Positions 1 to 64,000 of a stretch of DNA of 64,000 nt are shown here, in pieces (position 1 is the first letter of the stretch; each line of letters opens with the position of its first letter). The notes below the pieces were generated by a model. The model was not told the origin of the DNA and ran no database searches. It worked only from the letters and a program-made list of their open reading frames with translations. Location: the NCBI RefSeq assembly GCF_008831045.1, contig NZ_WAJS01000004.1, positions 1-64,000 of the forward strand. The letters run 5' to 3'. This DNA is from Adlercreutzia muris (lineage in GTDB: Bacteria; Actinomycetota; Coriobacteriia; Coriobacteriales; Eggerthellaceae). The position numbers and the translations under genes were made by a program.

Positions 1-371
1 CCGCCCCTGCCGCTGTTCCGGCCGTCGCGCCCCCGGTCTTGGCTGCGCCCACGCCCGCCCCGGCTGTCGCAGAGCCCGCTGGCGAAGTGATCGAGGACGA
101 CGCCACGCCGCAGGCAGCCACGCCCTCCGATGAGGCTGGCGAGCAGATCGAAGACGACGCCACCCCCATGGGCGCCTTCGACGAGCCCCATTGTTGGGTG
201 CACTGGGTGATGATGCTCGGCATTCTGCTCACGGCTCTGTATGGCATCGTTGTGGTGCGCCGCCGCCTTGCCCTGATCAGTGATATCGACGATATCGAGC
301 GGCAGATCACGGGCCGCACGGAAGAAACCGAGGAGACGTTTGTTCCCCTCACGGGCCATCAGGCTCTGTAA
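1..371 (+). CDS. C-terminal part of a membrane-anchored Ala/Pro-rich protein (5' end outside window)
   Basis: The reading frame is open from the left edge (frame starting at base 3), so the true start lies upstream. The visible part begins with an Ala/Pro-rich, low-complexity stretch. It contains an acidic motif of the form IEDDATP twice, about 20 residues apart. One hydrophobic helix follows (around HWVMMLGILLTALYGIVVV), then a basic RRR and a short polar tail. This fits an exported protein with a flexible stalk and a C-terminal membrane anchor whose positive residues stay inside. I do not recognise the family and no catalytic motif is visible. Confidence 0.6.
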   Translation, partial: APAAVPAVAPPVLAAPTPAPAVAEPAGEVIEDDATPQAATPSDEAGEQIEDDATPMGAFDEPHCWVHWVMMLGILLTALYGIVVVRRRLALISDIDDIERQITGRTEETEETFVPLTGHQAL

Positions 372-433
372 CGTACATCGCGAGGGTGCGGTCGCCCAAG
401 CACCGCACCCCTCTTCTCGGAAAGGAACTTCGC

Positions 434-931
434 ATGAGAAAGAGCAATTGGCTGGTAGCCACCCTCGCGGTTGTCGCGTCGGCTGCCCTGCTGTGGGCCT
501 GGTTTGCCCTCGGCTTCAACCACGTGGATGATCCGTTGGATCTGATCGTCGCCATTCTGTGGTGGGTCGTCGTGGCCGCTGTGGTGGGCGCTATCCTGTG
601 GGCCGAGAGCAAGCGCCGCCAGAAGATGCGCCTGGCCTTCGTGGGCGAGGGCATTATCTACAACCCGGAATCCGGCATGGTGATGGCCGATCGGGGCGAG
701 ACCGAGCTGGCCGCCCTGGAGCGCACCCTGGCCGGTATGACCTTCCCGGACGAGGTGGCACCCCTTGATAACCGCACGCGGCCGGCGTTTCGGTGGGTCG
801 TTCGTTCGGAAAAGTTCAAGGACAACGGCAACGTGTGGGAGGGCGAAGTGATTCCCGCCCATGATCCCCAGGCCCCGGCCGTGCGCTTTCATGGTCGCGA
901 GGAGCTGGCGGCCCTCATCGCCGCCGCCTAA
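434..931 (+). CDS. Small membrane protein of unknown function
   Basis: A 165-residue protein. The ATG at 434 is chosen over an in-frame upstream codon at 386 because a GGAAAGGA ribosome site lies just before it. Two hydrophobic segments (about residues 7-28 and 37-57) are followed by a soluble C-terminal domain of about 100 residues with mixed charge. It sits 62 bases after the membrane-anchored gene to its left and may be cotranscribed. A hairpin terminator follows at 957. I do not recognise the family. Confidence 0.6.
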   Translation: MRKSNWLVATLAVVASAALLWAWFALGFNHVDDPLDLIVAILWWVVVAAVVGAILWAESKRRQKMRLAFVGEGIIYNPESGMVMADRGETELAALERTLAGMTFPDEVAPLDNRTRPAFRWVVRSEKFKDNGNVWEGEVIPAHDPQAPAVRFHGREELAALIAAA

Positions 932-956
932 CTGGCTCGCACAACATACCCCTTAA

Positions 957-983
957 GGGCGGTGCTTCGGCGCCGCCCTCTTT
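957..983 (+). terminator. Rho-independent terminator
   Basis: Nine-base-pair GC-rich stem (GGGCGGTGC / GCGCCGCCC, one G-T pair) closed by a TTCG tetraloop and followed by CTCTTT. It lies 26 bases after the stop of the small membrane protein. Confidence 0.7.
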
Positions 984-1039
984 ACGTTGAGAGGAAGACG
1001 CTCGCACGGGCTTAGCCGAAACCCGAGAGGCGCCGCAGC

Positions 1040-1762
1040 CTAGACGAATTGGGCGACGATCCAGAGCACCAGGAGGTGAGCCGGGTAGTAGGCGTAGAAG
1101 AACCACTTGAGGGACGGGCCGCGCTGGCCGTTGTAGGTAGTCATGAGGAAGGTGGCCAGGGCGAAGCCCAGGGTGTAGTAGCCCAGCGCCCCCCATTGGA
1201 TAGCCGGGGGAAGCCCCCCGGCCGCACCCAGGCCAGCGCCCCACACACTTATGAGTTGGGGAATTCCGAAGACCGCGCCGAAGGCTGCCATGACCTTCAA
1301 TACGCCGCGCGGCTGTTCTCGTACGCGGTGGAAGAAAACGATCATGAGCGGCCCTGCAATGGCCCAGTCGCATAGCCAGCTGGCGGCTACGCCGGCCACG
1401 ATCACGAGCCCATAGGCCCCCCGGTTGCGCAGATGATCGTGGGCCCACAGCAGGCCAAGGCCGATGAGCAGGGTGAACAGCACGTTCAGCGACGGGCCCC
1501 ACAGCAGAAACCACGGCACTTCGGCGGCGACAGCGAACAGCGCCAGCCGGGCGGCGTAGCGTCGGATGCTCGATGTATGGCGGTACCCCTCGCACAGCAA
1601 GAACGCCATGATGGGGAAAGTGAGGCCTCCCAACGTAAAGAGGATCATCGTAGCCGCAGGTGCCATGACGTCGCCGAAGACATTGGCCACGTGATTGCAG
1701 CTCATGCCCGCAATGGCGGCCATTTTCAGGGTGAAAGCCGAGGTTCCGCGCGATAGGGCCAC
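1040..1762 (-). CDS. TraX-family membrane protein
   Basis: A 240-residue polytopic membrane protein read leftwards. It matches the TraX family pattern: an early SAFTLKMAAIAGM helix, a buried FPIMAFLLCEGY motif, about eight membrane segments, and a C-terminal FYAYYPAHLL. TraX was first described as the F-pilin acetyltransferase. Chromosomal relatives in Gram-positive bacteria are probably membrane acyltransferases, and the substrate here is unknown. The GTG start at 1762 is preceded by GAAGGGAG; an ATG lies further in at about residue 14. It is divergent from the CPBP protease gene. Confidence 0.75.
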   Translation of the reverse strand: MALSRGTSAFTLKMAAIAGMSCNHVANVFGDVMAPAATMILFTLGGLTFPIMAFLLCEGYRHTSSIRRYAARLALFAVAAEVPWFLLWGPSLNVLFTLLIGLGLLWAHDHLRNRGAYGLVIVAGVAASWLCDWAIAGPLMIVFFHRVREQPRGVLKVMAAFGAVFGIPQLISVWGAGLGAAGGLPPAIQWGALGYYTLGFALATFLMTTYNGQRGPSLKWFFYAYYPAHLLVLWIVAQFV

Positions 1763-1800
1763 GGGACTCCCTTCCAAGAAGTCGGGTATTGCGGCACCAT

Positions 1801-1806
1801 TATAAT
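1801..1806 (+). promoter_or_regulatory. -10 box next to a start codon (possible leaderless transcript)
   Basis: A perfect TATAAT ends eight bases before the ATG at 1815. Transcription would start at or within a base or two of the start codon, leaving no room for a ribosome site. The -35 region is poor. Confidence 0.4.
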
Positions 1807-1814
1807 GAAGCCCT

Positions 1815-2540
1815 ATGAAATGCTTGCGACATAATGGACGGCCCGCTATCGTTCTCGTTCTCGTTCTCTTGGCCGGCGCGTGCGGGGGCTTAGCCTCGGC
1901 CGCCGCGCAGGTGCAGCTGGAGTTGGCCGCTGGTTGCAACGGCGCCGCCCTGCCATCCTTTTCTCTGACTGGCCTTGGTGACGCCCTCGTCGTGTCGCTC
2001 GAAGCGGCCGTAGGTGAAGAGCTGCTGTTTCGCGGGCCGCTGCTATGGGGTTTGGCTGCGATGATCCCTTGGCTGGCCCGGAAGAACATGCCTTTGGCTC
2101 GCGCACTGGTCCGGCGCTGGGGCCCGCACGGGGCCGCCGTGTTCGCGGTCGCGGTCAGCGCTCTGCTCTTCGGCATCGCCCACCTGCTCCCCTCCCCTGA
2201 AACTCCGCTTCCTGCCCTCTCACCAGCTGTCGCGGTCCAGGCGATGCTCAAGGTGGTAGAGGGAACGGCCTTCGGCTCCCTCATGGGCTCCCTGGTCGTG
2301 AACAGCCGCTGGTTCGCCGCTCGCGACGGGGCCATATTGCGCTCGCTGGGATTTCCCATGCTGCTGCACGCTGCCTTCGATCTGTTGTACTTCGCTCCTA
2401 CCTTGGGCCTCGGCCTTCCTTTGCCCGACACCTATCTGACGGGGAACGTCCTGGACGAGCTGGGCATGGCGGCGAGCACACTGCTGTTGATTCTTGCGGT
2501 ATTCGTGGCCGCGCGGTCGAAGAAAGCCCGTTCGTGCTAG
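1815..2540 (+). CDS. CPBP (CAAX/Abi) family intramembrane metalloprotease
   Basis: A 241-residue membrane protein with the three hallmark motifs of the CPBP family. These are EELLFRG (Glu68, Glu69, Arg73), FGIAH (His123) and HAAFD (His185, Asp189), each in or beside a hydrophobic helix. The glutamates and histidines are the expected metal and catalytic residues of glutamate-type intramembrane proteases. A signal-like hydrophobic helix opens the protein. The physiological substrate cannot be told. The next gene starts 10 bases after the stop, so the two are probably cotranscribed. Confidence 0.85.
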   Translation: MKCLRHNGRPAIVLVLVLLAGACGGLASAAAQVQLELAAGCNGAALPSFSLTGLGDALVVSLEAAVGEELLFRGPLLWGLAAMIPWLARKNMPLARALVRRWGPHGAAVFAVAVSALLFGIAHLLPSPETPLPALSPAVAVQAMLKVVEGTAFGSLMGSLVVNSRWFAARDGAILRSLGFPMLLHAAFDLLYFAPTLGLGLPLPDTYLTGNVLDELGMAASTLLLILAVFVAARSKKARSC

Positions 2541-2550
2541 GATGGCCCGC

Positions 2551-3165
2551 ATGAACAGAAACGAAGCCCTCAACATACTCGGCCTGGAGGACGATGCCTC
2601 GGCCGATGACATCAAGGTTGCCTACCGCGAAACGGTGCAGATCCTGCATCCCGATAAGTTCGCCGGCAACGAGAAGCTCCAGAGTCGCGCCACCGAGCAG
2701 TTCAAGCGGCTCCAGGAAGCCTATGAGCTGTTGACCTCGTCGCATGGTGGCCGGCGCGGCCGCGGCTCCTCCGCAAGTAGCAGCGCTCCCCGCTCGTCCG
2801 GCGCCGCTCGTTCGTGGACCGAGACCGAGGGCGACGTGGAAGTGGAGTACCTCACCGAGGCTGAGATTCGGGCGCGCCTGTCCGGCATCGCCGCGGCCCG
2901 GGCCCAGCTGGTGGCCCAGCGCGACACGGTGACCGACGAGCGCCGCAACGGCCTGGCCATGGCAGGTATCGGCGCCGTGGCCGCCTTCTTCACCATTCGC
3001 CGGCCCTTCGGCATCTTCGGGTTCATCGCCGCCATGGCGGTGCCCGCGGCTATTTGGGGGGTTGTGCAGGCTATCAGCGCCCAGCGCAACCTGAACACCC
3101 TGAACGAGCACCTTGCGAAGCTAACCGAGGAACGTAAGGAATACGAGGCTCTGCTGGACGAGTGA
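2551..3165 (+). CDS. J-domain protein with C-terminal membrane segments
   Basis: A 204-residue protein. Residues 3-65 form a DnaJ-type J domain with the HPD motif at 33-35, which stimulates the ATPase of DnaK-type Hsp70. A Ser/Gly/Arg-rich linker (about 65-90) follows, then a charged helix and two hydrophobic segments (about 130-170), so it is probably a membrane-tethered co-chaperone. The zinc-finger and substrate-binding domains of full DnaJ are absent. The ATG at 2551 is chosen because TAGGA precedes it; an ATG at 2542 is the alternative. It lies 10 bases downstream of the CPBP protease. Confidence 0.8.
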   Translation: MNRNEALNILGLEDDASADDIKVAYRETVQILHPDKFAGNEKLQSRATEQFKRLQEAYELLTSSHGGRRGRGSSASSSAPRSSGAARSWTETEGDVEVEYLTEAEIRARLSGIAAARAQLVAQRDTVTDERRNGLAMAGIGAVAAFFTIRRPFGIFGFIAAMAVPAAIWGVVQAISAQRNLNTLNEHLAKLTEERKEYEALLDE

Positions 3166-3213
3166 CCGCCCTCACGGCGGGTGGCTTCCCTGCACCGTCT
3201 GCGCCGATCATCA

Positions 3214-3240
3214 TTGATACGCGCTGCAAAGCGCTATAAT
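3214..3240 (+). promoter_or_regulatory. Candidate promoter of typA
   Basis: TTGATA (3214-3219) and TATAAT (3235-3240) are separated by 15 bp, shorter than usual, ahead of the typA start at 3275. Confidence 0.4.
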
Positions 3241-3274
3241 TTCTAGGCCCCAAACCGAATAAGAAAGAAGATTC

Positions 3275-5086
3275 ATGAAGCAAGAGAACATCCGCAACGT
3301 TGCCATCATCGCCCATGTTGACCACGGCAAGACCACCCTGGTGGACCGCCTGCTGTGGGCGTCGCACGTGTTCCGCGACAATCAGCAGGTGGAAGAGCGC
3401 GTGCTGGACTCCAACGACCAGGAGCGCGAGCGCGGCATTACCATCCTTTCCAAGAACATCTCCATCAACTACAAGGGCGTGAAGATCAACGTCATCGACA
3501 CGCCGGGCCATGCCGATTTCGGCGGCGAGGTGGAGCGCGTGCTCAACATGGCCGACGGCGCCCTGCTCATCGTGGATGCCTACGAGGGTCCCAAGCCCCA
3601 GACCCGCTTCGTGCTGTCCCATGCCCTGGAGCGCGGGTTGCGCATCGTAGTGGTGGTAAATAAGATCGACCGCCCCAACGCCGATCCGGAGGGCGCGGTG
3701 GACAAGGTGTTCGACCTCATGGTGGAGCTGGGTGCCACCGACGAGCAGCTGGACTTCCCCGTGGTGTACGCCTCGGCCGTGAACGGTTACGCGCGCCTGG
3801 CCCCCGATGACGACAACATGGACATGGTGCCGCTGCTGGATACCATCGTGAGCGAGATTCCCGCCCCCGAGGTGGACGTCGATGGCCCGGTGGCCCTGCA
3901 GGTGTGCACGGTGGATCATTCCAGCTACGAGGGCCGCATCGGCGTCGGCCGCCTGGTGAGCGGCACGCTGCACGAGAAGGAGCAGGTGCTCGTGGTGAAG
4001 GCCGACGGCACCGAGCGCCGCGCCCAGATCCGCAAGGTGTACACCTTCGAGAACCTCGGCAAGGCGGAAGTGACCGCTGCCGACGCCGGCGACATCGTGG
4101 CTGTCATCGGTATCGAGGATGCCGATATCGGCGACATCATCACCTGTCCGGAGAACCCTGTGGCCATGGACCCCATCGCCGTGGAAGAGCCTACTATGGC
4201 CGTTGTCTTCGAGGCTTCCTCTAGCCCGCTTGTGGGCCGCGAGGGAGAGATCGTGGGCGGCCGCCAGCTGAAAGAGCGCCTCATGCGCGAGAAGGAGAGC
4301 AACATCTCCATGCGCATCAACGAGCTGGAGGACAAGACCGGTATCGAGGTGGCCGGCCGCGGCGTGCTGCACCTGTCGGTGCTCATGGAGACCATGCGCC
4401 GCGAGGGCTTCGAGTTTCAGGTGGGGCGCCCCCGCGTGGTGTACAAGACCGCCGAGGACGGCAGCAAGCTGGAGCCCATCGAGGAAGCCACGGTGGACGT
4501 GCCCAACGAGTACGCGGGCAAGGCCATCGAGGTCATGGGCACCGCCGGCGGCATCATGGAGGACATGTCCTCTGACGAGACCATGACGCACCTCACCTTC
4601 CGCATTCCCTCTCGCGGCACCATGGGCCTGAAGACCCGCATTCTGAACGCCACCCGCGGCGAGGCCATGCTGTTCCACCACTTCAAGGAGTACGGCCCCT
4701 ATTCCGGCGAGATGGCCGGCCGCAAGAACGGCGGCATGATCGCCATGTCCACGGGCAAGGCCGTGGCCTACGCCCTGGACACCCTGCAGGAGCGCGGGCG
4801 TTTGTTCGTGAGCCCGGGCGATGAGTGCTACGAGGGCATGATCGTGGGCGAGTCCGCCAAGGAAGGCGACATGGTGGTGAACGTCGAGAAGACGAAGTCG
4901 CTCGGCAACCAGCGTTCCAGCTCGGCCGACAAGGCCATTCAGCTGACGCCCCCTATCACCTTCACGTTGGAAGAGGCCCTGGAGTACATTGAGGACGACG
5001 AGCTGGTGGAAGTGACGCCGCAGTCCATCCGCCTGCGCAAGCGCCTGCTTTCCGCCACCGATCGCAAGAAGGCCGCGAAGAAGTAG
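3275..5086 (+). CDS. typA: GTP-binding protein TypA/BipA
   Basis: A 603-residue translational GTPase of full family length that acts on the ribosome in stress and cold adaptation. The G-domain motifs are complete: AHVDHGKTT (13-21), RGITI (53-57), DTPGHADF (75-82) and NKID (129-132). These are followed by the EF-G-like beta-barrel, domains III and V, and the TypA-specific C-terminal domain ending in a Lys-rich tail. The ribosome site AAGAAAGAAG precedes the ATG. It is transcribed alone, with a terminator at 5128. Confidence 0.97.
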
Positions 5087-5127
5087 CATCCCTGCTTCGT
5101 ATCTCGCCCTGCTGCGCTTCCTTATCC

Positions 5128-5173
5128 AAACCCCGCGTCAATTCATCAGTGTTGACGTGGGGTTTGTCCTTTT
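5128..5173 (+). terminator. Rho-independent terminator after typA
   Basis: A 13-bp stem (AACCCCGCGTCAA / TTGACGTGGGGTT, one G-T pair) with a 10-base loop, followed by TGTCCTTTT. Confidence 0.75.
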
Positions 5174-5333
5174 CGTAATTGACGAACCGTGAATCAAAAG
5201 TGGGCAAATTGTGCGGCGGTTGTTACCGTGCGCATCCCCATGGGAAAATGCCTTGTGAAATCATCTGGGACTGTCTCAAAACGCACCCGCGAAACGAATC
5301 CGACGGCCCAGTCACCTATGAGGGAAGGTATGT

Positions 5334-6689
5334 ATGAAGAAGCTGACCTTTGCGAAATCGCTTGCCACCATGGGCCTTGCGGCTGCGTGCATCGTGGGCG
5401 TTGTGGGCTGCGCTGAGAATTCCTCCAGCGATGCGCCCGTGTACACCGGTGGTGTGGCCGCAACCGTCAACGGCGTGGAAATCCAGGAGGATATGGTCAC
5501 CCAGGCCATCCAAGACATTCGCGCCCAGATGAGCCTGACCGATGAGCAGGCGTGGGGCGAATGGCTGGCCGAGAACGACTACACGCCGGAGACCGTCCGC
5601 GAGGAGATCATCAACGGATACGTCGATCAGGAACTTGTGAAGCAGGGGAGCGAAGCCCTGGGCGTGACCGCGAATCCCGATGACGTGAACGAGTACGTTG
5701 ATGCCATGAAGGGCCACTACGATTCCGATGAGGCTTGGGGCGAGGCCCTGTCTGCTGTGGGGCTGACCGAGGACGAGTACCGCGAGAACATCGAGCTGTC
5801 GCTCGTGTCCCAGCAGTTGAAGACCAAGGTGGCCGAAGAGGCCGCCGAGGCCACCGATGAGGACGCCCTGGCCCTGGCCAACGAGCAGAATTACCTGTCT
5901 TCCTTTGACGGCGCGAAGAAGTCGTCTCATATTTTGTTCGATTCCAGCGATGAGGCTACGGCCCAGCAGGTGCTCGAGAAGATCAACGCCGGCGAGCTGG
6001 ACTTCGCCACGGCGGCTGAGTCCTACTCCAAGGATACCGCCTCTGCGGCCGACGGCGGCAATGTGGGTTGGAACAACCTGAGCAACTTCGTGACCGAGTA
6101 CAGCGACACTCTGGCCACGCTGAACGTGGGTGATGTGAGCGGTCTGGTGCCGAGCACCTATGGCATCCACATCATCACCTGCACCGAGCAGTTCGATGCC
6201 CCTGAGAAGCTGGATAGCCTCGACCAGCTGCCGACGGAGTTCCAGGATGCCCTGCGCAACGCCGTGAAGACTTCCAACGAGTCTCAGGCCTACTACACCT
6301 GGCTCGAGGGTCAGCGCGAGTCAGCCGACATCGTCATCAACGAGATGCCTGAGGGCCTGCCCTACTACGTCGATATGGCGAACTTCCCGAAGGACGGTGC
6401 CGATGACGCGGCCGCGACCGCCGTTGACGGCGAGGGCAATCCCGTGACCATCGAGCCCGAGGTCGTGGATGGCGAAGGCGCTGCCGAGGGAGATCAGCCG
6501 GCCGAGGGCGATCAGCCTGCGGAAGGCACTGAAGGCGGCAACGCCGGTGATCAGCCGACTGTCGGCGCCGAGGGCGATCAGACCGCCGAGGGCGAGGCCG
6601 CTGAGGACAATCAGCCCGCTGAGGCTGATGGTAACGGCACCAGTCAGCCGGCCGAGGGCGACCAGCCCGAGGAGGGCGCCGCAGAGTAG
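5334..6689 (+). CDS. Parvulin-type peptidyl-prolyl isomerase lipoprotein (PrsA/SurA-like)
   Basis: A 451-residue exported protein. It has a signal peptide with a VVGC lipobox (Cys26). A SurA-N-like helical region follows (about 40-200), then a parvulin rotamase domain (about 205-300) with the typical SSHILF and GGNVGW motifs. It should fold secreted proteins at the outer face of the membrane. The last 90 residues are an acidic Glu/Gly/Asp/Gln/Pro tail with repeated EGDQPAEG units, unusual for PrsA. The start at 5334 has GAGGGAAGG before it. A terminator follows at 6735. Confidence 0.88.
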   Translation: MKKLTFAKSLATMGLAAACIVGVVGCAENSSSDAPVYTGGVAATVNGVEIQEDMVTQAIQDIRAQMSLTDEQAWGEWLAENDYTPETVREEIINGYVDQELVKQGSEALGVTANPDDVNEYVDAMKGHYDSDEAWGEALSAVGLTEDEYRENIELSLVSQQLKTKVAEEAAEATDEDALALANEQNYLSSFDGAKKSSHILFDSSDEATAQQVLEKINAGELDFATAAESYSKDTASAADGGNVGWNNLSNFVTEYSDTLATLNVGDVSGLVPSTYGIHIITCTEQFDAPEKLDSLDQLPTEFQDALRNAVKTSNESQAYYTWLEGQRESADIVINEMPEGLPYYVDMANFPKDGADDAAATAVDGEGNPVTIEPEVVDGEGAAEGDQPAEGDQPAEGTEGGNAGDQPTVGAEGDQTAEGEAAEDNQPAEADGNGTSQPAEGDQPEEGAAE

Positions 6690-6734
6690 CGAGCCTCTCT
6701 GAACCGAGCGGCGATCCTCGCGATTGCAAGCAAG

Positions 6735-6770
6735 AAAAGCGCCTGCCGGTTTTACCCGCAGGCGCTTTTC
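6735..6770 (+). terminator. Rho-independent terminator
   Basis: Perfect 12-bp inverted repeat AAAAGCGCCTGC / GCAGGCGCTTTT with an 11-base loop. The A and T tracts on either side would let it work in both directions. Confidence 0.8.
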
Positions 6771-6878
6771 CCATGGGTCCGCCGGAATTGTCGGGCCAGT
6801 CGGCGCTGCGAGGCTTTGGGTATATTTGACGATGTGGTGAACAGCGGCCCCTCTTGGCCAGACTTCCGCAAAAACTTC

Positions 6879-6907
6879 TTGCTTGGGACCGTTCCCTGCG
6901 CTATACT
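6879..6907 (+). promoter_or_regulatory. Promoter of the tRNA-Ser genes
   Basis: TTGCTT (6879-6884) and TATACT (6902-6907) are separated by 17 bp and lie 36 bases before the first tRNA. Confidence 0.6.
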
Positions 6908-6943
6908 CCTTAGACGCTTCGCCTTTGCGGGGCATGGCTATGT

Positions 6944-7035
6944 GGAGAGGTGTCCGAGCTGGCCGAAGGAGCACGATTGGAAATCGTGTATGCGCCAAAA
7001 GCGTATCCGGGGTTCAAATCCCCGCCTCTCCGCCA
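6944..7035 (+). tRNA. tRNA-Ser (anticodon GGA)
   Basis: A 92-base class II tRNA. The acceptor GGAGAGG pairs with CCTCTCC, the anticodon stem is CACGA/TCGTG with loop TTGGAAA (anticodon GGA), and there is a long variable arm. The TTCAAAT T-loop is present and CCA is encoded after discriminator G. Confidence 0.95.
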
Positions 7036-7123
7036 GAGTTAATTCGCGAGCCGTTAAGGCTCGCTTCTATATACGTCCCTATGCGACGTTTGCTATGGCA
7101 CCGATTCGGTGCATCGCCCCTGC

Positions 7124-7216
7124 GGAGGGGTGGCAGAGTGGTTGAATGCGGCGGTCTCGAAAACCGTTTCACCGGTAACCCCGGTGACGAGGGTTCGAAT
7201 CCCTCCTCCTCCGCCA
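7124..7216 (+). tRNA. tRNA-Ser (anticodon CGA)
   Basis: A 93-base class II tRNA 88 bases after the GGA isoacceptor. The acceptor GGAGGGG pairs with CTCCTCC (one G-T), the anticodon loop CTCGAAA gives CGA, and there is a long variable arm. The TTCGAAT T-loop and an encoded CCA are present. Confidence 0.95.
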
Positions 7217-7348
7217 GTTTATTCTCAGGCAAAGAACGAGTCTGCCGTTCGCTGATTTTGGCAACAGAATGAGCAGGTTGGTCATTTTTCCGCAGCTCCC
7301 CCTTCCTTACAATAGGGAAAATAAGGCTCGCGTCGAAGGATGGCTTCC

Positions 7349-8140
7349 ATGTCGGTTGTTGATGCCCATTCCCATATCTACCCTGCGAAGATCGCCTCAA
7401 AGGCCTCGGCTGCCGTGGGCGACTTCTATCGCGTGACCATGGCCGCGCCCGATGCCTCGGCTGAGGCTTTGCTCGCAGCCTGCGAGGGTACGCCTATCAC
7501 CCATCATGTCGTGCACTCGGTGGCCACGTCTCCCGGTCAGGTGGAGACTATCAACACGTTCATCGCCGATCAGTGCTTCATGCACCCCGAGTTCATCGGC
7601 TTTGCCACTATGCACCAGGACTATGTGGACGTAGAAGGGGAGATCGACCGCGCTATTCAATTGGGCTTGAAGGGCGTGAAGATTCATCCCGATACTCAGA
7701 TGGTGAACATGGACGATCCGCGTCTCATGCGGCTGTACGAGGTGATCGAGGGTCGGCTGCCCATCGTCATCCACACGGGAGATTACCGCTACGACTACTC
7801 GCACCCGCGCCGGTTGCAGCGTATTCTGCGCACCTTTCCACGCCTGAAGGTGGATGCGGCCCATTTTGGCGGCTGGTCCATCTTCGATTATGCCTTGGAG
7901 TACCTGGAAAACGAGAACTGCTTCGTGGATACCTCCAGCGCCCTGGAGTTCCTCGGGCCCCGTCGCACGGTGGAACTGGTGCGTGCCTATGGGCCCGACC
8001 GCGTCATGTTCGGCAGCGATTTCCCCATGTGGAGCCCCGCCACTGAGTATCGCATGCTGGCGGCCATGCCCTTCACCCCCGAGGAGTTCGAGGCCATCAC
8101 CTGGAAGAGCGCCATGCGTTTTATCGGGGAGGAGTCTTAG
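7349..8140 (+). CDS. Amidohydrolase (amidohydrolase-2 / TIM-barrel metal hydrolase)
   Basis: A 263-residue TIM-barrel metal-dependent hydrolase. The visible metal and active-site motifs are DAHSH (5-9), GVKIHPD (109-115), His142, His172 in AAHFGG, and GSDFP (222-226). The closest pattern is the amidohydrolase-2 family (uronate isomerase/aminocarboxymuconate decarboxylase group), whose members hydrolyse or decarboxylate small metabolites. The substrate cannot be told. The ATG at 7349 is preferred over 7340 because GAAGGA ends 8 bases before it. A terminator at 8217 suggests a single-gene unit. Confidence 0.85.
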   Translation: MSVVDAHSHIYPAKIASKASAAVGDFYRVTMAAPDASAEALLAACEGTPITHHVVHSVATSPGQVETINTFIADQCFMHPEFIGFATMHQDYVDVEGEIDRAIQLGLKGVKIHPDTQMVNMDDPRLMRLYEVIEGRLPIVIHTGDYRYDYSHPRRLQRILRTFPRLKVDAAHFGGWSIFDYALEYLENENCFVDTSSALEFLGPRRTVELVRAYGPDRVMFGSDFPMWSPATEYRMLAAMPFTPEEFEAITWKSAMRFIGEES

Positions 8141-8216
8141 AATTCCGATGGCCCTCGAGGGGAGCTACCCCGGCGGTTTACGCTTTTCGATAGTGGAGCC
8201 AGTCAGCGGAAAAGGG

Positions 8217-8252
8217 AGAACCCCGGCACTTTGCCCAGGCCGGGGTTCTTTA
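8217..8252 (+). terminator. Rho-independent terminator after the amidohydrolase
   Basis: An 11-bp perfect stem AGAACCCCGGC / GCCGGGGTTCT followed by TTACT. Confidence 0.75.
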
Positions 8253-8276
8253 CTGTTTGGGCCAGAGGGATCGATT

Positions 8277-8309
8277 GGCGCGCGGGACCCTCAGAATTTC
8301 CCGCGCGCC
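8277..8309 (-). terminator. Hairpin terminator of the leftward LuxR/flavoprotein remnant
   Basis: An 11-bp perfect stem GGCGCGCGGGA / TCCCGCGCGCC, 14 bases beyond the flavoprotein remnant stop. There is no good T-run on the leftward strand. Confidence 0.45.
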
Positions 8310-8322
8310 AAAATGACGCCGT

Positions 8323-8743
8323 TTAGGCCTGCTCGGCGAGATATTTGCCCGTCAGATACCCGTAGGTGAGGGCCGCGGCGTGGCTGGCTCCCGACAACGT
8401 GAAGGGGTAGTCCTCTACGAAGCGTCCGCCTTGCACGTTGCCAACGGCAAACAGGCCGGGAATGGGCTCCATGTCGTCGTTGAGCACGCGAGCATTGTCG
8501 TCGGTTACGAGACCGCCCATGGTAACGAGCAGTCGCATGCAGCTCACATCTTCCACCGACGTGTGCTTGAGCATATCGTAGGTGATCGCGTAGAAGGGAG
8601 GATCGACCACGGGGAACATCTTCTCTGCTGCCTTGCCGAAGTCCTCATCGACTCCTTTTCCGCACAGCTCGTTGTAGCGCGCGACCGCTGCGGTTAAATT
8701 CTGGGTGGCATCGGCGCTGAGCTCCAGCTGGGAAGCAAGCTCT
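8323..8743 (-). pseudogene. C-terminal remnant of a FAD-dependent flavoprotein reductase
   Basis: About 140 codons matching only the last part of the Eggerthellaceae fumarate reductase/FAD-binding-2 family. It has the cap segment ELASQLELSADATQ, RYNELCGKGVDEDFGK, PPFYAI, MGGLVTDDNARVL, the FAD-binding PIPGLFAVGNVQGG and a C-terminal helix. The Tat signal, the Rossmann FAD site and the substrate cap are missing. Its 5' end runs directly into a truncated luxR gene on the same strand, so no native start exists. It is read as debris of an intact reductase gene. Confidence 0.8.
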
Positions 8744-9976
8744 GTAGGGGGCGCTTCGTCCGACGATATAGAGATTGAACACATCGCGTTCGCGAGCAGT
8801 CAGGCCCATGCTGTCGCTGAATGATTCAAGGGGACGACCCGAGAGCGAGGTGAGCTTCGCGCCGCCGTTTGCGGACAACAGCAGCGACATGGTTCGATCC
8901 TCCAGAATCCAAATGGATGCCACGACGAGCAGAAGGGCCATGAAGAGCATGGCGACCCTGCTTGCGATGTGGGGTCCGAAAAAAGCGGAAGCCAGCAGGG
9001 GGAGGGATCCTAAAGTCCCCACACACCAGGCAGTGGCTAAGATTCTCACACGAGTACCAGGATACAGCCGCCCCAGGAGCAATCCCATGTAGAGGGCGCC
9101 GCATTCCAAAAGAGAGTATGCGATGCCGGCCAACACGTAGGCAAGGTAGGTGAGAGTCGATGAGAACAGCACTAAGATAAGAGCGACCAGCGAAAGGGTC
9201 GCAACCACTTTCGTCCATACCGACAGATTGAAGTCTCGCCCGTGGTTAAAGAGCCAGAGCACAAGTGCGAGCGATATGGCGGTAATGATGACGGGGAACA
9301 TCTCGCCTTCTGCCTGCTGCAGGAAGACCGAGTACTGCAAGGATCCCACCACCAGTCCGATAACAAAGAAGCTGCAGAGGATTTTCGCCAGCGAAGACGG
9401 CTCGAGGGTAAAAGACCGCTCGGCCTCCGATGCGGAAGGCGCGGGGCGCTGGAAGAGGCAAAGTGCCACCGCAGAGACTGCCACGCTCATGCCGGCGAGG
9501 GCTTGGCACCATGACGCAGACAGAAGCGAGGGGAGAATCGCCGCCGCCGATGCGAGCACCTCGACCTCTATCATCAGCTCGGCAATGCCGATATCGCGCT
9601 GGGCACAGACTGCCGCCAGCCAGCAGAAGAGAAGAACGGTTCCCCCGGCAGACATGAGGATGAGTCCGAAGATGGAGAGGGGCTCTCCCGTGCCTTGCAT
9701 GGCCAGGCCCATTAGGCAGCATGAGGCGCTTGCTATGGCGAAGGGAACACTCGCGAGTGCGCGTCCCCCTCGGTTGCCCGCGATGATCAAAGCGCAAGAA
9801 ACGAGGGAGGCGACGGCTACGTCTACAATGGTCGCCGGCACGCTGCCTTGTCCCAGGGGAAGATACCAGGAAATCTCGCAGGGCGCCTCAAATGACTGGG
9901 CCGCCAGAAGGGCGGAGATACCCGCCACAGCTATCAGGAGATTCCTGCCGAGCCACCGCCCATGATTGCGCTGCAA
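8744..9976 (-). pseudogene. LuxR-type membrane regulator that has lost its DNA-binding domain
   Basis: This matches the membrane-LuxR family of this genome: about 12 hydrophobic helices, then a C-terminal LuxR helix-turn-helix. Here the HTH begins normally (SMGLTARERDVFNLYIVGRS). Homology stops after GRSAPY, where the DNA switches to flavoprotein sequence in another frame. The recognition helix (typically SENTVKTH) and the rest of the HTH are gone. The start is taken as TTG at 9976, preceded by GGAAGGGG. The product would be a membrane protein unable to bind DNA. Confidence 0.75.
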
Positions 9977-10093
9977 CGGTATGCCCCTTCCTGTTGTGGC
10001 CCTCGATCATACGGGGCCATTATACACGGGGCCGTCGCTCGGTCGAAGGGCGGCCCGAAGACCGCCCGGATACGAAGCTCTCGGGGCCGCCCG

Positions 10094-11404
10094 CTACTCC
10101 TCGTCGGGGCGGTCGATGGCCATGCAGATGCGGTCGATGCGCAGACGGTCCATGGACAGCACGGTGAAGGTCACCTTGGCGCCGCGATGCTCCAGCACCG
10201 CCACGTCGCCCTCGGCGGGAATGCGGTCGAACAGCTTCAGCAGCAGACCGCCGGCCGTTTCCACCTCGTCGGCTTCCTCGGGCTCGAAGCCGAGCAGCTC
10301 CACCAGGTCGTTGATGGCCAGGGTGCCGTTGATCTGATAGGTGCCGTCGGGCAGCTCCTCCACGTCGTCGTCGGTGTCATGGACGTACTCGTCGTCGATG
10401 CGGCCCACGATCTGCTCCATGATGTCGCTCATGGTGACGATGCCGGCCGTGCCGCCGTGCTCGTCTACCACCACGCAGATCTTCGTGCAGCGCTCCTGCA
10501 TGGTTTCCAGCAGCTTCGCGATGGGAATGCTCTCGGGCACGGCGGGCAGCTCGCGAACGTTCCACTCGCTCATGGGTGTGTCCAGCGCCGTGTCCACGAG
10601 GTCCTTGGTGTGCACGAAGCCCACGATGTGGTCCTTCGAGCCGTGGCACACGGGGTAGCGGGAGTACTTGTACTGGCGGATGAGATCAAGGTTCTCCTCC
10701 AGCGTGTCCTCGGTGTCCAGGCAGATGACGTCGGTGCGGGGGGTCATGATGCCCTCGGCGTCCTTGTCACCCAAATCGAAGATGTTGTCCACGAACTCGT
10801 TCTGCTCGGGGTCGATAAGGCCGTTTTCCGTGGACTCGTCGATGAGCAGCTTGATCTCGTCGCCGGTGTACACCTCGTGCTCGTCGGCCGGATCATGGCC
10901 GAAAAGCTTCATCACGGCGTTGGTCACGCCGTTGAAGATGACCATGATGGGGTAGGTGATGCGGTAGAACACGCGCAGGGGCCCGGCGGTATGCAGGGCG
11001 TACTTCTCGGTGGAGAAGATGGCGAAAGACTTCGGGATGAGCTCGCCCACCACCACGTGCAGGGCTGTCACGATGAAGAAGCCCACGGCCACGCAGATGG
11101 GATGGATGGCGGCTTCGGGCAGGCCCAGGGCCAGCAGCGGGCCTTCCAGCACGGCGGACACGGCCGGTTCGCCGAGCCAGCCGATAGCCAGAGAGGCCAG
11201 GGTAATGCCCAGCTGGCAGGCGGACAGGTAGGCGTTGATGTGGGTCGTCACATCGCGGGCCGCCTCGGCCCCGCGGCGCTTTTCGGCCACGGCCATATCG
11301 ATCTGGCTGCGGCGCACGCGCACCAGCGCGAACTCGGCCACAACGAAAAACGCGTTCATCAGCAGGAACAGGACAACGAGCAACAAGCAAAGTGCGGTAT
11401 ACAT
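10094..11404 (-). CDS. CNNM/CorC-type transmembrane CBS protein (HlyC/CorC family)
   Basis: A 436-residue protein with the three usual modules. An N-terminal DUF21/CNNM membrane domain holds four hydrophobic helices, with LMNAFFVVAEFALVRVR near the start. A CBS-domain pair follows (about 205-335), then a C-terminal CorC_HlyC domain containing LPDGTYQINGTL. Family members are implicated in Mg/Co efflux or regulation of Mg transport. An ATG at 11404 fits the GAAAGG upstream better than the overlapping GTG at 11416. It appears monocistronic. Confidence 0.88.
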   Translation of the reverse strand: MYTALCLLLVVLFLLMNAFFVVAEFALVRVRRSQIDMAVAEKRRGAEAARDVTTHINAYLSACQLGITLASLAIGWLGEPAVSAVLEGPLLALGLPEAAIHPICVAVGFFIVTALHVVVGELIPKSFAIFSTEKYALHTAGPLRVFYRITYPIMVIFNGVTNAVMKLFGHDPADEHEVYTGDEIKLLIDESTENGLIDPEQNEFVDNIFDLGDKDAEGIMTPRTDVICLDTEDTLEENLDLIRQYKYSRYPVCHGSKDHIVGFVHTKDLVDTALDTPMSEWNVRELPAVPESIPIAKLLETMQERCTKICVVVDEHGGTAGIVTMSDIMEQIVGRIDDEYVHDTDDDVEELPDGTYQINGTLAINDLVELLGFEPEEADEVETAGGLLLKLFDRIPAEGDVAVLEHRGAKVTFTVLSMDRLRIDRICMAIDRPDEE

Positions 11405-11769
11405 ACCGTCATGCACCCTTTCGGTGGATTTCAGGCCGCTTCCCCTTTGGAAGAGCCCCTATCCGTCGACTAAATTACGGGACATATCCTAGGCGATTTC
11501 CCGCCGCATCCGCCGAACTGACACCGCTTTACCGTGAACTTTCATAGTGCTGTTGCTTTTCTCCCGCCCGGTCGCGGCCCTTCCGTCCTCTGGCGCTTCG
11601 GTTCGGCTTTTAAGTCAGAGCTCCCAAAGGACTGCGGGCAAGTTGCCAGCCCTGCAACCGTTCGGCGCGGTTCGCGGCGGCGCGGGGCCTTGCAGTGGTA
11701 CAGTAGGTCGGCCCCCAGAACGCATATGGCGAAGCGCACGCAAGAGACGAGTAGCAGACGAGGTAGAAG
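11405..11769. other. Intergenic region, 365 bases
   Basis: Divergent promoter region between the CNNM/CorC gene (leftward) and the MFS exporter (rightward). I see no convincing gene, tRNA or clear operator. The small reading frames here have no ribosome sites and no recognisable sequence. Confidence 0.4.
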
Positions 11770-13749
11770 ATGAAATTGTCCCGCAAGGAATGGCTGATGT
11801 TGGCGGTGTTGGTGTTCGGCGCCTTCGTTACCGTGTTGAACCAGACGCTGGTTACGCCGGCGCTGCCGTCCATCATGGCGGAAATGGCCGTCGATCAATC
11901 CACGGCCCAGTGGCTCACCACGGGATTCACCCTGGTGAACGCCATCATGATTCCCATCACGGCATTTTTGCAGGATCGCTTTTCCACGCGCAAGCTGTTC
12001 GTGTTCTCCATGGCCACCTTTGCCGTCGGCACGCTTATGGCGGGCGTCGGCCCGAACTTCCCGGTGCTTTTGGGCGGCCGGCTCGTGCAGGCCATGGGCG
12101 CCGGCATCCTCATGCCCGTGACCATGACCGTGCTCATGCTGGTGTTTCCCGTGGATCGCCGCGGGTCGGCCATGGGTATCTTCGGCCTTGTGATCGCTTT
12201 CGCGCCGGCTATCGGCCCCACGGTGGCGGGCTTCGTCATCGATCAGGCCGACTGGCATATCCTGTTCTACATCATCTTTGCGCTGTCGCTCGTCATCATT
12301 GCGGCATCGCTGTTCCTCGTGGACAACAAGGCCCCGGCGAACAAGGGCGATTCGGTGCTCGACCCGCTGTCGCTGGTTCTATCCACCCTGGGCTTCGGGC
12401 TCATGCTCTACGGTTTCTCGGCCTTGGGCTCGGTGGGACTGACCCTGGTGCCCGTGGCCACCACCGCGGCCGGCATCGTCGGGGTGGTGTGGTTCTTCAT
12501 CCGCCAGACGCGGCTGCCCCACCCCATGCTGCGGGTTGATGTGCTGAAGAACCGCCGCTTCCTTATCGGCACCATCATCGGCATGCTCGTGCAGGGGGCC
12601 CTGCTGGCGGCCGGCATCCTCATGCCCATCTACGTGCAGTCGCTCCACGGGCTGTCGGCTACGGTGTCGGGCCTCGTGCTCATGCCCGGCGCCATCCTCA
12701 TGGGGGTTATGAACCCCATCGCCGGCAAGTGGTTCGACCGCCACGGCCCGCGTCGCATGGCCATTGTGGGCATGAGCTTGTTGACGCTCACCACCTTCGC
12801 CTTCGCCATTCTGAACCTCACGTCGAGCATTATCTACCTCACGATTGTGTACACCGTGCGCATGTTCTCCATGGCGCTCGTGAATATGCCCATTACCACC
12901 TGGGGCATGAATGCCCTGGACAACAAGGTGATGAACCATGGTACCTCGGTGAACAACACCCTGCGCCAAGTGGCGGGCTCCCTCGGCACGGCCATCATCA
13001 TCGCCGTATCCACCCAGGTGCAGAATTTCGCCACGCCGGACTTCGGCACGGCCCAGGGCACCATGTTCGGCATCAACGCGGCGTTCCTCGTGTGCACGCT
13101 GCTGTGCTTGGTGGGCCTGGTCATGACCATTATGTTCGTGAAGGACAAACCCGGCGAGGAGGCGGCCGTGGATGAGGGCGGCACGCGCAAGTCGCTGCTC
13201 ACCTCCATCATGAAGACCGACGTGTACTCGCTCTCCCAGGAGGCTACCGTGGAAGAGGCCATGCGCCTGTTCGTGGAGAAGAACATCTCGGCGGCCCCCA
13301 TCGTAGACGCTTCGGGGGAGCCGGTGGGCTTCATTTCCGACGGCGACATTCTGAAGCGCCTGAGCCCGCGCCGTAGCTCGTTTACCGATCCTATTGTGCT
13401 CATCAACCGCACGGTTCCCGACGAAGAGGGCTACGACGAGAAGCTGGCGAAGGTGATGCAGATGCGCGCCAGCGAGATCGGTGCTGCGAGCCCCATATGT
13501 GTGAGTGTACACGCGAACCTGACCGACGTGTGCCGCGTGCTGGCCGAGAATCACCTGAAGAAGGTGCCGGTTCTGGAAGAGGGCCACATCGTGGGCATCA
13601 TCAACCGCAGCGACATCACCCAGTACTCCATGGCCGCCTATCTGGCCGGCAACCCCGACCGCGCCGTGTACTGCGGCGATGGGCCGAGCGGCCAAAACGA
13701 GTGCGTGGAAGAGAAGCAGTGCGATTGCGGTTGCGAGGAGGGGAAGTAG
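11770..13749 (+). CDS. MFS drug exporter (EmrB/QacA, 14-TM) fused to two CBS domains and a Cys-rich tail
   Basis: A 659-residue protein. Residues 1-460 are a DHA2-type major facilitator with 14 predicted helices. The signature motifs LNQTLVTPALP, QWLTTGFTLVNA and GRLVQAMGAGILMPVT are present, so it should export drugs or other small molecules with protons. Residues 478-635 form a CBS pair (SIMKTDVYSLS, AAPIVD, GFISDGDIL, VPVLEEGHIVGIINRSDI), which usually senses adenine nucleotides. The last 20 residues are Cys-rich (CVEEKQCDCGCEEGK) and could bind a metal. The MFS-CBS fusion is unusual. A terminator follows at 13765. Confidence 0.9.
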   Translation: MKLSRKEWLMLAVLVFGAFVTVLNQTLVTPALPSIMAEMAVDQSTAQWLTTGFTLVNAIMIPITAFLQDRFSTRKLFVFSMATFAVGTLMAGVGPNFPVLLGGRLVQAMGAGILMPVTMTVLMLVFPVDRRGSAMGIFGLVIAFAPAIGPTVAGFVIDQADWHILFYIIFALSLVIIAASLFLVDNKAPANKGDSVLDPLSLVLSTLGFGLMLYGFSALGSVGLTLVPVATTAAGIVGVVWFFIRQTRLPHPMLRVDVLKNRRFLIGTIIGMLVQGALLAAGILMPIYVQSLHGLSATVSGLVLMPGAILMGVMNPIAGKWFDRHGPRRMAIVGMSLLTLTTFAFAILNLTSSIIYLTIVYTVRMFSMALVNMPITTWGMNALDNKVMNHGTSVNNTLRQVAGSLGTAIIIAVSTQVQNFATPDFGTAQGTMFGINAAFLVCTLLCLVGLVMTIMFVKDKPGEEAAVDEGGTRKSLLTSIMKTDVYSLSQEATVEEAMRLFVEKNISAAPIVDASGEPVGFISDGDILKRLSPRRSSFTDPIVLINRTVPDEEGYDEKLAKVMQMRASEIGAASPICVSVHANLTDVCRVLAENHLKKVPVLEEGHIVGIINRSDITQYSMAAYLAGNPDRAVYCGDGPSGQNECVEEKQCDCGCEEGK

Positions 13750-13764
13750 GTCTCGTGGAAATGC

Positions 13765-13800
13765 AAGCAGCCCCGGCGAGCGAAGGCAACGGGGCTGCTT
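13765..13800 (+). terminator. Rho-independent terminator after the MFS-CBS gene
   Basis: An 11-bp perfect stem AAGCAGCCCCG / CGGGGCTGCTT. Confidence 0.65.
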
Positions 13801-14026
13801 GGCTTGGGAAGCCGCATGGCCGGCTTCCGTGCGAGGCAAAGACGCCAGGTGCGCGGGCTGCGATTCGGCGTCGAACGAGCATCTAGTATCTTCGCCTTCG
13901 ATAGTAGCCCTTTCGCCCCCGGCCGCTGTGTTCAGCGGCGAACCGTCGCCTTTCTGCTATCCTATCGAAAACCGCGGACGGCCGCCTGGGAAGGCGGCCC
14001 GTGCCGCCGATCTGCGAGGAGGCCCT

Positions 14027-14968
14027 ATGTTCGGAGACAATCTGGAGCGCATCGTCGCCGCTATCGAGAAGAACTACGAGGCGGACGAGATCTTCTTCAC
14101 GAAGCCGGGACGGCGCTTCCCCAGCCGCACGGCTATCAAGGGACTTATCACCGAGCTGCGTCGCGTGCTGTTTCCCGGCTACTTCGGCCCCGAGATGCTC
14201 TCGCCCTCCACGAGTCCCAGCTACTTCATCGGCCAGACCCTCATCGACATCGAGAGCGTGCTGCGCCAGCAGCTGATTCTGGCGCTCACCTACACCTCCG
14301 ACGAGCGCGACGACCTCATTGGCAGCGGCAACCACCTATGCGGCGGCTGCACCTCCGACACCATCTGCCAGCAGACGGCCGACATCTGTACGAAGTTCTT
14401 CGACGCTCTGCCCGAGGTGCAGCGCACGCTGCTCACCGACGTGCAGGCGCTCTACGACGGCGACCCAGCGGCGGGTTCCAAGGAGGAGGTCATCTTCACC
14501 TACCCGGGCCTGTATGCCATCTACGTGTACCGCATCGCGCACGTGCTCTATGAGCTGGGCGTGCCCATCATCCCCCGCGTGATGACCGAGATCGCCCATT
14601 CGTCCACCGGCATCGACATCGGTGCCGGCGCGACCATCGGCGACTACTTCTTCATCGACCACGGCACGGGCGTGGTCATCGGCGAGACCTGCGTCATCGG
14701 CGAGCATGTGAAGCTGTACCAGGGTGTTACCCTGGGGGCCCTTTCCACCCGCGGCGGCCAGCGCCTGGCCGGCGTGAAGCGCCACCCCACCATCGAGGAC
14801 AACGTGACCATCTACTCCAACGCCAGCGTGCTCGGCGGCGAGACCGTCATCGGCGAGGGATCGGTCATTGCCGGCTCCACCTTCGTCACCTTCTCGGTGC
14901 CCCCCAATTCCCGCGTGTCGGTGAAGTCCCAGGAGATCTCCGTTCGCCAACCGGGCGAGCGCGACTAG
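14027..14968 (+). CDS. cysE: Serine O-acetyltransferase (CysE/EpsC type)
   Basis: A 313-residue enzyme that acetylates L-serine with acetyl-CoA, the first step of cysteine synthesis. The long N-terminal helical domain is of the EpsC subtype. The C-terminal left-handed beta-helix of hexapeptide repeats carries the catalytic region IDHGTGVVIGET and the GVTLGALSTRGGQR segment. The ATG at 14027 is preceded by GCGAGGAGG. A GGCCGCC hairpin lies about 30 bases upstream. No cysK neighbour is present. Confidence 0.92.
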   Translation: MFGDNLERIVAAIEKNYEADEIFFTKPGRRFPSRTAIKGLITELRRVLFPGYFGPEMLSPSTSPSYFIGQTLIDIESVLRQQLILALTYTSDERDDLIGSGNHLCGGCTSDTICQQTADICTKFFDALPEVQRTLLTDVQALYDGDPAAGSKEEVIFTYPGLYAIYVYRIAHVLYELGVPIIPRVMTEIAHSSTGIDIGAGATIGDYFFIDHGTGVVIGETCVIGEHVKLYQGVTLGALSTRGGQRLAGVKRHPTIEDNVTIYSNASVLGGETVIGEGSVIAGSTFVTFSVPPNSRVSVKSQEISVRQPGERD

Positions 14969-15054
14969 GGACGCGAGCTCGCGCTCTGGTCGATGCCGAT
15001 CCTTTCCGCCGCCACGCGGGCCGCCGTTGGGTTCGACTTTCTTTCGGGGAAAGA

Positions 15055-16254
15055 TTAAACTCCTGCCGCGAGCCGGCGTATGCCGGCCATGCTCGATATC
15101 TCGTCGAGGACGGCGATCAGCTCAGAGGCTTGATAGAAATCCCCTCGCTGCGCATTTCCAAGGGGCTTCAGTATGCCGTATTCGCAAGCTCTGCTGATGA
15201 TGGAAGTCGCCGCCCTACGGGTTACCCCGAGCCCGCTTGCCACGTAGTTGGAATTGACGACGGGCTGCTCAACGAGCAGCGCAGGCAGTTCGAAAATACG
15301 AGATCCCGAGCGCTCTCTCATGCGGGTCGCCCAGTCTTCTACGAGATCTGCGATGGCGCGCGATGTTTTTTGCCCGACAACCAAGGCCAAGTCAATCGCG
15401 CCGCAAACTTGCTCGATGATGGGTGTTGGGTCGCCTTGCTGGTAGCTCGAAAGGGCGCTCATGTAGTCGTCGATGTCATGCAGCAAGCCTGCCGATATGG
15501 GCACCGTTGCATGGAGAAGGACGCCGTCGCTGCGCAGCATGCGGTGGAGAAGCGTTCGCCCTGTTCTCCCATTCCCATCGATGAAGGGATGTATGGTCTC
15601 AAATTGGGCATGGGTAAGGGCGGCCTTGGCGAGAGGGTCTATATCCTCCGTTTCCGCGAAGATGCAAAGATCTCCCAGACACGCATCGATGCGACCGGGC
15701 ACAGGTGGGACAAAGAGCGCTCCGTGCGGGCTGTAGGGGGTGCCACCGATCCATACCTGTTCATTGCGCAACTCTCCTGCAAAATCGAGGGAGGCTTTCT
15801 TGAGGAGTTGGCGGTGAATTTGCCGAATGCCGTCGATCGTGAGGTCGTCCTCGAGATGAAGCGCGCATCGCATGGCATCGATGTTTCCCGCAATCACGAG
15901 AGCGTTTGACGGCGCGGTGGACGAGAGCTCGGCCAAGGCTATATTACGCGCGCTGGAGGTGAGGTTTTCAATCTGGGAGCTTGCGGCCGATTCGCTGCGT
16001 AACAGGAGGCTGGGGAGGTTGAAGGCCAGGGAGCTCTGATGCTCGTCGAATCGGGCAAGACGCGTTCGGGCATCAGCGAGGCGTTCAGCGAGTTCGGCTG
16101 AGATATCAGGTCGCGCATGGCGGATTTCGGCTGGTATGGCGGCCCGGTAGGTGGGAGTGATCTTCCTGCGGCGGGATTTCGGGATGAGGTAGGCATCCTC
16201 ATCGCGCAGATGCCATGAAACTTCCTCGGTGGTTATGGCTGGCCAATCGCTCAT
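15055..16254 (-). CDS. Fic-family AMPylation protein with C-terminal winged helix
   Basis: A 399-residue Fic protein. The catalytic motif HPFIDGNGRTGR (222-233) is complete. An inhibitory-helix motif SSQIEN (92-97, the (S/T)xxxE(G/N) type) precedes it, so this is a class II self-inhibited Fic enzyme that transfers AMP from ATP onto a protein. Residues 300-399 resemble a winged helix (YVASGLGVTRRAATSII), suggesting DNA binding. The ATG at 16254 has AAAGGGG in front. A striking palindromic operator overlaps its promoter, so the winged helix may mediate autoregulation (inference). Confidence 0.9.
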   Translation of the reverse strand: MSDWPAITTEEVSWHLRDEDAYLIPKSRRRKITPTYRAAIPAEIRHARPDISAELAERLADARTRLARFDEHQSSLAFNLPSLLLRSESAASSQIENLTSSARNIALAELSSTAPSNALVIAGNIDAMRCALHLEDDLTIDGIRQIHRQLLKKASLDFAGELRNEQVWIGGTPYSPHGALFVPPVPGRIDACLGDLCIFAETEDIDPLAKAALTHAQFETIHPFIDGNGRTGRTLLHRMLRSDGVLLHATVPISAGLLHDIDDYMSALSSYQQGDPTPIIEQVCGAIDLALVVGQKTSRAIADLVEDWATRMRERSGSRIFELPALLVEQPVVNSNYVASGLGVTRRAATSIISRACEYGILKPLGNAQRGDFYQASELIAVLDEISSMAGIRRLAAGV

Positions 16255-16275
16255 GAGGATCCCCTTTCGGTTAAT

Positions 16276-16349
16276 TTCGCTTCCGCACTATACAGTTAGC
16301 GGAAGCGAAATGCAATTCGCTTCCGCTAACTAAAATTAGAGGAAGTGGA
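16276..16349 (-). promoter_or_regulatory. Fic promoter with a four-half-site operator array
   Basis: Leftward promoter: TTGCAT (16310-16315) and TATAGT (16287-16292) with a 17-bp spacer. A perfect 15+15-bp inverted repeat with a 6-base centre spans 16295-16330 (half-site TTCGCTTCCGCTAAC), and its centre is the -35 box. Further half-sites lie at 16276-16286 (11 of 11 core bases) and 16336-16349 (imperfect). A protein bound there would block RNA polymerase. Confidence 0.8.
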
Positions 16350-16431
16350 TCTTGCCCTCGGGCGGAAGGATCGGCGACGCCGAGATGGCTGCCCTGATAG
16401 CCCTCGCTCGCTGCGGCTAGGACTGCGCGAT

Positions 16432-18606
16432 CTACAGGAACTTCGTCTCGGCCAGCTTGGCGAGCACCCAGTTGTTCAGGCGCACAACAGGGCGGCGCAA
16501 GGCGAGGCCCAGGATGAGGCTCGGCACGAGGAAGGCGGCCAGCAGGCCCATCTGCACGAGGTACTGGTTGCCGTAGATGCCGGCCATGGCTCCTTCCAGC
16601 GCGGGCATAGAATGGGCGAAGGGCAGCCAGGGGTAGATGGCATCGAACAGCGGCGCCGACAGCATCTGCACGGGCATGAGGCCGCCGGAGCCGGCCAGCT
16701 GCAGCACCAGCCCGATGATGGCGATGGCCTTGCCGATGTTGCCGAAGCTGACGGTAAGGGTGTACACGAGGCTCGTGAACACCACGGAAGCCAGGCAGCA
16801 GGCGGCCAGGTACAGCACCAGATGCTCGCATTCCACGCCGAGGAAGAACACGTTGCCGAGCCCCACGACAAGGGCCTGGGCCAGGCCGATCAGTCCGAAT
16901 ACGCCGTAGCGGCCGAGGTACAGCTCGGCCGGCCGGGGCGCGCGGCCGAGCTTCCTCGCGAGCGCTTGCTGGCGCGTAGGAGACACGTTCACGCTCATGA
17001 GCGCCACCATGAAGATGGCGCCGATCCACAGGCAGAGCGATGTATAAAAGGGGCTCATGGCGCTGCCGTTGTCGGCCATGGGGTACACGGTGTGCTGCTC
17101 CAGCTTCGTCGGAGCGGCGATGAATTGGGCGATAGCGGCCGGGTTGTTGCCGATGATGCGCCGTACCTCGTCGATGTCGCCGGCGCTCAGCGCCTGGTGC
17201 AGATCGTCGCGGGCCTGGGTCAGCTGGCTGGCGGCGGCGCGCAGCGTGTCGGCCGTTTTGCGCAGGGATTCCTCGGCCGCATGCAGGCTCGAGCCGAGGG
17301 AGTCGGTGGAGTCGCCGAGACCCGCGGCGGTGCTTTGCAGGGAGGCCGCCAGCGTCGAGGTGTCGTCACCCACCTTCTGCAGACTGGCTGAAAGGCTCTC
17401 GAGCTCGCCCTTCAGCTGATCGTTGTAGGTGGCTCTTGAGGCATCGAGCGTTTCTTTCCCCCTCCCGATGGCATCGGTCACCTTTTGGCGCGCCTCATCG
17501 AGTGAGGCGGTGTCCTTGCCGATCGCCGCCTCGGCGGCTTGCAGGCTTCCCTCCAAGGTTCCAAGCTGCGCGATGACCCGATCGAGGGCGGCTAGGGCCG
17601 GGCTGCTCGGGTCGGCTGCGGCCAGCGTATCGCGCATCGACTGGTAGGCCTGCTGCAGCGACTGCACATCGCTTGCGGTGGCAGCGAGCACCTCGCGGGC
17701 GGCCACAGGGTCGCTTTCCATAGTGGCGAAGGCGGTATCGGCCGCTTGGGACACGGCGCTGTAACTCGCATCGGCAGCGTCGAGCGCCTTCTGCGCTGCA
17801 TCTGCTGCACTGGCCAGGCCCATCTGGGCGTCTGCCAGGCCGTCGCGTGCCTCGCTCACCAAAGGCGCCGTCTCGTCCGGTGCGTCGGCGGCCTCCTTCA
17901 AGATGGAGCCGGTGGCCGTCACGAGCGAGTCGGTGGAGCCTACCAGATCGGCATAGGCCCCGGCCTGATCGGCCGCCGCCTCCACTTCGCCGATGGCCTC
18001 ATCGAGCCGATTCCCAAGACTCTGCCCGTAGGCGAGGATGCCCTCGCCGCTCATGAACGACGTGAGACTGCTCGTAGTGTCCAGCGCCACCGACGCTACT
18101 GTTTCCGTGAAGGTCTCGTCGATCGTCTCCTGAAGGGTATTCGCGCCCGTGGAGGTTACGCGCTGGGCAATGGCGTTCTCCTTCTCGTTGTCGTAGTAGA
18201 CGATCTTGGGCTCGGCGATGTCGTCGGAGAACACCGTCATGAGATCGGCCGAGAACTCCTTCGGAATGACAAGGGCCGCGTAGTACTCGCCCGATCGCAC
18301 CCCCGCCACGGCCTCGTCGGCGCTGACGAACTGCCAGTCGAACTTGTCGTTGGCTCGCAGCTTCGCGATGATCTGGTCGCCGGCGTTAATGCGCGATGGC
18401 AGCAGGTCGGATGCGTAGCCCTCGTCCTGAGAGGCCACCGCCACCTCGATATTGCCCGTGTTGTCGTAGGGGTTCCAGAAGCCCAGGGTCGTGAACCAGG
18501 CGTACATGGGCGGCACGAGGGCCAGACCCATTACCACAATGGCGGCGATGACGTTCTTGAATAGGTTCCGTACGTCACCGGAGAAGATTTCCCAGATCAT
18601 TCTCAT
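16432..18606 (-). CDS. YhgE/Pip-family membrane protein (second gene of pair)
   Basis: A 724-residue protein. An N-terminal helix (about 17-40) leads to an extracytoplasmic domain with the YhgE/Pip motif around NIEVAVASQDEGY and YYAALVIPKEFS. A long Ala/Ser-rich coiled-coil stalk follows (about 190-480), then a C-terminal block of about five membrane helices related to ABC-2 permeases. Relatives include the phage-infection protein Pip and the YueB phage receptor, and many sit near type VII secretion genes, though none is seen here. Its ATG overlaps the TGA of the preceding gene by 4 bases (ATGA). Confidence 0.85.
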   Translation of the reverse strand: MRMIWEIFSGDVRNLFKNVIAAIVVMGLALVPPMYAWFTTLGFWNPYDNTGNIEVAVASQDEGYASDLLPSRINAGDQIIAKLRANDKFDWQFVSADEAVAGVRSGEYYAALVIPKEFSADLMTVFSDDIAEPKIVYYDNEKENAIAQRVTSTGANTLQETIDETFTETVASVALDTTSSLTSFMSGEGILAYGQSLGNRLDEAIGEVEAAADQAGAYADLVGSTDSLVTATGSILKEAADAPDETAPLVSEARDGLADAQMGLASAADAAQKALDAADASYSAVSQAADTAFATMESDPVAAREVLAATASDVQSLQQAYQSMRDTLAAADPSSPALAALDRVIAQLGTLEGSLQAAEAAIGKDTASLDEARQKVTDAIGRGKETLDASRATYNDQLKGELESLSASLQKVGDDTSTLAASLQSTAAGLGDSTDSLGSSLHAAEESLRKTADTLRAAASQLTQARDDLHQALSAGDIDEVRRIIGNNPAAIAQFIAAPTKLEQHTVYPMADNGSAMSPFYTSLCLWIGAIFMVALMSVNVSPTRQQALARKLGRAPRPAELYLGRYGVFGLIGLAQALVVGLGNVFFLGVECEHLVLYLAACCLASVVFTSLVYTLTVSFGNIGKAIAIIGLVLQLAGSGGLMPVQMLSAPLFDAIYPWLPFAHSMPALEGAMAGIYGNQYLVQMGLLAAFLVPSLILGLALRRPVVRLNNWVLAKLAETKFL

Positions 18607-21353
18607 GCGGAATCACCACCCGAAGGCTTTTCGGGGCGGGAGGTCTCCGGGCATTCCGATTCGCTCAGACAGCTCTCGCTCATCGAAGCGGCCCACGGGG
18701 CTGTTTCGACGCTCTCGGAGCTCGCTCGGCCAGAACATCCGGAGCCCTCCCGGAACTTTTTCTCTGCTGCGATTCCCGTCGCCTGCGAGGCCCTTTCCTG
18801 CAGGTCGGCTGCACTCAGGTTCGCCAGGGCCAGCTGGCGGGTAAGGTTGGCGTCCAGGTAGCTGATGATAATGAGGTAGGCGTCCACGGCAATGATGCCC
18901 GCCACCATGGCCATGAGCATCAGCACCCGCGTGTTCACGTCGGCGTGCACCAGCACCATAATGGCGAAGGTGATGGCCGGCTGCGCTATGAGGGCCGCCC
19001 ACCCGATGCGTCGTAGCAGGGGATAGCGCCGCCGGAAGCGCTCGGCCCGCGCGACAAGCGTGTGGCGGAACGTGTCGGTGTCCAACAGGGCGCGGATAAG
19101 GGTGCGCGTGCGGAAATGCCCGCGGGTCTCTCCGGCGGCCTTTGCCGTGGGAGTGACCGGCTCGGCCAGCAGCAGGTCGGTGGCGCCGAGCTTCTCGTCT
19201 AACATGAGGTTCAGGTTGAAATCGGAGCGGCCCACCACCAAACCGATGAAGAAGCCGAGCGGCACGAACAGGAGCCCCAGCCAGAGCATGTCGTACAAGT
19301 AGTCCATCCCGTAGAAGCCGCCGATGGCCTCGCGCATGGCATCGATAGAGTAGGTGAAGGGCAGCATCGGGTGGATGAAGCGGAAGAAGTCGGGCATCAT
19401 CTCAATGGGGAACATGCCCGAGGATCCGGGAATCTGCACGATAAGCAGGATGACGGCCACGGCCTTGCCGATGTGACGGAAGGCGTAGGACAGGGCGAAC
19501 ATGAGGTTCACGTCCACGAACACGGTGAGCAGGCCCGCCCCGATGAAGGCCGCCGGGCTCTCGCATTGGATGCCCAGCACGAGGTCGCCAGCGCAGCACA
19601 CAAACCCCATGGCCAGGCCGCACACCACATAGAACAGCCAGCGCCCGAAGTAGGCCTGCACGGCGGTGAACTCCGGCAGTCCCTCCGGATCCACCCGCAG
19701 CTTCACCATGGCCATGAGAATGAAGCCGGCCACCCACAGCGCCAGGTTTGTGAAGAAGGGCGCCACGCCGCTGCCATAGTTTCTCACGGGGTACACAAGC
19801 TGTGTGTCCAGGGCCACGGGCGCCGCCATGAAGCTGCCGATCTCGGCGGGATCGGCTTTCAGATATTCTGCTAGGCTCTTCACGGCCGCGGAGTTCTGCA
19901 GGGAGCTAAGGTCGGTGAGCGAGCGGGCGAGGTTGTCCTCCATGGTGGCCAGGGAATCGGAGGTGGTCGCTAGCGAGGCTTGGGAGGATTCCAGCGTGTC
20001 GCCCAGCTCCGCGAGCAGCGAGCGCGCCTGGTCAAGGGACGGGGACAGGCCGCGCAGAGCCCCTTCCAGGGTGCCGCAGGCCTCTACCAGCGCATCGAGG
20101 CTGCTCGTCAGGTCGGGCAGCACGCTGCTCTGGAATGTGCCCGCCGCGCCGCGGACGGCATCGGCCCCCTTGCCAGCGACCTTGTCGAGCGCATCGGCTT
20201 CGCCTTCCAGCGCCGCGGCCGTGGAGGCCAGGTCGTCATTGGCAGTGCGCAGGGCGCCTGCGGTGGCGGTCAGGCGCTTGTTGGCGGAGCGCGCCTCGGC
20301 GAGCGCCTGGGTTACGGCGGGGTCGGCGCCGGCCGCACCGGCTTGCGTCGCCAGATCGTCCACGAGCGTCTGGTTGTCGGCAAGCAGCTCCTCGGCTGCG
20401 GCGAGTGCCGTCCGCGTGGCCGCCTCGGCGGCTGCCACGTCTCCTCTTATGGCGCCGAGCGCGCGCTGCGTTCGGGTGGCGGCGGCTGAAAGCTGCAGCG
20501 CGCCGTCGGTGGCTTCCTGGGAAAGTGCGGTTCCGTAGGTGTTCGCGGTGCTCCGCACGCTGGCCAGCAGCTTCTCCGATTGGCCGACAGCCTCCAACAG
20601 ACGGGGCACCTCATCCTGCAGGCTGGCGAGCGTGTCGTCGGCGTGACGGGCCGCTTCGCGGGTGTCGCCCACGGTGCCGACGAGCTCGCCTAAGGTGGAG
20701 CGCGTTTCAGCAATGGTGTCGTGCGCGCTCCTGATGCCGCTGGTCAAGCTGCTCTCAGCGGCATCGCCCCTGTCCTCAGCGTGGGCGCCGACCTCCTGGG
20801 TGGCATCCACCACCTTCTCTGCCACAGTCTTCACGAAGCTCTCGTTGATAGATCGCTCTATAGCCGTAGCCGCCGCGTCGGTCACCTTCGGCGCGATGGA
20901 CGACGGCTTCTCGTCCACGTAGTACTCCAGCGTGGGCTGGGTGAAATCTCCGGTGAGCACGCTGGCGAAGTCTTCGCTGAAATCTTCGGGAATCACAAGC
21001 GCGGCCCAGTATTTTCCCTCGTAGACGCCGTTGATGGCACTTTCGCGATCGGTGAGCTCCCAGCCCATATCATGGTTGTCGTGCAGCTGATCCACCACGC
21101 TGCGCCCCACGTCCAGCCGTCCCGCCTCGGGGCTGTCGCAGCCCGCATCCTCGTTGGCCACGGCCACCTTCATGGCGGCGGTGTTGCTGTAGGGGTCCCA
21201 ATTCGCCACCACCACGTACCAGGCGTAGGCCGACGGCATCGCGATCATGCCCAGCACGATGACCAGCGCCACAGGGTTGCGCATAACGCGCTTCACGTCC
21301 CGCGCGAAGATGGCGAGGATCACGGAGAGATATGCGATCGCACGTTTGATCAT
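18603..21353 (-). CDS. YhgE/Pip-family membrane protein (first gene of pair)
   Basis: A 916-residue paralogue of the downstream gene with the same plan: an N-terminal helix, an extracytoplasmic domain (AAMKVAVANEDAG, YWAALVIPEDFS), a coiled-coil Ala/Thr-rich stalk, and a C-terminal ABC-2-like membrane block. It has an extra C-terminal part of about 180 residues with two more hydrophobic helices and a Ser/Glu/Cys-rich tail. The start is taken at the ATG at 21353; GGGAAG lies 11 bases upstream and longer in-frame starts cannot be excluded. The two genes form a translationally coupled operon. Confidence 0.82.
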   Translation of the reverse strand: MIKRAIAYLSVILAIFARDVKRVMRNPVALVIVLGMIAMPSAYAWYVVVANWDPYSNTAAMKVAVANEDAGCDSPEAGRLDVGRSVVDQLHDNHDMGWELTDRESAINGVYEGKYWAALVIPEDFSEDFASVLTGDFTQPTLEYYVDEKPSSIAPKVTDAAATAIERSINESFVKTVAEKVVDATQEVGAHAEDRGDAAESSLTSGIRSAHDTIAETRSTLGELVGTVGDTREAARHADDTLASLQDEVPRLLEAVGQSEKLLASVRSTANTYGTALSQEATDGALQLSAAATRTQRALGAIRGDVAAAEAATRTALAAAEELLADNQTLVDDLATQAGAAGADPAVTQALAEARSANKRLTATAGALRTANDDLASTAAALEGEADALDKVAGKGADAVRGAAGTFQSSVLPDLTSSLDALVEACGTLEGALRGLSPSLDQARSLLAELGDTLESSQASLATTSDSLATMEDNLARSLTDLSSLQNSAAVKSLAEYLKADPAEIGSFMAAPVALDTQLVYPVRNYGSGVAPFFTNLALWVAGFILMAMVKLRVDPEGLPEFTAVQAYFGRWLFYVVCGLAMGFVCCAGDLVLGIQCESPAAFIGAGLLTVFVDVNLMFALSYAFRHIGKAVAVILLIVQIPGSSGMFPIEMMPDFFRFIHPMLPFTYSIDAMREAIGGFYGMDYLYDMLWLGLLFVPLGFFIGLVVGRSDFNLNLMLDEKLGATDLLLAEPVTPTAKAAGETRGHFRTRTLIRALLDTDTFRHTLVARAERFRRRYPLLRRIGWAALIAQPAITFAIMVLVHADVNTRVLMLMAMVAGIIAVDAYLIIISYLDANLTRQLALANLSAADLQERASQATGIAAEKKFREGSGCSGRASSESVETAPWAASMSESCLSESECPETSRPEKPSGGDSA

Positions 21354-21556
21354 GGGTGGCAAGACTTCCCAACCTACTAATACATTGCTGAAAATTATCT
21401 TCGCCCTCATCGATTGGTTGGGGCGCACCACCCGTTTGTCAACGCCTTGTGGCCGACCAGTCAAGGAAGCTGCGGTACACTGCGGGCATGCATCAAGGAG
21501 CGCCGGTGTCGGCAACGTCGCCGCGCCGCATTCCCAACTGAGAAAGGAGGCCCGCC

Positions 21557-22147
21557 GTGGCCGACCGTACTATTGAAAACGACAGCACCGATGTCCCCGA
21601 GATTCCCGAGGAGCTCGAGCGGGTGCTCGTGTTCGCCCTGGACGAGGGCAAGGAGAAGCTGCAAGGCGGCGAGGACCTCGTTCCCTTCACCGCGCTTATC
21701 GTGAAGGACAACCTGTTCTTGGAAACCCATCCCGGCGAGAACGCCGAGGAGTGCTTCGCGGCTGCTGAGGCTAACGTGCGCGGTGCCCGCGGCGCCGGCG
21801 GCTACGCCTTCTGCTACGACGGCTACATCGAGACCGACGACGGTGTGAAGGATGCCATCATCGCCGAGGGCGGCCAGCCTGGCGCCGAGGACGGCTATGC
21901 GGTGGCCTATCTGTATACGGTCGACGACGATGGCAACTTCACCTTCGAGGCCGAGCCGGCCTACATCGGCGAGGCTCCGAATTTCATGGAGGCCCTGAAG
22001 GAGCCCCTCTCCTACGCCGCCGACGAGATCGACGAGAAGTACGCCGCCGCTGGGGACGATGGGGAAGATGCCGGCGACGAGTGCTGCGGCGCCCACGACC
22101 ATGCGTCCGGCGAATCCTGCGGCTGCGGGTGTGCCGCCGAGGAATAA
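21557..22147 (+). CDS. Hypothetical acidic protein with Cys/His-rich C-terminus
   Basis: A 196-residue soluble, very acidic protein that I do not recognise. It starts at GTG 21557, with a strong AAAGGAGG 6 bases before it. The last 25 residues hold six cysteines and two histidines (ECCGAHDHASGESCGCGC), a likely metal-binding tail resembling the Cys-rich end of the MFS-CBS protein in this window. The body shows no membrane segment or catalytic motif. It is followed at once by a strong terminator. Confidence 0.75.
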   Translation: MADRTIENDSTDVPEIPEELERVLVFALDEGKEKLQGGEDLVPFTALIVKDNLFLETHPGENAEECFAAAEANVRGARGAGGYAFCYDGYIETDDGVKDAIIAEGGQPGAEDGYAVAYLYTVDDDGNFTFEAEPAYIGEAPNFMEALKEPLSYAADEIDEKYAAAGDDGEDAGDECCGAHDHASGESCGCGCAAEE

Positions 22148-22180
22148 GCTTGCGGCTGCAGCTGCGATTCGCATAAGGAA

Positions 22181-22210
22181 GGCCCCGCAAACGGAGGAGT
22201 TTGCGGGGCC
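22181..22210. terminator. Bidirectional-looking hairpin between convergent genes
   Basis: A 12-bp perfect stem GGCCCCGCAAAC / GTTTGCGGGGCC with a 6-base loop, between the acidic protein gene and the leftward flavoprotein. Confidence 0.7.
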
Positions 22211-22267
22211 TCGGTATATGTTCGGCGCGGTCCTTGGAGGGAGGGGGGGAGGGCCGCGCAGAACGGA

Positions 22268-24280
22268 CTAGAGCTTTGCGGCGGTCTGGCCGGCCAGCCA
22301 TCCGTGGGTCATGGCCATGCCGACCGAGTTGCCCGCCATGGGGGTGCTATAGCCGAAGCCATAGCGCCCACCCAAGCAGTTGCCCGCGGCGTAGAGGCCC
22401 TTGATGGGCTTCCAATCGGTGGTCAGCACGTTCTGGGTCTCATCGGTCACGAGGCCCGACAGCGTCACCATCATGGGGCTGGAGCTGTGGGACAGCTGGC
22501 CTTTGCCGCCGTAGAATGGAGGCGTTTCGATCGGGACCATGTAGGCCGCGTCCTTGCCGAAGTCGGTGTCGCCGTTGGAGGACTTGCACAGCTCGTTGTA
22601 GTGCTCGATGCTCTTAAGGAATTCGGCCGCCGCATCGCCCTCGTAGCCGAGGAGGGTTGCGAGTTCCTCGAGGGTGTTGGCGCCGAATACCGTCCCCTTC
22701 ATCATTTTGCGCTCGGCGAGATTGGCGCCGACCACCTCGGTGCCCTCGGGGTTACCGAGTTCCACTTTGGCCATGTCGGCCTCTAGCTGCACCATATAGT
22801 CGTCCATGCCGAAGTTCGGCGCGCCGTGATCGAGCGGGGCGGCGCCGACGATCTTTTTCCAGTTGGCGTCCGACACCCATGTGCACAGGCCATGGGGCTG
22901 CCGCAGACACACCTGGGTGAGCTGGGGAATGGCCCCTTCGTTGCAGAAGCGCTTGCCCTCGGAGTTGATCATGAGCATCGGGGTGGTACCCCACGGGCCG
23001 CTTGCGCCGCCGCCCAGGCCCATCCAGCCGCGCGGGCTCGGCTCGATCATGCCGCCAGCCCAGCAGCCCATCTTATGGGCTGCGCCGACGCGAAAGCCCG
23101 TCTGGGTCCAGTCGTCGGCGGTGGCACCGCTGCGCTCGCCCCACTCCATGCCCTCGTTGAGCAGCGCCCAGCACATGGCCGGATCGCCGATGAAGTCGCC
23201 GGCGGCCAGCACGACGCCCTTGGCGGCATTCAGCTGGATGTAGCCGTCCTTGCCCTGGGCGATAAGGCCCGTCACATCGCCGTTCTCGTTCTGCGTGAGC
23301 ACGATGCCGGTGGTCTCGAAGAGCCAGTCGGCGCCGTTCTCCTGAGTGTGCTTCACGATGTACTTATGTACGTACTCGATGTTGTTGCCCTGGTAGCCGT
23401 AGAACTGGGCGTTGCAGGGCCAAGTCTTGTAGCCGCCGCAGGAGATGGGGTACTCCACGTTGGCGCCGCTCCAGGCAGCCTGGGTGTTGCACAGGGGGTA
23501 CTCGAACATGTTGGACATGTCGAAGGTTCCTTCGTCAGCGACGGGCTCGCCATCGATCACCACCATAGTGTCCTTCATGTACACAGCGCTGTCGTTTTTC
23601 TTGCGCTCGTCGGCGTAGGAGTCGTAAATCTCCTTGTAGCGGTCGAACATCGGACCTGACTGCTGCACGTAGTTGCGTAGCAGGCCGGGGTTCACGCGGC
23701 CGCCGGCGCGCTTGCAGAACTCAGCCGTGATCTCTCCGGTGTTGTAGGGGCCGAAGCCGCGGTCGATGAGGAACTGGGAGTTCACGTGTCCGATGTCCTC
23801 GCCATACCAGCCTGCGAGGTTCGTGCCGGAGGTTCCCTCTTCGTCCACATAGCTGGACCAGGGCTGCATCTCCACCACCGCTACCGTGGCGCCTTCGTCT
23901 ACCGCACCGCAAGCCGCCATCAGCCCCGCGTGGCCGCCACCGAGCACCACAACGTCGTAGTCGCGTGTTTCCACGATCTCGTCCTCGGCGATGACGGGCG
24001 CCTCGCCCAGCCAGTCGCCCGGTCCGCAGTAACCGCGCACACGGCCGTCCTCGGTCAGCCCGCTGAAGGGCGTGGGATCGGCCGCTGCGCCGCCCGGGCC
24101 GCCCGGACCCCCCGGGCCACCTTTGCCGCCCTCGGCCTCGCCGCCGGTGTCGGGAGCCTTCACGTCTTCGGTTTTCGCCACCACATCGCCGCCCTGCGGC
24201 GTGCAGCCGGCGATGCCCAGCGCGGCACCTGCCGCAGCGGCACCCACCAGAAAGTCTCGGCGGGAAAGTGTCCTCTCCAT
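22268..24280 (-). CDS. Tat-exported FAD-dependent flavoprotein reductase (fumarate reductase-like)
   Basis: A 670-residue member of the FAD-binding-2 family. Residues 6-26 are a Tat signal (SRRDFLVG) with a lipobox Cys26. A Gly/Pro-rich linker (about 55-75) precedes the Rossmann motif DVVVLGGGHAGLMAA, and the C-terminus has the FAD motif IKGLYAAGNCLGGRYG. Relatives reduce fumarate, urocanate or aromatic/steroid acceptors as terminal reductases. No haem motif or FMN domain is present, so electrons must come from a separate donor. The ATG at 24280 has AAGGAG 6 bases before it. It is divergent from a luxR regulator that probably controls it. Confidence 0.88.
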   Translation of the reverse strand: MERTLSRRDFLVGAAAAGAALGIAGCTPQGGDVVAKTEDVKAPDTGGEAEGGKGGPGGPGGPGGAAADPTPFSGLTEDGRVRGYCGPGDWLGEAPVIAEDEIVETRDYDVVVLGGGHAGLMAACGAVDEGATVAVVEMQPWSSYVDEEGTSGTNLAGWYGEDIGHVNSQFLIDRGFGPYNTGEITAEFCKRAGGRVNPGLLRNYVQQSGPMFDRYKEIYDSYADERKKNDSAVYMKDTMVVIDGEPVADEGTFDMSNMFEYPLCNTQAAWSGANVEYPISCGGYKTWPCNAQFYGYQGNNIEYVHKYIVKHTQENGADWLFETTGIVLTQNENGDVTGLIAQGKDGYIQLNAAKGVVLAAGDFIGDPAMCWALLNEGMEWGERSGATADDWTQTGFRVGAAHKMGCWAGGMIEPSPRGWMGLGGGASGPWGTTPMLMINSEGKRFCNEGAIPQLTQVCLRQPHGLCTWVSDANWKKIVGAAPLDHGAPNFGMDDYMVQLEADMAKVELGNPEGTEVVGANLAERKMMKGTVFGANTLEELATLLGYEGDAAAEFLKSIEHYNELCKSSNGDTDFGKDAAYMVPIETPPFYGGKGQLSHSSSPMMVTLSGLVTDETQNVLTTDWKPIKGLYAAGNCLGGRYGFGYSTPMAGNSVGMAMTHGWLAGQTAAKL

Positions 24281-24418
24281 GTTCATCTCCTTTTGTCGTA
24301 CCCCCTCCCCAGGCGGGGAGCTCGTTGTTTTCGCGACTCGAGGCCGCTCCTCTCTTTTCCCATGTTTTCTCGAGCGAAAGAGCACCCAGTCAGAGCGAAA
24401 CGCTGCGAAACACGGTAA

Positions 24419-24437
24419 TTCACCCGAGCGGGGTGAA
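24419..24437. promoter_or_regulatory. Candidate LuxR operator TTCACCC-N5-GGGTGAA
   Basis: A perfect 7+7-bp inverted repeat with a GAGCG centre, in the divergent region between the flavoprotein and luxR. A -10-like CTATCT lies about 17 bases to its right, so it sits where an activator at the -35 would bind. The same arrangement recurs at 26949. Confidence 0.6.
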
Positions 24438-24534
24438 GGGGTTGGGCGTGGGCTATCTGGCCGATTCGGAGCGCAGTGCTAAGATGGGAGAAGAGCTCGA
24501 CGGAAGTTCGAAGTCGTGAGGTTGGGAGGGGCGA

Positions 24535-25962
24535 GTGCTTTCGAGGAGAGCGAGAAGAAGCATCGATGGGCCGCTCTGCGTAGTCCTCGGCTTGCTGTTT
24601 ACATGGAACTGGGTCATATCTCAGAGCCCTACGAACCTGGTGGTTGAAATAGGATCGTGGGCCATTCCTTCCCGAGTGGTGCTCCTTGTCAGCCTGGTGG
24701 TTGCCGGCCTCCTTCTCTTCCTTGTGCGGAGAAGCACCGCGCCGGCGGCGCCGCGGGCCCGCAAGATCCAGCGATATGCGGCGGCCCTATTCCTCGGTCT
24801 CGTCATTCTCGCCATGGATATCGTCGACGGCTCGTTCGATGGAGAGGTGGCCGGACCGGCGTTCTTCGTGCAGTCGGTGGCAATGGGAGTTGCGAGCGCC
24901 TATCTTTATATGGAGATCGGATCGCTTTTCGGTATGGAGGGGGCGCTGCGGCCGCGGGTCGTATCGGTGGCCGCTGTGGCCGGGCTCCTTCTGTGTTCGC
25001 CCTTGCAGATGGTGCTCTTTTACACGCCGGGCCAGATGAGGGAGGGCCTGATGGTCGCCTTTCTCGTAGCCATGCCGTCCTTCTACGATTGGCTCGCCGC
25101 GAAAGACGGCCTGCGTGTGAGCCGGCACCGGGAGACGGCGCGCATGCCCCTTCAGTTCGCCGCGACCCTTCTGCTCGTCGGAATTGCCTTGGGGATGCTT
25201 CAGGGGGTCCTCTCCGAAACTAACACCGGGCACAGCGTGTTCAACCCCCTCTCCGCGCTCGGGTTTCCCCTCGCTGCCCTGGTGGCAGCGGCCACGATCC
25301 TCTGCGGCCGCCTTGATTACAATCATATTATCTACCAGGTGGACATTCCCATTCTCGCCTGTGGGTTCGCCTTCGTAGCTTTGGGGGGCAATCTGTTCGT
25401 GGGCTTCGTGCTCTGCCTTGCCGGCTACTATGCTGCGTTCGTCTCACTGTGGGTTCTGGGTGCCTACCTCACAGCTGAGTCTCCTGCAATGGTGCGGTGG
25501 CTGTTCGCCCTCGTGGGGGCCGTGCTGGCAGCGGGGCAGGCGCTGGGTCTCATCGCAGTGGATACGCGCCTGTTCGGACTCGGGCGGGAGGACGCCGTGG
25601 TAATGGTCGTCGTCCTGCTCCTGGCGTGCCTGTACCTCAGCAACAGCAGCTCGCCCTATGAGAGTTGGGGAATCGTCAAGCCCGCTCAGCTCTCCTCGGA
25701 GCCTGATATGGCCGATGCCTGCGAGCTCCTCGCGGCGGAGACGCGCATGACCAAACGGGAGCGAGAGATTCTCCCCCTGCTCGCCCAGGGGCGTAACAGG
25801 AAGGTCATCGCCGAGCAACTTGTTTTGTCTGAGAACACCGTCAAGACCCACATCTCGAATCTCTACGCGAAGGTGCACGTGCACAGCCAGCAAGAACTCA
25901 TCGAGCTGGTTCGCCGTCGCATGGTCGGCTCCTCCGACCGGGAGGAGCGGAGCGAAGACTAG
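24535..25962 (+). CDS. LuxR-family regulator with polytopic membrane domain
   Basis: A 475-residue protein. About 12 hydrophobic helices fill residues 1-370. A LuxR-type helix-turn-helix follows at about 405-465 (TKREREILPLLAQG, SENTVKTHISNLYAK). In this lineage such regulators lie beside reductase genes and are thought to sense the substrate or a redox signal. It starts at GTG 24535 with GGGAGGGG before it. It is divergent from the flavoprotein, and its stop overlaps the stop of the convergent HemW-like gene by 4 bases (CTAG). Confidence 0.88.
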   Translation: MLSRRARRSIDGPLCVVLGLLFTWNWVISQSPTNLVVEIGSWAIPSRVVLLVSLVVAGLLLFLVRRSTAPAAPRARKIQRYAAALFLGLVILAMDIVDGSFDGEVAGPAFFVQSVAMGVASAYLYMEIGSLFGMEGALRPRVVSVAAVAGLLLCSPLQMVLFYTPGQMREGLMVAFLVAMPSFYDWLAAKDGLRVSRHRETARMPLQFAATLLLVGIALGMLQGVLSETNTGHSVFNPLSALGFPLAALVAAATILCGRLDYNHIIYQVDIPILACGFAFVALGGNLFVGFVLCLAGYYAAFVSLWVLGAYLTAESPAMVRWLFALVGAVLAAGQALGLIAVDTRLFGLGREDAVVMVVVLLLACLYLSNSSSPYESWGIVKPAQLSSEPDMADACELLAAETRMTKREREILPLLAQGRNRKVIAEQLVLSENTVKTHISNLYAKVHVHSQQELIELVRRRMVGSSDREERSED

Positions 25963-26885
25963 CCTGCGGGGCAGCTCTCTACGGCCACGACCGTCTTGCT
26001 CGGGTCGTCGGGGAAGCTCACGTAGGTGGTGTAGTCGTCGGTGTTGACATAGGAGAGGCCCCCGAAGCAACTCCGGGCGTCTATACCCAGGCCGATTTCG
26101 GGACATTGTCGGGCCTGGAGCACGGCGAAGGTGTCGCGGAACCGCTCCTCGTGGGCGAACAGACCGGGAAGGTATTCGAGGTAACCGTATTCGCGAAGCC
26201 GCCCCCGCGCCGCGGCGACGTTCTCCTCTTCTAGGGCCGTCCCTTCTGTGCGGCCTAGGCAGGCGTGGGAGTAGGGGGCAAGAGTGAAATGGGAAACGCC
26301 GACGCCGGCGAGGGAGCGCAGACCGCGTAGCAAGGCCGGTGTCTGCTGACCCGGCGTGCCCACGATAAGGCGCACGCCCACGTTCCCGATATGGAATTTG
26401 TCCAGAAAGAGCAGGGCGTTCTGGATATCGTTCACGTTGAAGGGTCGCTCGAGCCGGTCGAGCTCTTCCGGCTCGAGACTGTCGACGAGAAGCTCCACGC
26501 GGTTGATGGCTCCCTGGGTCCAGCCGGTGAGCGAGGCCGTGCCAACGGTCTGGGGCGTTGCCACAAGGGTCGTGGTACAGCTTGGCGTGCAAGAAAACGC
26601 CTGGTGCAGGGTCTTGGTTAGACGTCCCAGATGGTCGGGACTCAGCACGGAAGGCATGGGGCCATCGAGTCGGAAGGCGGCGACTGCGAGTGACGCGGCA
26701 TCGGGGGCGACAGCACGGGCCTCTTGCTCGAGGGCGTCGAGGTAGAGTGTGCGCGCCGCTCGGTCTCCGGTGAGGGTGTGGCCCGGGATAAAGGACGTCG
26801 ACCGTGAAACGAAGGGGATGTTCACGCGAACGATGGCTGGTTGAGGTTCGATCGTCTCAACGGGCTCGGTTGGTACAGCACTCAT
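25959..26885 (-). CDS. HemW/HemN-like protein lacking the radical-SAM cysteines
   Basis: A 308-residue protein that can be followed along HemW/HemN: the N-terminal RVNIPF strand, PSVLSPDHLGRL, the GAINRVELLVDSL region, RLIVGTPGQQ, HFTLAPYSH and the GLGIDARSCFGGLSYVN segment. Where the family has a CxxxCxxC cluster, residues 24-32 read PFVSRSTSF with no cysteine, so it should not bind the 4Fe-4S/SAM cofactor. It may be a haem-binding or regulatory paralogue (inference). The ATG at 26885 follows AAGGAGG. A GGGTGA palindrome lies 64 bases upstream. Confidence 0.75.
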   Translation of the reverse strand: MSAVPTEPVETIEPQPAIVRVNIPFVSRSTSFIPGHTLTGDRAARTLYLDALEQEARAVAPDAASLAVAAFRLDGPMPSVLSPDHLGRLTKTLHQAFSCTPSCTTTLVATPQTVGTASLTGWTQGAINRVELLVDSLEPEELDRLERPFNVNDIQNALLFLDKFHIGNVGVRLIVGTPGQQTPALLRGLRSLAGVGVSHFTLAPYSHACLGRTEGTALEEENVAAARGRLREYGYLEYLPGLFAHEERFRDTFAVLQARQCPEIGLGIDARSCFGGLSYVNTDDYTTYVSFPDDPSKTVVAVESCPAG

Positions 26886-26948
26886 CGGCGCCTCCTTAAC
26901 GGGAAACGGGTTTTTCACGACCATAGGTTATTTCAGCGAGAACGAGTA

Positions 26949-26963
26949 CACCCGGAATGGGTG
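26949..26963. promoter_or_regulatory. Candidate LuxR operator CACCC-N5-GGGTG
   Basis: Same form as the site at 24419 (five-base centre, GGGTGA half-site), upstream of the HemW-like gene. Reading leftwards, a -10-like TAACCT begins about 20 bases after it. Confidence 0.5.
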
Positions 26964-27573
26964 AAGTTCCACGTTCTGCTTCGCGCATCTGGGGATGGGC
27001 ACGAGTTGATGGCCCTTGCGAGCGTCGGCGAAGTTTCCATGGAGCAAAAATGCCGGCAGAACCGATCACTGTCCTGCCGGCGTGCTCATCGTCGCGAGCA
27101 TTCGACATCGCTCGAAGGGGTGCGCCCCGCCACAGCGGTGCGCCACCGGGTTCGCGCCGTCGTGGCGGCGAAGCCCGTCGTTGCAAGGGCCGTTAAGGAG
27201 GCCCTCGCGAACCCCAGCGAAGATCGCAGAGAAAAGAAGTGGCGCGGTGAGGAGGGGTGCCTCACCGCGCCGGAGGAGGGGGTAGCGGCATCGAGTGCCG
27301 CATCTGCTTTCAAGGGGATTGAAGCAGAGCGATGGAAGCAGGGGAACTTCCAAATCGCTGATACGAATAATAAAGCAAGACTTGTTTTCGCGTCCAGAAT
27401 GTGTATCGCCTCTCCAAGAGAACGGCGCAAATTTGGCGGCGAACTGTCATCTTGGGCGAACAAGTCGCCGTTTGCGCCGTTCAGCGTGCCGCTCGCCCTC
27501 GGTAGAGCTTCCAGAAAATCTTCGACCGCTTCCTGTATCATAGATGGGAAAACTTTTGCGGAAAGGAATTCCC
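26964..27573. other. Gene-poor region with strong hairpins
   Basis: No convincing gene. It holds a perfect 12-bp hairpin at 27241-27271 (GGCGCGGTGAGG stem), which on the leftward strand is followed by a pyrimidine tract. It also holds an 8-bp hairpin, GCCGGCAG / CTGCCGGC, at 27052-27081. A 151-codon leftward frame (27086-27541) has no ribosome site and no recognisable sequence. Confidence 0.45.
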
Positions 27574-28479
27574 ATGGCCGATATCGCCCTGCGCTTCTTC
27601 AAAGATATGCTCGTTGTCGCTTCTCCCGTGCAGGCGGCTTTGCGTCGCCAAGGTATCGAGGACGCACGCGATCAGGCCCTCGCCGTTTTGTTGGAGCCCG
27701 AGACCATCGAGGATGCCTATCGTCTGGAAACCGCGGCGGGGCCCCAGTGCCTTGTTACCCCCGTGGCCGATTTCGCTCCGGCCCGTCTGACGGCTTTGGG
27801 GATGGAAGACGCCGCCGAGAAGCTTGCCCGTGCGGCGGTGGCTATCCCGCGCAGCTTCAAGCCCCAGCACCTTCTCGTGGAGATTGCGCCGTGCGGGTTG
27901 CCGCTCGATCCCTCGTCGAAGGGGTCGCTTGTGGAGAACCGCGATCAGTACGCCCGCGCCGCGGGTCTGTTCGACGCAGCCGATTTCGACGCTTTCTTCC
28001 TGAATGGCTTCACGACGGTCGATGACCTGAAATGCGCGCTCATGGGGCTGCGCAAGGTAAGCGATGCTCCAGTTTTCGCCTCGGTGGACGTGACCGCCGA
28101 CGGCATGCTGGCCTCGGGCCGGGGAACGCTGGCCGAAGCGGTGGCCGTCATGGCCGAGTTCGGGGCCTCGGTGGCCGGCTTCGCCACGCTTTCCGCCCCT
28201 GCCCGCGCCGCTGCCCTGGCTACCACCGTGCGCGAGACGCTTGGGGCCCAGGGCGCCGACCTCTGTATCATGGCAACCCTGGCGGCGCGCGAACGCAACG
28301 ATCGCCAGCAGGGATCCACGCCGGAGAATCCCTATTATGTCCCCGACACCATGGTGGCCGCTGCGGCCGATCTGCGTGCTGCGGGCGTGCAGTTCCTCCG
28401 CGCTGCGGGGAATGCCACGCCGGCCTACACCGGCGTCCTCGCGGCTGCGGTGGCGGGCCAGGACGTAGCGGTGGAGTAG
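27574..28479 (+). CDS. Homocysteine S-methyltransferase-like protein without zinc-binding cysteines
   Basis: A 301-residue protein whose pattern follows the Hcy-binding TIM barrel (MetH/YbgG type): CLVTPVADFAPARL in place of the TNTF-type strand, LLVEIAPCGLPLDP, PVFASVDVTADGMLASG, and a terminal YVPDTMVAAAADLRAAGVQFL. The zinc ligands of the family are missing. The usual GGCCGT strand reads RAAGNAT, and the mid-barrel NC motif is absent. It is unlikely to act as a normal thiol methyltransferase, and its role is unknown. The ATG at 27574 is preceded by GGAAAGGAA. Confidence 0.65.
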   Translation: MADIALRFFKDMLVVASPVQAALRRQGIEDARDQALAVLLEPETIEDAYRLETAAGPQCLVTPVADFAPARLTALGMEDAAEKLARAAVAIPRSFKPQHLLVEIAPCGLPLDPSSKGSLVENRDQYARAAGLFDAADFDAFFLNGFTTVDDLKCALMGLRKVSDAPVFASVDVTADGMLASGRGTLAEAVAVMAEFGASVAGFATLSAPARAAALATTVRETLGAQGADLCIMATLAARERNDRQQGSTPENPYYVPDTMVAAAADLRAAGVQFLRAAGNATPAYTGVLAAAVAGQDVAVE

Positions 28480-28655
28480 CCGCCCTTGCGGCCCATGCGC
28501 GGGGCGCGACTGAGGTGCCCCGCGCTCTCTGTGTCCTTTCGATTTCGAAAATCTGAGTAGCCGCCGCGAAGGTAACCTGCGCTGCTGACGCCCCGTCACC
28601 TCTCATCGAAAAAACTTCTGTAGTTTTCAAATAACTAAAAACACAACTTGTTCGG

Positions 28656-28684
28656 TTGAACTCGAACACATTGGCGAGTACTAT
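28656..28684 (+). promoter_or_regulatory. Promoter of nrdD
   Basis: TTGAAC (28656-28661), a 17-bp spacer and TACTAT (28679-28684). The -10 lies inside the first NrdR box. Confidence 0.55.
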
Positions 28685-28725
28685 ATGTATCCGCCAAATG
28701 AACCTATTAACACAATATATAGTGG
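28677..28725 (+). promoter_or_regulatory. Pair of NrdR boxes upstream of nrdD
   Basis: Box 1 is AGTACTATATGTATCC (28677-28692) and box 2 is ACACAATATATAGTGG (28710-28725), close to the NrdR consensus ACAC(A/T)ATATAT(A/T)GTGT. Centres are 33 bp apart, about three helical turns. Box 1 covers the -10, as expected for NrdR repression. Confidence 0.75.
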
Positions 28726-28894
28726 TTCTGCTGGTGAATAACCTGTGGAAAGCATGTGCGCAAAACATTGCGAAACACAGGTTTACCCCTCAGGAGTTTC
28801 GGAAGTCCGGCAGTGGGGAAAACATTGCCGGGCTTCTGCATGTTGTGGTTGGCACAGCGCGGAAACGTGACAGACGAAAGGAAGTACAGCGGTT

Positions 28895-31237
28895 ATGCTC
28901 AAGACCATCATCAAGCGCGACGGGCGCACGGCGGAGTTCCACCCCCAGAAGATCGCCGATGCAGTGGAGAAGTCGTTCCAGGCCTGTGCGGCCATGCAGG
29001 ATCGCGCCACCGCCGAGCAGATCGCCGCGACGGTCGTCGAGAAGCTTGAGAGCGGCGCCATCGAGGGCACGCCCACGGTGGAAGGCGTGCAGGATCTGGT
29101 GGAGGAGACCCTCATCGAGTCCGGCTTCGTGCAGACCGCCAAGGCCTACATCCTGTATCGCGCCGAGCGCAGCCGCGTGCGCGACGTGAACTCTCGCCTC
29201 ATCCAGACTTTGAAGGACATCACCTTCTCAAAGGCCGCCGATTCCGACATGAAGCGCGAGAACGCCAACATCGACGCCGACACCGCCATGGGCACCATGC
29301 TGAAGTACGGCTCGGAATCTGCCAAGCAGTTCTACGAGATGTGCGTCATCGACCCGCGCTACGCCAAGGCCCACCGCGAGGGCGATATCCACATCCACGA
29401 CATGGACTTCTACACCCTGACCACCACCTGCTGCCAGATCGAGCTGCGCAAGCTGTTCAAGGGCGGCTTCTCCACCGGCCACGGCGTGCTGCGCGAGCCC
29501 AACGACATTTCCAGCTACGCGGCCCTGGCCTGCATTGCCATCCAGTCGAACCAGAACGACCAGCACGGCGGCCAGTCCGTCTGCGACTTCGACTACGGCC
29601 TGGCCGTGGGTGTGCGCAAGACTTACCGCCGTCTGTTCAAAAAGCACATCGCCGAGGGTATCGACCTGTTGACCGACATCGCCGACGACCGCGACTTTGC
29701 CGAGAAGACCCTCGCCCGCATCGAGGAGGAGACGGGCAGCATCGCCTCGCTGGAGATGGACGCTGATTTCCGCGCCGCCGTGGTGGCCGCCCTCGTTGAG
29801 GCTGGCGCCGATGAGGCCACGGCTGACCGCATCGTGGCCTACGCCGAGAAGAACGCCTCGCGCGACACCGACCGCCAGACCTTCCAGGCCATGGAGGCCC
29901 TGGTGCATAACTTGAACACCATGCACTCCCGCGCTGGCGCCCAGACGCCCTTCAGCTCGGTGAACTACGGCATGGACACAAGCCCTGAGGGCCGCATGGT
30001 CATCAAGAACATGCTGCTGGCCACCGAGGAGGGCCTGGGCTCCGGTGAGACCCCCATCTTCCCCGTGCAAATCTTCCGCGTGAAGGAAGGCGTGAACTAC
30101 AACCCCGAGGATCCGAACTACGACCTGTTCAAGCTGGCTATGCACTGCTCGGCCAAGCGCCTGTTCCCGAACTTCAGCTTCCTGGACGCGCCGTTCAACG
30201 CGCAGTACTACAAAGGCACTCCGGAGACCGAGATCGCCTACATGGGCTGCCGCACCCGCGTCATGGGCAACGTGTACGATCCCGACCGCGAGGTCACGCC
30301 CGGCCGCGGCAACCTGTCCTTCACCTCCATCAACCTGCCCCGCCTGGCCATCCGCGCCAAGGGCGACATCGACCTGTTCTTCGACCTGCTCGATTCCAAG
30401 CTGCAACTGGTGACCGGCCAGCTGGACGAGCGCTTCGAGATCCAGGCCCGCAAGCACGTGTACAACGCGCCGTTCCTCATGGGCCAGGGCGTGTGGATCG
30501 ATTCCGAGAAGCTCTCTCCCACCGACGTGCAGCGCGACGTGCTGAAGCACGGCACCCTGACCACCGGCTTCATCGGCCTGGCCGAGTGCCTGGTGGCCCT
30601 GACCGGCCAGCACCACGGCCAGTCGCCCGAGGCCCAGCGCCTCGGCCTGGAGATCGTGGGCCACATGCGCTCCTACTGCGACCGCGTCTCCCAGGAGCGC
30701 GGCATGAACTACTCGCTCATCGCCACCCCTGCCGAGGGCCTGTCCGGCCGCTTCGTGCGCATCGACCGCGAGCGCTACGGCGTCATTCCCGGCGTGACCG
30801 ACCGCGACTACTACACCAACGGCTTCCACGTGCCGGTGTACTACGACATCTCCGCCTACGACAAGATCGCCCTGGAGGCGCCCTACCACGCGCTCACCAA
30901 CGGCGGCCACATCAGCTACATCGAGCTGGACGGCGATCCGTCGGACAACCTGGAGGCCTTCGAGAGCGTCATCCGCTACATGAAGGACTGCGGCATGGGC
31001 TATGGCAGCGTGAACCACCCCGTGGACCGCGACCCGGTGTGCGGCTACAACGGCATCATCGAGGACGTGTGCCCGAAGTGCGGCCGCTCCGAGGACGCCC
31101 ACAACCAGCCCTTCGAGCGCATCCGCCGCATCACCGGCTACCTGGTGGGCACCCTGGATCGCTTCAACGACGCCAAGCGCGCCGAGGAGAGCCAGCGCGT
31201 GAAGCACGCAGTACCGATGCCGGAGTCTGCCGAGTAG
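28895..31237 (+). CDS. nrdD: Anaerobic (class III) ribonucleoside-triphosphate reductase
   Basis: A 780-residue enzyme that makes dNTPs from NTPs under anoxia with a glycyl radical. An ATP-cone lies at about 3-95 (IIKRDGRTAEFHPQKIADAV), the alpha/beta barrel follows, and the C-terminal radical loop is RRITGYLVG with the radical Gly at about 748. Three of the usual four zinc cysteines are seen just before it (716, 726, 729). The activase nrdG is not adjacent but lies 8 kb away. Two NrdR boxes overlap the promoter. The leader between the boxes and the start is about 170 bases. Confidence 0.96.
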   Translation: MLKTIIKRDGRTAEFHPQKIADAVEKSFQACAAMQDRATAEQIAATVVEKLESGAIEGTPTVEGVQDLVEETLIESGFVQTAKAYILYRAERSRVRDVNSRLIQTLKDITFSKAADSDMKRENANIDADTAMGTMLKYGSESAKQFYEMCVIDPRYAKAHREGDIHIHDMDFYTLTTTCCQIELRKLFKGGFSTGHGVLREPNDISSYAALACIAIQSNQNDQHGGQSVCDFDYGLAVGVRKTYRRLFKKHIAEGIDLLTDIADDRDFAEKTLARIEEETGSIASLEMDADFRAAVVAALVEAGADEATADRIVAYAEKNASRDTDRQTFQAMEALVHNLNTMHSRAGAQTPFSSVNYGMDTSPEGRMVIKNMLLATEEGLGSGETPIFPVQIFRVKEGVNYNPEDPNYDLFKLAMHCSAKRLFPNFSFLDAPFNAQYYKGTPETEIAYMGCRTRVMGNVYDPDREVTPGRGNLSFTSINLPRLAIRAKGDIDLFFDLLDSKLQLVTGQLDERFEIQARKHVYNAPFLMGQGVWIDSEKLSPTDVQRDVLKHGTLTTGFIGLAECLVALTGQHHGQSPEAQRLGLEIVGHMRSYCDRVSQERGMNYSLIATPAEGLSGRFVRIDRERYGVIPGVTDRDYYTNGFHVPVYYDISAYDKIALEAPYHALTNGGHISYIELDGDPSDNLEAFESVIRYMKDCGMGYGSVNHPVDRDPVCGYNGIIEDVCPKCGRSEDAHNQPFERIRRITGYLVGTLDRFNDAKRAEESQRVKHAVPMPESAE

Positions 31238-31324
31238 CGGCGCCACGCTCAAGCTCCCAAGCTTCGCGAGCACCCCAAGCACCTAGGGCCGTCCCAGCGA
31301 CGGCCCTCTTCTTGCTTTTCCTCA

Positions 31325-31499
31325 GAAAATGCCAGTTCGACCCTGCTTTGGCAAGCGGCGGATTCTCCCTTCTGCCATGCCTGCCTCCAACTGGCATTTT
31401 TCTGCCACTTCAGGCCCGTAATGGCAGAGGGTCTCTGTGTGCGGCGACCATTTCGACCCTTAACTGGCATTTTGAGCGATATTCGAAAAGCGGGCGCCT
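31325..31499. repeat. Dispersed intergenic repeat, copy 1
   Basis: About 175 bases that align with 34469-34637, with long identical blocks such as AACTGGCATTTTTCTGCCAC and GTAATGGCAGAGG. It begins AAATGCC and carries TGGCA/TGCCA words in both orientations. It is noncoding. Confidence 0.7.
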
Positions 31500-31551
31500 T
31501 CGAAATGCTGGACACATTCGAAATATCGAGAATCTTGCAGGCGAAAGGTGC

Positions 31552-31920
31552 TCACGCGCGCTTCTTGCGGAAACTGGCGGCGGCCAGGGTGAAGAATAGG
31601 GCGAGAAATCCCCACAGTATGGCGAGATCGAACCCTACGGTGGCGAGGTTCGCGCCACACAGCAGAATTTGCGGAACGACAAACAACAAGATGAGCTGGA
31701 TGACTTGGAACGGCGTAGTGGCCAAGCCCGACACCAGAAGGCCGAGCGCCACCGACACCATGGCCATGGTTATGCAGGTGAACACCACCAGTCCCACGTT
31801 GCCTTCATTGGGAAAGCCGATGAACACGGGCCCGTAGCAATCGAACATGTGCCAGTCCTCGTTGCCGTGCAGGTAAGCGGTCTCCATGTCTTCTATAGGC
31901 AGGTAGTTGCTCGCATTCAT
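31552..31920 (-). CDS. Small membrane protein of unknown function
   Basis: A 122-residue protein read leftwards. A polar N-terminus of about 35 residues is followed by three closely spaced hydrophobic helices and a basic RKKRA end. The frame is open further up to 32046, but the ATG at 31920 is the most plausible start although it has no strong ribosome site. I do not recognise the family. It lies between an intergenic repeat and a hairpin cluster, so it may be a remnant. Confidence 0.4.
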   Translation of the reverse strand: MNASNYLPIEDMETAYLHGNEDWHMFDCYGPVFIGFPNEGNVGLVVFTCITMAMVSVALGLLVSGLATTPFQVIQLILLFVVPQILLCGANLATVGFDLAILWGFLALFFTLAAASFRKKRA

Positions 31921-32160
31921 CGAAAGATCTTCGGTTGAAAAGCTCAACGCCGCATCGTCTTCGAATACGCAAGCGGCGGTATCCTGGCCCTTATGGCCTA
32001 TCGCACCGAAACGGGTTTCGCCTACCCCGTGGAGGCATTCCTGCAATGCCTCACCCCCGAAGTCCCCATCGCGTTGCTCGCTGTCCTTTCAGAGAAGTGA
32101 TGCTCATGTCTACGTACGCCTTCCCCTTCCAAGTTTTCCGGCCTTCCTGCAGCAAAAAGA

Positions 32161-32253
32161 CGATTGAGCGAGTTCCGTAGGTATCAAAACTCGCTCAATC
32201 GACTAAAATGTTGCTTGAGGTGCTCTTTTGGGCTCTCTCAACTCGCTCAATCG
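32161..32253. repeat. Hairpin plus third copy of a 14-base unit
   Basis: CGATTGAGCGAGTT (32161-32174) is the exact reverse complement of AACTCGCTCAATCG (32188-32201), with a 13-base loop. AACTCGCTCAATCG occurs again at 32240-32253, followed by TTGTTTTT. It could form alternative hairpins or act as a terminator. Confidence 0.6.
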
Positions 32254-32384
32254 TTGTTTTTATTGCAGGAATTGCCTTCGCTTTGTTTTGGCGTGGCTGT
32301 AAAGCAGATTCGACGCCTCTTTCTTCTTGAAAAGAAAGGTTAATGAACTAACCCTTCTTTTTTACGACGGGAAAGAAAGGTTAC

Positions 32385-32516
32385 GTGGTGGGGGATGTCG
32401 CGGAGGCTTTCAACGCCTATGAGCGCTCGCTGGCCACCATCTCGGGCGATACGGCGGCAGAGAAGCCGAACAAGCCCGTGCCTCAGAGGGGTGTGCGGAT
32501 GGCCAAGGGCCACTGA
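32385..32516 (+). pseudogene. Short orphan reading frame, possible 3' end of a lost gene
   Basis: A 43-codon frame (GDVAEAFNAYERSLATISGD and a Pro/Lys/Arg-rich end) that is better composed than random frames nearby. It has no promoter or ribosome site and follows a T-rich hairpin-like stretch. It may be the tail of a deleted gene. Function is not recognised. Confidence 0.25.
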
Positions 32517-32577
32517 AAGATACTGCTTGATGAGGCCGGAGCCGGGCCTCGCGAGAACTTACGAAAAGCACTCAAAG

Positions 32578-32606
32578 GTTTTCCTCACGGCTTACCGAAG
32601 CTTTAC
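32578..32606 (+). promoter_or_regulatory. PHO-box-like direct repeats upstream of alkaline phosphatase
   Basis: Three units on an exact 11-bp period: GTTTTCC (32578), GGCTTAC (32589) and GCTTTAC (32600), 59 bases before the phosphatase start. The core TTACCGAAGCTTT is shared with the site at 34727. PhoB-family regulators bind 11-bp-spaced direct repeats. Confidence 0.5.
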
Positions 32607-32664
32607 TGTGCCGATCTATCGTTGAGTTGTTCGCTGAACGATGAAACCCGAGAAAGGACTTCTC

Positions 32665-34257
32665 ATGATAGATGATGCGATTCCGGATCTTGTATCCCGC
32701 CGCAACTTCCTGCGCGGGGCCGTGGGCCTGGCGGGAGCGGCGTCCATGGGCGCGCTGCTCGGCTGCTCCTCGGACGAGCCAAGTTCGGTGGCCATAGCTG
32801 CCACCGGCGAAGGCGGGGCGCAAGGGGACTCTGCGGCCGCAACGCCGAAGTACGTGTTCCTCTTCATCGGCGACGGCATGAGCTACCCCCAAATTCAGGC
32901 AACAGCCTACTTCAACGGCACCCAGCAGGGCGGGGAAGAACCGACCATCGGGCGCGTGAGCTTCATGGACTTCCCGGTCATCGGCTCCCAGTACACCTAC
33001 GACAGCACCTCGTTCTGCCCCGATTCCGCCTCCACGGCCACCTCCATTGCCTCTGGGCGCAAGACGGCTAGCGGGGTCATCAACGTGTCGCCGGACGCCT
33101 CCGAGCACTTCGAGACCATCGCCGAGAAACTGAAGCGCCAGCTCGGCTACAAGGTGGGCGTGCTCACCAGCGTGAATTTGAACCATGCGACGCCGGCGGC
33201 CTTCTACGCTCATCAGCAGTCGCGCAAGAACTATTACGAGATCGGTCAGGAGCTTATTGCGAGCGGGTTCGACTACTTTGCCGGCGGCGGCCTGCTCAAC
33301 CCTACGGGCGCCAGTGATAACCGCATCGATCTGTACGAGGCGGCGCGTGATGCCGGCTACGTGGTGGCGCGCACCTACGACGAGGCCGCCCATGTCACGG
33401 CTGGTAGCAAGGCGCTGCTTGTGGCGGAGAAACTGGCCGACGAGGACGCGCTTTCCTACGCGATGGATGCGTCGGCCGACGAGTGGTCGCTGCGCGATTA
33501 CGTGGCCAAGGGCATCGAGGTGCTGGGTGACGGCGACGCTGGCTTCTTCATGATGTGCGAGGGCGGCAAGATCGACTGGGCGTGCCATGCGAATGACTGC
33601 GCCGCCGCCATCCACGACGTGATGGCCTTGGAAGACTGCGTGGCTGAGGCAGTGGCGTTCTGCGAGGACCATCCCGACGAGACCCTGATCGTTGTGACGG
33701 GCGACCACGAGACGGGTGGCTTGACCATCGGCTATGCGGAAACCAACTACGACACTTTCCTGGCCAACATCGCGCGGCAGAATATCTCCTATGCCAAATT
33801 CAACAGCGATTACGTGGCCGGCTATATTGATGCCGGAGCAACCTACGAGCAGGCGATGGAAGATGTGGCCCAACTGTTCGGGTTGGAAAGGCCGGCCTCG
33901 GCGCTGTCGTCGGGCGCCGACGCGCAAGCGGCCGAGGCCGAGCCGGGCAGCCTGATGCTCACTGCCTACGAGGACGAGCAGCTGCGCGAGGCCTACGAGC
34001 GAACTGTGGCCGTCGGCGTCGGCGACCAGGAGGACATGACCCAGGAAGAGTACGTCCACTACGGCACCTACGAGCCCTTCACGGTGACTCTCACTCATTT
34101 GCTCAACCATAAGTCGGGTGTCGATTTCTCCACCTACGCCCATTCGGGACTTACCGTGCCCGTGTTCGCCATGGGCGCTGGCGCCGAAGTTTTCGACGGC
34201 TTCTACGACAACACCGAGGTCTACGCGAAGTTAGCTGCGCTGACTGGCGTCGCCTAG
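32665..34257 (+). CDS. Tat-exported alkaline phosphatase
   Basis: A 530-residue exported lipoprotein. It has a Tat motif SRRNFLRG (11-18) and lipobox Cys34. The metal and active-site motifs of the alkaline phosphatase family are complete: FIGDGMS, the nucleophile region DSASTATS, EGGKIDWACHAND and TGDHETGG, with a final histidine in YAHSG. It should release phosphate from organic phosphates outside the membrane. The ATG at 32665 has GAGAAAGGA 6 bases before it; the ATG at 32641 is the alternative. A PHO-box-like repeat upstream and the pst, Na/Pi and two-component genes downstream fit phosphate control. Confidence 0.92.
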   Translation: MIDDAIPDLVSRRNFLRGAVGLAGAASMGALLGCSSDEPSSVAIAATGEGGAQGDSAAATPKYVFLFIGDGMSYPQIQATAYFNGTQQGGEEPTIGRVSFMDFPVIGSQYTYDSTSFCPDSASTATSIASGRKTASGVINVSPDASEHFETIAEKLKRQLGYKVGVLTSVNLNHATPAAFYAHQQSRKNYYEIGQELIASGFDYFAGGGLLNPTGASDNRIDLYEAARDAGYVVARTYDEAAHVTAGSKALLVAEKLADEDALSYAMDASADEWSLRDYVAKGIEVLGDGDAGFFMMCEGGKIDWACHANDCAAAIHDVMALEDCVAEAVAFCEDHPDETLIVVTGDHETGGLTIGYAETNYDTFLANIARQNISYAKFNSDYVAGYIDAGATYEQAMEDVAQLFGLERPASALSSGADAQAAEAEPGSLMLTAYEDEQLREAYERTVAVGVGDQEDMTQEEYVHYGTYEPFTVTLTHLLNHKSGVDFSTYAHSGLTVPVFAMGAGAEVFDGFYDNTEVYAKLAALTGVA

Positions 34258-34342
34258 ATTGTTTTGTCGCCCTCGCCGTCTTGCTTGTCGAGATTTCTCT
34301 CCTCCTCTTCGTGACCCTTCATCTGTTTTCTCCTCTCTGTCT

Positions 34343-34380
34343 GGCCGGAGCGCGTCCCCTCCCAAGCGCTCCGGCCTTCT
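34343..34380 (+). terminator. Rho-independent terminator
   Basis: An 11-bp perfect stem GGCCGGAGCGC / GCGCTCCGGCC followed by TTCTT, 85 bases after the phosphatase stop. Confidence 0.65.
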
Positions 34381-34468
34381 TGCGGTGAGTCGCACCATTA
34401 AGTAACTTTCCGGCATCTGAAAAACGCCGGAGCGGCCGAAGAGATGTCAAAGGTGCCTGAAGGGCACG

Positions 34469-34637
34469 GAAATGCCGCTTCGACCCCGAAATGGTAAGGC
34501 CGAACGAGGGTGGTCTGCCATATCTGCCCTCAACTGGCATTTTTCTGCCACTTCAGGCTCGTAATGGCAGAGGCATTCGTCGGCCGCCGACCATTTCGGC
34601 CCTCAACTGGCATCTACTCGGCGAAAGCGCGGCGCCT
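34469..34637. repeat. Dispersed intergenic repeat, copy 2
   Basis: Aligns along its whole length with 31325-31499 in the same orientation. The internal block from AACTGGCAT to GTAATGGCAGAGG differs at one base, and the ends are more diverged. Confidence 0.7.
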
Positions 34638-34726
34638 GGAAATACGCCCGGGCAGCTGCTCGGAGTTGCCATTGACGCGCGAGCCAAATGACAGTCAAGT
34701 AAGCGCTTCAGGCGTTTGGCGCTGGG

Positions 34727-34744
34727 GTTTTACCGAAGCTTTTC
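34727..34744 (+). promoter_or_regulatory. PHO-box-like direct repeat upstream of the pst remnant
   Basis: GTTTTAC (34727) and GCTTTTC (34738) are 11 bp apart in the context TTTTACCGAAGCTTTTC, nearly identical to the phosphatase site. It lies about 180 bases before the pstA remnant and may have belonged to the lost operon. Confidence 0.4.
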
Positions 34745-34913
34745 AAAACTGACGGGGACTCTTTACGGGTGTTGCTCGGTTCTTTTACGAAGCGGGGCCC
34801 ATCATGGATGCACGGAGGCGACCCTTCCCTTGCGGGCCGCTTTCGAAAGTTGAATGGCCTTGCGGGGCGGCGGTTCTGGGATACTGCCCCGCGCACGTGA
34901 AAGGAACAATGGC

Positions 34914-35192
34914 ATGAAAGTATCCTCCGGCACTTCTCGTTTGTCGCAGCGGTTGCGGCGCCTGGTGGCGTTCGCTGGAGCGGTGGCCCAAATTCCCGAC
35001 TTCGGCGGCCAGGGCATCTTCGCCCTGTTCGACTCTTGTCGCACCTTGGCCGTGTACATGTACACCCTGGCCTGCGAGGGCCTGCATGTGAACGAGGCCT
35101 ACGCCACGGCCGTGGTGCTGCTGACCCTGGTTCTTTTACTGAACGCCGCCATGAGGTTGGTGGCGACAAAGATGGAAGTGAGCAAGAAATGA
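34914..35192 (+). pseudogene. pstA: Remnant of phosphate ABC permease PstA (C-terminal end)
   Basis: Only the last 60 or so codons resemble Pst[25 protein letters not shown], then [19 protein letters not shown] and a basic end. The first 25 codons from the ATG at 34914 look unrelated. A normal PstA is about 280-300 residues with six helices, so most of the gene is missing, along with pstS and pstC. The stop overlaps the pstB start (ATGA), the usual operon arrangement, showing that this is the 3' end of a former pst operon. Confidence 0.75.
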
Positions 35193-35749
35193 CGAGCTTT
35201 TTGAAAGAACGCGCGAACGAGATGAGCGCTTCGGAGCCGGTTGGTGACTCTTCGGTCGACGTTGTGTGTGCCGCCTCCGGGCCCGCGCGCGCTGCCCGCA
35301 CTGCCCCCGGCGCCGCACGCACCACCTACGGCACCACCTCTGCGGCTGCCCTCGCATTCGCGCCCGCCCCCGCTAATTCCGGCGTTGTCTCCGCGTCCGC
35401 GCACGCGCACGTCCCCGCATCGGTTCCCGCATCCGCACCTGCGCCCACCCCCGTATCCGCGCGCGCTTCCGCCCCCGCAAAGATGGCCGTCGAGCACCTC
35501 AACCTGTTCTACGGCGACTTCCAGGGTCTGCGCGATATCAATCTCGCCTTCCCGGAAAACCAGGTGACCGCGCTCATCGGACCGTCCGGCTGCGGAAAAT
35601 CTACGCTTCTGAAAACCCTGAACCGCATGAACGATCTGGTTGAAGGATGCCGTGTGGAAGGCTCGGTCACCTTGGACGGCACCGACACCATCTTCTCGAC
35701 CCCCACCGACCCCCGCACCGCCGACTACGTCGCCGGTCGTTTTGGGTAA
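35189..35749 (+). pseudogene. pstB: PstB with large internal in-frame deletion
   Basis: An in-frame 186-codon reading frame. An Ala/Pro-rich leader (1-98) precedes a normal PstB N-terminus: [15 protein letters not shown], Walker [10 protein letters not shown] at 131-139, and [22 protein letters not shown]. It then jumps straight to the family C-terminus [19 protein letters not shown]. About 150 residues are absent, including the Q-loop, LSGGQ signature, Walker B and H-loop, so it cannot hydrolyse ATP as a transporter subunit. The junction falls at about residues 164-168. Confidence 0.85.
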
Positions 35750-35762
35750 TCGGCAGCCCGTG

Positions 35763-35795
35763 ATTTTACCTTCATTTTACATGGCTCTTACGGCG
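35763..35795 (+). promoter_or_regulatory. PHO-box-like triple direct repeat upstream of the Na/Pi cotransporter
   Basis: ATTTTAC (35763), ATTTTAC (35774) and CTCTTAC (35785), exactly 11 bp apart, 120 bases before the cotransporter start. This is the clearest of three related sites in the region. Confidence 0.55.
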
Positions 35796-35913
35796 GCCGC
35801 TCAATAGGGGTTCATACTCCTTCCCTGCTGAGACGAGCACGGGCCGCCGGGGCGCGACCTGCCGACAAATGCGGTTCGCAAGGGGCGGGCCGCCGTAAGA
35901 AGGAGACGCAGAG

Positions 35914-36954
35914 GTGGAAGAACTGCTTCAAATCGGATTGGGACTGTTCGGCGGCTTGGCCTTGTTCCTGTATGGCATGAACCTCATGAGCAGCAGCCTG
36001 CAAGAGGCCGCGGGCGAGCGTATGCGCTCCATTCTGGCTGCGGTGACGAAGAATCCGCTGGTGGCGGTGCTCGCCGGCGCTGTGGCCACGGCGGTGCTGC
36101 AAAGCTCGTCGGCCACCACCGTCATGACCATCGGTTTCGTGGCGGCCGGTCTCATGAACCTGCGCCAGGCCATCCCCATCATCATGGGCGCCAACATCGG
36201 CACTACCATTACGGCCCAGATCATCGCCTTCAAGCTGTCCGACTACGTGCTCGGCATCGTGCTCGTGGGCTTCATCGTCATGTCCCTGGCGAAGCAGTCG
36301 AAGGTGAAGCTCACCGGTACGGCCATCTTCGGCTTCGGCCTCTTGTTCCTCGGCATCGACACCATGGGGGCCGTTATGAAGCCCCTGGCCGAGAACCCCG
36401 TGTTCACCGACATGATCGCCCAGGTCACCGGCGTGCCGATTCTGGGGGTGGCGGTGGGTACCATCATGACCCTGGTCGTGCAGAGCTCCAGCGCCACCAT
36501 CGCCGTGCTGCAGAACTTCGCCGCCCAGGCCGGCCCCGACGGTGCCAGCGTCATCGGCCTGGAAGGGGCCCTTCCCATTTTGCTCGGCGACAACCTGGGC
36601 ACTACCATCACGGCTCTTCTGGCCTCTGTCGGCCAGAGCCGCGATGCCAAGCGCGTGGCCCTGTCCCACTGCATCTTCAACCTGTCCGGTTGCCTGCTGT
36701 TCGTGTGGCTCATCGGCCCGGCAGCTTCGGTGGTGGCAGCCCTCACTCCGGGTTCCGAGATCGAGGTCATCGCCCGTCAGATTGCCAACGCGCACACCCT
36801 GTTCAACGTGACCATGACCCTGCTGTGGCTGCCCCTGGTGTCGCTCATGGTGCGCATCGTCATGGCGGTGCTGCCCGACCATCCGCGCCGCCCCCGCCGC
36901 CCGCGCAACCCCGTGGCCGAGACCCCCTTCGCTCCCGACACCGCCGCGGCATAG
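35914..36954 (+). CDS. Na/Pi cotransporter family protein (NptA type)
   Basis: A 346-residue membrane protein with the inverted-repeat plan of Na/Pi cotransporters. QSSSAT occurs at 63-68 and again at 190-195, each followed by a GANIGTTIT or GDNLGTTIT motif, with about eight helices. It should take up phosphate with sodium. It lacks the C-terminal PhoU-like domain of longer relatives and ends in a Pro/Arg-rich tail. It starts at GTG 35914 after AAGGAG. It follows the broken pst genes and a PHO-box-like repeat. Confidence 0.9.
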   Translation: MEELLQIGLGLFGGLALFLYGMNLMSSSLQEAAGERMRSILAAVTKNPLVAVLAGAVATAVLQSSSATTVMTIGFVAAGLMNLRQAIPIIMGANIGTTITAQIIAFKLSDYVLGIVLVGFIVMSLAKQSKVKLTGTAIFGFGLLFLGIDTMGAVMKPLAENPVFTDMIAQVTGVPILGVAVGTIMTLVVQSSSATIAVLQNFAAQAGPDGASVIGLEGALPILLGDNLGTTITALLASVGQSRDAKRVALSHCIFNLSGCLLFVWLIGPAASVVAALTPGSEIEVIARQIANAHTLFNVTMTLLWLPLVSLMVRIVMAVLPDHPRRPRRPRNPVAETPFAPDTAAA

Positions 36955-37013
36955 GCTCTGCAGCGGCCAATGGCCTCGGAATCTGCCACCCTGCGCTTAG
37001 AATCTGCTTCCTG

Positions 37014-37060
37014 GAGGCGAGGCCCCGTCAGCTTATTGACGACTTGGGGCCTCGCCTCTT
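37014..37060 (+). terminator. Rho-independent terminator
   Basis: A 13-bp perfect stem GAGGCGAGGCCCC / GGGGCCTCGCCTC followed by TT. Confidence 0.7.
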
Positions 37061-37112
37061 CCGCGCTGGCGGCATGAGATACAATGCGGCACGCAGACGA
37101 GAAAGGACTCCC

Positions 37113-37844
37113 ATGGCTGCGCCGGCACTCATATATTACGTAGAAGACGATGAGCACATTCGCGATCTGACGAGCTATGCCCTGCGCCACGCCGGCTTCG
37201 AGGTGCGGGCCTTCCCCGATGGATCGGGCTTCATCGAGGCTTGCCGCGAGAAGGCTCCCGCCGCGGCGTTGCTGGACATCATGCTGCCCGGAGAAAGCGG
37301 CCTGAGCCTCGTGCAGCAGCTGCGCGCGAACGCAGCCACCGAGAACATCCCCGTTATGATGCTCACCGCCAAGGGTACCGAGTTCGACAAAGTGTGCGGG
37401 CTCGACGCCGGGGCCGACGATTATCTGGCAAAGCCCTTCGGCATGATGGAGCTCGTCTCGCGGGTGAACGCGCTTCTGCGCCGCGCCGCCCGGCCCGCCC
37501 AGGGAGCGTCGGGCTCTCCGGCTGAGGAACTTGGCTGGCTGTCCTGCGGGGCCATCTCCCTGTCGCCCGAGGCGCGCACGGCCACGGCAGCCGGGGCGGA
37601 GCTGCCCCTGACCCGCAAGGAGTTCGACCTGCTGCGCATTCTTTTGGAGCATAAGGGCCGCGTCCTCACCCGCGAACAGCTGCTCGAGCGGGTGTGGGGC
37701 GTAAGTTTCGTCGGCGAGACGCGAACGGTGGATATGCACGTGAAGACGCTGCGCAAGAAGCTTGCCGCGGCAGCGCCCGGTGCCGAGGAGGCCATCGGCA
37801 CCGTTCGCGGCGTGGGATATCGGATGCGGGAGATCGCACTATGA
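37113..37844 (+). CDS. OmpR/PhoB-family response regulator
   Basis: A 243-residue regulator. The receiver domain has the acidic pair EDD (11-13), phospho-acceptor Asp55 in LLDIMLPG and Lys107 in LAKPFG. The C-terminal winged helix (about 150-240) has LTRKEFDLLRILLEHKGRVL and RTVDMHVKTLRKKL. Together with the kinase downstream it resembles PhoB/PhoR, and the phosphate genes next to it support that role (inference). The ATG at 37113 follows GAAAGGA. The stop overlaps the kinase start (ATGA). Confidence 0.9.
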   Translation: MAAPALIYYVEDDEHIRDLTSYALRHAGFEVRAFPDGSGFIEACREKAPAAALLDIMLPGESGLSLVQQLRANAATENIPVMMLTAKGTEFDKVCGLDAGADDYLAKPFGMMELVSRVNALLRRAARPAQGASGSPAEELGWLSCGAISLSPEARTATAAGAELPLTRKEFDLLRILLEHKGRVLTREQLLERVWGVSFVGETRTVDMHVKTLRKKLAAAAPGAEEAIGTVRGVGYRMREIAL

Positions 37845-38950
37845 GCGAGGTCGAAGGCGCCGGGCGGCCGGAAGCCGTCGATGCCGCAGGTGCCGCTCCC
37901 AGCCTGTCCGGGCGCATTTTGCGGAGTGTCCTTACCTTCACCATCGGGGGCATTGCGCTGCTCACGCTTATGTTCGCGGGCATTTTCTACGCCACGATGA
38001 TGCAGGTGCCCAACTCCGCGGCCGTCATGGCCGACTTCTTCGGCGGCGATTTGACCGTGTGTGTGGTGGCGACGCTCATCGTGGGCGTGGCGCTCGCCTT
38101 TGCTGTGTCCCGTGCGCTGACCGCCAGCATTGTGCGCCCGCTCGACGAGGTGGATCCCGCCGACCCGTGGAAGGTGCCGGTGTACGCCGAGATGCGCCCG
38201 CTGCTCGCCCGTATCGACTCTCAGCAGCGCACCCTGCGGGCCCAGAACGAGGAGCTGGCCCGCGCCGAGAGCCTGCGGCGCGACTTCTCGGCCAACGTGT
38301 CCCACGAGATGAAGACACCCCTCCAGGTGATCTCCGGCTATGCCGAGCTTATGGAGAACGGCCTCGTGCCACCTGAGGACGTGCCGCGGTTCGCCGGGCT
38401 CATCCATCAGGAGTCCCAGGCCATGCGCGCGCTCATCGACGACGTGCTCACGCTCTCGCGCCTCGATGAGCTGCCGCCCGATGCAGCCGTCGTTGCATCC
38501 GTAGAGGTGCTCGGCGTGGCCCAGCGCGCCGCCGGGCGCCTGGCGAAACTCGCCGACGAGCGTGCGATAAGCGTGCAGGTGAAGGGCGCTCCGGTCGCGG
38601 TGATGGGCAACGAGGGGCTCATGGAGCAGATGCTCCACAATCTCATCGAGAACGCCATTCGCTATAACGACGAGGGTGGCCATGTGTGGGTGGAGGTGGA
38701 CGGCTCTTCGGAGGGCGTTACCGTGCGGGTGGCCGACGACGGCCCCGGCATTCCCGAGGCCAAGCGCGAGAAGATCTTCGAGCGTTTCTACCGCCTGGAG
38801 AAGAGCCGCTCGAAGGAAACCGGTGGCACGGGCTTGGGCCTGGCCATCGTGAAGCACGGTGCCCAGCGTCACGGAGGCACCATCGAGGTCGGCGGCAAGG
38901 AAGGCGAGGGCGCTACCTTCACCCTCCGCTTCCCGGCAACGGCTGATTAG
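37841..38950 (+). CDS. PhoR-like sensor histidine kinase
   Basis: A 369-residue membrane kinase. Two helices (about 27-52 and 69-93) flank a very short extracytoplasmic loop. A short linker leads to the dimerisation domain with SHEMKTP (His155), then an ATPase domain with N box NLIENAIRYND, DDGPGIP, the F box and GGTGLGLAIVKHG. The small outer loop suggests it does not bind a ligand itself and may take a signal from a transporter, as PhoR does. It overlaps the response regulator by 4 bases. Confidence 0.9.
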   Translation: MSEVEGAGRPEAVDAAGAAPSLSGRILRSVLTFTIGGIALLTLMFAGIFYATMMQVPNSAAVMADFFGGDLTVCVVATLIVGVALAFAVSRALTASIVRPLDEVDPADPWKVPVYAEMRPLLARIDSQQRTLRAQNEELARAESLRRDFSANVSHEMKTPLQVISGYAELMENGLVPPEDVPRFAGLIHQESQAMRALIDDVLTLSRLDELPPDAAVVASVEVLGVAQRAAGRLAKLADERAISVQVKGAPVAVMGNEGLMEQMLHNLIENAIRYNDEGGHVWVEVDGSSEGVTVRVADDGPGIPEAKREKIFERFYRLEKSRSKETGGTGLGLAIVKHGAQRHGGTIEVGGKEGEGATFTLRFPATAD

Positions 38951-39010
38951 CGAGGCGCCGGCGGGTTTTTCGCGACTGCCCTTCCCTGCTGCGAGAACCC
39001 ATGTTGCCCT

Positions 39011-39046
39011 GATAGTGAAATTTCCATTTCACTATCATTTCACTAT
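39011..39046. repeat. Inverted repeat with an extra half-unit between convergent genes
   Basis: GATAGTGAAAT and ATTTCACTATC form a perfect 11-bp stem with a 4-base centre, followed directly by a third ATTTCACTAT and TTTTG. It lies between the ends of the kinase gene and nrdG, so a bidirectional terminator is likely. The AT-rich stem is unlike the GC-rich terminators nearby. Confidence 0.5.
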
Positions 39047-39075
39047 TTTGAGAGTGCGGCAATAGCCGAGGCTCT

Positions 39076-39702
39076 CTACCAGTTCGAGGGCTTCTCCAGG
39101 TTGAAGTCGGTGGGCTGCCAGAGGGTGACGCTGCCCGTGCGGCGGGTGGCAGGTACGTCGATGAGGCGCTGGTTGGAAGAGCCGCACCATTTCAGCTCCA
39201 AGGACTTGCGGGACTCCACAAAGGGGCCGTCCACCAGCACGTCGATGGCATCCAGCAAATCTCCCACGGCCAGATCGGCGGCAATGCCCGCGGCGAGCGC
39301 CTCCCCGGCCAGGCCGGCTTCTTCGCGCCGCGTGCGTTCGGTGCGAGCCGCCTCCGCTCGGCGCAGCAGGTCCTCGTACAGGTACCCCGTGAATGACCAC
39401 ACGCCGTAGCCTCGCTCCTTCAGCGCGCGGGCCAGCACGGCACAGGCCTCCGGTTGCTCGAAGGGCTCGCCGCCCGAGAGGGTCACATCGTGCACGAGGC
39501 CATTGGCCTCGATGTCGGCCAGCAGGTCGCTGATGGCCGTGACGGTGCCGCCTTCGGCCGGCTGGCTGTCGGGGTTGTGGCATCCCGGGCAGCCGTGGGA
39601 GCAGCCCTGCACGAACACGGCATAGCGCAACCCCGGCCCGTCCACAATGGAATCGGGCACGGTGCCGAACAGAGATATGGTCAGGTCGTTCACGTCGCTC
39701 AT
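39076..39702 (-). CDS. nrdG: Anaerobic ribonucleotide reductase activating protein
   Basis: A 208-residue radical-SAM activase that installs the glycyl radical in NrdD. The 4Fe-4S motif is CSHGCPGC (Cys34, Cys38, Cys41), followed by a GGEPFEQ motif. It is longer than E. coli NrdG (154), with an insertion after about residue 100 rich in Ala, Arg and Glu. The ATG at 39702 has GCGAGGA before it; 39717 is the alternative. It is not in an operon with nrdD, and I see no clear NrdR box in front of it. Confidence 0.92.
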   Translation of the reverse strand: MSDVNDLTISLFGTVPDSIVDGPGLRYAVFVQGCSHGCPGCHNPDSQPAEGGTVTAISDLLADIEANGLVHDVTLSGGEPFEQPEACAVLARALKERGYGVWSFTGYLYEDLLRRAEAARTERTRREEAGLAGEALAAGIAADLAVGDLLDAIDVLVDGPFVESRKSLELKWCGSSNQRLIDVPATRRTGSVTLWQPTDFNLEKPSNW

Positions 39703-40014
39703 AGGGTCCTCGCTCATCGTGCGGGCCTCGCAGCCCGAGGCGCCTGTATCGGTTACGGGCCACCATTATAGGCTGCGCGGGCACCTCGTGTTCCGCAATA
39801 CAAAGACGGCACGAAACCGTCGCCTCCACCTTGCCTACCTTGCCGCACGGCGCCGCCCTACTGCGGAGGCTGCCTGCATCGGCTGTCCGCCCCGTTTGCT
39901 GTGACGATTGCGTAAGGTTGGGGGCTTGTTGACCCCGCGACCAATGGTTTGTGGCAAAATGAGCCGATGTGCATTTAGTCGCAGCTTAAACATGGTAGAA
40001 ACAAGGAGAAGCAC
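39703..40014. other. Divergent promoter region of nrdG and fhaA
   Basis: A 312-base region without a gene. TTGACC (around 39930) and CAAAAT (around 39955) before fhaA are a weak promoter candidate with a long spacer. No clear operator is seen. Confidence 0.3.
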
Positions 40015-40884
40015 ATGGGACTCCTCTCAAGGTTCGAGGGCAAAATGGAAGACACCGTGGAAGGTGCCGCCGACCGCATGGGCGCGGCTCCGCTGTCTCC
40101 CGTGCAGATTGCCAAGAAGGCCGAGAAGCAGATGCGCCGCGAGAAGATGGTCGGCGCAGGCAAGCAGTATGCTCCCACCCTGTACACCGTGCTCGTGAAC
40201 GCCGACGACGATCGGCGCCTGCTGGGCTATTACCCCACGCTGGCCGGCGAGACCGAGACGTACCTGTCCGCTAAGGCCGCTGAGTCGGGACTCGTCATGG
40301 ACGGGCAGCCCCTCGTGCGCTTCATCGTGGACGACGATTTGCGCCACGGCAAGTTCGACGTTATTGCCGAGATGGTGGCCTCTCCCTTGGTCGAGCAGCT
40401 GCGCCAGGAGGAATACGCCCGCTACGGCATTCTGAACCAGGGCGGTCGTCCCCAGGCCGCCGCGCCCATGGCTCCGGTCGCCGGTTACGGCTATCAGGCG
40501 CCGGCCCCCGCGCCGGCCCCCGCCGCTCCCCAGACCATGGACTTCAACGCGGCCCCTGCCGATTATGGCTACGACGAGTACCTGGCCGACGACGAGCCGC
40601 GCCAGGCCTATATCTACGACATCACCAACGACCGTGCCTTCACCCTTCCCGGCGACGCAGAGACCATCGGGCGCGAGTCGAAGAACGATATCGTCATTCC
40701 CGACATCAACGTGTCTCGCGTCCATGCGGAAATCCGCCAGGACGAGTCCGGCGCGTGGATTCTCACCGACCTGGGATCCACCAACGGCACCTTCGTGAAC
40801 GGCCGCCAGATCAAGTCCGCGGCCCTTTCCGATGCCGACCGCATTATCGTGGGCACCACCAACCTCGAATTCCAGCTCATCTAG
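40015..40884 (+). CDS. fhaA: FHA-domain protein FhaA (DUF3662-FHA)
   Basis: A 289-residue cytoplasmic protein. The N-terminal DUF3662 domain (1-130) is followed by an Ala/Pro linker with repeated PAPAPA. A C-terminal FHA domain (about 200-289) has IGRESKNDIVIPD, SRVHAEI and LGSTNGTFVNG. FHA domains bind phosphothreonine. In mycobacteria FhaA is a partner of PknB and the MurJ/peptidoglycan machinery. It is the first gene of the fhaA-fhaB-pstP-rodA/pbpA-pknB cluster. AAGGAGAAG precedes the ATG. Confidence 0.9.
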   Translation: MGLLSRFEGKMEDTVEGAADRMGAAPLSPVQIAKKAEKQMRREKMVGAGKQYAPTLYTVLVNADDDRRLLGYYPTLAGETETYLSAKAAESGLVMDGQPLVRFIVDDDLRHGKFDVIAEMVASPLVEQLRQEEYARYGILNQGGRPQAAAPMAPVAGYGYQAPAPAPAPAAPQTMDFNAAPADYGYDEYLADDEPRQAYIYDITNDRAFTLPGDAETIGRESKNDIVIPDINVSRVHAEIRQDESGAWILTDLGSTNGTFVNGRQIKSAALSDADRIIVGTTNLEFQLI

Positions 40885-40923
40885 CCGCGCGTCCGCGGCC
40901 ATTCGAGCTAAGGAGGATTTCCG

Positions 40924-41337
40924 GTGATCGATCTCGTACTGCTCATAGCGCGCCTACTGTTCGTGGCGCTGCTCTATCTGTTCCTGTTCGCCATCATGCG
41001 CACGGGCATCGGCATGGTAAAGGGCTCCCGTAAGAAGGAGCGCTCCTGGACCGTATCGGTGGAACGCGGCCCCAAGGAGCTGCGCGGCGTGTCCATTGCG
41101 GTGCACGGCCCCGTTATCGTGGGGCGCTCGCCGGGGGCCGACATCGTCATCGGCGCCGGCTACGTGTCGGGGCGCCACGCGCGCTTCCAGCTCATGGGCC
41201 AGAACCTCTTCGTAGAGGATTTGGGCTCGAAGAACGGCACGGCGGTGAACGGCCGGCCCGTCCACGACCCGGTGGCCCTGCGGGACAAGGATCTCGTGAC
41301 CATCGGTGACGTTGACATGCGCGTGAGGAACCAGTAA
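40924..41337 (+). CDS. fhaB: FHA-domain protein FhaB
   Basis: A 137-residue protein with one N-terminal membrane helix (about 1-22) and a C-terminal FHA domain (VGRSPGADIVIG, SGRHARF, LGSKNGTAVNG). It is the standard second gene of the actinobacterial kinase/cell-wall cluster and a likely PknB-phosphorylated scaffold. It starts at GTG 40924 after AAGGAGG. The stop overlaps the next start by one base (TAATG). Confidence 0.88.
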   Translation: MIDLVLLIARLLFVALLYLFLFAIMRTGIGMVKGSRKKERSWTVSVERGPKELRGVSIAVHGPVIVGRSPGADIVIGAGYVSGRHARFQLMGQNLFVEDLGSKNGTAVNGRPVHDPVALRDKDLVTIGDVDMRVRNQ

Positions 41338-42440
41338 TGGCGAAGGTCAAGGGTCGTAAGAAGGTTCAGACGCCGTTCGGCAGCCGCACCGATGTGGGCT
41401 GCGTGCGCGACCATAACGAAGACTCCCTGGTGGTGGCTCCGCCGCTGTACGTGGTATGCGACGGTATGGGCGGTCACGCCGCCGGCGAGGTGGCCTCCGA
41501 GATCGCCGTGGACGTGATTGCCCGCAGCGCCCCGGAGCATGCCGACGCGAGCGCCCTGGGCCAAGCGGTGGAAGAGGCGAACCTCGCCATCATCAAGGCC
41601 GCCCGGGAAGGGATGGGCCGGGCCGGCATGGGCTGCACCTGCACCGCCGCAATCTTGGAGAAGGAGCGCCTCGTTATTGCCCAGGTGGGCGATTCCCGGG
41701 CCTACCTTCTGCACCACGGCAAGCTCCAGCAGCTCACCCGCGACCATTCCCTTGTGGCCGACCTCATCGAGGCCGGGCAGATCACCGAGGTCGAGGCTCG
41801 GGTGCATCCCCAGCGCTCGGTCATCACCCGGGCCCTGGGCAGCGATCCGCGCACACAGCCCGACCTGTTCGAGATCAATGTGGAGGCGGGTGATCGCCTG
41901 CTTCTGTGCTCCGACGGCCTGTCCACGATGCTGGAAGACCCAGAGATCGAGAAGATTCTCGTCAGCGCGAGCGACCCTCAGCGCTGCGCGGCCCAGCTGG
42001 TGAACGAGGCCAACGGCCTGGGGGGCTACGACAACGTGACCGTCATCGTGGTGGATGTGACCGGCCTGGCCGAGCAGCGCCGCCGCAAGATGACCCGCCG
42101 CTCGCGCGTGACGGCTGCCATGCTCATCCTGCTGCTCGTGGGTATCCTGGCCGGCTGCGGCTACGGGTTCAACTACCTGGCGAGCAATGCCGCCTACCTG
42201 GTGGAGCAAGAGGGGAAGGTGGCCATTTACCAGGGCGTTCCCGGTGAGCTGTTCGGGTTTACGGCCCACAAGCTCGTCCGCGTGACGGACGTGGCCGTGG
42301 ACGATTTGCAGCCGGGGGTGGCGAACCGCCTGCGCGAGGAGACCATCAAGGTGGCGAGCGTGGACGATGCCGAGCACCTCGTGGCCGAATACGAGGCCGA
42401 CATTGCCGGCCGCACGCCCGACGACGGCGCCGTGAGGTGA
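41337..42440 (+). CDS. pstP: PP2C-family Ser/Thr phosphatase (PstP/Stp)
   Basis: A 367-residue phosphatase. The catalytic domain (about 15-245) has the PP2C metal motifs: DVGCVRDHNEDS, VCDGMGGHAAGE, VGDSRAYLL, LLLCSDGL and GGYDNVTVI. One helix follows (about 260-283), then an extracytoplasmic tail. It reverses PknB phosphorylation at the inner face of the membrane. It is translationally coupled to fhaB (one-base overlap) and lies 7 bases from the SEDS-PBP gene. Confidence 0.93.
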   Translation: MAKVKGRKKVQTPFGSRTDVGCVRDHNEDSLVVAPPLYVVCDGMGGHAAGEVASEIAVDVIARSAPEHADASALGQAVEEANLAIIKAAREGMGRAGMGCTCTAAILEKERLVIAQVGDSRAYLLHHGKLQQLTRDHSLVADLIEAGQITEVEARVHPQRSVITRALGSDPRTQPDLFEINVEAGDRLLLCSDGLSTMLEDPEIEKILVSASDPQRCAAQLVNEANGLGGYDNVTVIVVDVTGLAEQRRRKMTRRSRVTAAMLILLLVGILAGCGYGFNYLASNAAYLVEQEGKVAIYQGVPGELFGFTAHKLVRVTDVAVDDLQPGVANRLREETIKVASVDDAEHLVAEYEADIAGRTPDDGAVR

Positions 42441-42447
42441 TGGCCCC

Positions 42448-45234
42448 GTGACGCGCCGCAACATCGAGCTTTTGCTCCTGGTCATCGCTTCGCCTATCGT
42501 CATCGTCCTCTTCGCGATGATGGTGGTGACCGGCGGCCAGGAACTATCTGTGAACACCCTGGGCGTACCCCTGGGCATCTTCGCCGCCTTCGTGGTGGCC
42601 CACATTGCCGTGCGCTGGCTCGCTCCGGCGGCCGACCCGGCCATCTTGCCCATATCCTTCGCCCTGTCGGGCATCGGCATCGCCTTTGTGACCCGCATTG
42701 TGCCGGATCTGGCCGTGCGCCAGGTGATCTGGCTCTTCGCGGCCGTGGCGGTTATGGTGGCGGTGCTGGCCCTCGTGCGCAATCTGGACAAGCTCGCCAA
42801 CTACAAGTACACCCTCATGATCGTGGGCATTTTGCTGCTGCTCTCGCCCATGCTGCCGGTCATCGGCGAGGAGTCGGGCGGCGGCCAGCTGTGGCTGCGA
42901 CTGGGCCCCTTCTCCTTCCAGCCGGGCGAGATCGCGAAGATCCTCATCGTGTTCTTCATCGCGGCCTACCTGGCGGCTAACCGGGAGATGCTCTCGGTGT
43001 TCACCCAGAAGGTGGGCCCGCTGCATCTGCCGAGCCTGCCGACGTTGTTGCCTCTCATCGTCATGTGGGCCCTCGCCTTTGTCGTCGTGGTGCTGGAGAA
43101 GGACCTCGGCCTGGCCCTCGTGCTGTTCTCCGTGTTCGTTATCATGCTGTATGTGGCCACGGGCAAGAAGCTCTATCTGGTGGCCTCCATCGGCCTGGCG
43201 GCCATTGCCGCCGTGGCCCTCTACTTCATGATGGGCCACGTGCAGACCCGTGTGAGCATCTGGCTCGATCCCTTCGCGGCGGCCCAGGGCGGCGGCTTCC
43301 AGCTGGTGCAGTCGCTCTTCTCCATGGCCGACGGCGACCTGTTCGGCACCGGCATCGGCCGGGGCATGGGCGGCGAACCGGTGGCCGCAGGCGGTATTCC
43401 CGTGGCCGAGAGCGACTTCATCTTCCCGGTCATCGCCGAGGAGGCAGGGCTCATGGGCGCTGCCGGCCTGCTGCTTCTGTACCTGTGCTTCGCCATCCGC
43501 GGCATCGTGACCGCGGCCCGGGCGAAGTCCGATGTCAGCTCGTTCGTGGCCGTGGGCCTCACGTCCATCATCGTGCTCCAGGCTTTCATCATCGTCGGCG
43601 GCGTCACGCGCCTCATTCCCCTGACAGGCATCACGCTGCCCTTCGTCAGTCAGGGCGGTTCGTCCCTCATCGCCAGCTTCATGATCGTGGCCTTCCTGCT
43701 GCGCTGCGGCGACGAGGGCACCGGCGTGGGCGAGGAAATGCGCCAAACCGGAGCGATCGGTTCTCACGGGGCCGATGCGGTGCTCGGGCGTGTGGCCCTG
43801 GGCAAGCGGCTGACCGGCACCATGATGATCTTTTCGCTGCTGTTCGCCGTATTGGTGGCCAACCTCACCTACCTTATGATCATCAAGGCGCCCGAGTACC
43901 AGAACATGCCGAGCAACAACCACACCATCGCCCGCGAGGCCCAGATGGAGCGCGGCACCATTTCCACCGTGGACGGCACCGTGCTCGCCCAGTCGGTGCG
44001 CCAGGAAGACGGCAGCTACCAACGCGAGTACCCGGCTGGTACCCTGGCGGCCCACATCGTGGGCTACGCTTCGCAGAAGTTCGGCACCGCCGGCATCGAG
44101 GCGGCTTACAACGACGCCTTGCGCGGCGAGCAGAACTTCGCCAGCTTCACCGACGTGGTGAACTCGCTGGCGGGCATCCAGACCAAGGGCAATGACGTTG
44201 CCCTGACCATAGACTCCCGTATTCAGCAGGCGGCGCAGGATGCCCTGGAAGGCCAGGTGGGAGCCGTGGTGGCCATGAATCCCGAGACCGGCGCCGTCTA
44301 CGCCCTGGCATCCTCGCCCACCTACGACGCGGCCGACTACGAGACGCTGCTCACGGCCGCGGCCGAGGGCGATGGGAACGATTCATCCGAGCTGTACAAC
44401 CGTGCCACCCAGGCGCTCTATGCCCCCGGTTCCACCTTCAAGATGGTCACCCTGGCCGCCGCCCTCCAGGACGGCATCGCCAAGGCCGATAGCGAGTACG
44501 ACTCGCCCGGCGAGATGGAGATCGGCAACGCGCCCGTGACCAATGTGAAGAAGCGCTCCTACGGCAAGATCACCCTGGCCCAGGCCATGTGGTACTCCTC
44601 CAACACCGTGTTCGGGCAGGTAGGCGTGCAGCTAGGCAGCGATCTGCTCGTGAACATGGCCTGCAGCTTCGGCTTCAACGAGGCTATCAACTTCGATCTG
44701 CCCTTAGCCACGTCGCTCATGCCCGATCCCGCCGAGATGACCGAGTGGGAGACCGCTTGGGCCGCTTGCGGCGAGCCGGTGGGCGAGCACGAGAGCCCGG
44801 CCGGGCCCCAGGCTACAGTGATGCAGATGTGCCTGGTGGGCTGCGCCATCGCCAACGAGGGCGCCATCATGCAGCCCTACCTGGTGGACGGTATCTACAA
44901 CGCCAACGGCGAGCGCGGCTTCACCCCGCTGCCCGTGAAGCTGAAGCAGGCCATCGACCCCAAGACGGCGGAGGCGGAAATCGAGGTCATGAAGGGGGTC
45001 GTGGTCGAGGGCACTGGCGGGAAGGCCGCCATCGACGGTGTGGAGGTGGCCGGCAAGACCGGCACCCACGAGCGCGGCGACGGCGACGACGACAGTTGGT
45101 TCGTGGGGCTTGCCCCCGCCGATGACCCGCAGGTCGTGGTGGCTGTGGCCATTGAGCGCGGCGAATCGGGCGCGGGGGCCCAGGCAGCCCATGACGTTAT
45201 GGAGACGGCTCTCGAAGTGGCGGGGGTGCTGTAG
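42448..45234 (+). CDS. SEDS glycosyltransferase-penicillin-binding protein fusion (RodA-PbpA)
   Basis: One 928-residue polypeptide combines both halves of a peptidoglycan synthase. Residues 1-430 are a RodA/FtsW SEDS protein (about 10 helices; LRLGPFSFQPGE, GIGRGMGG, FIFPVIAEEAG, PFVSQGGSSL). A cytoplasmic linker (about 430-455) leads into the PBP membrane helix. A class B transpeptidase domain follows, with STFK (Ser662, Lys665), SSN (717-719) and KTG (870-872). It replaces the separate rodA and pbpA of the usual cluster. Both N-termini being cytoplasmic makes the topology consistent. It starts at GTG 42448. Confidence 0.95.
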   Translation: MTRRNIELLLLVIASPIVIVLFAMMVVTGGQELSVNTLGVPLGIFAAFVVAHIAVRWLAPAADPAILPISFALSGIGIAFVTRIVPDLAVRQVIWLFAAVAVMVAVLALVRNLDKLANYKYTLMIVGILLLLSPMLPVIGEESGGGQLWLRLGPFSFQPGEIAKILIVFFIAAYLAANREMLSVFTQKVGPLHLPSLPTLLPLIVMWALAFVVVVLEKDLGLALVLFSVFVIMLYVATGKKLYLVASIGLAAIAAVALYFMMGHVQTRVSIWLDPFAAAQGGGFQLVQSLFSMADGDLFGTGIGRGMGGEPVAAGGIPVAESDFIFPVIAEEAGLMGAAGLLLLYLCFAIRGIVTAARAKSDVSSFVAVGLTSIIVLQAFIIVGGVTRLIPLTGITLPFVSQGGSSLIASFMIVAFLLRCGDEGTGVGEEMRQTGAIGSHGADAVLGRVALGKRLTGTMMIFSLLFAVLVANLTYLMIIKAPEYQNMPSNNHTIAREAQMERGTISTVDGTVLAQSVRQEDGSYQREYPAGTLAAHIVGYASQKFGTAGIEAAYNDALRGEQNFASFTDVVNSLAGIQTKGNDVALTIDSRIQQAAQDALEGQVGAVVAMNPETGAVYALASSPTYDAADYETLLTAAAEGDGNDSSELYNRATQALYAPGSTFKMVTLAAALQDGIAKADSEYDSPGEMEIGNAPVTNVKKRSYGKITLAQAMWYSSNTVFGQVGVQLGSDLLVNMACSFGFNEAINFDLPLATSLMPDPAEMTEWETAWAACGEPVGEHESPAGPQATVMQMCLVGCAIANEGAIMQPYLVDGIYNANGERGFTPLPVKLKQAIDPKTAEAEIEVMKGVVVEGTGGKAAIDGVEVAGKTGTHERGDGDDDSWFVGLAPADDPQVVVAVAIERGESGAGAQAAHDVMETALEVAGVL

Positions 45235-45316
45235 TACAATGGCTAGACTCATACGAGTCCGCATCGAAACGCAAACGCAAACGCACTAGCACGTGGAACG
45301 TTAAGGAGTAGCAATA

Positions 45317-47302
45317 GTGACCGGACAGGGAACAATGACGGGCAAGGTTTTCAGTGGCCGTTATGAAATAAAGGATCGCATCGGCATCGGCGGCATGGCC
45401 GAGGTGTATCGAGCCCAGGACAGCACCCTCGGGCGCGTCGTGGCCGTGAAGGTGATGCTGCCGCAATTCGCTGCCGACCCCTCCTTCACCCAGCGGTTCC
45501 GCCAGGAGGCCGCCGCCGCGGCGAATCTCCAGAGCCCCTACATCGTGAACGTGTACGACTGGGGCCAGGACGACGGCACCTACTACATCGTCATGGAATT
45601 CGTGCGCGGGTCCGACCTGAAGACCGCCATCCAGCAGCGCGGCGCCATCAACCAGCGCAAGGCCGCTGAAATCGGCGGCCAGGTGTGCCAGGCCCTCACG
45701 GTGGCCCACAACCAGGACATCATCCATCGCGACATCAAGCCCCAGAACATCATGGTGCAGCCCGACGGCAATGTGAAGGTGATGGACTTCGGCATCGCGC
45801 GGGCGAAGAACTCCGTGAACGATAAGACCTCCGCGGTGCTGGGCACTGCCCACTACATCTCGCCGGAGCAGGCCCAGGGCAAGGACCTCACGGCTGCCAG
45901 CGATATTTACTCGCTCGGCATCGTGCTCTACGAGGCCGCTACGGGCAAGCTGCCCTTCGACGGCCCCGATGCCGTGTCGGTGGCCATGCAGCAGGTGAAG
46001 GACGAGCCCGTGCCGCCGTCAAGCATCAACCCGGACATCGATCCGGATCTCGAGGACATCATCATGGTGGCCCTCGCGAAGAATCCGGCTGAGCGCTTCG
46101 CCACGGCCAACGACATGCGCATGGCCCTGAACGACTACCTGGCCGGACGCCCCGTCACCCTGCCGGGCGGCGCTGGATTTACGAGCGCCCGCACCCAGAT
46201 GATGGGGGCTGTGGGAGCCGTGAACACCCAGGCCGCCACCGCGGTCATCGGCGGCATCGACGGCACCCAGGCCATGCCCGGCATTGTGGGCGCCGGGGTG
46301 GGCGGCATGGTGTCGCCGAGCGCCACCGGCGGCTTCCCGCCCCAGAACTTCCATGCGGCCCCTCCGCAGAAGAAGAGCAAGAAGCCCGTTATCATTGCGC
46401 TCGTGGCCGTGCTGGCCGTGGCTCTCATCGCCGGCATTGCCTTCGCTCTGTCCATGGGCGGCGCGGCACCCACCGAGGAAGAGGTGGACGTGCCCAGCGT
46501 GGTGGGCCAGACCCAGGATGAGGCCGAATTCGCCCTGAAGGAGGCCGGGTTCACCGTGAAGGTAGAGCCGAAGGTGGACGAGGGCACCGAGGAGGGCACC
46601 GTGCTCTCCCAGGATCCGTCGGGCGGCAAGGCTGCCAAGGGCTCCGAGGTGAAGATCGTCGTGGCCGTGGGCCCCGAGGAGAAGGAAGTGCCCAGCTTGG
46701 CGGGACTGTCCGAGGACGAGGCCAAGGCAAAGGCCAAGGAGTACGGGTTCACGGCGGTGCTGCGGGAGAGCAGCTTCTCCGAGGATGTGCCCGAGGGCCA
46801 GGTCATATCCCAGAGCCCCTCGGCCGGCAGCATGGAGAAGCCGGGCACCCAGATCGAGTACGTGCTGTCCAAGGGCAGCGAGTTGGTGAACGTGCCGAAC
46901 GTCATCGGCCTGTCCGAGGAGGACGCCATCGCGAAGCTCCAGAGCGAGGGCTTCGGCGCCGACGTGAAGGCCCGCGAATACAGCGACACCAAGAAAGAGG
47001 GCACGGTCATGAAGCAGGACCCCCTCAACGACAAGGTGGCGCCGGGGTCCACGGTTTCCATCACCATCTCGAAGGGCCCCGAGCCCGCTCCCGAGCCGGA
47101 GCCCGACCCCGGTAACAATGGGGGCAACAATAACGGGGGCAACAACGGCGGCAACAATAATGGGGACAATAACGGCAACGGGGCGAACAACCCCGACCAG
47201 CCCGAGAACCCCGATGGCGGGAACAACCCCGACCAGGGCGGCGAGGGAGGCCAAGGCGGTTCGGGCAGCAACCCGGGCGGCACCACCCCCGCTGCGGAAT
47301 AA
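45317..47302 (+). CDS. pknB: PASTA-domain Ser/Thr protein kinase
   Basis: A 661-residue membrane kinase. The cytoplasmic kinase domain (16-275) has a GIGGMAEV loop, Lys45, HRDIKPQN (137-144) and DFG (157-159). A juxtamembrane Gly/Ala/Thr-rich linker and a helix (about 357-378) follow. Three PASTA repeats (about 388-590, each opening VPSVVG, VPSLAG or VPNVIG) lie outside and sense muropeptides or lipid II. It ends in an unusual 65-residue Asn/Gly/Pro tail. It starts at GTG 45317 after AAGGAG. It is last in the cell-wall cluster; no pknA is present. Confidence 0.95.
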   Translation: MTGQGTMTGKVFSGRYEIKDRIGIGGMAEVYRAQDSTLGRVVAVKVMLPQFAADPSFTQRFRQEAAAAANLQSPYIVNVYDWGQDDGTYYIVMEFVRGSDLKTAIQQRGAINQRKAAEIGGQVCQALTVAHNQDIIHRDIKPQNIMVQPDGNVKVMDFGIARAKNSVNDKTSAVLGTAHYISPEQAQGKDLTAASDIYSLGIVLYEAATGKLPFDGPDAVSVAMQQVKDEPVPPSSINPDIDPDLEDIIMVALAKNPAERFATANDMRMALNDYLAGRPVTLPGGAGFTSARTQMMGAVGAVNTQAATAVIGGIDGTQAMPGIVGAGVGGMVSPSATGGFPPQNFHAAPPQKKSKKPVIIALVAVLAVALIAGIAFALSMGGAAPTEEEVDVPSVVGQTQDEAEFALKEAGFTVKVEPKVDEGTEEGTVLSQDPSGGKAAKGSEVKIVVAVGPEEKEVPSLAGLSEDEAKAKAKEYGFTAVLRESSFSEDVPEGQVISQSPSAGSMEKPGTQIEYVLSKGSELVNVPNVIGLSEEDAIAKLQSEGFGADVKAREYSDTKKEGTVMKQDPLNDKVAPGSTVSITISKGPEPAPEPEPDPGNNGGNNNGGNNGGNNNGDNNGNGANNPDQPENPDGGNNPDQGGEGGQGGSGSNPGGTTPAAE

Positions 47303-47319
47303 AGCTACTATGCGATTGG

Positions 47320-47346
47320 GCGCCGCACTACGCGGCGCTCTTTTTT
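47320..47346 (+). terminator. Rho-independent terminator after pknB
   Basis: A 7-bp perfect stem GCGCCGC / GCGGCGC with loop ACTAC, followed by TC and six T. Confidence 0.85.
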
Positions 47347-47509
47347 GTGGCCGCATTGGCCGCAGGCACCCGGGGATAGGGTACACCCCGCACACGAGGC
47401 CGCCCTGGTGGATGCCGGCCGCCCTCCAGAAGAGGCCGCCCTTCGGGGATGGCCCTCCTCTGGGGATGCCGGCCACCCCCGAAGGGCAGGGGCCTAGGCC
47501 CTTGCCGCT

Positions 47510-47577
47510 CTAGGCCCGGAACAGGTCGATGGCGTCTTGCTTGGAATGGACGCCGAGCAGCAGGCACGCAAGGGTAA
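47510..47577 (-). pseudogene. Tail of a LuxR-type regulator gene
   Basis: About 20 leftward codons ending LLGVHSKQDAIDLFRA-stop, which match the C-terminal helices of the LuxR regulators here (compare KLDVHTQQELIDLV). Everything upstream is replaced by a flavoprotein tail on the other strand. A hairpin with GGGCCTAGGCCC follows its stop. Confidence 0.65.
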
Positions 47578-47915
47578 CGGCCTCCGTGGCGCGCTACAAC
47601 GAGCTGGCCCACGGCGGCAAGGACACCGACTTCTCGAAGGTGCCCACGCGCCTGTTCCCCGTGGAGAACCCGCCGTTCTATGTGGTGCCCTTCGGCGATT
47701 CGGGCATGCTCGTGCTTATCGGCGGCATCGACTGCGATGCTCAGTGCCGCGCCCTGGACGCCGAGAAGAACCCGGTGCCGGGCCTGTTCGTGGCTGGCAA
47801 CACCATGGGCGGCCGCTTCCTGGTGGACTACCCCGTGACCGTGGCCGGTGCAAGCCACTCCATGGCCATGTCCTTCGGCCGCCTGGCTGGCCGCGTGGCC
47901 GCTGTCGGGGAATAG
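47578..47915 (+). pseudogene. C-terminal remnant of a FAD-dependent flavoprotein reductase
   Basis: About 112 codons equal to the end of a FAD-binding-2 reductase: SVARYNELAHGGKDTDFSKV, PPFYVVPFG, LIGGIDCDAQCRAL, PVPGLFVAGNTMGGRF and a C-terminal helix. The Tat signal, the Rossmann motif and most of the cap are missing. It abuts a LuxR tail read from the opposite strand, so a convergent regulator/reductase pair has been deleted from the inside. Confidence 0.8.
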
Positions 47916-48037
47916 GGGACGAAAGCGCCGCGGCTCTCGCTGGTGCAAAATGCGGTTGCGCTGCGGGCTGTGGCGGCTCGGGCGTATCTGCGGCGAAGGT
48001 TTGTCGCACTTTCTGCAACGATACGGTGAAGACCGCA

Positions 48038-48067
48038 GGCCCCCTCTCGTGCGAGAGGGGGCCGTTT
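48038..48067 (+). terminator. Strong hairpin just upstream of mscS
   Basis: An 11-bp perfect stem GGCCCCCTCTC / GAGAGGGGGCC with a 4-base loop, then GTTTTA. It probably ends transcription from the left. Confidence 0.6.
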
Positions 48068-48073
48068 TATAAT
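48068..48073 (+). promoter_or_regulatory. -10 box beside the mscS start (possible leaderless transcript)
   Basis: TATAAT ends six bases before the ATG at 48080. The sequence TATAATGAAGCC is the same as that in front of the CPBP gene at 1801. Confidence 0.4.
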
Positions 48074-48079
48074 GAAGCC

Positions 48080-48952
48080 ATGGAGCAGCTCTTCGACATC
48101 TTCGAGAAATTCATCCACGCCGACTGGTTCAATTCCCTCATCGGCGCGGCCATCATTTTCGCCGTCACCTTCGTGGTGTGCCGCATCACCGTGTACTTCG
48201 CCCGCCGGCTGCTGAATCGCACGTCGCTTCTGCCTTCCAGTTCCATCTTCATCAATGTCATCCGCGCTACGGTGTGGCTCATCGGCATTGGGTTCGTGCT
48301 CTCGCTGTGCTTCAACGTGAACGTGAACGGCATGATTACCGGCCTCGGTGTTGTGGGTATCGCTATCTCCCTGGGTTTTCAGGATACGCTCTCGAATCTC
48401 ATCGGCGGTTTGCAGGTGAGCCTGTCGCGCTCGGTAGAACCGGGGGACAACATCCGCATGGGCTCGTCGGGCGTGACCGGCGTAGTGAAAGATGTGACCT
48501 GGCGCTACACCACGGTGGTGGATAGCTCGGGCAACCACACGAACATTCCCAATGCCGTGATGACCTCCACGGCGGTCACGCGCCTCGCGCCGCTGAACAG
48601 CGTGTCCATTGCTCTGATCGTCACCACCAACAGCGAGCGGCTGACCGCCACGGCCCATCACATCGAGGATGCGGCCGAGAAGGCGGTATCGCGGGTGAGC
48701 AAGATCAAGAAGGGCCCCTCGGTGAGCTTCAGCGCCATTACCGAGCATGGGTTCCAGGGAACGCTGAGCTTCACCATTGCCAATGCCAGCAAGGCCGGCA
48801 ATGCCACCGATGCGGCCATTCGCGCCATTGCGCCCTACGTGCACAATCACCTGGTTGAAGAGGAGATGGACAGTCTCTCCGCCCCGGCCGAGGCGAATGC
48901 GGGGCGGCCCGCGGCGGTTGAGAGGGAGCCTATCGAGATGCCGCAGGCATAG
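48080..48952 (+). CDS. mscS: Small-conductance mechanosensitive channel (MscS family)
   Basis: A 290-residue protein with three N-terminal helices, the third being the Gly/Ala-rich pore helix (GLGVVGIAISLGFQDTLSNLIGG). A beta domain follows (VEPGDNIRMGSSGVTGVVKDVTWRYT), then the mixed C-terminal domain and an Ala/Glu/Pro tail. It opens on membrane tension and relieves osmotic downshock. No ribosome site is visible before the ATG at 48080, and a TATAAT lies six bases upstream. Confidence 0.92.
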   Translation: MEQLFDIFEKFIHADWFNSLIGAAIIFAVTFVVCRITVYFARRLLNRTSLLPSSSIFINVIRATVWLIGIGFVLSLCFNVNVNGMITGLGVVGIAISLGFQDTLSNLIGGLQVSLSRSVEPGDNIRMGSSGVTGVVKDVTWRYTTVVDSSGNHTNIPNAVMTSTAVTRLAPLNSVSIALIVTTNSERLTATAHHIEDAAEKAVSRVSKIKKGPSVSFSAITEHGFQGTLSFTIANASKAGNATDAAIRAIAPYVHNHLVEEEMDSLSAPAEANAGRPAAVEREPIEMPQA

Positions 48953-49424
48953 AAATGTCCCGCCCCCGCCAGAGGATGAACCCACCTCACAAGGTGGGTG
49001 CTCGCATCTGGGATCCTGGCTTTCGTGTCAACGGACACGAATCTCCATTCCACCAGCTTCTAAAGCTCCCTCAGTTCAATACGTCGGTCCATCGCAGTGT
49101 ATGACGGGAACAGGACTTGAGTTAAGTATACGCGAAGTTGCGCCGAGGGAAAGTCTTGACAAAATCCGTTACCAAGTTTTTCTTCAACGCGGCGAGGATG
49201 CGCGTGGCGCGGCCCTGAGTGGGGGATGGTGCGACCGGCGCGGTCCGGCGGGGTCCTGAGTGGCGCGGTCGGTGCGACCGGTGTGGCCGGATCATTTTCA
49301 GCTCAGCTGCTCGGGCCCTGCTCGTCGCTCCCGCTCGGCGGCAACGACTCGGCACCAAGTCAATAGTTCATCGGCAAGGTCGGCTTTAGGGACGATACCA
49401 TGGGGTTTCCGGAAAGGAGGGCCC
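48953..49424. other. Intergenic region, 472 bases
   Basis: A CCCACCT / AGGTGGG hairpin (around 48991-49010) probably terminates mscS. TTGACA near 49156 could be the -35 of a promoter but lacks a good -10. The rest has no recognisable gene or RNA. A short frame from 48956 ends after about 50 codons and has no ribosome site. Confidence 0.35.
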
Positions 49425-51077
49425 ATGGCCACGTTCGAGGAATTTCTAAAGGTTGCCGAGATTTCCCTGAAGGACAAGACCTCCCACAAGCGCATGGACG
49501 AGATTATCCACATCATGCGCGAGTACCACGGGCTGCGCGGGCTTACCCCCGAGCGGGCCGTCGAGGTGCTCCAGGCCCTCGGGCCCACCTATGTGAAGAT
49601 TGGCCAGCTGGCGTCGAACCGCTCCGATCTTTTGCCCAAGGCCTACTGCGATGCCTTCGAGCGGCTGCGCGACGACGCGAACCCCATGGCCTTCGACCAG
49701 GTGATCGAGCAGATCGACCGTGCCTACGGCAAGTCGTGGCACGAAGTGTTCGCCTCCATTGACCCGAAGCCCTTAGGGGCCGCCTCCATCGCCCAGGTGC
49801 ACAGGGCCGCCCTCCTCGACGGCACTACGGTGGCCGTGAAGGTGCGCCGACCCGGCGTGGCCGAGTCCATGGCCGAGGACATCATGCTCATGAAGCACCT
49901 GCTGGCCTTGGGGGAGTTCGCCTCCAACGCCCACCGCGATATGCTGCTGTCGCTGGAGGGCTTCGTGGAGGAGATCGAGCGCACCACGGCCAACGAGGTG
50001 GACTTCACCCAGGAGCTGGGCAATCTTGTGCGCTTTCACGGCGAGCTGGCCAATGAGGAGGGGGTGACCTCGCCGGTGGCCTATCCGGCCTATTCCACCG
50101 AATCGGTGCTCGTCATGGAATTCGTGCAGGGCGTGGAAATCTCCGACACGGCCGCCCTGCGCAGCCGGGGCATCGATGTGGACGCCCTGGCCGGACGGGC
50201 GTGCCAGAGCTACGTGACCCAGGTGCTCGACAACGGGTTCTTCCACGCCGACCCGCACCCGGGCAACATTCTCGTGCGTGATGGTGAGGTGGTGTGGATC
50301 GACCTGGGCATGGTGGGCACGCTCACCGTTTCGGAGCGTATGCTCGTGGGCAAGGCGTTTACGGCCGTGGCCACCGGCAATGCCTATCTGCTGAAGGAAG
50401 CGGTCATGGGGCTCGTGCGGGCGACGGGGCCGGTGGATCACGGGGCCCTGCTCGCGTCGCTGTCGCGTCTTCTGGCCAAGTACAGCACCGCCGAGCTGAA
50501 GGAGATCAACGTGGGCACGGTGCTCACCGAGGTCATCGAAGTGCTGCGCGATCAGAATATGGTGATGACCTCGTCGGTAACCATGCTCGCCCGCGGCTTT
50601 GTGGCCCTTGAGGGGGTTATCGCGCAGATTTCGCCGTCCACCTCGGTTATTGAGATCGTGTCCAAGCACGTCATTGCCCAGCAAGGCGATCCGAAGCTGC
50701 TCGGCACGCGGGTGCTCGATCTGGTGGTGTCGAGCGCCGCCTCGGTGGAGGCTCTGGCAAAGCTGCCCACTCAGCTGTCGAACACGTTGGAAATGGTGGA
50801 TCGCGGCCAGATCAAGGTGAACGGATCCGTCGATGTGTCCTCCCGTATTCTGGCAACGGTCTACGCCTCGGTGGGGCGCCTGTCCCTGGCGCTGCTGTCG
50901 GCGGGGCTGTTCATCGGGTCCTCCATCGTGTGCACCACCGCCATGCAGCCGCGGTTTTTGGATGTGCCCCTGCTCGGCGTGCTCGGCTACCTGGGCGCCT
51001 TCGTGCTGGGGGGCTATACCGTGTTCCGCATCATGGTGTCGCGCCACCGCCTGCTCAACGACGAGGAACCGCGGTAG
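49425..51077 (+). CDS. ABC1/AarF/UbiB-family atypical kinase
   Basis: A 550-residue protein. It has the UbiB-family KxGQ motif (YVKIGQLASNRSDLLP), the Ala-rich loop GAASIAQVH, catalytic Lys in TVAVKVRRPG, Glu in EEIERT-NEVDF, HADPHPGNI and the metal-binding DLGMVG. Two C-terminal helices (about 480-540) anchor it in the membrane. Relatives are ATPases needed for isoprenoid quinone synthesis or lipid movement. Anaerobes of this type use menaquinones, so the exact role is open. The ATG at 49425 follows GGAAAGGAGG. Confidence 0.9.
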   Translation: MATFEEFLKVAEISLKDKTSHKRMDEIIHIMREYHGLRGLTPERAVEVLQALGPTYVKIGQLASNRSDLLPKAYCDAFERLRDDANPMAFDQVIEQIDRAYGKSWHEVFASIDPKPLGAASIAQVHRAALLDGTTVAVKVRRPGVAESMAEDIMLMKHLLALGEFASNAHRDMLLSLEGFVEEIERTTANEVDFTQELGNLVRFHGELANEEGVTSPVAYPAYSTESVLVMEFVQGVEISDTAALRSRGIDVDALAGRACQSYVTQVLDNGFFHADPHPGNILVRDGEVVWIDLGMVGTLTVSERMLVGKAFTAVATGNAYLLKEAVMGLVRATGPVDHGALLASLSRLLAKYSTAELKEINVGTVLTEVIEVLRDQNMVMTSSVTMLARGFVALEGVIAQISPSTSVIEIVSKHVIAQQGDPKLLGTRVLDLVVSSAASVEALAKLPTQLSNTLEMVDRGQIKVNGSVDVSSRILATVYASVGRLSLALLSAGLFIGSSIVCTTAMQPRFLDVPLLGVLGYLGAFVLGGYTVFRIMVSRHRLLNDEEPR

Positions 51078-51276
51078 AGGGTCGGGGGCCGTGCTGCCGG
51101 GCACGAGGGCGCAGGCCGCCGGCGTTGCGGTCCATCGGGCGGTGCGCGGTAACGCCGCGTCTACAGCTTGCAGGAGCCGCGGGCGGGGCGGCGGCCCGTG
51201 ATAAAATGACCCTGCAACTTATTTATTGTGAGTTGGCGGGTTAGCATTCGCGCGACCCGGGGAATAGGAGGCCGTT

Positions 51277-51747
51277 ATGTACAAGAAGATTCTCGTCCCC
51301 TACGACAAGTCCGAACCGGCTCAGCACGCACTGTCGGCGGCCCTCGATCTGGCTGCCGGGGTGCCTGGCGCCCAGATCACTGTGCTCTCGGTGGTGGACT
51401 GGCACGACTTCAACGCTGAGACGTTCAAAATTGCCTCGCGCATGTCCGGCGTCATGGGCGACACCATGGACATGGACGTGATGGCCGAGGTGGAGAACGA
51501 GGCCATCAAGGCCGACACCGATGCCATCGCCGAGAACATTGCGCCTTTGGTGGGCGACGCCGAGGGCATTGCCATCGCCGTGGTGAACGGATCGCCCCAC
51601 GACTCCATTACCGCCTATGCCGACGAGGGCGGCTATGACTGCATCGTCATGGGCCACCGCGGTCTGGGCGCGGTGCGGGGCATGCTCGGCAGCGTGTGCT
51701 ATTCGGTGCTGCACAAGACCAACGTGCCCGTGCTTATTGTGAAGTAG
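51277..51747 (+). CDS. Universal stress protein (UspA family)
   Basis: A 156-residue cytoplasmic protein of normal family length. It opens MYKKILVPYDKSEPAQHAL and ends with the ATP-binding signature GHRGLGAVRGMLGSVCYSVL and VPVLIVK. The G-2x-G-9x-G(S/T) pattern is present, so it probably binds ATP. AGGAGG precedes the ATG. A -10-like TATTTATT lies upstream. Confidence 0.93.
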   Translation: MYKKILVPYDKSEPAQHALSAALDLAAGVPGAQITVLSVVDWHDFNAETFKIASRMSGVMGDTMDMDVMAEVENEAIKADTDAIAENIAPLVGDAEGIAIAVVNGSPHDSITAYADEGGYDCIVMGHRGLGAVRGMLGSVCYSVLHKTNVPVLIVK

Positions 51748-52053
51748 CCCGTTCCCGCCATTGTCGGCGGACGACGGCCGCTCTGGTGCTGCGGCGTGCC
51801 CCAAAAATGCGATCTGCTCGTTCATAGCGCATGTTTGGGGCGGCAAACGCACCTCGGAGGCCTTCGGGAAGGTAAGGCCTGCCCCGAAAGTGCGATGCGC
51901 CCGGGCAGATCGGCGATTTGCGACGGGAAATCTGCGCGAGCGGGACACAACGAGGGTAAAAGCGCCCGATTCCTCGAAGCGCCCGGGCGCATCGTTCATT
52001 TGTGACAGGTTTTGCCCGGGAAGCGGGTGGAGCGCGAAACGTAAGGAAGCAGA
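51748..52053. other. Leader region with a long-range inverted repeat
   Basis: No gene. CGATGCGCCCGGGC (51893-51906) and GCCCGGGCGCATCG (51981-51994) are exact reverse complements 74 bases apart. The inner part can pair further (AGATC-type words). This could fold as a structured leader of the next operon. It resembles no riboswitch I know. Confidence 0.4.
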
Positions 52054-53292
52054 ATGGGTCGTTCAGGTGGCGGTGGCTTTTCCGGAGGCGGTGGCTTCGG
52101 AGGCGGGTTTGGAAGCGGCGGCGGTGGCTTTGGCGGCGGTTTCTCCGGCGGCTCCGGCCATGGCGGCCGCTCCGCTGGTGGTTCCGGGGGCTCCGGCTTC
52201 GGAGGTCCGGGATTCGGCGGGGGCTACCATGGGGGTGGTTACTACGGCGGCGGCTTCGGTGGCGGTGGCTTCTGGGGCGGCCTGCTCGGCGGCCTCATCG
52301 GCTCCAGCCGCAGCGGAGGCGGCGGCTCAATGCCTCCGCAGATGCCGCAGTCGAACGGCCCGCAGCAGCCGGGTCCCGGCGGCTCTGGCAACGGTGGCGG
52401 TCCGGGCGGCTCGCAGCCGGACTCGGGAGGCCCGGGCGTGCCTCCGTCCGGATCGGGCGGCTCGAACTCGCCTCAGCGCAAGTCTCCCAACAGCGGCCTC
52501 GGCACCGTGTTCGTGGTTCTGGCGGCGGTGCTGCTCGTAGTGTTGCTGGTGGTGGCCCTCGGTGGCGGCAGTTGCTCGGGTGCCGATATTCCCCGTTCCA
52601 CGGTGGAGCGCACGGCCCTCGCGCCCGGCTCCGCGAACGAAACCGGCTACTTCACCGACGAGGACGGCGATTGGATTCACGATCCCGCCAAGCTGGAGCG
52701 CGGTCTGCGCCACTTCTACGAGGAGACGGGCGTGCAGCCCTATGTGTACATCCTGCCGAACGGGTCGGTGCGTTCCTATCAGGAGCTGCAATCCATTGCC
52801 GAGGAGAAGTACAGCGAGTTGTTCACCGATCAGGCCCACTTCGTGCTGGTGTTCTGCGATGACGGCAACGGGCGCTTCAACGCTGCGTATTGGGCCGGGG
52901 CGCAGACAGGATCAGTGCTCGACGACGAGGCCATCAACATCTTCAAGGGCTATTTGAGCCAGAACTACGACGACATGAGCCTGTCCGAGGAGGAGATCTT
53001 CTCGAAGGCGTTTGCCGACACCGCCGACCGTATCATGGAGGTGACACCTTCGCCGCTGCCGATTATCGCGGTGTGCGGAGCGGTCATAATTGTCGCCGTC
53101 GTCGTGTTCGTTATCGTGCGCAACCGGCGCCTGGCCCGGCAACGCGAAGCCGAGCGCATGGAGCAGATTCTGAGCACACCGCTGGAATCGTTCGCCGACG
53201 GCGAACTTGAGGACCTGGAAAAGAAGTACACGGCCTCAGCTGCGGGAACCTCGGACGCACCGCCCGTACAACCTACGAGGCCCCCGCAGTAA
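52054..53292 (+). CDS. Glycine-rich membrane protein with TPM-like domain
   Basis: A 412-residue protein with an odd plan. Residues 1-150 are almost pure Gly/Ser/Phe/Pro low complexity (GGGGFGGGFGSGGGG units, then Gln/Pro). A helix follows (about 150-172), then an outside domain (about 190-330) resembling the TPM fold (YFTDEDGDWIHD, LRHFYEETGVQPYVYILP, FVLVFCDDGNG). A second helix (about 330-352) and a Lys/Glu-rich tail end it. TPM proteins help photosystem or membrane-complex turnover. It lies 135 bases before pspA, which suggests a joint envelope-stress role. TAAGGAAG precedes the ATG. Confidence 0.7.
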   Translation: MGRSGGGGFSGGGGFGGGFGSGGGGFGGGFSGGSGHGGRSAGGSGGSGFGGPGFGGGYHGGGYYGGGFGGGGFWGGLLGGLIGSSRSGGGGSMPPQMPQSNGPQQPGPGGSGNGGGPGGSQPDSGGPGVPPSGSGGSNSPQRKSPNSGLGTVFVVLAAVLLVVLLVVALGGGSCSGADIPRSTVERTALAPGSANETGYFTDEDGDWIHDPAKLERGLRHFYEETGVQPYVYILPNGSVRSYQELQSIAEEKYSELFTDQAHFVLVFCDDGNGRFNAAYWAGAQTGSVLDDEAINIFKGYLSQNYDDMSLSEEEIFSKAFADTADRIMEVTPSPLPIIAVCGAVIIVAVVVFVIVRNRRLARQREAERMEQILSTPLESFADGELEDLEKKYTASAAGTSDAPPVQPTRPPQ

Positions 53293-53427
53293 GAAGGTCG
53301 GCCCCGGCCACGAAAGGCCTCCGGGGTCGCCGAAGGGAGCACCGCGCCCGCTGGCGCTTGCCGACAACGTCCCGCTTCCGCGCGGGGCAACCGAACCGGG
53401 CCGATTCGGCCAGATAGGAGATGCACC

Positions 53428-54111
53428 ATGGGTATCCTCGATCGCTTCACCTCCATCGTGAAGGCGAACATCAACGAGCTGTTGGACAAGGCGGAAGACC
53501 CCGAGAAGATGGTCGACCAGTACCTGCGCGAGATGACCGAGTCCCTCGCCGAGGTGCGCGAGGCCACGGCCGGCGTCATGGCCGAGGAGCGCCGCTGCAA
53601 GAAGCTCGTGGACGAGAACCGCGCCGAGATGGAGAAGTACGAGGAGCTGGCCCGCAAGGCCCTGGCTGCCGGCAACGAGGCCGATGCCCGGGTGTTCCTG
53701 GCGAAGAAGCAGGAGCTGGCCGGGCGCAGCGAGGGGCTTGTCGTGGCCTTTGAGGGCGCCAAGGCCAATGCCGACAAAATGCGCCAGATGCACGACAAGC
53801 TGGTGGCCGATATCGAGGAGCTGAACGCGCGCAAGGCTGCCATCAAGGCCAAGGCCGCCGTGGCCAAGACCCAGTCCAAGGTGAACGAGATGACCTCCGC
53901 GAGCGACCGCGCCGAGGGTGCCCGCAGCGCCTTCGACCGCATGGAGGCCAAGGCCGACGAGATGCTCGATCGCGCCAACGCCGTGGCCGAGCTGTCCGAG
54001 AAGCCGGCCGACCCCACCGAGGACTTGGCCAAGAAGTATGCCGAGGCCGGTGCCACCGCCGCCGTGGACGACGATCTGGCCCGTCTCAAGAAGGAAATGG
54101 GCCTGGAATAG
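53428..54111 (+). CDS. pspA: PspA/IM30 family envelope-stress protein
   Basis: A 227-residue, almost wholly helical, charged protein of the ESCRT-III-like PspA/Vipp1 family: GILDRFTSIVKANINELLDKAEDPEKMVDQ at the start, then long coiled coils and an acidic end. It assembles on the inner membrane and protects it under stress. It follows the TPM-like gene and has its own ribosome site. No pspF-type regulator is near. A terminator follows at 54124. Confidence 0.92.
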   Translation: MGILDRFTSIVKANINELLDKAEDPEKMVDQYLREMTESLAEVREATAGVMAEERRCKKLVDENRAEMEKYEELARKALAAGNEADARVFLAKKQELAGRSEGLVVAFEGAKANADKMRQMHDKLVADIEELNARKAAIKAKAAVAKTQSKVNEMTSASDRAEGARSAFDRMEAKADEMLDRANAVAELSEKPADPTEDLAKKYAEAGATAAVDDDLARLKKEMGLE

Positions 54112-54123
54112 CGTAGTTTCCCC

Positions 54124-54164
54124 GCCGAGCCCGAGGGCCTCGATCCTTCGGGCTCGGCTGTTTT
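54124..54164 (+). terminator. Rho-independent terminator after pspA
   Basis: A stem of about 13 bp, GCCGAGCCCGAGG / CCTTCGGGCTCGGC, followed by TGTTTT. Confidence 0.75.
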
Positions 54165-54280
54165 GGCGCAACGCCGAGCTCGGCGCAGGTTTCCATGAAA
54201 TAGCGGTGCAGGTGGTCGCGCTTACCGAAGGTGACGAAGGGCTGGCCGTCCAGATCGCGGACCTCAAGATGATCGCGCCG
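54161..54280 (-). pseudogene. Fragment of a LysR-type regulator (effector-binding domain)
   Basis: About 40 leftward codons reading DHLEVRDLDGQPFVTFGKRD and then a YFMETCAELGVAPK end. This is the typical LysR effector-domain pattern (DLxGEPF, then an acidic ACxxAGxxP helix). No start, HTH or remaining domain is present. It butts onto the pspA terminator on one side and a flavoprotein fragment on the other. Confidence 0.6.
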
Positions 54281-54300
54281 GGCACGAGCGACACCGATAG

Positions 54301-54540
54301 CTGGGGCACTCGTTCGCCCATGCCTTCTCGACGCTGGGCGACTCGTCCACGGTGTCCACGGGCCCCTACTACGCCGCGAAAAACACCTGCACGTTCATGA
54401 CCATCATGGGCGGTTTGCGCACGAGCGCGGACATGGAGGTGTGCGACGAGGACGACGAGCCCATCCCGGGTCTGTTTAACGTGGGCTGCATGGTGGGCGA
54501 CGGGTGCGCCAACGAGTTGTCCCACCCACCGAGGCGTCCG
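54301..54540 (+). pseudogene. Internal fragment of a flavoprotein reductase
   Basis: About 75 codons. PYYAAKNTCTFMTIMGGLRT, MEVCDEDDEPIPGLFNVGCM and VGDGCAN match the C-terminal FAD-binding part of a FAD-binding-2 reductase. Both ends are cut: a TAG precedes it, and homology stops at ELSHPP. It is convergent with an intact luxR gene, the arrangement expected for its former regulator. Confidence 0.75.
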
Positions 54541-54547
54541 CGCTTTC

Positions 54548-55990
54548 TCATGCGCCTTCTTGTCGTCCGAGACCATCCTCTACGAGGTCGATAAGCTCCT
54601 GCTGGGTGTGAACATCGAGCTTCATGTAGATGTGCTTGACGTGGGTCTTCACGGTGTTGTACGACAGGGTGAGCTGGTCGCTGATGGCTCGGCCGTTGCG
54701 GCCGCGGGCAAGCAGGGCGCACAGTTCCACCTCGCGCTTGGTAAGACCATGCTGCGTGCCGAGCCGAGCGCAGCGATCTTCGATGCTTTCCCGCTCTTTT
54801 CCGCTTTCAATCGGCGCGACGGCGGGCGTGATGGGCTCCACGCCGAAGATGACGGCGCGGAAGCTGAACTTCGCGAGCCAGAGAAAGGCGAGGGCCACAA
54901 AGGAGACGAGGATGGCGCAGAGTAGGCCTGCGGCCAGGGCATCGTTCGTGCCCACGAGGCGGTTTACGCCATGGCCCGACAAGGTTCCCATCAGCGTACC
55001 CAGGCCCGTGAGGAAACATGCCCAGGCGGCCACGCGCAGGGCGCCGATGCGGTTGCGCGAGCCGATGCCGAAGATAACCAGGTAGTGGATGATGGAGAAG
55101 CAGGCGGATCCGCTGCGGAGGATGTAGTTGCTCGCAGATCCCAGGGGGAGGAAAAGCGACACAATGGCGCAGAGCAGGCCCGCGATCACGACGAGGGCGG
55201 CCAGGGCGGCTAAAGGGTCGATGAATCCGCTGCGCCGTCGACTGGCAACGACGACCCCGCCTACGAGAAGCGCGGTGACGATACCCGAAGGAGATGTATC
55301 GACGGGAATGCCCGAGATGCAGTTGAGGGCGAGGGAGAACCCAAATACGAGATTGAACACGAAAAGGCACAGGAAAGCCGGATTCAGGGGGCTGACAAAG
55401 GCTGCCGGATTGGAAAGTTCGACGCTCTCCAAGCCGCCCGTCTCGTTCAAAAGCGCGAGATTCTCCCTCGCCAGGTGGGAGGAGAGAGCGAGGGTCGCAC
55501 AGGGAAGGACGGCGCACAGAATGAGATGCATCGGAAGAGAGAAGAGGTCGACAGCTCGCTGGCCGAGCGTGCCGATGAGAGCCGAGGCGCAGATGCACAG
55601 CATGGCGCTGCGTATGTTATCGAGCTGGCAGAGGGCGATAAGGTACATGAGCGTTGCCCATAGGCTTCCCAGCTGCCAGAGGGCGTATCCGCCGCACAGT
55701 GCCGCCGTCGAGCCGGTTTTCGCGTGGAGGCCCACCAGGAGCGTTCCGGCGATCACGAGGACGCAGCTCGCGGTTGCGGCCCAAGGGCCCATCCGGGTGA
55801 GATACCCGCGTTTCAGGGCGAAGAGCACGAGAAGGAACGGGCATATGTTCGCCACAATGAACAGGGTGTCGCGGGCAACGGGTGCTGCTACCGAGAGCGG
55901 GGCGATTATATCGGCGTTCAGTAGCCGATTGCAGGCGATTTCGCAGGCTCCTGCCGCGAAGACGGCGAGCCAGGGCTTGGTGGTGCTCAT
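54548..55990 (-). CDS. LuxR-family regulator with polytopic membrane domain
   Basis: A 480-residue protein of the same plan as the regulators at 24535 and 61537: about 12 helices, then a LuxR HTH (about 415-475) with GLTKREVELCALLARG, SYNTVKTHVKHIYMKL and VHTQQELIDLV. The ATG at 55990 follows GAGAGGA. It is 226 bases downstream of an intact flavoprotein gene on the same strand and convergent with a flavoprotein fragment, so either may have been its target. It appears intact. Confidence 0.87.
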   Translation of the reverse strand: MSTTKPWLAVFAAGACEIACNRLLNADIIAPLSVAAPVARDTLFIVANICPFLLVLFALKRGYLTRMGPWAATASCVLVIAGTLLVGLHAKTGSTAALCGGYALWQLGSLWATLMYLIALCQLDNIRSAMLCICASALIGTLGQRAVDLFSLPMHLILCAVLPCATLALSSHLARENLALLNETGGLESVELSNPAAFVSPLNPAFLCLFVFNLVFGFSLALNCISGIPVDTSPSGIVTALLVGGVVVASRRRSGFIDPLAALAALVVIAGLLCAIVSLFLPLGSASNYILRSGSACFSIIHYLVIFGIGSRNRIGALRVAAWACFLTGLGTLMGTLSGHGVNRLVGTNDALAAGLLCAILVSFVALAFLWLAKFSFRAVIFGVEPITPAVAPIESGKERESIEDRCARLGTQHGLTKREVELCALLARGRNGRAISDQLTLSYNTVKTHVKHIYMKLDVHTQQELIDLVEDGLGRQEGA

Positions 55991-56020
55991 TGACGCGAAG
56001 TCCTCTCTTCCCTTCTCACT

Positions 56021-56026
56021 ATTATA
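56021..56026 (-). promoter_or_regulatory. -10 box of the LuxR gene at 55990
   Basis: TATAAT on the leftward strand, 30 bases before the start codon. The -35 is weak (GCAGTC region), as expected if an activator is needed. Confidence 0.4.
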
Positions 56027-56078
56027 GTCGAAGGGCCTCTCTGACTGCTCGCCGTGCGCGTTGCCTCGAATGCGCCAA

Positions 56079-56107
56079 AGGGACGACCCTCGGCGAGGGC
56101 CGTCCCT
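56079..56107 (-). terminator. Hairpin terminator between flavoprotein and luxR
   Basis: A 13-bp stem on the leftward strand AGGGACGGCCCTC / GAGGGTCGTCCCT with one G-U pair, followed by TTT. Confidence 0.65.
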
Positions 56108-56157
56108 ATAGGGGGAGGCGTGTTCGTAAGCGCCTTTCGACGCAACGGTGTGCTGCG

Positions 56158-56199
56158 GTGCCGCGCGACGGTTCCATCGTGACCCGTCGCGCGGCACCT
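56158..56199 (-). terminator. Hairpin just after the flavoprotein gene
   Basis: A 15-bp perfect stem GGTGCCGCGCGACGG / CCGTCGCGCGGCACC with a 12-base loop, 17 bases beyond the flavoprotein stop. Confidence 0.65.
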
Positions 56200-56215
56200 C
56201 GGTGCGCCAGAGCGG

Positions 56216-57973
56216 CTATGCCTTCTTTCCGGCGATGTGCTGCACCTCATGGCGGGCGAAGGTGAGCAGGCGGCCGCAGGCCATGCCGTGAGTCAAATTG
56301 TAGTAGCCGTCGGCGAACAGCGAACCGGCGCAGTTGCCCGCCGCCCAGAGACCCTCCAGGACCTCGCCGTCGGTCTTGAGCACCTGCCCGTCAGCATTGA
56401 TGCGAAGGCCGTCTGAGGTGTCCAGTAGGGTACCGCCGAGGGTCACGCCGTAGAAGGGCGCCTGGCGAATAGCGGACAGGGTGTAGGGTTCCTTGCCGAA
56501 GTCCTCGTCCACCTGTTTATCGTAAAGTTCGTTGTAGCGCTCGATGGATGCGAGGAAGTTCTGCTTATGTTCGCCTTCGAGCAGCAGTTTATCGGCGAGT
56601 TCCTCGAGGGTATCGGCCTTTACGACGACACCCTGGTCGATTTGCTCCTGCAGAAAGCCCTCGGTGCCTGCACCCATGACGTTTACGATGAGATTGGTAA
56701 GGCTCGCGCAACCGAGGCTGTGGAAGCGGGCCACGTCATCGGCGAAGTTCGCGTCCCACACCTCGAGGTACACGCCGCCCGGTTGAGAGGCGGCTGCGTA
56801 GGGCAGCCAGTCGTAGTTGCCCGACTCGTTGGTGAAGCGCTCGCCGTGCAGGTTCATCTTGAGGAAAGGCTGCGAGCCGGGATTGAACTGACCTGAAGCG
56901 GGCAGCATGGGCTCGCCCGTCGCCACGCTCTCCTCGGTCCAGCCGGCCTTGGTGCCCGGAGGGACGGCACCTCGATCGAACACGAAGGCCGCTGCGCCGG
57001 GATCCTTCATGGCCCCGGCCCAAAGGCCAGCCTTGATGCCCATGCCCGTGTTTCCCGGCTCCCAGTTGGAGGCGGTCAGGCAGCGCGGGAGGATGGGGTT
57101 GATACCCTCGATCATGTCGGGGTTCGCCGCGTAGCCACCCGTGGCGAGCAGCACGTCCTCAGCGTTGATCTGCACATAGCCGTCTTTGGCATCGAAGATG
57201 GCTCCGCTGACTGCGCCGCTCTCGTCGGTGACGAGCTTGACGAGGTCGAAGCCGAAGAGCACTTCGTTGCCCTGTTTGTTCAGCAGGTCCTCGAAGATCT
57301 GGTTGCGGCTCATTTCGGCATGCTCCTCGGGGCAATCCTCGCGAGCCGTGTAGCTCACCTGGATGGGCGGCACGTACATATCGACGCCTACGCCGCCTCG
57401 CCCTTCACCCTGGTCGGCATCGAAGCTCACTGCGAAGCCATACTGATCCATAATGCCTTTTACCCAGGCATGCATCTCGGCGGATTCGTTCAGCCACGTT
57501 TTTGTGACGCGCATGTCGTTTTTGCCCCAGAAGGCTTGACGCAGCACGTTGTTCAACTTGATGATGTCGACGCTTTTGCCGGCCTCGGCGCATTCGGGAA
57601 TGTTTACGGCTCCATACCAGCCGCGAGCCGTGGCGACGGCTCCGGCCTTCTCGGCGATGAGGAAATCAACTCCGAGTTCCTGGGCGGTGACGGCGGCGGC
57701 AAGGCCGGCGTTGCCCGCGCCCACGATGAGGAGCTTGGTGCTACGCGTCTCGACGATGTCCGCTTCGGCGATTTCGGGAGCTGTGCCGAGCCATGCGGGG
57801 GTATTGCCCACAACGGCCATGCCGCTGTCGGTGCCGCCCGCTGTAGCCGCTGCATCGGGGCCGGTTTCGGCCATGGTCTTCGGCGAGCAGCCGGAGAGTC
57901 CGGCCACGGCGGCGGCTCCGGCTGCCAGGGCGGCGCCGGAGAGGAAGTTGCGGCGAGAAATACCTTGAGTCAT
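56216..57973 (-). CDS. Tat-exported FAD-dependent flavoprotein reductase (fumarate reductase-like)
   Basis: A 585-residue FAD-binding-2 protein. The Tat motif is SRRNFLSG (6-13), with lipobox Cys29. The Rossmann motif is KLLIVGAGNAGLAAA. The C-terminal FAD segment VLEGLWAAGNCAGSLFADGYYN is present. It is shorter than the paralogue at 22268 and has no FMN-binding or haem domain. The substrate is unknown; family members reduce fumarate-like or aromatic acceptors. The ATG at 57973 follows AGGAGGG. It is followed by two terminators and the luxR gene. A TCACCC-N5-GGGGTA site lies about 90 bases upstream. Confidence 0.88.
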   Translation of the reverse strand: MTQGISRRNFLSGAALAAGAAAVAGLSGCSPKTMAETGPDAAATAGGTDSGMAVVGNTPAWLGTAPEIAEADIVETRSTKLLIVGAGNAGLAAAVTAQELGVDFLIAEKAGAVATARGWYGAVNIPECAEAGKSVDIIKLNNVLRQAFWGKNDMRVTKTWLNESAEMHAWVKGIMDQYGFAVSFDADQGEGRGGVGVDMYVPPIQVSYTAREDCPEEHAEMSRNQIFEDLLNKQGNEVLFGFDLVKLVTDESGAVSGAIFDAKDGYVQINAEDVLLATGGYAANPDMIEGINPILPRCLTASNWEPGNTGMGIKAGLWAGAMKDPGAAAFVFDRGAVPPGTKAGWTEESVATGEPMLPASGQFNPGSQPFLKMNLHGERFTNESGNYDWLPYAAASQPGGVYLEVWDANFADDVARFHSLGCASLTNLIVNVMGAGTEGFLQEQIDQGVVVKADTLEELADKLLLEGEHKQNFLASIERYNELYDKQVDEDFGKEPYTLSAIRQAPFYGVTLGGTLLDTSDGLRINADGQVLKTDGEVLEGLWAAGNCAGSLFADGYYNLTHGMACGRLLTFARHEVQHIAGKKA

Positions 57974-58062
57974 AGAGGTCCCTCCTAGAATGGGTCTTGC
58001 CAGCCGCCCGCCCCACTTTGGCGGGCGGCGTTCATCCTAGGTTTTTCCTGGAGGGAGGTGCG

Positions 58063-58080
58063 TCACCCCCATTGGGGTAT
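58063..58080. promoter_or_regulatory. Weak LuxR-type operator candidate
   Basis: TCACCC-CCATT-GGGGTA: one good half-site and one imperfect, with the same five-base centre as the sites at 24419 and 26949. A leftward TAGGAT -10 candidate lies about 23 bases beyond. Confidence 0.35.
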
Positions 58081-58224
58081 TTTTGAAAAATGCCTGGTAG
58101 AATCTATGCTTATGGTGGGCGGCAGGCCGTTTACGTTGCATCCCGAAGGGCCGCCGCAGTGAGGGGCACCCTTCTGCGACTTAGGCTTAATGTGCTTTTC
58201 GGCCATGGAAACGTTCGTATTTCT

Positions 58225-59393
58225 TTAGGGGGCCAAGCTGGTAATCGGGATGACGCAGACGCCGTCATCCCGAACGTAGGCGTGCTGGCCGAGTCCCTCC
58301 ACCACGGCAAGGAATGACGGGGGCTCTGCTCCGGCAGATTCCATCTTGGCCTTGAGGCGTAGTAGATTTTTAGCGGCTTGGTCTGCCTGGTTGTGCCCGA
58401 GCTTTATTTCGAGTGCGGCCCACTTTCCGTCGTAGGATTCGATAATCGCATCCACTTTCAGATCGGTGTTATCGCGATAGTAGCGCACCTGCGCCTCTGA
58501 GGCTTCGGCGTATACCAGCAGATCGCACAGGCAAAGACTCTCGAAGAGGAACCCAAAGGCGCTGAGGTCGCCGAGGAGTTTCTGCGGGGTGGCGCCGAGG
58601 ATGGCCGCTGGCAGAGAGGGATCGACGTAGTGGTATTTGGGTCGCTTGTTGATTCGGATTGACGACCGCAGGTTCGGAGACCATCCAGGGGTCTCCTCGA
58701 TGACGAAGATCCGCCGAAGGGCTCGAAGGTAGTCGTCAACCGTTTCTTTGGAGAGCGCTTCGCTCGTTGCATCGCCGGTCATGTCGCGAATCATGGTTTT
58801 GGTGGCCGTCGCCTGCTCTGCATTGCGGGCGAGCGAATGGAGGAGCCGGCTGATTTTCTGTGGATCACGGGCCACATCGTCGACGCGCGAGAGATCGTCT
58901 TCGGACACTTGCCACACGTAACTGCGCGCGAGCCGCGATGCCCGGTGCAGCTCCATGGCTTGAACGGCGGGCCAGCCGCCGCGGATAACGACATCGCAGA
59001 GATCATCCAAGGTCGCCGGAAGGGCGCGGCCTGCCGGCCTCCCTCCATTGAAGAGGGCCCGCAGCGATACGGCTCCCGAGGATCGGTTCGCCTCGAAGAG
59101 CGTCATAGGCCTCATGCGAACCTTTTCGATACGGCCCACGCCGCTGTGATGCGGTTTAACCCGGCGGGGAACAGCGGATCCCGTGAGTATGAACGTGTCC
59201 CGTTTGCCGCTTCTGTCAACGGCGTTGCGGACGGCATCCCACAGCGAGGGCACCTCTTGCCATTCGTCGATGAGGCGGGGATGGTCGCCTTGGAGCGCCT
59301 GATGGGGGGGGGTAAGCGCGCCAGTTCTTGGTTTTGGAAGGCCCCTTCAGTGTCGAGCAGACAGATCTCGCTGTTGCTGAGGCTTCGGGCCGT
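58225..59393 (-). pseudogene. Broken ATP-binding protein (AAA/DUF4143 family)
   Basis: The body (58225-59253, 342 codons) matches prokaryotic AAA-type ATPases with a C-terminal DUF4143 nuclease-like domain: SLWDAVRNAVDRSGKRDTFILTGSAVP, an Arg-finger region and KWAALEIKLG. The frame before it breaks at a run of nine C (leftward strand; 59304-59312). One more C would join it to upstream homology (TARSLSNSEICLLDTEGAF). That upstream part ends at a stop near 59394, so the P-loop is missing. It is probably nonfunctional, and the tract length should be confirmed. Confidence 0.75.
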
Positions 59394-59395
59394 CT

Positions 59396-59436
59396 ACTCT
59401 ACTTTTTTCAACCTTTCCACTCTACTTTTTTCAACC
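59396..59436. repeat. Two 18-bp perfect direct repeats
   Basis: ACTCTACTTTTTTCAACC occurs at 59396-59413 and again at 59419-59436, separated by TTTCC. They lie exactly where the ATPase homology is cut off. Confidence 0.7.
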
Positions 59437-59501
59437 CAAATACGCCTTCTTCCGAGGGGGCGGAAAGGGCTGTGACGCAAAAACGGGGCCTCCTATGCGA
59501 G

Positions 59502-59528
59502 GTGCCGTCCCGGATGACGGGACGGCAC
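59502..59528. terminator. Hairpin in the 59.4-59.6 kb intergenic region
   Basis: An 11-bp perfect stem GTGCCGTCCCG / CGGGACGGCAC with a 5-base loop. Confidence 0.5.
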
Positions 59529-59599
59529 TGGAAGGGATGCGGGCCGGGGAGGGAAAGCCCGCAGGGGGTTTGCGGAGGAAGCGGGAGAGCGCCTGCGAA

Positions 59600-59639
59600 G
59601 GGGCATCGCGGGCCGGGGAGGGAGAGCCCGCGATGCCCC
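59600..59639 (-). terminator. Terminator of the flavoprotein gene at 59656
   Basis: A 14-bp perfect stem GGGGCATCGCGGGC / GCCCGCGATGCCCC with a 12-base loop, 16 bases beyond the stop. A partial copy of its loop and stem (GCGGGCCGGGGAGGG) also occurs near 59538. Confidence 0.65.
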
Positions 59640-59655
59640 GGGTGGCCGAGTTTCC

Positions 59656-61302
59656 CTAGGCCACGGCCTCGGCGGCGTACATGCCGGCCATGCGGCCGCC
59701 GCTGTAGGCGCACATGAGGGAGAATCCCTCGTAGTCGCAATAGGGGGCGCTCATGAGGGTGCCGTTGTCGGCGCCAGCCACGTACAGGCCCGGGATGGCG
59801 ATGCCCGCATTGTCGATGGCCTGCAAGCGGTCGTTGGTGCGGATGCCGCCGATGGTCACCCAGGCGCTCGGCTCGTACTGCATGGCGTAGAAGGGGCCCG
59901 TCTCCACCGGCTGCAGGAAGCAGGCCGGCTTGTAGAACTGCTCGTCCTTGCCCGTGGCGCAGTAGCCGTTGTACTCGTCCAGCGTCGCCACCAGCTCGGG
60001 GGCGCCAATAGCCTCGGCCAGGGCCTCCACAGTGTCGGCTTTGAAGATCCAACCTGCATCCACGCCGGCGTCGATGTTCGCCTGCACGTCTTCCAGGGGC
60101 TTGTCCTTCAGGGTCATCATGCCGGTGCGCCAGTTCGCCTCGTCGGCGCCGCACAGCGTCCACGGGTCGGTGCCGCCGGCCAGACCGTCCACGTAAGCCT
60201 GGTCCACCACGGCGTAGTACTGGCCGCCGACCAGCGAGATAGCGCCGCCCAGAGCCAGGGGCAGGTTCGCGAACTTGCCCTCGTTGCTGAAGCGGCGGCC
60301 CTGGTTGTTCACGAGCAGGGTGCCGTAGATGCCGATGGAGAAGGCGGCGTTGCCCTTGCCCCACAGGCCGTCGGCGTTCTGATTGGAACCGGAGAACTCG
60401 TTGCCGGCGATGCCCCACTGGGTGGACACCTGGCCGCCGATCTCCTGCACCATCTCGATGCCCTCGCCCACCGACAGGATGCTGCCGAGGGGGTTCACGA
60501 AGGTTCCGAAGCGCTCGGTCATCATGTCTACGTTGCCGAGGAAGCCGCCGGTGGCCACGATGACGGCCTTGGCCTTCACGTCGATGACGCTATCGCCCTC
60601 GCACTGGATGCCCGCGCAGGTGCCGTCCTCCATGATGAGGCGCTTGCCGGCGGTGTTGAAGATGAACTCGCCGCCGTTGGCCTCAACGAAGCTCTGCAGC
60701 GGGCCCATGCGGTCCACGCCCTTGGCCTGGGTCTTGGAGTCCTTCGGATCGGACTGGAAGTTGCAGCGCACCGAGTCGTGACCGGCGCCGTAGTTGTCGG
60801 GGCGCAGGCCCGTGGCGACGCCGAACTCGTCGGTGAACTCGTCCACGGTGCTGCCCGACAGCTCCAGGGCCCGCTTCACGGCCGCGGCGTTCGTGGACCA
60901 GTGGGAGTACTCCATGATGTGGTTGAAGGCCTCTTCGATGGAGAAGGTGATGCCGGCCTGCTGCTGGAGCTTCGAGCCCACCATGAACGGGCCGCCGGCG
61001 ATGGAGCCGTTGGAGACGCCCACGTCGCCGCCCTTCTCGATGACGATGACCGACTTGCCGGCGCGCACGGCCTCCACGGCCGCCCACATACCAGCCCCGC
61101 CGGCGCCGACGATGGCGATGTCGCATTCCTTGGTCTCGTCGGCGGTCTGCATGGCGGCCGCGCCGCCAGGCTCCTCGCCCGTCTCGGCGAGGTCGGCGGC
61201 AGGGGCCTTCGGGGCGCACCCGGCCAGGGCCGCGCCAGCGCCCAGGGCGGCGATGCTGCCGAGGGTCAAGAAGCTGCGACGGGAAAACGTGGTGTTGCTC
61301 AT
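59656..61302 (-). CDS. Tat-exported FAD-dependent flavoprotein reductase (fumarate reductase-like)
   Basis: A 548-residue FAD-binding-2 protein. It has the Tat motif SRRSFLTLG (7-15), lipobox Cys29 and Rossmann motif DIAIVGAGGAGMWAA. VATGGFLGN and the C-terminal IPGLYVAGADNGT FAD segment are also present. Like the paralogues at 22268 and 56216, it carries no FMN or haem domain. The ATG at 61302 follows GGAGGGAGA; a longer frame to 61413 lacks a Tat-compatible start. It is divergent from a luxR gene, with several GGGTGA/TCACCC sites between them. Confidence 0.88.
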   Translation of the reverse strand: MSNTTFSRRSFLTLGSIAALGAGAALAGCAPKAPAADLAETGEEPGGAAAMQTADETKECDIAIVGAGGAGMWAAVEAVRAGKSVIVIEKGGDVGVSNGSIAGGPFMVGSKLQQQAGITFSIEEAFNHIMEYSHWSTNAAAVKRALELSGSTVDEFTDEFGVATGLRPDNYGAGHDSVRCNFQSDPKDSKTQAKGVDRMGPLQSFVEANGGEFIFNTAGKRLIMEDGTCAGIQCEGDSVIDVKAKAVIVATGGFLGNVDMMTERFGTFVNPLGSILSVGEGIEMVQEIGGQVSTQWGIAGNEFSGSNQNADGLWGKGNAAFSIGIYGTLLVNNQGRRFSNEGKFANLPLALGGAISLVGGQYYAVVDQAYVDGLAGGTDPWTLCGADEANWRTGMMTLKDKPLEDVQANIDAGVDAGWIFKADTVEALAEAIGAPELVATLDEYNGYCATGKDEQFYKPACFLQPVETGPFYAMQYEPSAWVTIGGIRTNDRLQAIDNAGIAIPGLYVAGADNGTLMSAPYCDYEGFSLMCAYSGGRMAGMYAAEAVA

Positions 61303-61437
61303 GGTGATCTCTCCCTCCAAGAGTTGGAATCGATGCCGCCCAGGGCGGCTTTCGGAATCTGCGCCGCACTTCAGCGGCGGGGCGACCGCCCTCTCGGCGG
61401 CCGAGCTCATCATGGGGCCGCTGCGACGTTCTGTCGC

Positions 61438-61503
61438 GGGTGAAGTTGCCCGATCCTCCGGGTGATTGTTGGCTCACCCCTTGTTTCACCCCTGGGTTTC
61501 ACC
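61438..61503. promoter_or_regulatory. Cluster of five GGGTGA/TCACC half-sites
   Basis: GGGTGA at 61438 and 61460, then TCACCCC at 61474 and 61486 and TCACC at 61499. They lie in the divergent region between the flavoprotein and luxR. The last three are spaced 12-13 bp apart and end just before a TACAAT -10 (61507-61512) for luxR. Confidence 0.5.
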
Positions 61504-61536
61504 TGGTACAATGGGCGCAAACGAAGGGAGGGAGCT

Positions 61537-62988
61537 ATGGGAGCGGGAAATGCCCTGCAGTCCCTTGTGCCGCAGCAGAGCGAGGAAGACGACGGCTTTG
61601 TGCCGCTCGTGCCCCTGCGCTTTCTCGGCATGGGCCTGTTCATCGCGTGGCTGTGCTGCACGCATATCGTGGCGGTCTTTCCTGGAAGCGGCTACGAGAT
61701 GGCTCCGCGCAATGCCTACGATACGGCCATGCGAGTTTTCGACATCGCCTCGTTCCTCGTCTTGGCCTTGGTGGCGATGGGCTTGGGGAGCATCGGGCGG
61801 CACGCCGTCCTGTGCGTGGCATCGGTGGTGCTGAGCGCGGCGGGCACGCTCGTCGTGGGGTGGGTGTTGCTCCCGCTGGCCGTGGCGCCGGCGTGGCTGT
61901 GGGCCGTGTCCGTTCTGGCTGCGCCGGGCGGTGCGGTGCTGTTCTGTCTGTGGGCCGAGGTGTATGCGCAGCTCGGGCCCACGCGTACCATGGTGTATGG
62001 TGCCTGCTCCTGCATCGTGGCCGCGGTCCTCGCCTTTCTCGTGTGCACCATGAGGCCGCCCTATGCCGTGGCGGCCACGAGCTTGTTGCCCCTTCTGTCG
62101 CTCGGCTGCGCCCTGGCGAGCGCGCAGCTGGCGCCCCGCGAGCCTCAGCGCGCTTCCGGCACCCGCTATCCGGTGCCGGGCAAACTCATCCTCATCATGG
62201 CCATCGCCGGCTTTTTGTCGGGCGTGTCCGCCTTGGCGATGGAGAACGTCGAGGGCGTGGGGGCGATGTTCCGCGTGCTGGCCACGGCGCTTGCCGGCGT
62301 GGTCATATTGGCCATGGCCATCGTGCGGCGCGATCGCATGGACGTGCGCTTCCTCGCGAGGGTGTCGCTCCCGCTCGCGATACTGGCGCTGCTGCTCATT
62401 CCGCTCGGCGGGGTGGGGCTGGGGTACGCGGCCGCGTTTCTGCTGAAGCTCGCCTATGTGTGGTTCACGTTCTTCGTGCTTATTCTGCTGGCGAGCATCT
62501 GCTATCGGTTCGAGGTTCCCACATTGCGCATATTCGCGCTCGCCCGCGCCGCAAGTGAGTTCGGCATACTGGCGGGGGTGGCCCTGCGCCGGTTCCTCCA
62601 TCTGGGCGATTATTTGGCGAATCCGGCGTTTCCGATGGTGTTTTCCCTGGCAGGAATCGTGATCGTGCTCTGCTGCGTGCTGGTATGGAAGAGCGAGAAG
62701 TCCGTCAACGGAGACTGGGGCGCCGCCGGCGTGGCGGTAGAGACGAACCAGCAGGTAGTCAGCTCGCGCGAGCGGTTCATGGCTCGTTGCGAGCGCATGG
62801 CCGCCGAGCGCAATCTGACGGCGCGGGAGGCCGAGGTCATGGCTCTCATCGCCCAGGGCAAGACGCGCCGCGAGATAGAGCAGGAGCTGTTCCTGTCCGA
62901 GAACACGGTGAAGACCCACGCGCGCCACCTGTACGCTAAGCTCGGCGTGGCCACCAAGGCCGAGCTTATCGCCCTGTTCCGGGAGTAG
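61537..62988 (+). CDS. LuxR-family regulator with polytopic membrane domain
   Basis: A 483-residue protein with about 12 helices, then a LuxR HTH (about 420-480): NLTAREAEVMALIAQG, SENTVKTHARHLYAKLG and a final KAELIALF. The ATG at 61537 follows GGGAGGGAG. It lies between a divergent flavoprotein (59656) and a convergent flavoprotein (63072) and could control either. A run of TCACCC sites sits over its promoter. Confidence 0.87.
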   Translation: MGAGNALQSLVPQQSEEDDGFVPLVPLRFLGMGLFIAWLCCTHIVAVFPGSGYEMAPRNAYDTAMRVFDIASFLVLALVAMGLGSIGRHAVLCVASVVLSAAGTLVVGWVLLPLAVAPAWLWAVSVLAAPGGAVLFCLWAEVYAQLGPTRTMVYGACSCIVAAVLAFLVCTMRPPYAVAATSLLPLLSLGCALASAQLAPREPQRASGTRYPVPGKLILIMAIAGFLSGVSALAMENVEGVGAMFRVLATALAGVVILAMAIVRRDRMDVRFLARVSLPLAILALLLIPLGGVGLGYAAAFLLKLAYVWFTFFVLILLASICYRFEVPTLRIFALARAASEFGILAGVALRRFLHLGDYLANPAFPMVFSLAGIVIVLCCVLVWKSEKSVNGDWGAAGVAVETNQQVVSSRERFMARCERMAAERNLTAREAEVMALIAQGKTRREIEQELFLSENTVKTHARHLYAKLGVATKAELIALFRE

Positions 62989-62989
62989 A

Positions 62990-63046
62990 GGCGCCCCTCT
63001 TCTGCCAAGAGGCGCCGTGCTCCGGAAGGGAGCCGCGGCGCCTCTC
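62990..63046. terminator. Nested terminators between convergent luxR and flavoprotein
   Basis: GGCGCC-CC-TCTT / AAGAGGCGCC (62990-63016) and GAGGCGCC / GGCGCCTC (63009-63044) overlap and could serve each strand. Confidence 0.55.
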
Positions 63047-63071
63047 GCAGGGGGGGGGAGGGCTCGTGGGC

Positions 63072-64000
63072 TTAGGCTGCGGCGTTGCCGAGGGCGTTTT
63101 CCACGGCGGCCATAATGGCCTTGCTGGTAAGGGTGGCTCCCGTCACGACGTCTACCTCCGTGCTGTTGGCCTCCACGATGCGGCCGGGCATGGTGGTCAC
63201 GGCATCTGTGGCGATGGAGGGCGTCTCGTTCTGCTCGAGGATCTCCACGGCGCTGATAGTGGTGCCGTCGAAGGCCACCTTCACGACAATGGGGCCTTTC
63301 TTCCCGTCTGCCACGCCGAGGTACTCGCCGTCGCCGGCTGTGTACTGGGAGAGATCGACCTCTTCGCCGAAGACGGCCAGGGTCGTGGGCACAAAGGCGG
63401 CACCGTCTTCGATCACCGATTCCTGCAGGTTGTCGTCCTTGGCCGCCGCGGCATTGCGGCCTGAAATGCGCCCGAAGATCATGCCGCCGCCCAGGTTGCA
63501 CGAGCCCTGGTAGTGGTTCGACCAAATGTCGCCGAGCTCACCGGCCTCGTAGAGGTGGGGGATGGCCTCGCCGCGCGGGGTCACGATCTGGCCCTGCTCG
63601 TTCTTCACGGGGCCGCCCTGGGTATTTACCAGGGTGTGGGTGAGCTTCACCGCGTAGAAGGGGGCCTCGGCGACGGGGGACAGATCGCCCTTGCGCCCGA
63701 AGGCCAGGTCGGTGCCCTCTTCGCAAAAGCGGTTCCACTTGGACACCTCGGCCACGAGATTTTGGGTGCCTTCCTCATCGAATCCCATGGCGGAGGCCAG
63801 GGCCTCTAGGGTGTCGGCCTTCAGGATCCAGCCCTTGGCGATTTCCTCCTGGCCGTCGGCCGACCAGGACTTATAGAGGGGTCCGCGGCTGAAGATGGCC
63901 TGGTCGAGCACTTCGTAGGTGACTTCGGGCAGTACGGGCACATGCCAGGTGCCGGCATAGTTTAAGTGCCCGTGGTTCGTGGCGCCGGTGTCGGTCTCGC
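63072..64000 (-). CDS. Flavoprotein reductase with C-terminal FMN-binding domain (5' end outside window)
   Basis: The frame is open to the right edge, so only about 309 C-terminal codons are seen. The first two thirds is the end of a FAD-binding-2 domain (WILKADTLEALASAM, EAPFYAVKLTHTLVNTQGG, IPHLYEAGELG). The last 90 residues are an FMN_bind domain ending DVVTGATLTSKAIMAAVENAL. The D-x-x-(S/T)-G-A-T motif is the site where ApbE attaches FMN covalently to threonine. This matches urocanate reductase-type enzymes with a built-in electron relay, unlike the other reductases in this window. Confidence 0.85.
   Translation of the reverse strand, partial: ETDTGATNHGHLNYAGTWHVPVLPEVTYEVLDQAIFSRGPLYKSWSADGQEEIAKGWILKADTLEALASAMGFDEEGTQNLVAEVSKWNRFCEEGTDLAFGRKGDLSPVAEAPFYAVKLTHTLVNTQGGPVKNEQGQIVTPRGEAIPHLYEAGELGDIWSNHYQGSCNLGGGMIFGRISGRNAAAAKDDNLQESVIEDGAAFVPTTLAVFGEEVDLSQYTAGDGEYLGVADGKKGPIVVKVAFDGTTISAVEILEQNETPSIATDAVTTMPGRIVEANSTEVDVVTGATLTSKAIMAAVENALGNAAA

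Follow-up and report, generated by a model that had tools for sequence, protein, structure and literature searches.

A palindrome recurs beside a membrane LuxR gene of Adlercreutzia muris

Which DNA site does a membrane-bound LuxR regulator of the Eggerthellaceae recognise, and which genes does it control? In E. lenta DSM 2243, 83 membrane LuxR-type proteins have been reported, and three LuxRs with 12 transmembrane helices (12-TM), DadR, CadR and HcdR, activate neighbouring enzyme genes (Dong et al. 2022, PMC9734109). We addressed the question at a locus of Adlercreutzia muris where the original prediction had seen a TTCACCC-N5-GGGTGAA palindrome joining a flavoprotein gene, a luxR gene and a HemW-like gene in one regulon. 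The features below lie in the window, by which we mean the whole stretch of 64,000 nucleotides that was analysed; gene starts were taken from open reading frames.

22268-24280, minus strand: TAT-exported FAD_binding_2 flavoprotein of the fumarate/urocanate reductase superfamily; its start is probably the ATG at 24280
24381-24399: O2, a degenerate second site, AGCACCCAGTCAGAGCGAA, on the flavoprotein side, 38 bp from O1
24419-24437: O1, a perfect 7-N5-7 inverted repeat, TTCACCC-GAGCG-GGGTGAA (TTCACCCGAGCGGGGTGAA), in the divergent flavoprotein/luxR gap
24477-24485, plus strand: candidate extended -10 element of luxR, TGCTAAGAT, with TAAGAT at 24480-24485, 42 bp from O1
24535-25962, plus strand: membrane LuxR with 12 predicted membrane helices and a C-terminal GerE helix-turn-helix (HTH)
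25959-26885, minus strand: HemW-like (HemN/HemW family) protein; start ATG at 26885 behind GGAGG
26920-26925, minus strand: TATGGT, the -10 box before the HemW-like gene; its distance from O_H is exactly 21 bp
26947-26965: O_H, putative operator of the HemW-like gene, TACACCC-GGAAT-GGGTGAA (TACACCCGGAATGGGTGAA), with 6 of 7 pairs intact

The LuxR protein (24535) is encoded beside the TAT flavoprotein and divergent from it. Its GerE HTH (PF00196, residues 405-458) scored 61 bits against a cut-off of 23.5, and the recognition helix reads S432-E-N434-T-V-K437-T-H. The AlphaFold model, built from a 12-sequence alignment (mean pLDDT 75), has exactly 12 long helices before the HTH, and hydropathy concurs. 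An orthologue of the flavoprotein matches the structures of flavocytochrome c fumarate reductase and urocanate reductase. The HemW-like protein is devoid of the radical-SAM cysteines: IPFVSRSTSFIPG stands at the position of CxxxCxxC, and no iron-sulfur motif was found there. CxxxCxxC is missing from the orthologues in two other genera (g21 and g37) too and is found in some paralogues; those of the modules L192, L194, L195, L203, L205 and L206 retain two or three of the cysteines. A HemW-like gene regularly accompanies LuxR/TAT-flavoprotein pairs (20 loci). Adjoining the module, a stand-alone homocysteine S-methyltransferase-like protein is encoded at 27544-28479 (PF02574, weak full-length score).

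O1 is the perfect palindrome that had been described between the flavoprotein and luxR genes. The second palindrome, said to be of the same form, is perfect only in its 5-N5-5 core (CACCC-GGAAT-GGGTG, 26949-26963); extended to 7-N5-7, one of its seven pairs is broken. O2 was recovered unaided by a motif-free scan for tandem self-similar sites. Elsewhere in the window, another TAT flavoprotein (56216-57973, minus strand) adjoins a LuxR with asparagine at the position of N434 (N-type; 54548-56197), and an ACCCC-N4-GGGGT palindrome, GTCACCCCCATTGGGGTAT, lies upstream of this flavoprotein at 58062-58080.

The motif is rare and confined to few gene contexts

In the whole genome (2,765,182 bases), O1 is the single exact match to TTCACCC-N5-GGGTGAA, and O1 and O_H are the sole sites with one mismatch or less. 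With up to two mismatches, we found 6 sites genome-wide against 11 for the reversed pattern. The motif thus shows no excess at this level, which is what a regulator of few genes should give. The relaxed form TWCACCC-N5-GGGTGWA has three matches in the genome: O1, O_H and TACACCCATGGTGGGTGTA, located in the gap that separates a further membrane LuxR from a further TAT flavoprotein (locus L003).

Equal frequency in unrelated intergenic regions would speak against the original prediction. We observed otherwise: the family's 140 genomes contained 15 sites of the relaxed form and none of its reversed control. At least 12 of the 15 are found in the gap of a LuxR/flavoprotein pair or ahead of a HemW-like gene, and the other three lie near flavoprotein reading frames, before a transporter and within a coding frame (one each). 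The transporter site, TACACCCGTTGCGGGTGTA (L118:1501-1519), precedes the gene of a probable membrane transporter and has CAGTAT at 21 bp; this gene is possibly the target of a LuxR in another genus.

The palindromes and their spacing are conserved in other genera

Close relatives of the LuxR and HemW-like proteins are absent from 8 other genomes of the genus, where the best LuxR identity is 30-32%. The whole three-gene module is present in genera g21 (G052, G054 and G055) and g37 (G089 and G090). All five genomes keep the palindrome of the flavoprotein/luxR gap (TTCACCCGTCTCGGGTGAA, CTCACCCGAGACGGGTGAA and TTCACCCGACACGGGTGAA), the exception in a gap that can otherwise hardly be aligned between genera. 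In all five, too, the HemW-like gene is preceded by its own copy, which reads TTCACCC-N5-GGGTATG in g21. In g37, the HemW-like gene is located elsewhere, yet has its own perfect palindrome. Because the palindrome is kept in both positions, even where the HemW-like gene has moved, this comparison of sequences supports the predicted regulon of three genes.

The spacing is likewise constant. Every one of the six HemW-like promoters, the window's included, has its -10 hexamer exactly 21 bp from the site, and not the 17-20 bases predicted for the -10-like box; the hexamers are TATGGT, GAAGAT (three times) and GATGAT (twice). In the flavoprotein promoters of the five orthologous loci, O2 is spaced 37-39 bp beyond O1. 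A conserved O2 half, GGGTGA, stands 21 bp before GATGAT or GATGCT in five of six flavoprotein promoters. In the window's own flavoprotein promoter, O2 is degenerate and the hexamer at 21 bp is GAAAAG, which is not -10-like, so no class II geometry was found there. At the paralogous pair L003/L235 of the same genome, the palindrome and a GATGAT towards the flavoprotein are again 21 bp apart.

These data bear on two readings that need no DNA-binding protein. Chance palindromes would agree with the absent genome-wide excess at two mismatches, but conservation in three genera, position, fixed spacing and recurrence in a hold-out set (below) refute a chance origin, whose probability we consider negligible. 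An RNA hairpin acting as a terminator or attenuator is very improbable as well. A G+C-rich 7-bp stem with a 5-base loop can indeed form; however, O1 is located between divergent promoters with no T-run behind it, and an RNA element has no need of a fixed distance from the site to a downstream -10.

On the luxR side, the predicted -10-like box was presumably TATCTG, 16 bp from O1, which is not kept in the orthologues. The extended -10 element TGCTAAGAT, with TAAGAT at 42 bp, appears the better candidate, and -10-like hexamers cluster at 42-44 bp in other LuxR promoters.

A common layout at 12-TM LuxR loci

We scanned all 4-mers with spacers of 0-15 upstream of the LuxR and flavoprotein genes of the same genome. 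TCAC-N9-GTGA, in the register of the window palindrome, ranked first of 4096 4-mer x spacer combinations (5 observed against 0.1 expected; nominal P 1.6e-5, about 0.06 after correction). Among 91 upstream regions from further loci, the majority in the same family, it was seen again (8 against 0.9), and this set also contains a second class, TCCCCC-N5-GGGGGA. In class B (TCCCC), a perfect palindrome near luxR has an imperfect partner 37-40 bp off on the flavoprotein side, and CAnACT or TTGAAT stands 21 bp beyond the imperfect site in most loci. Class B loci have SxETVKSH-type LuxRs and often paired sites (L165, L169, L178, L182, L184, L185, L008, L010, L011, L017, L028 and L183); L017/L229 is the member in the A. 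muris genome. Class C (AATCAYC...TTTCAGYGATG) belongs to other HemW-like modules and has the -10 hexamer TAGTGT or TATTCT at 21-22 bp; most of its loci (L196-L202, L204 and L206) hold two copies, with LuxRs of the SENTVRTHVRHIY type.

A motif-free scan of self-similar site pairs gave two peaks, one at 37 bp (12 against 1.0) and one at 39 bp (14 against 2.4); coding DNA raises the counts at multiples of three. We counted [TC]A...T hexamers at 40 non-redundant sites. On the luxR side, 11 had a gap of 21 bp, 6 a gap of 22 bp and 13 a gap of 42-44 bp. Towards the target gene, measured from the second half-site (n = 34), the gaps of 21 and 22 bp had 14 and 5 hexamers, respectively. No gap in 2000 shuffles had more than 7 hexamers on the luxR side or 6 towards the target. 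The two sites of the L241 clan are only ~27 bp apart, and even so the gap of 21-22 bp to the -10 is preserved in most members. Generally, the predicted sites of Eggerthellaceae 12-TM LuxRs would be inverted repeats of 17-19 bp, often paired, with the last base 21-22 bp before the -10 of the target or of luxR, the position of a class II activator. The 21 bp of all six HemW-like promoters and the same geometry at many other 12-TM LuxR loci agree with an activator at the -35, as had been proposed from the window.

Could O1 instead chiefly repress luxR, or loop with O2, the targets being activated via other elements? Two observations would suit this reading: in the paralogues L003 and L121, a strong luxR promoter, with TATACT/TATAAT at 14-15 bp, shares its -35 region with the palindrome, and in the window O1 is distant from the flavoprotein -10. 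However, the 21-bp gap to weak -10 boxes of target genes is the classic layout of an activator, the lone operators before HemW-like genes share this gap, and the 12-TM LuxRs studied so far activate (PMC9734109). We therefore regard repression as rather unlikely and favour activation.

Several searches were of little use or came out negative. A generic search around LuxR genes for perfect palindromes of 6 or 7 bp gave a weak excess at many spacings and was uninformative owing to coding DNA; an excess of CACC-N2-GGTG proved to be a codon-phase effect. A search in the A. muris genome for an O1-type palindrome followed directly at 21 bp by a -10 returned L235 and one weak partial match, as it fits few loci when O2, not O1, is promoter-proximal on the target side. 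Neither TCAC nor TCCC sites were found beside 13 LuxR loci in a 160-kb stretch of another genome, in which dadR was not identified. About two thirds of the N-type LuxRs of a first set (below) have no recognisable site beside luxR, and likewise most of those with glycine or serine at that position.

Two further observations concern other palindromes. At L234:2467-2527 in the A. muris genome, an N-type LuxR gene is preceded by two TCAC-N8-GTGA palindromes at a distance of 45 bp from each other. Molybdoenzyme-linked LuxRs with glycine at the N434 position in G053 (C1, 633.7 kb and 641.1 kb; L312 and L314) have ATCAT-N9-ATGAT palindromes at -146 and -143, possibly a further operator class.

The half-site covaries with the recognition helix

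LuxRs with SxNTV in the recognition helix go with TCAC-N9-GTGA, and those with SxETVK with TCCC-N9-GGGA. In a first set of 85 LuxRs (HTH identity below 80%), typed by the residue at the N434 position, asparagine (N-type) was accompanied by TCAC-N8/9-GTGA in 11 of 36 and by TCCC-N8/9-GGGA in 1 of 36. Glutamate (E-type) was accompanied by TCAC in 0 of 13 and by TCCC in 5 of 13 (Fisher P 0.001 for Asn/Glu by TCAC/TCCC). LuxRs with glycine (15) or serine (12) had neither TCAC nor TCCC, and no shared palindrome was found for them. TCAC-N9-GTGA itself occurred in 9 of the 36 non-redundant N-type LuxRs against 0.23 expected (P 4e-12).

The hold-out set comprised 17 LuxRs from two other queries, fetched later and with less than 80% HTH identity to all earlier ones. 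TCAC was found for 10 of 12 N-type and 0 of 3 E-type members, and TCCC for 0 of 12 and 2 of 3, respectively. The N-type members are mostly of one clan, picked since its founder had a site, so that they stand for fewer than twelve independent events; in general, loci of common descent are not fully independent. Two loci, L207 and L239, are exceptions to the residue-base rule. At L207:2129-2215, two TTCCC-type palindromes lie 35 bp apart before a flavoprotein, with CATGAT ~21 bp beyond, and the neighbouring LuxR is N-type and convergent, contrary to the rule.

A preference of asparagine for adenine and of glutamate for cytosine is chemically plausible. The covariation suggests that the half-site is determined in part by the residue at the N434 position: Asn goes with TTCACCC/TCAC and Glu with TTCCCCC/TCCC. 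As a general operator for membrane LuxRs, the predicted motif holds in part: its layout and helix-linked half-sites appear to recur, but the exact sequence is not universal and each helix type has its own half-site.

The same covariation weighs on whether the palindromes belong to another, co-regulating transcription factor. Many factors bind 7-N5-7 palindromes, and some LuxR loci have no site. However, the half-site follows the recognition helix of the adjacent LuxR, whose HTH is of the NarL/GerE class that binds such repeats, and a different factor is distinctly unlikely. With good confidence, we take the palindromes to be operators of the 12-helix LuxR (24535), acting as a class II activator of the HemW-like gene and the flavoprotein gene.

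Proposed mechanism and related systems

We infer activation from the layout of the sites and from the published activators of the same family (PMC9734109). Two C-terminal HTH domains of LuxR would bind the 19-bp inverted repeat, with the last base of the site 21 bp before the -10 and its centre at about -43 (taking the -10 as -12 to -7). Beside the -35, the HTH pair would recruit polymerase to weak -10 boxes. The HemW-like gene would be switched on directly, and the TAT flavoprotein through paired O1 and O2. O1 probably acts on luxR too, at about -64 here and about -43 in many paralogues. The inducer, presumably the substrate of the flavoprotein or a relative of it, would be sensed by the membrane domain.

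The lux box of Vibrio fischeri is an inverted repeat of ~20 bp at about -42 that overlaps the -35 and serves class II activation by a protein with a GerE-type HTH. The arrangement proposed here shares the inverted repeat overlapping the -35, the class II position and the HTH type. However, LuxR of V. fischeri is a soluble quorum-sensing receptor that reads another half-site and has no second site in a fixed register of 26-40 bp. The response regulators NarL, DosR and VraR have the same HTH class, but are soluble proteins controlled by phosphorylation, with other half-sites and spacings. We take the variable helix residue at N434 to align with the base-contacting lysine of DosR.

There is also a close likeness to the 10-12-TM LuxRs of Coriobacteriia, which share the 12-helix membrane domain, the C-terminal LuxR HTH, the gene beside a respiratory enzyme and the many paralogues per genome (PMC9734109). 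DadR, CadR and HcdR regulate molybdenum catechol dehydroxylases, whereas the LuxR of the window adjoins a flavoprotein and a HemW-like gene. We found no operator motif in the main text of that paper, and no published operator for the membrane LuxR family in the open literature searched; the candidate operator, its spacing and the specificity residue are what we propose here.

The candidate operator ties a HemW-like gene whose product is without radical-SAM cysteines to a flavoenzyme system. More broadly, we lean slightly towards the view that each Eggerthellaceae genome has, in its dozens of 12-TM LuxR paralogues, an insulated network of one-component regulators whose protein-DNA code can be read. 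In such a code, the common layout would consist of inverted repeats, often in pairs, with 21 bp between the promoter-proximal repeat and the -10, and Asn versus Glu at N434, perhaps with Lys versus Ala at K437, would switch single half-site bases. Membrane LuxRs govern many enzymes by which Eggerthella-type gut bacteria reduce drugs, dietary compounds and host metabolites. With a candidate operator, its spacing and a specificity residue at hand, the prediction of targets, the design of reporters and the search for substrates can be put to the test. If the code is true, the targets, and possibly the inducible substrates, of many orphan regulators would become predictable from sequence.
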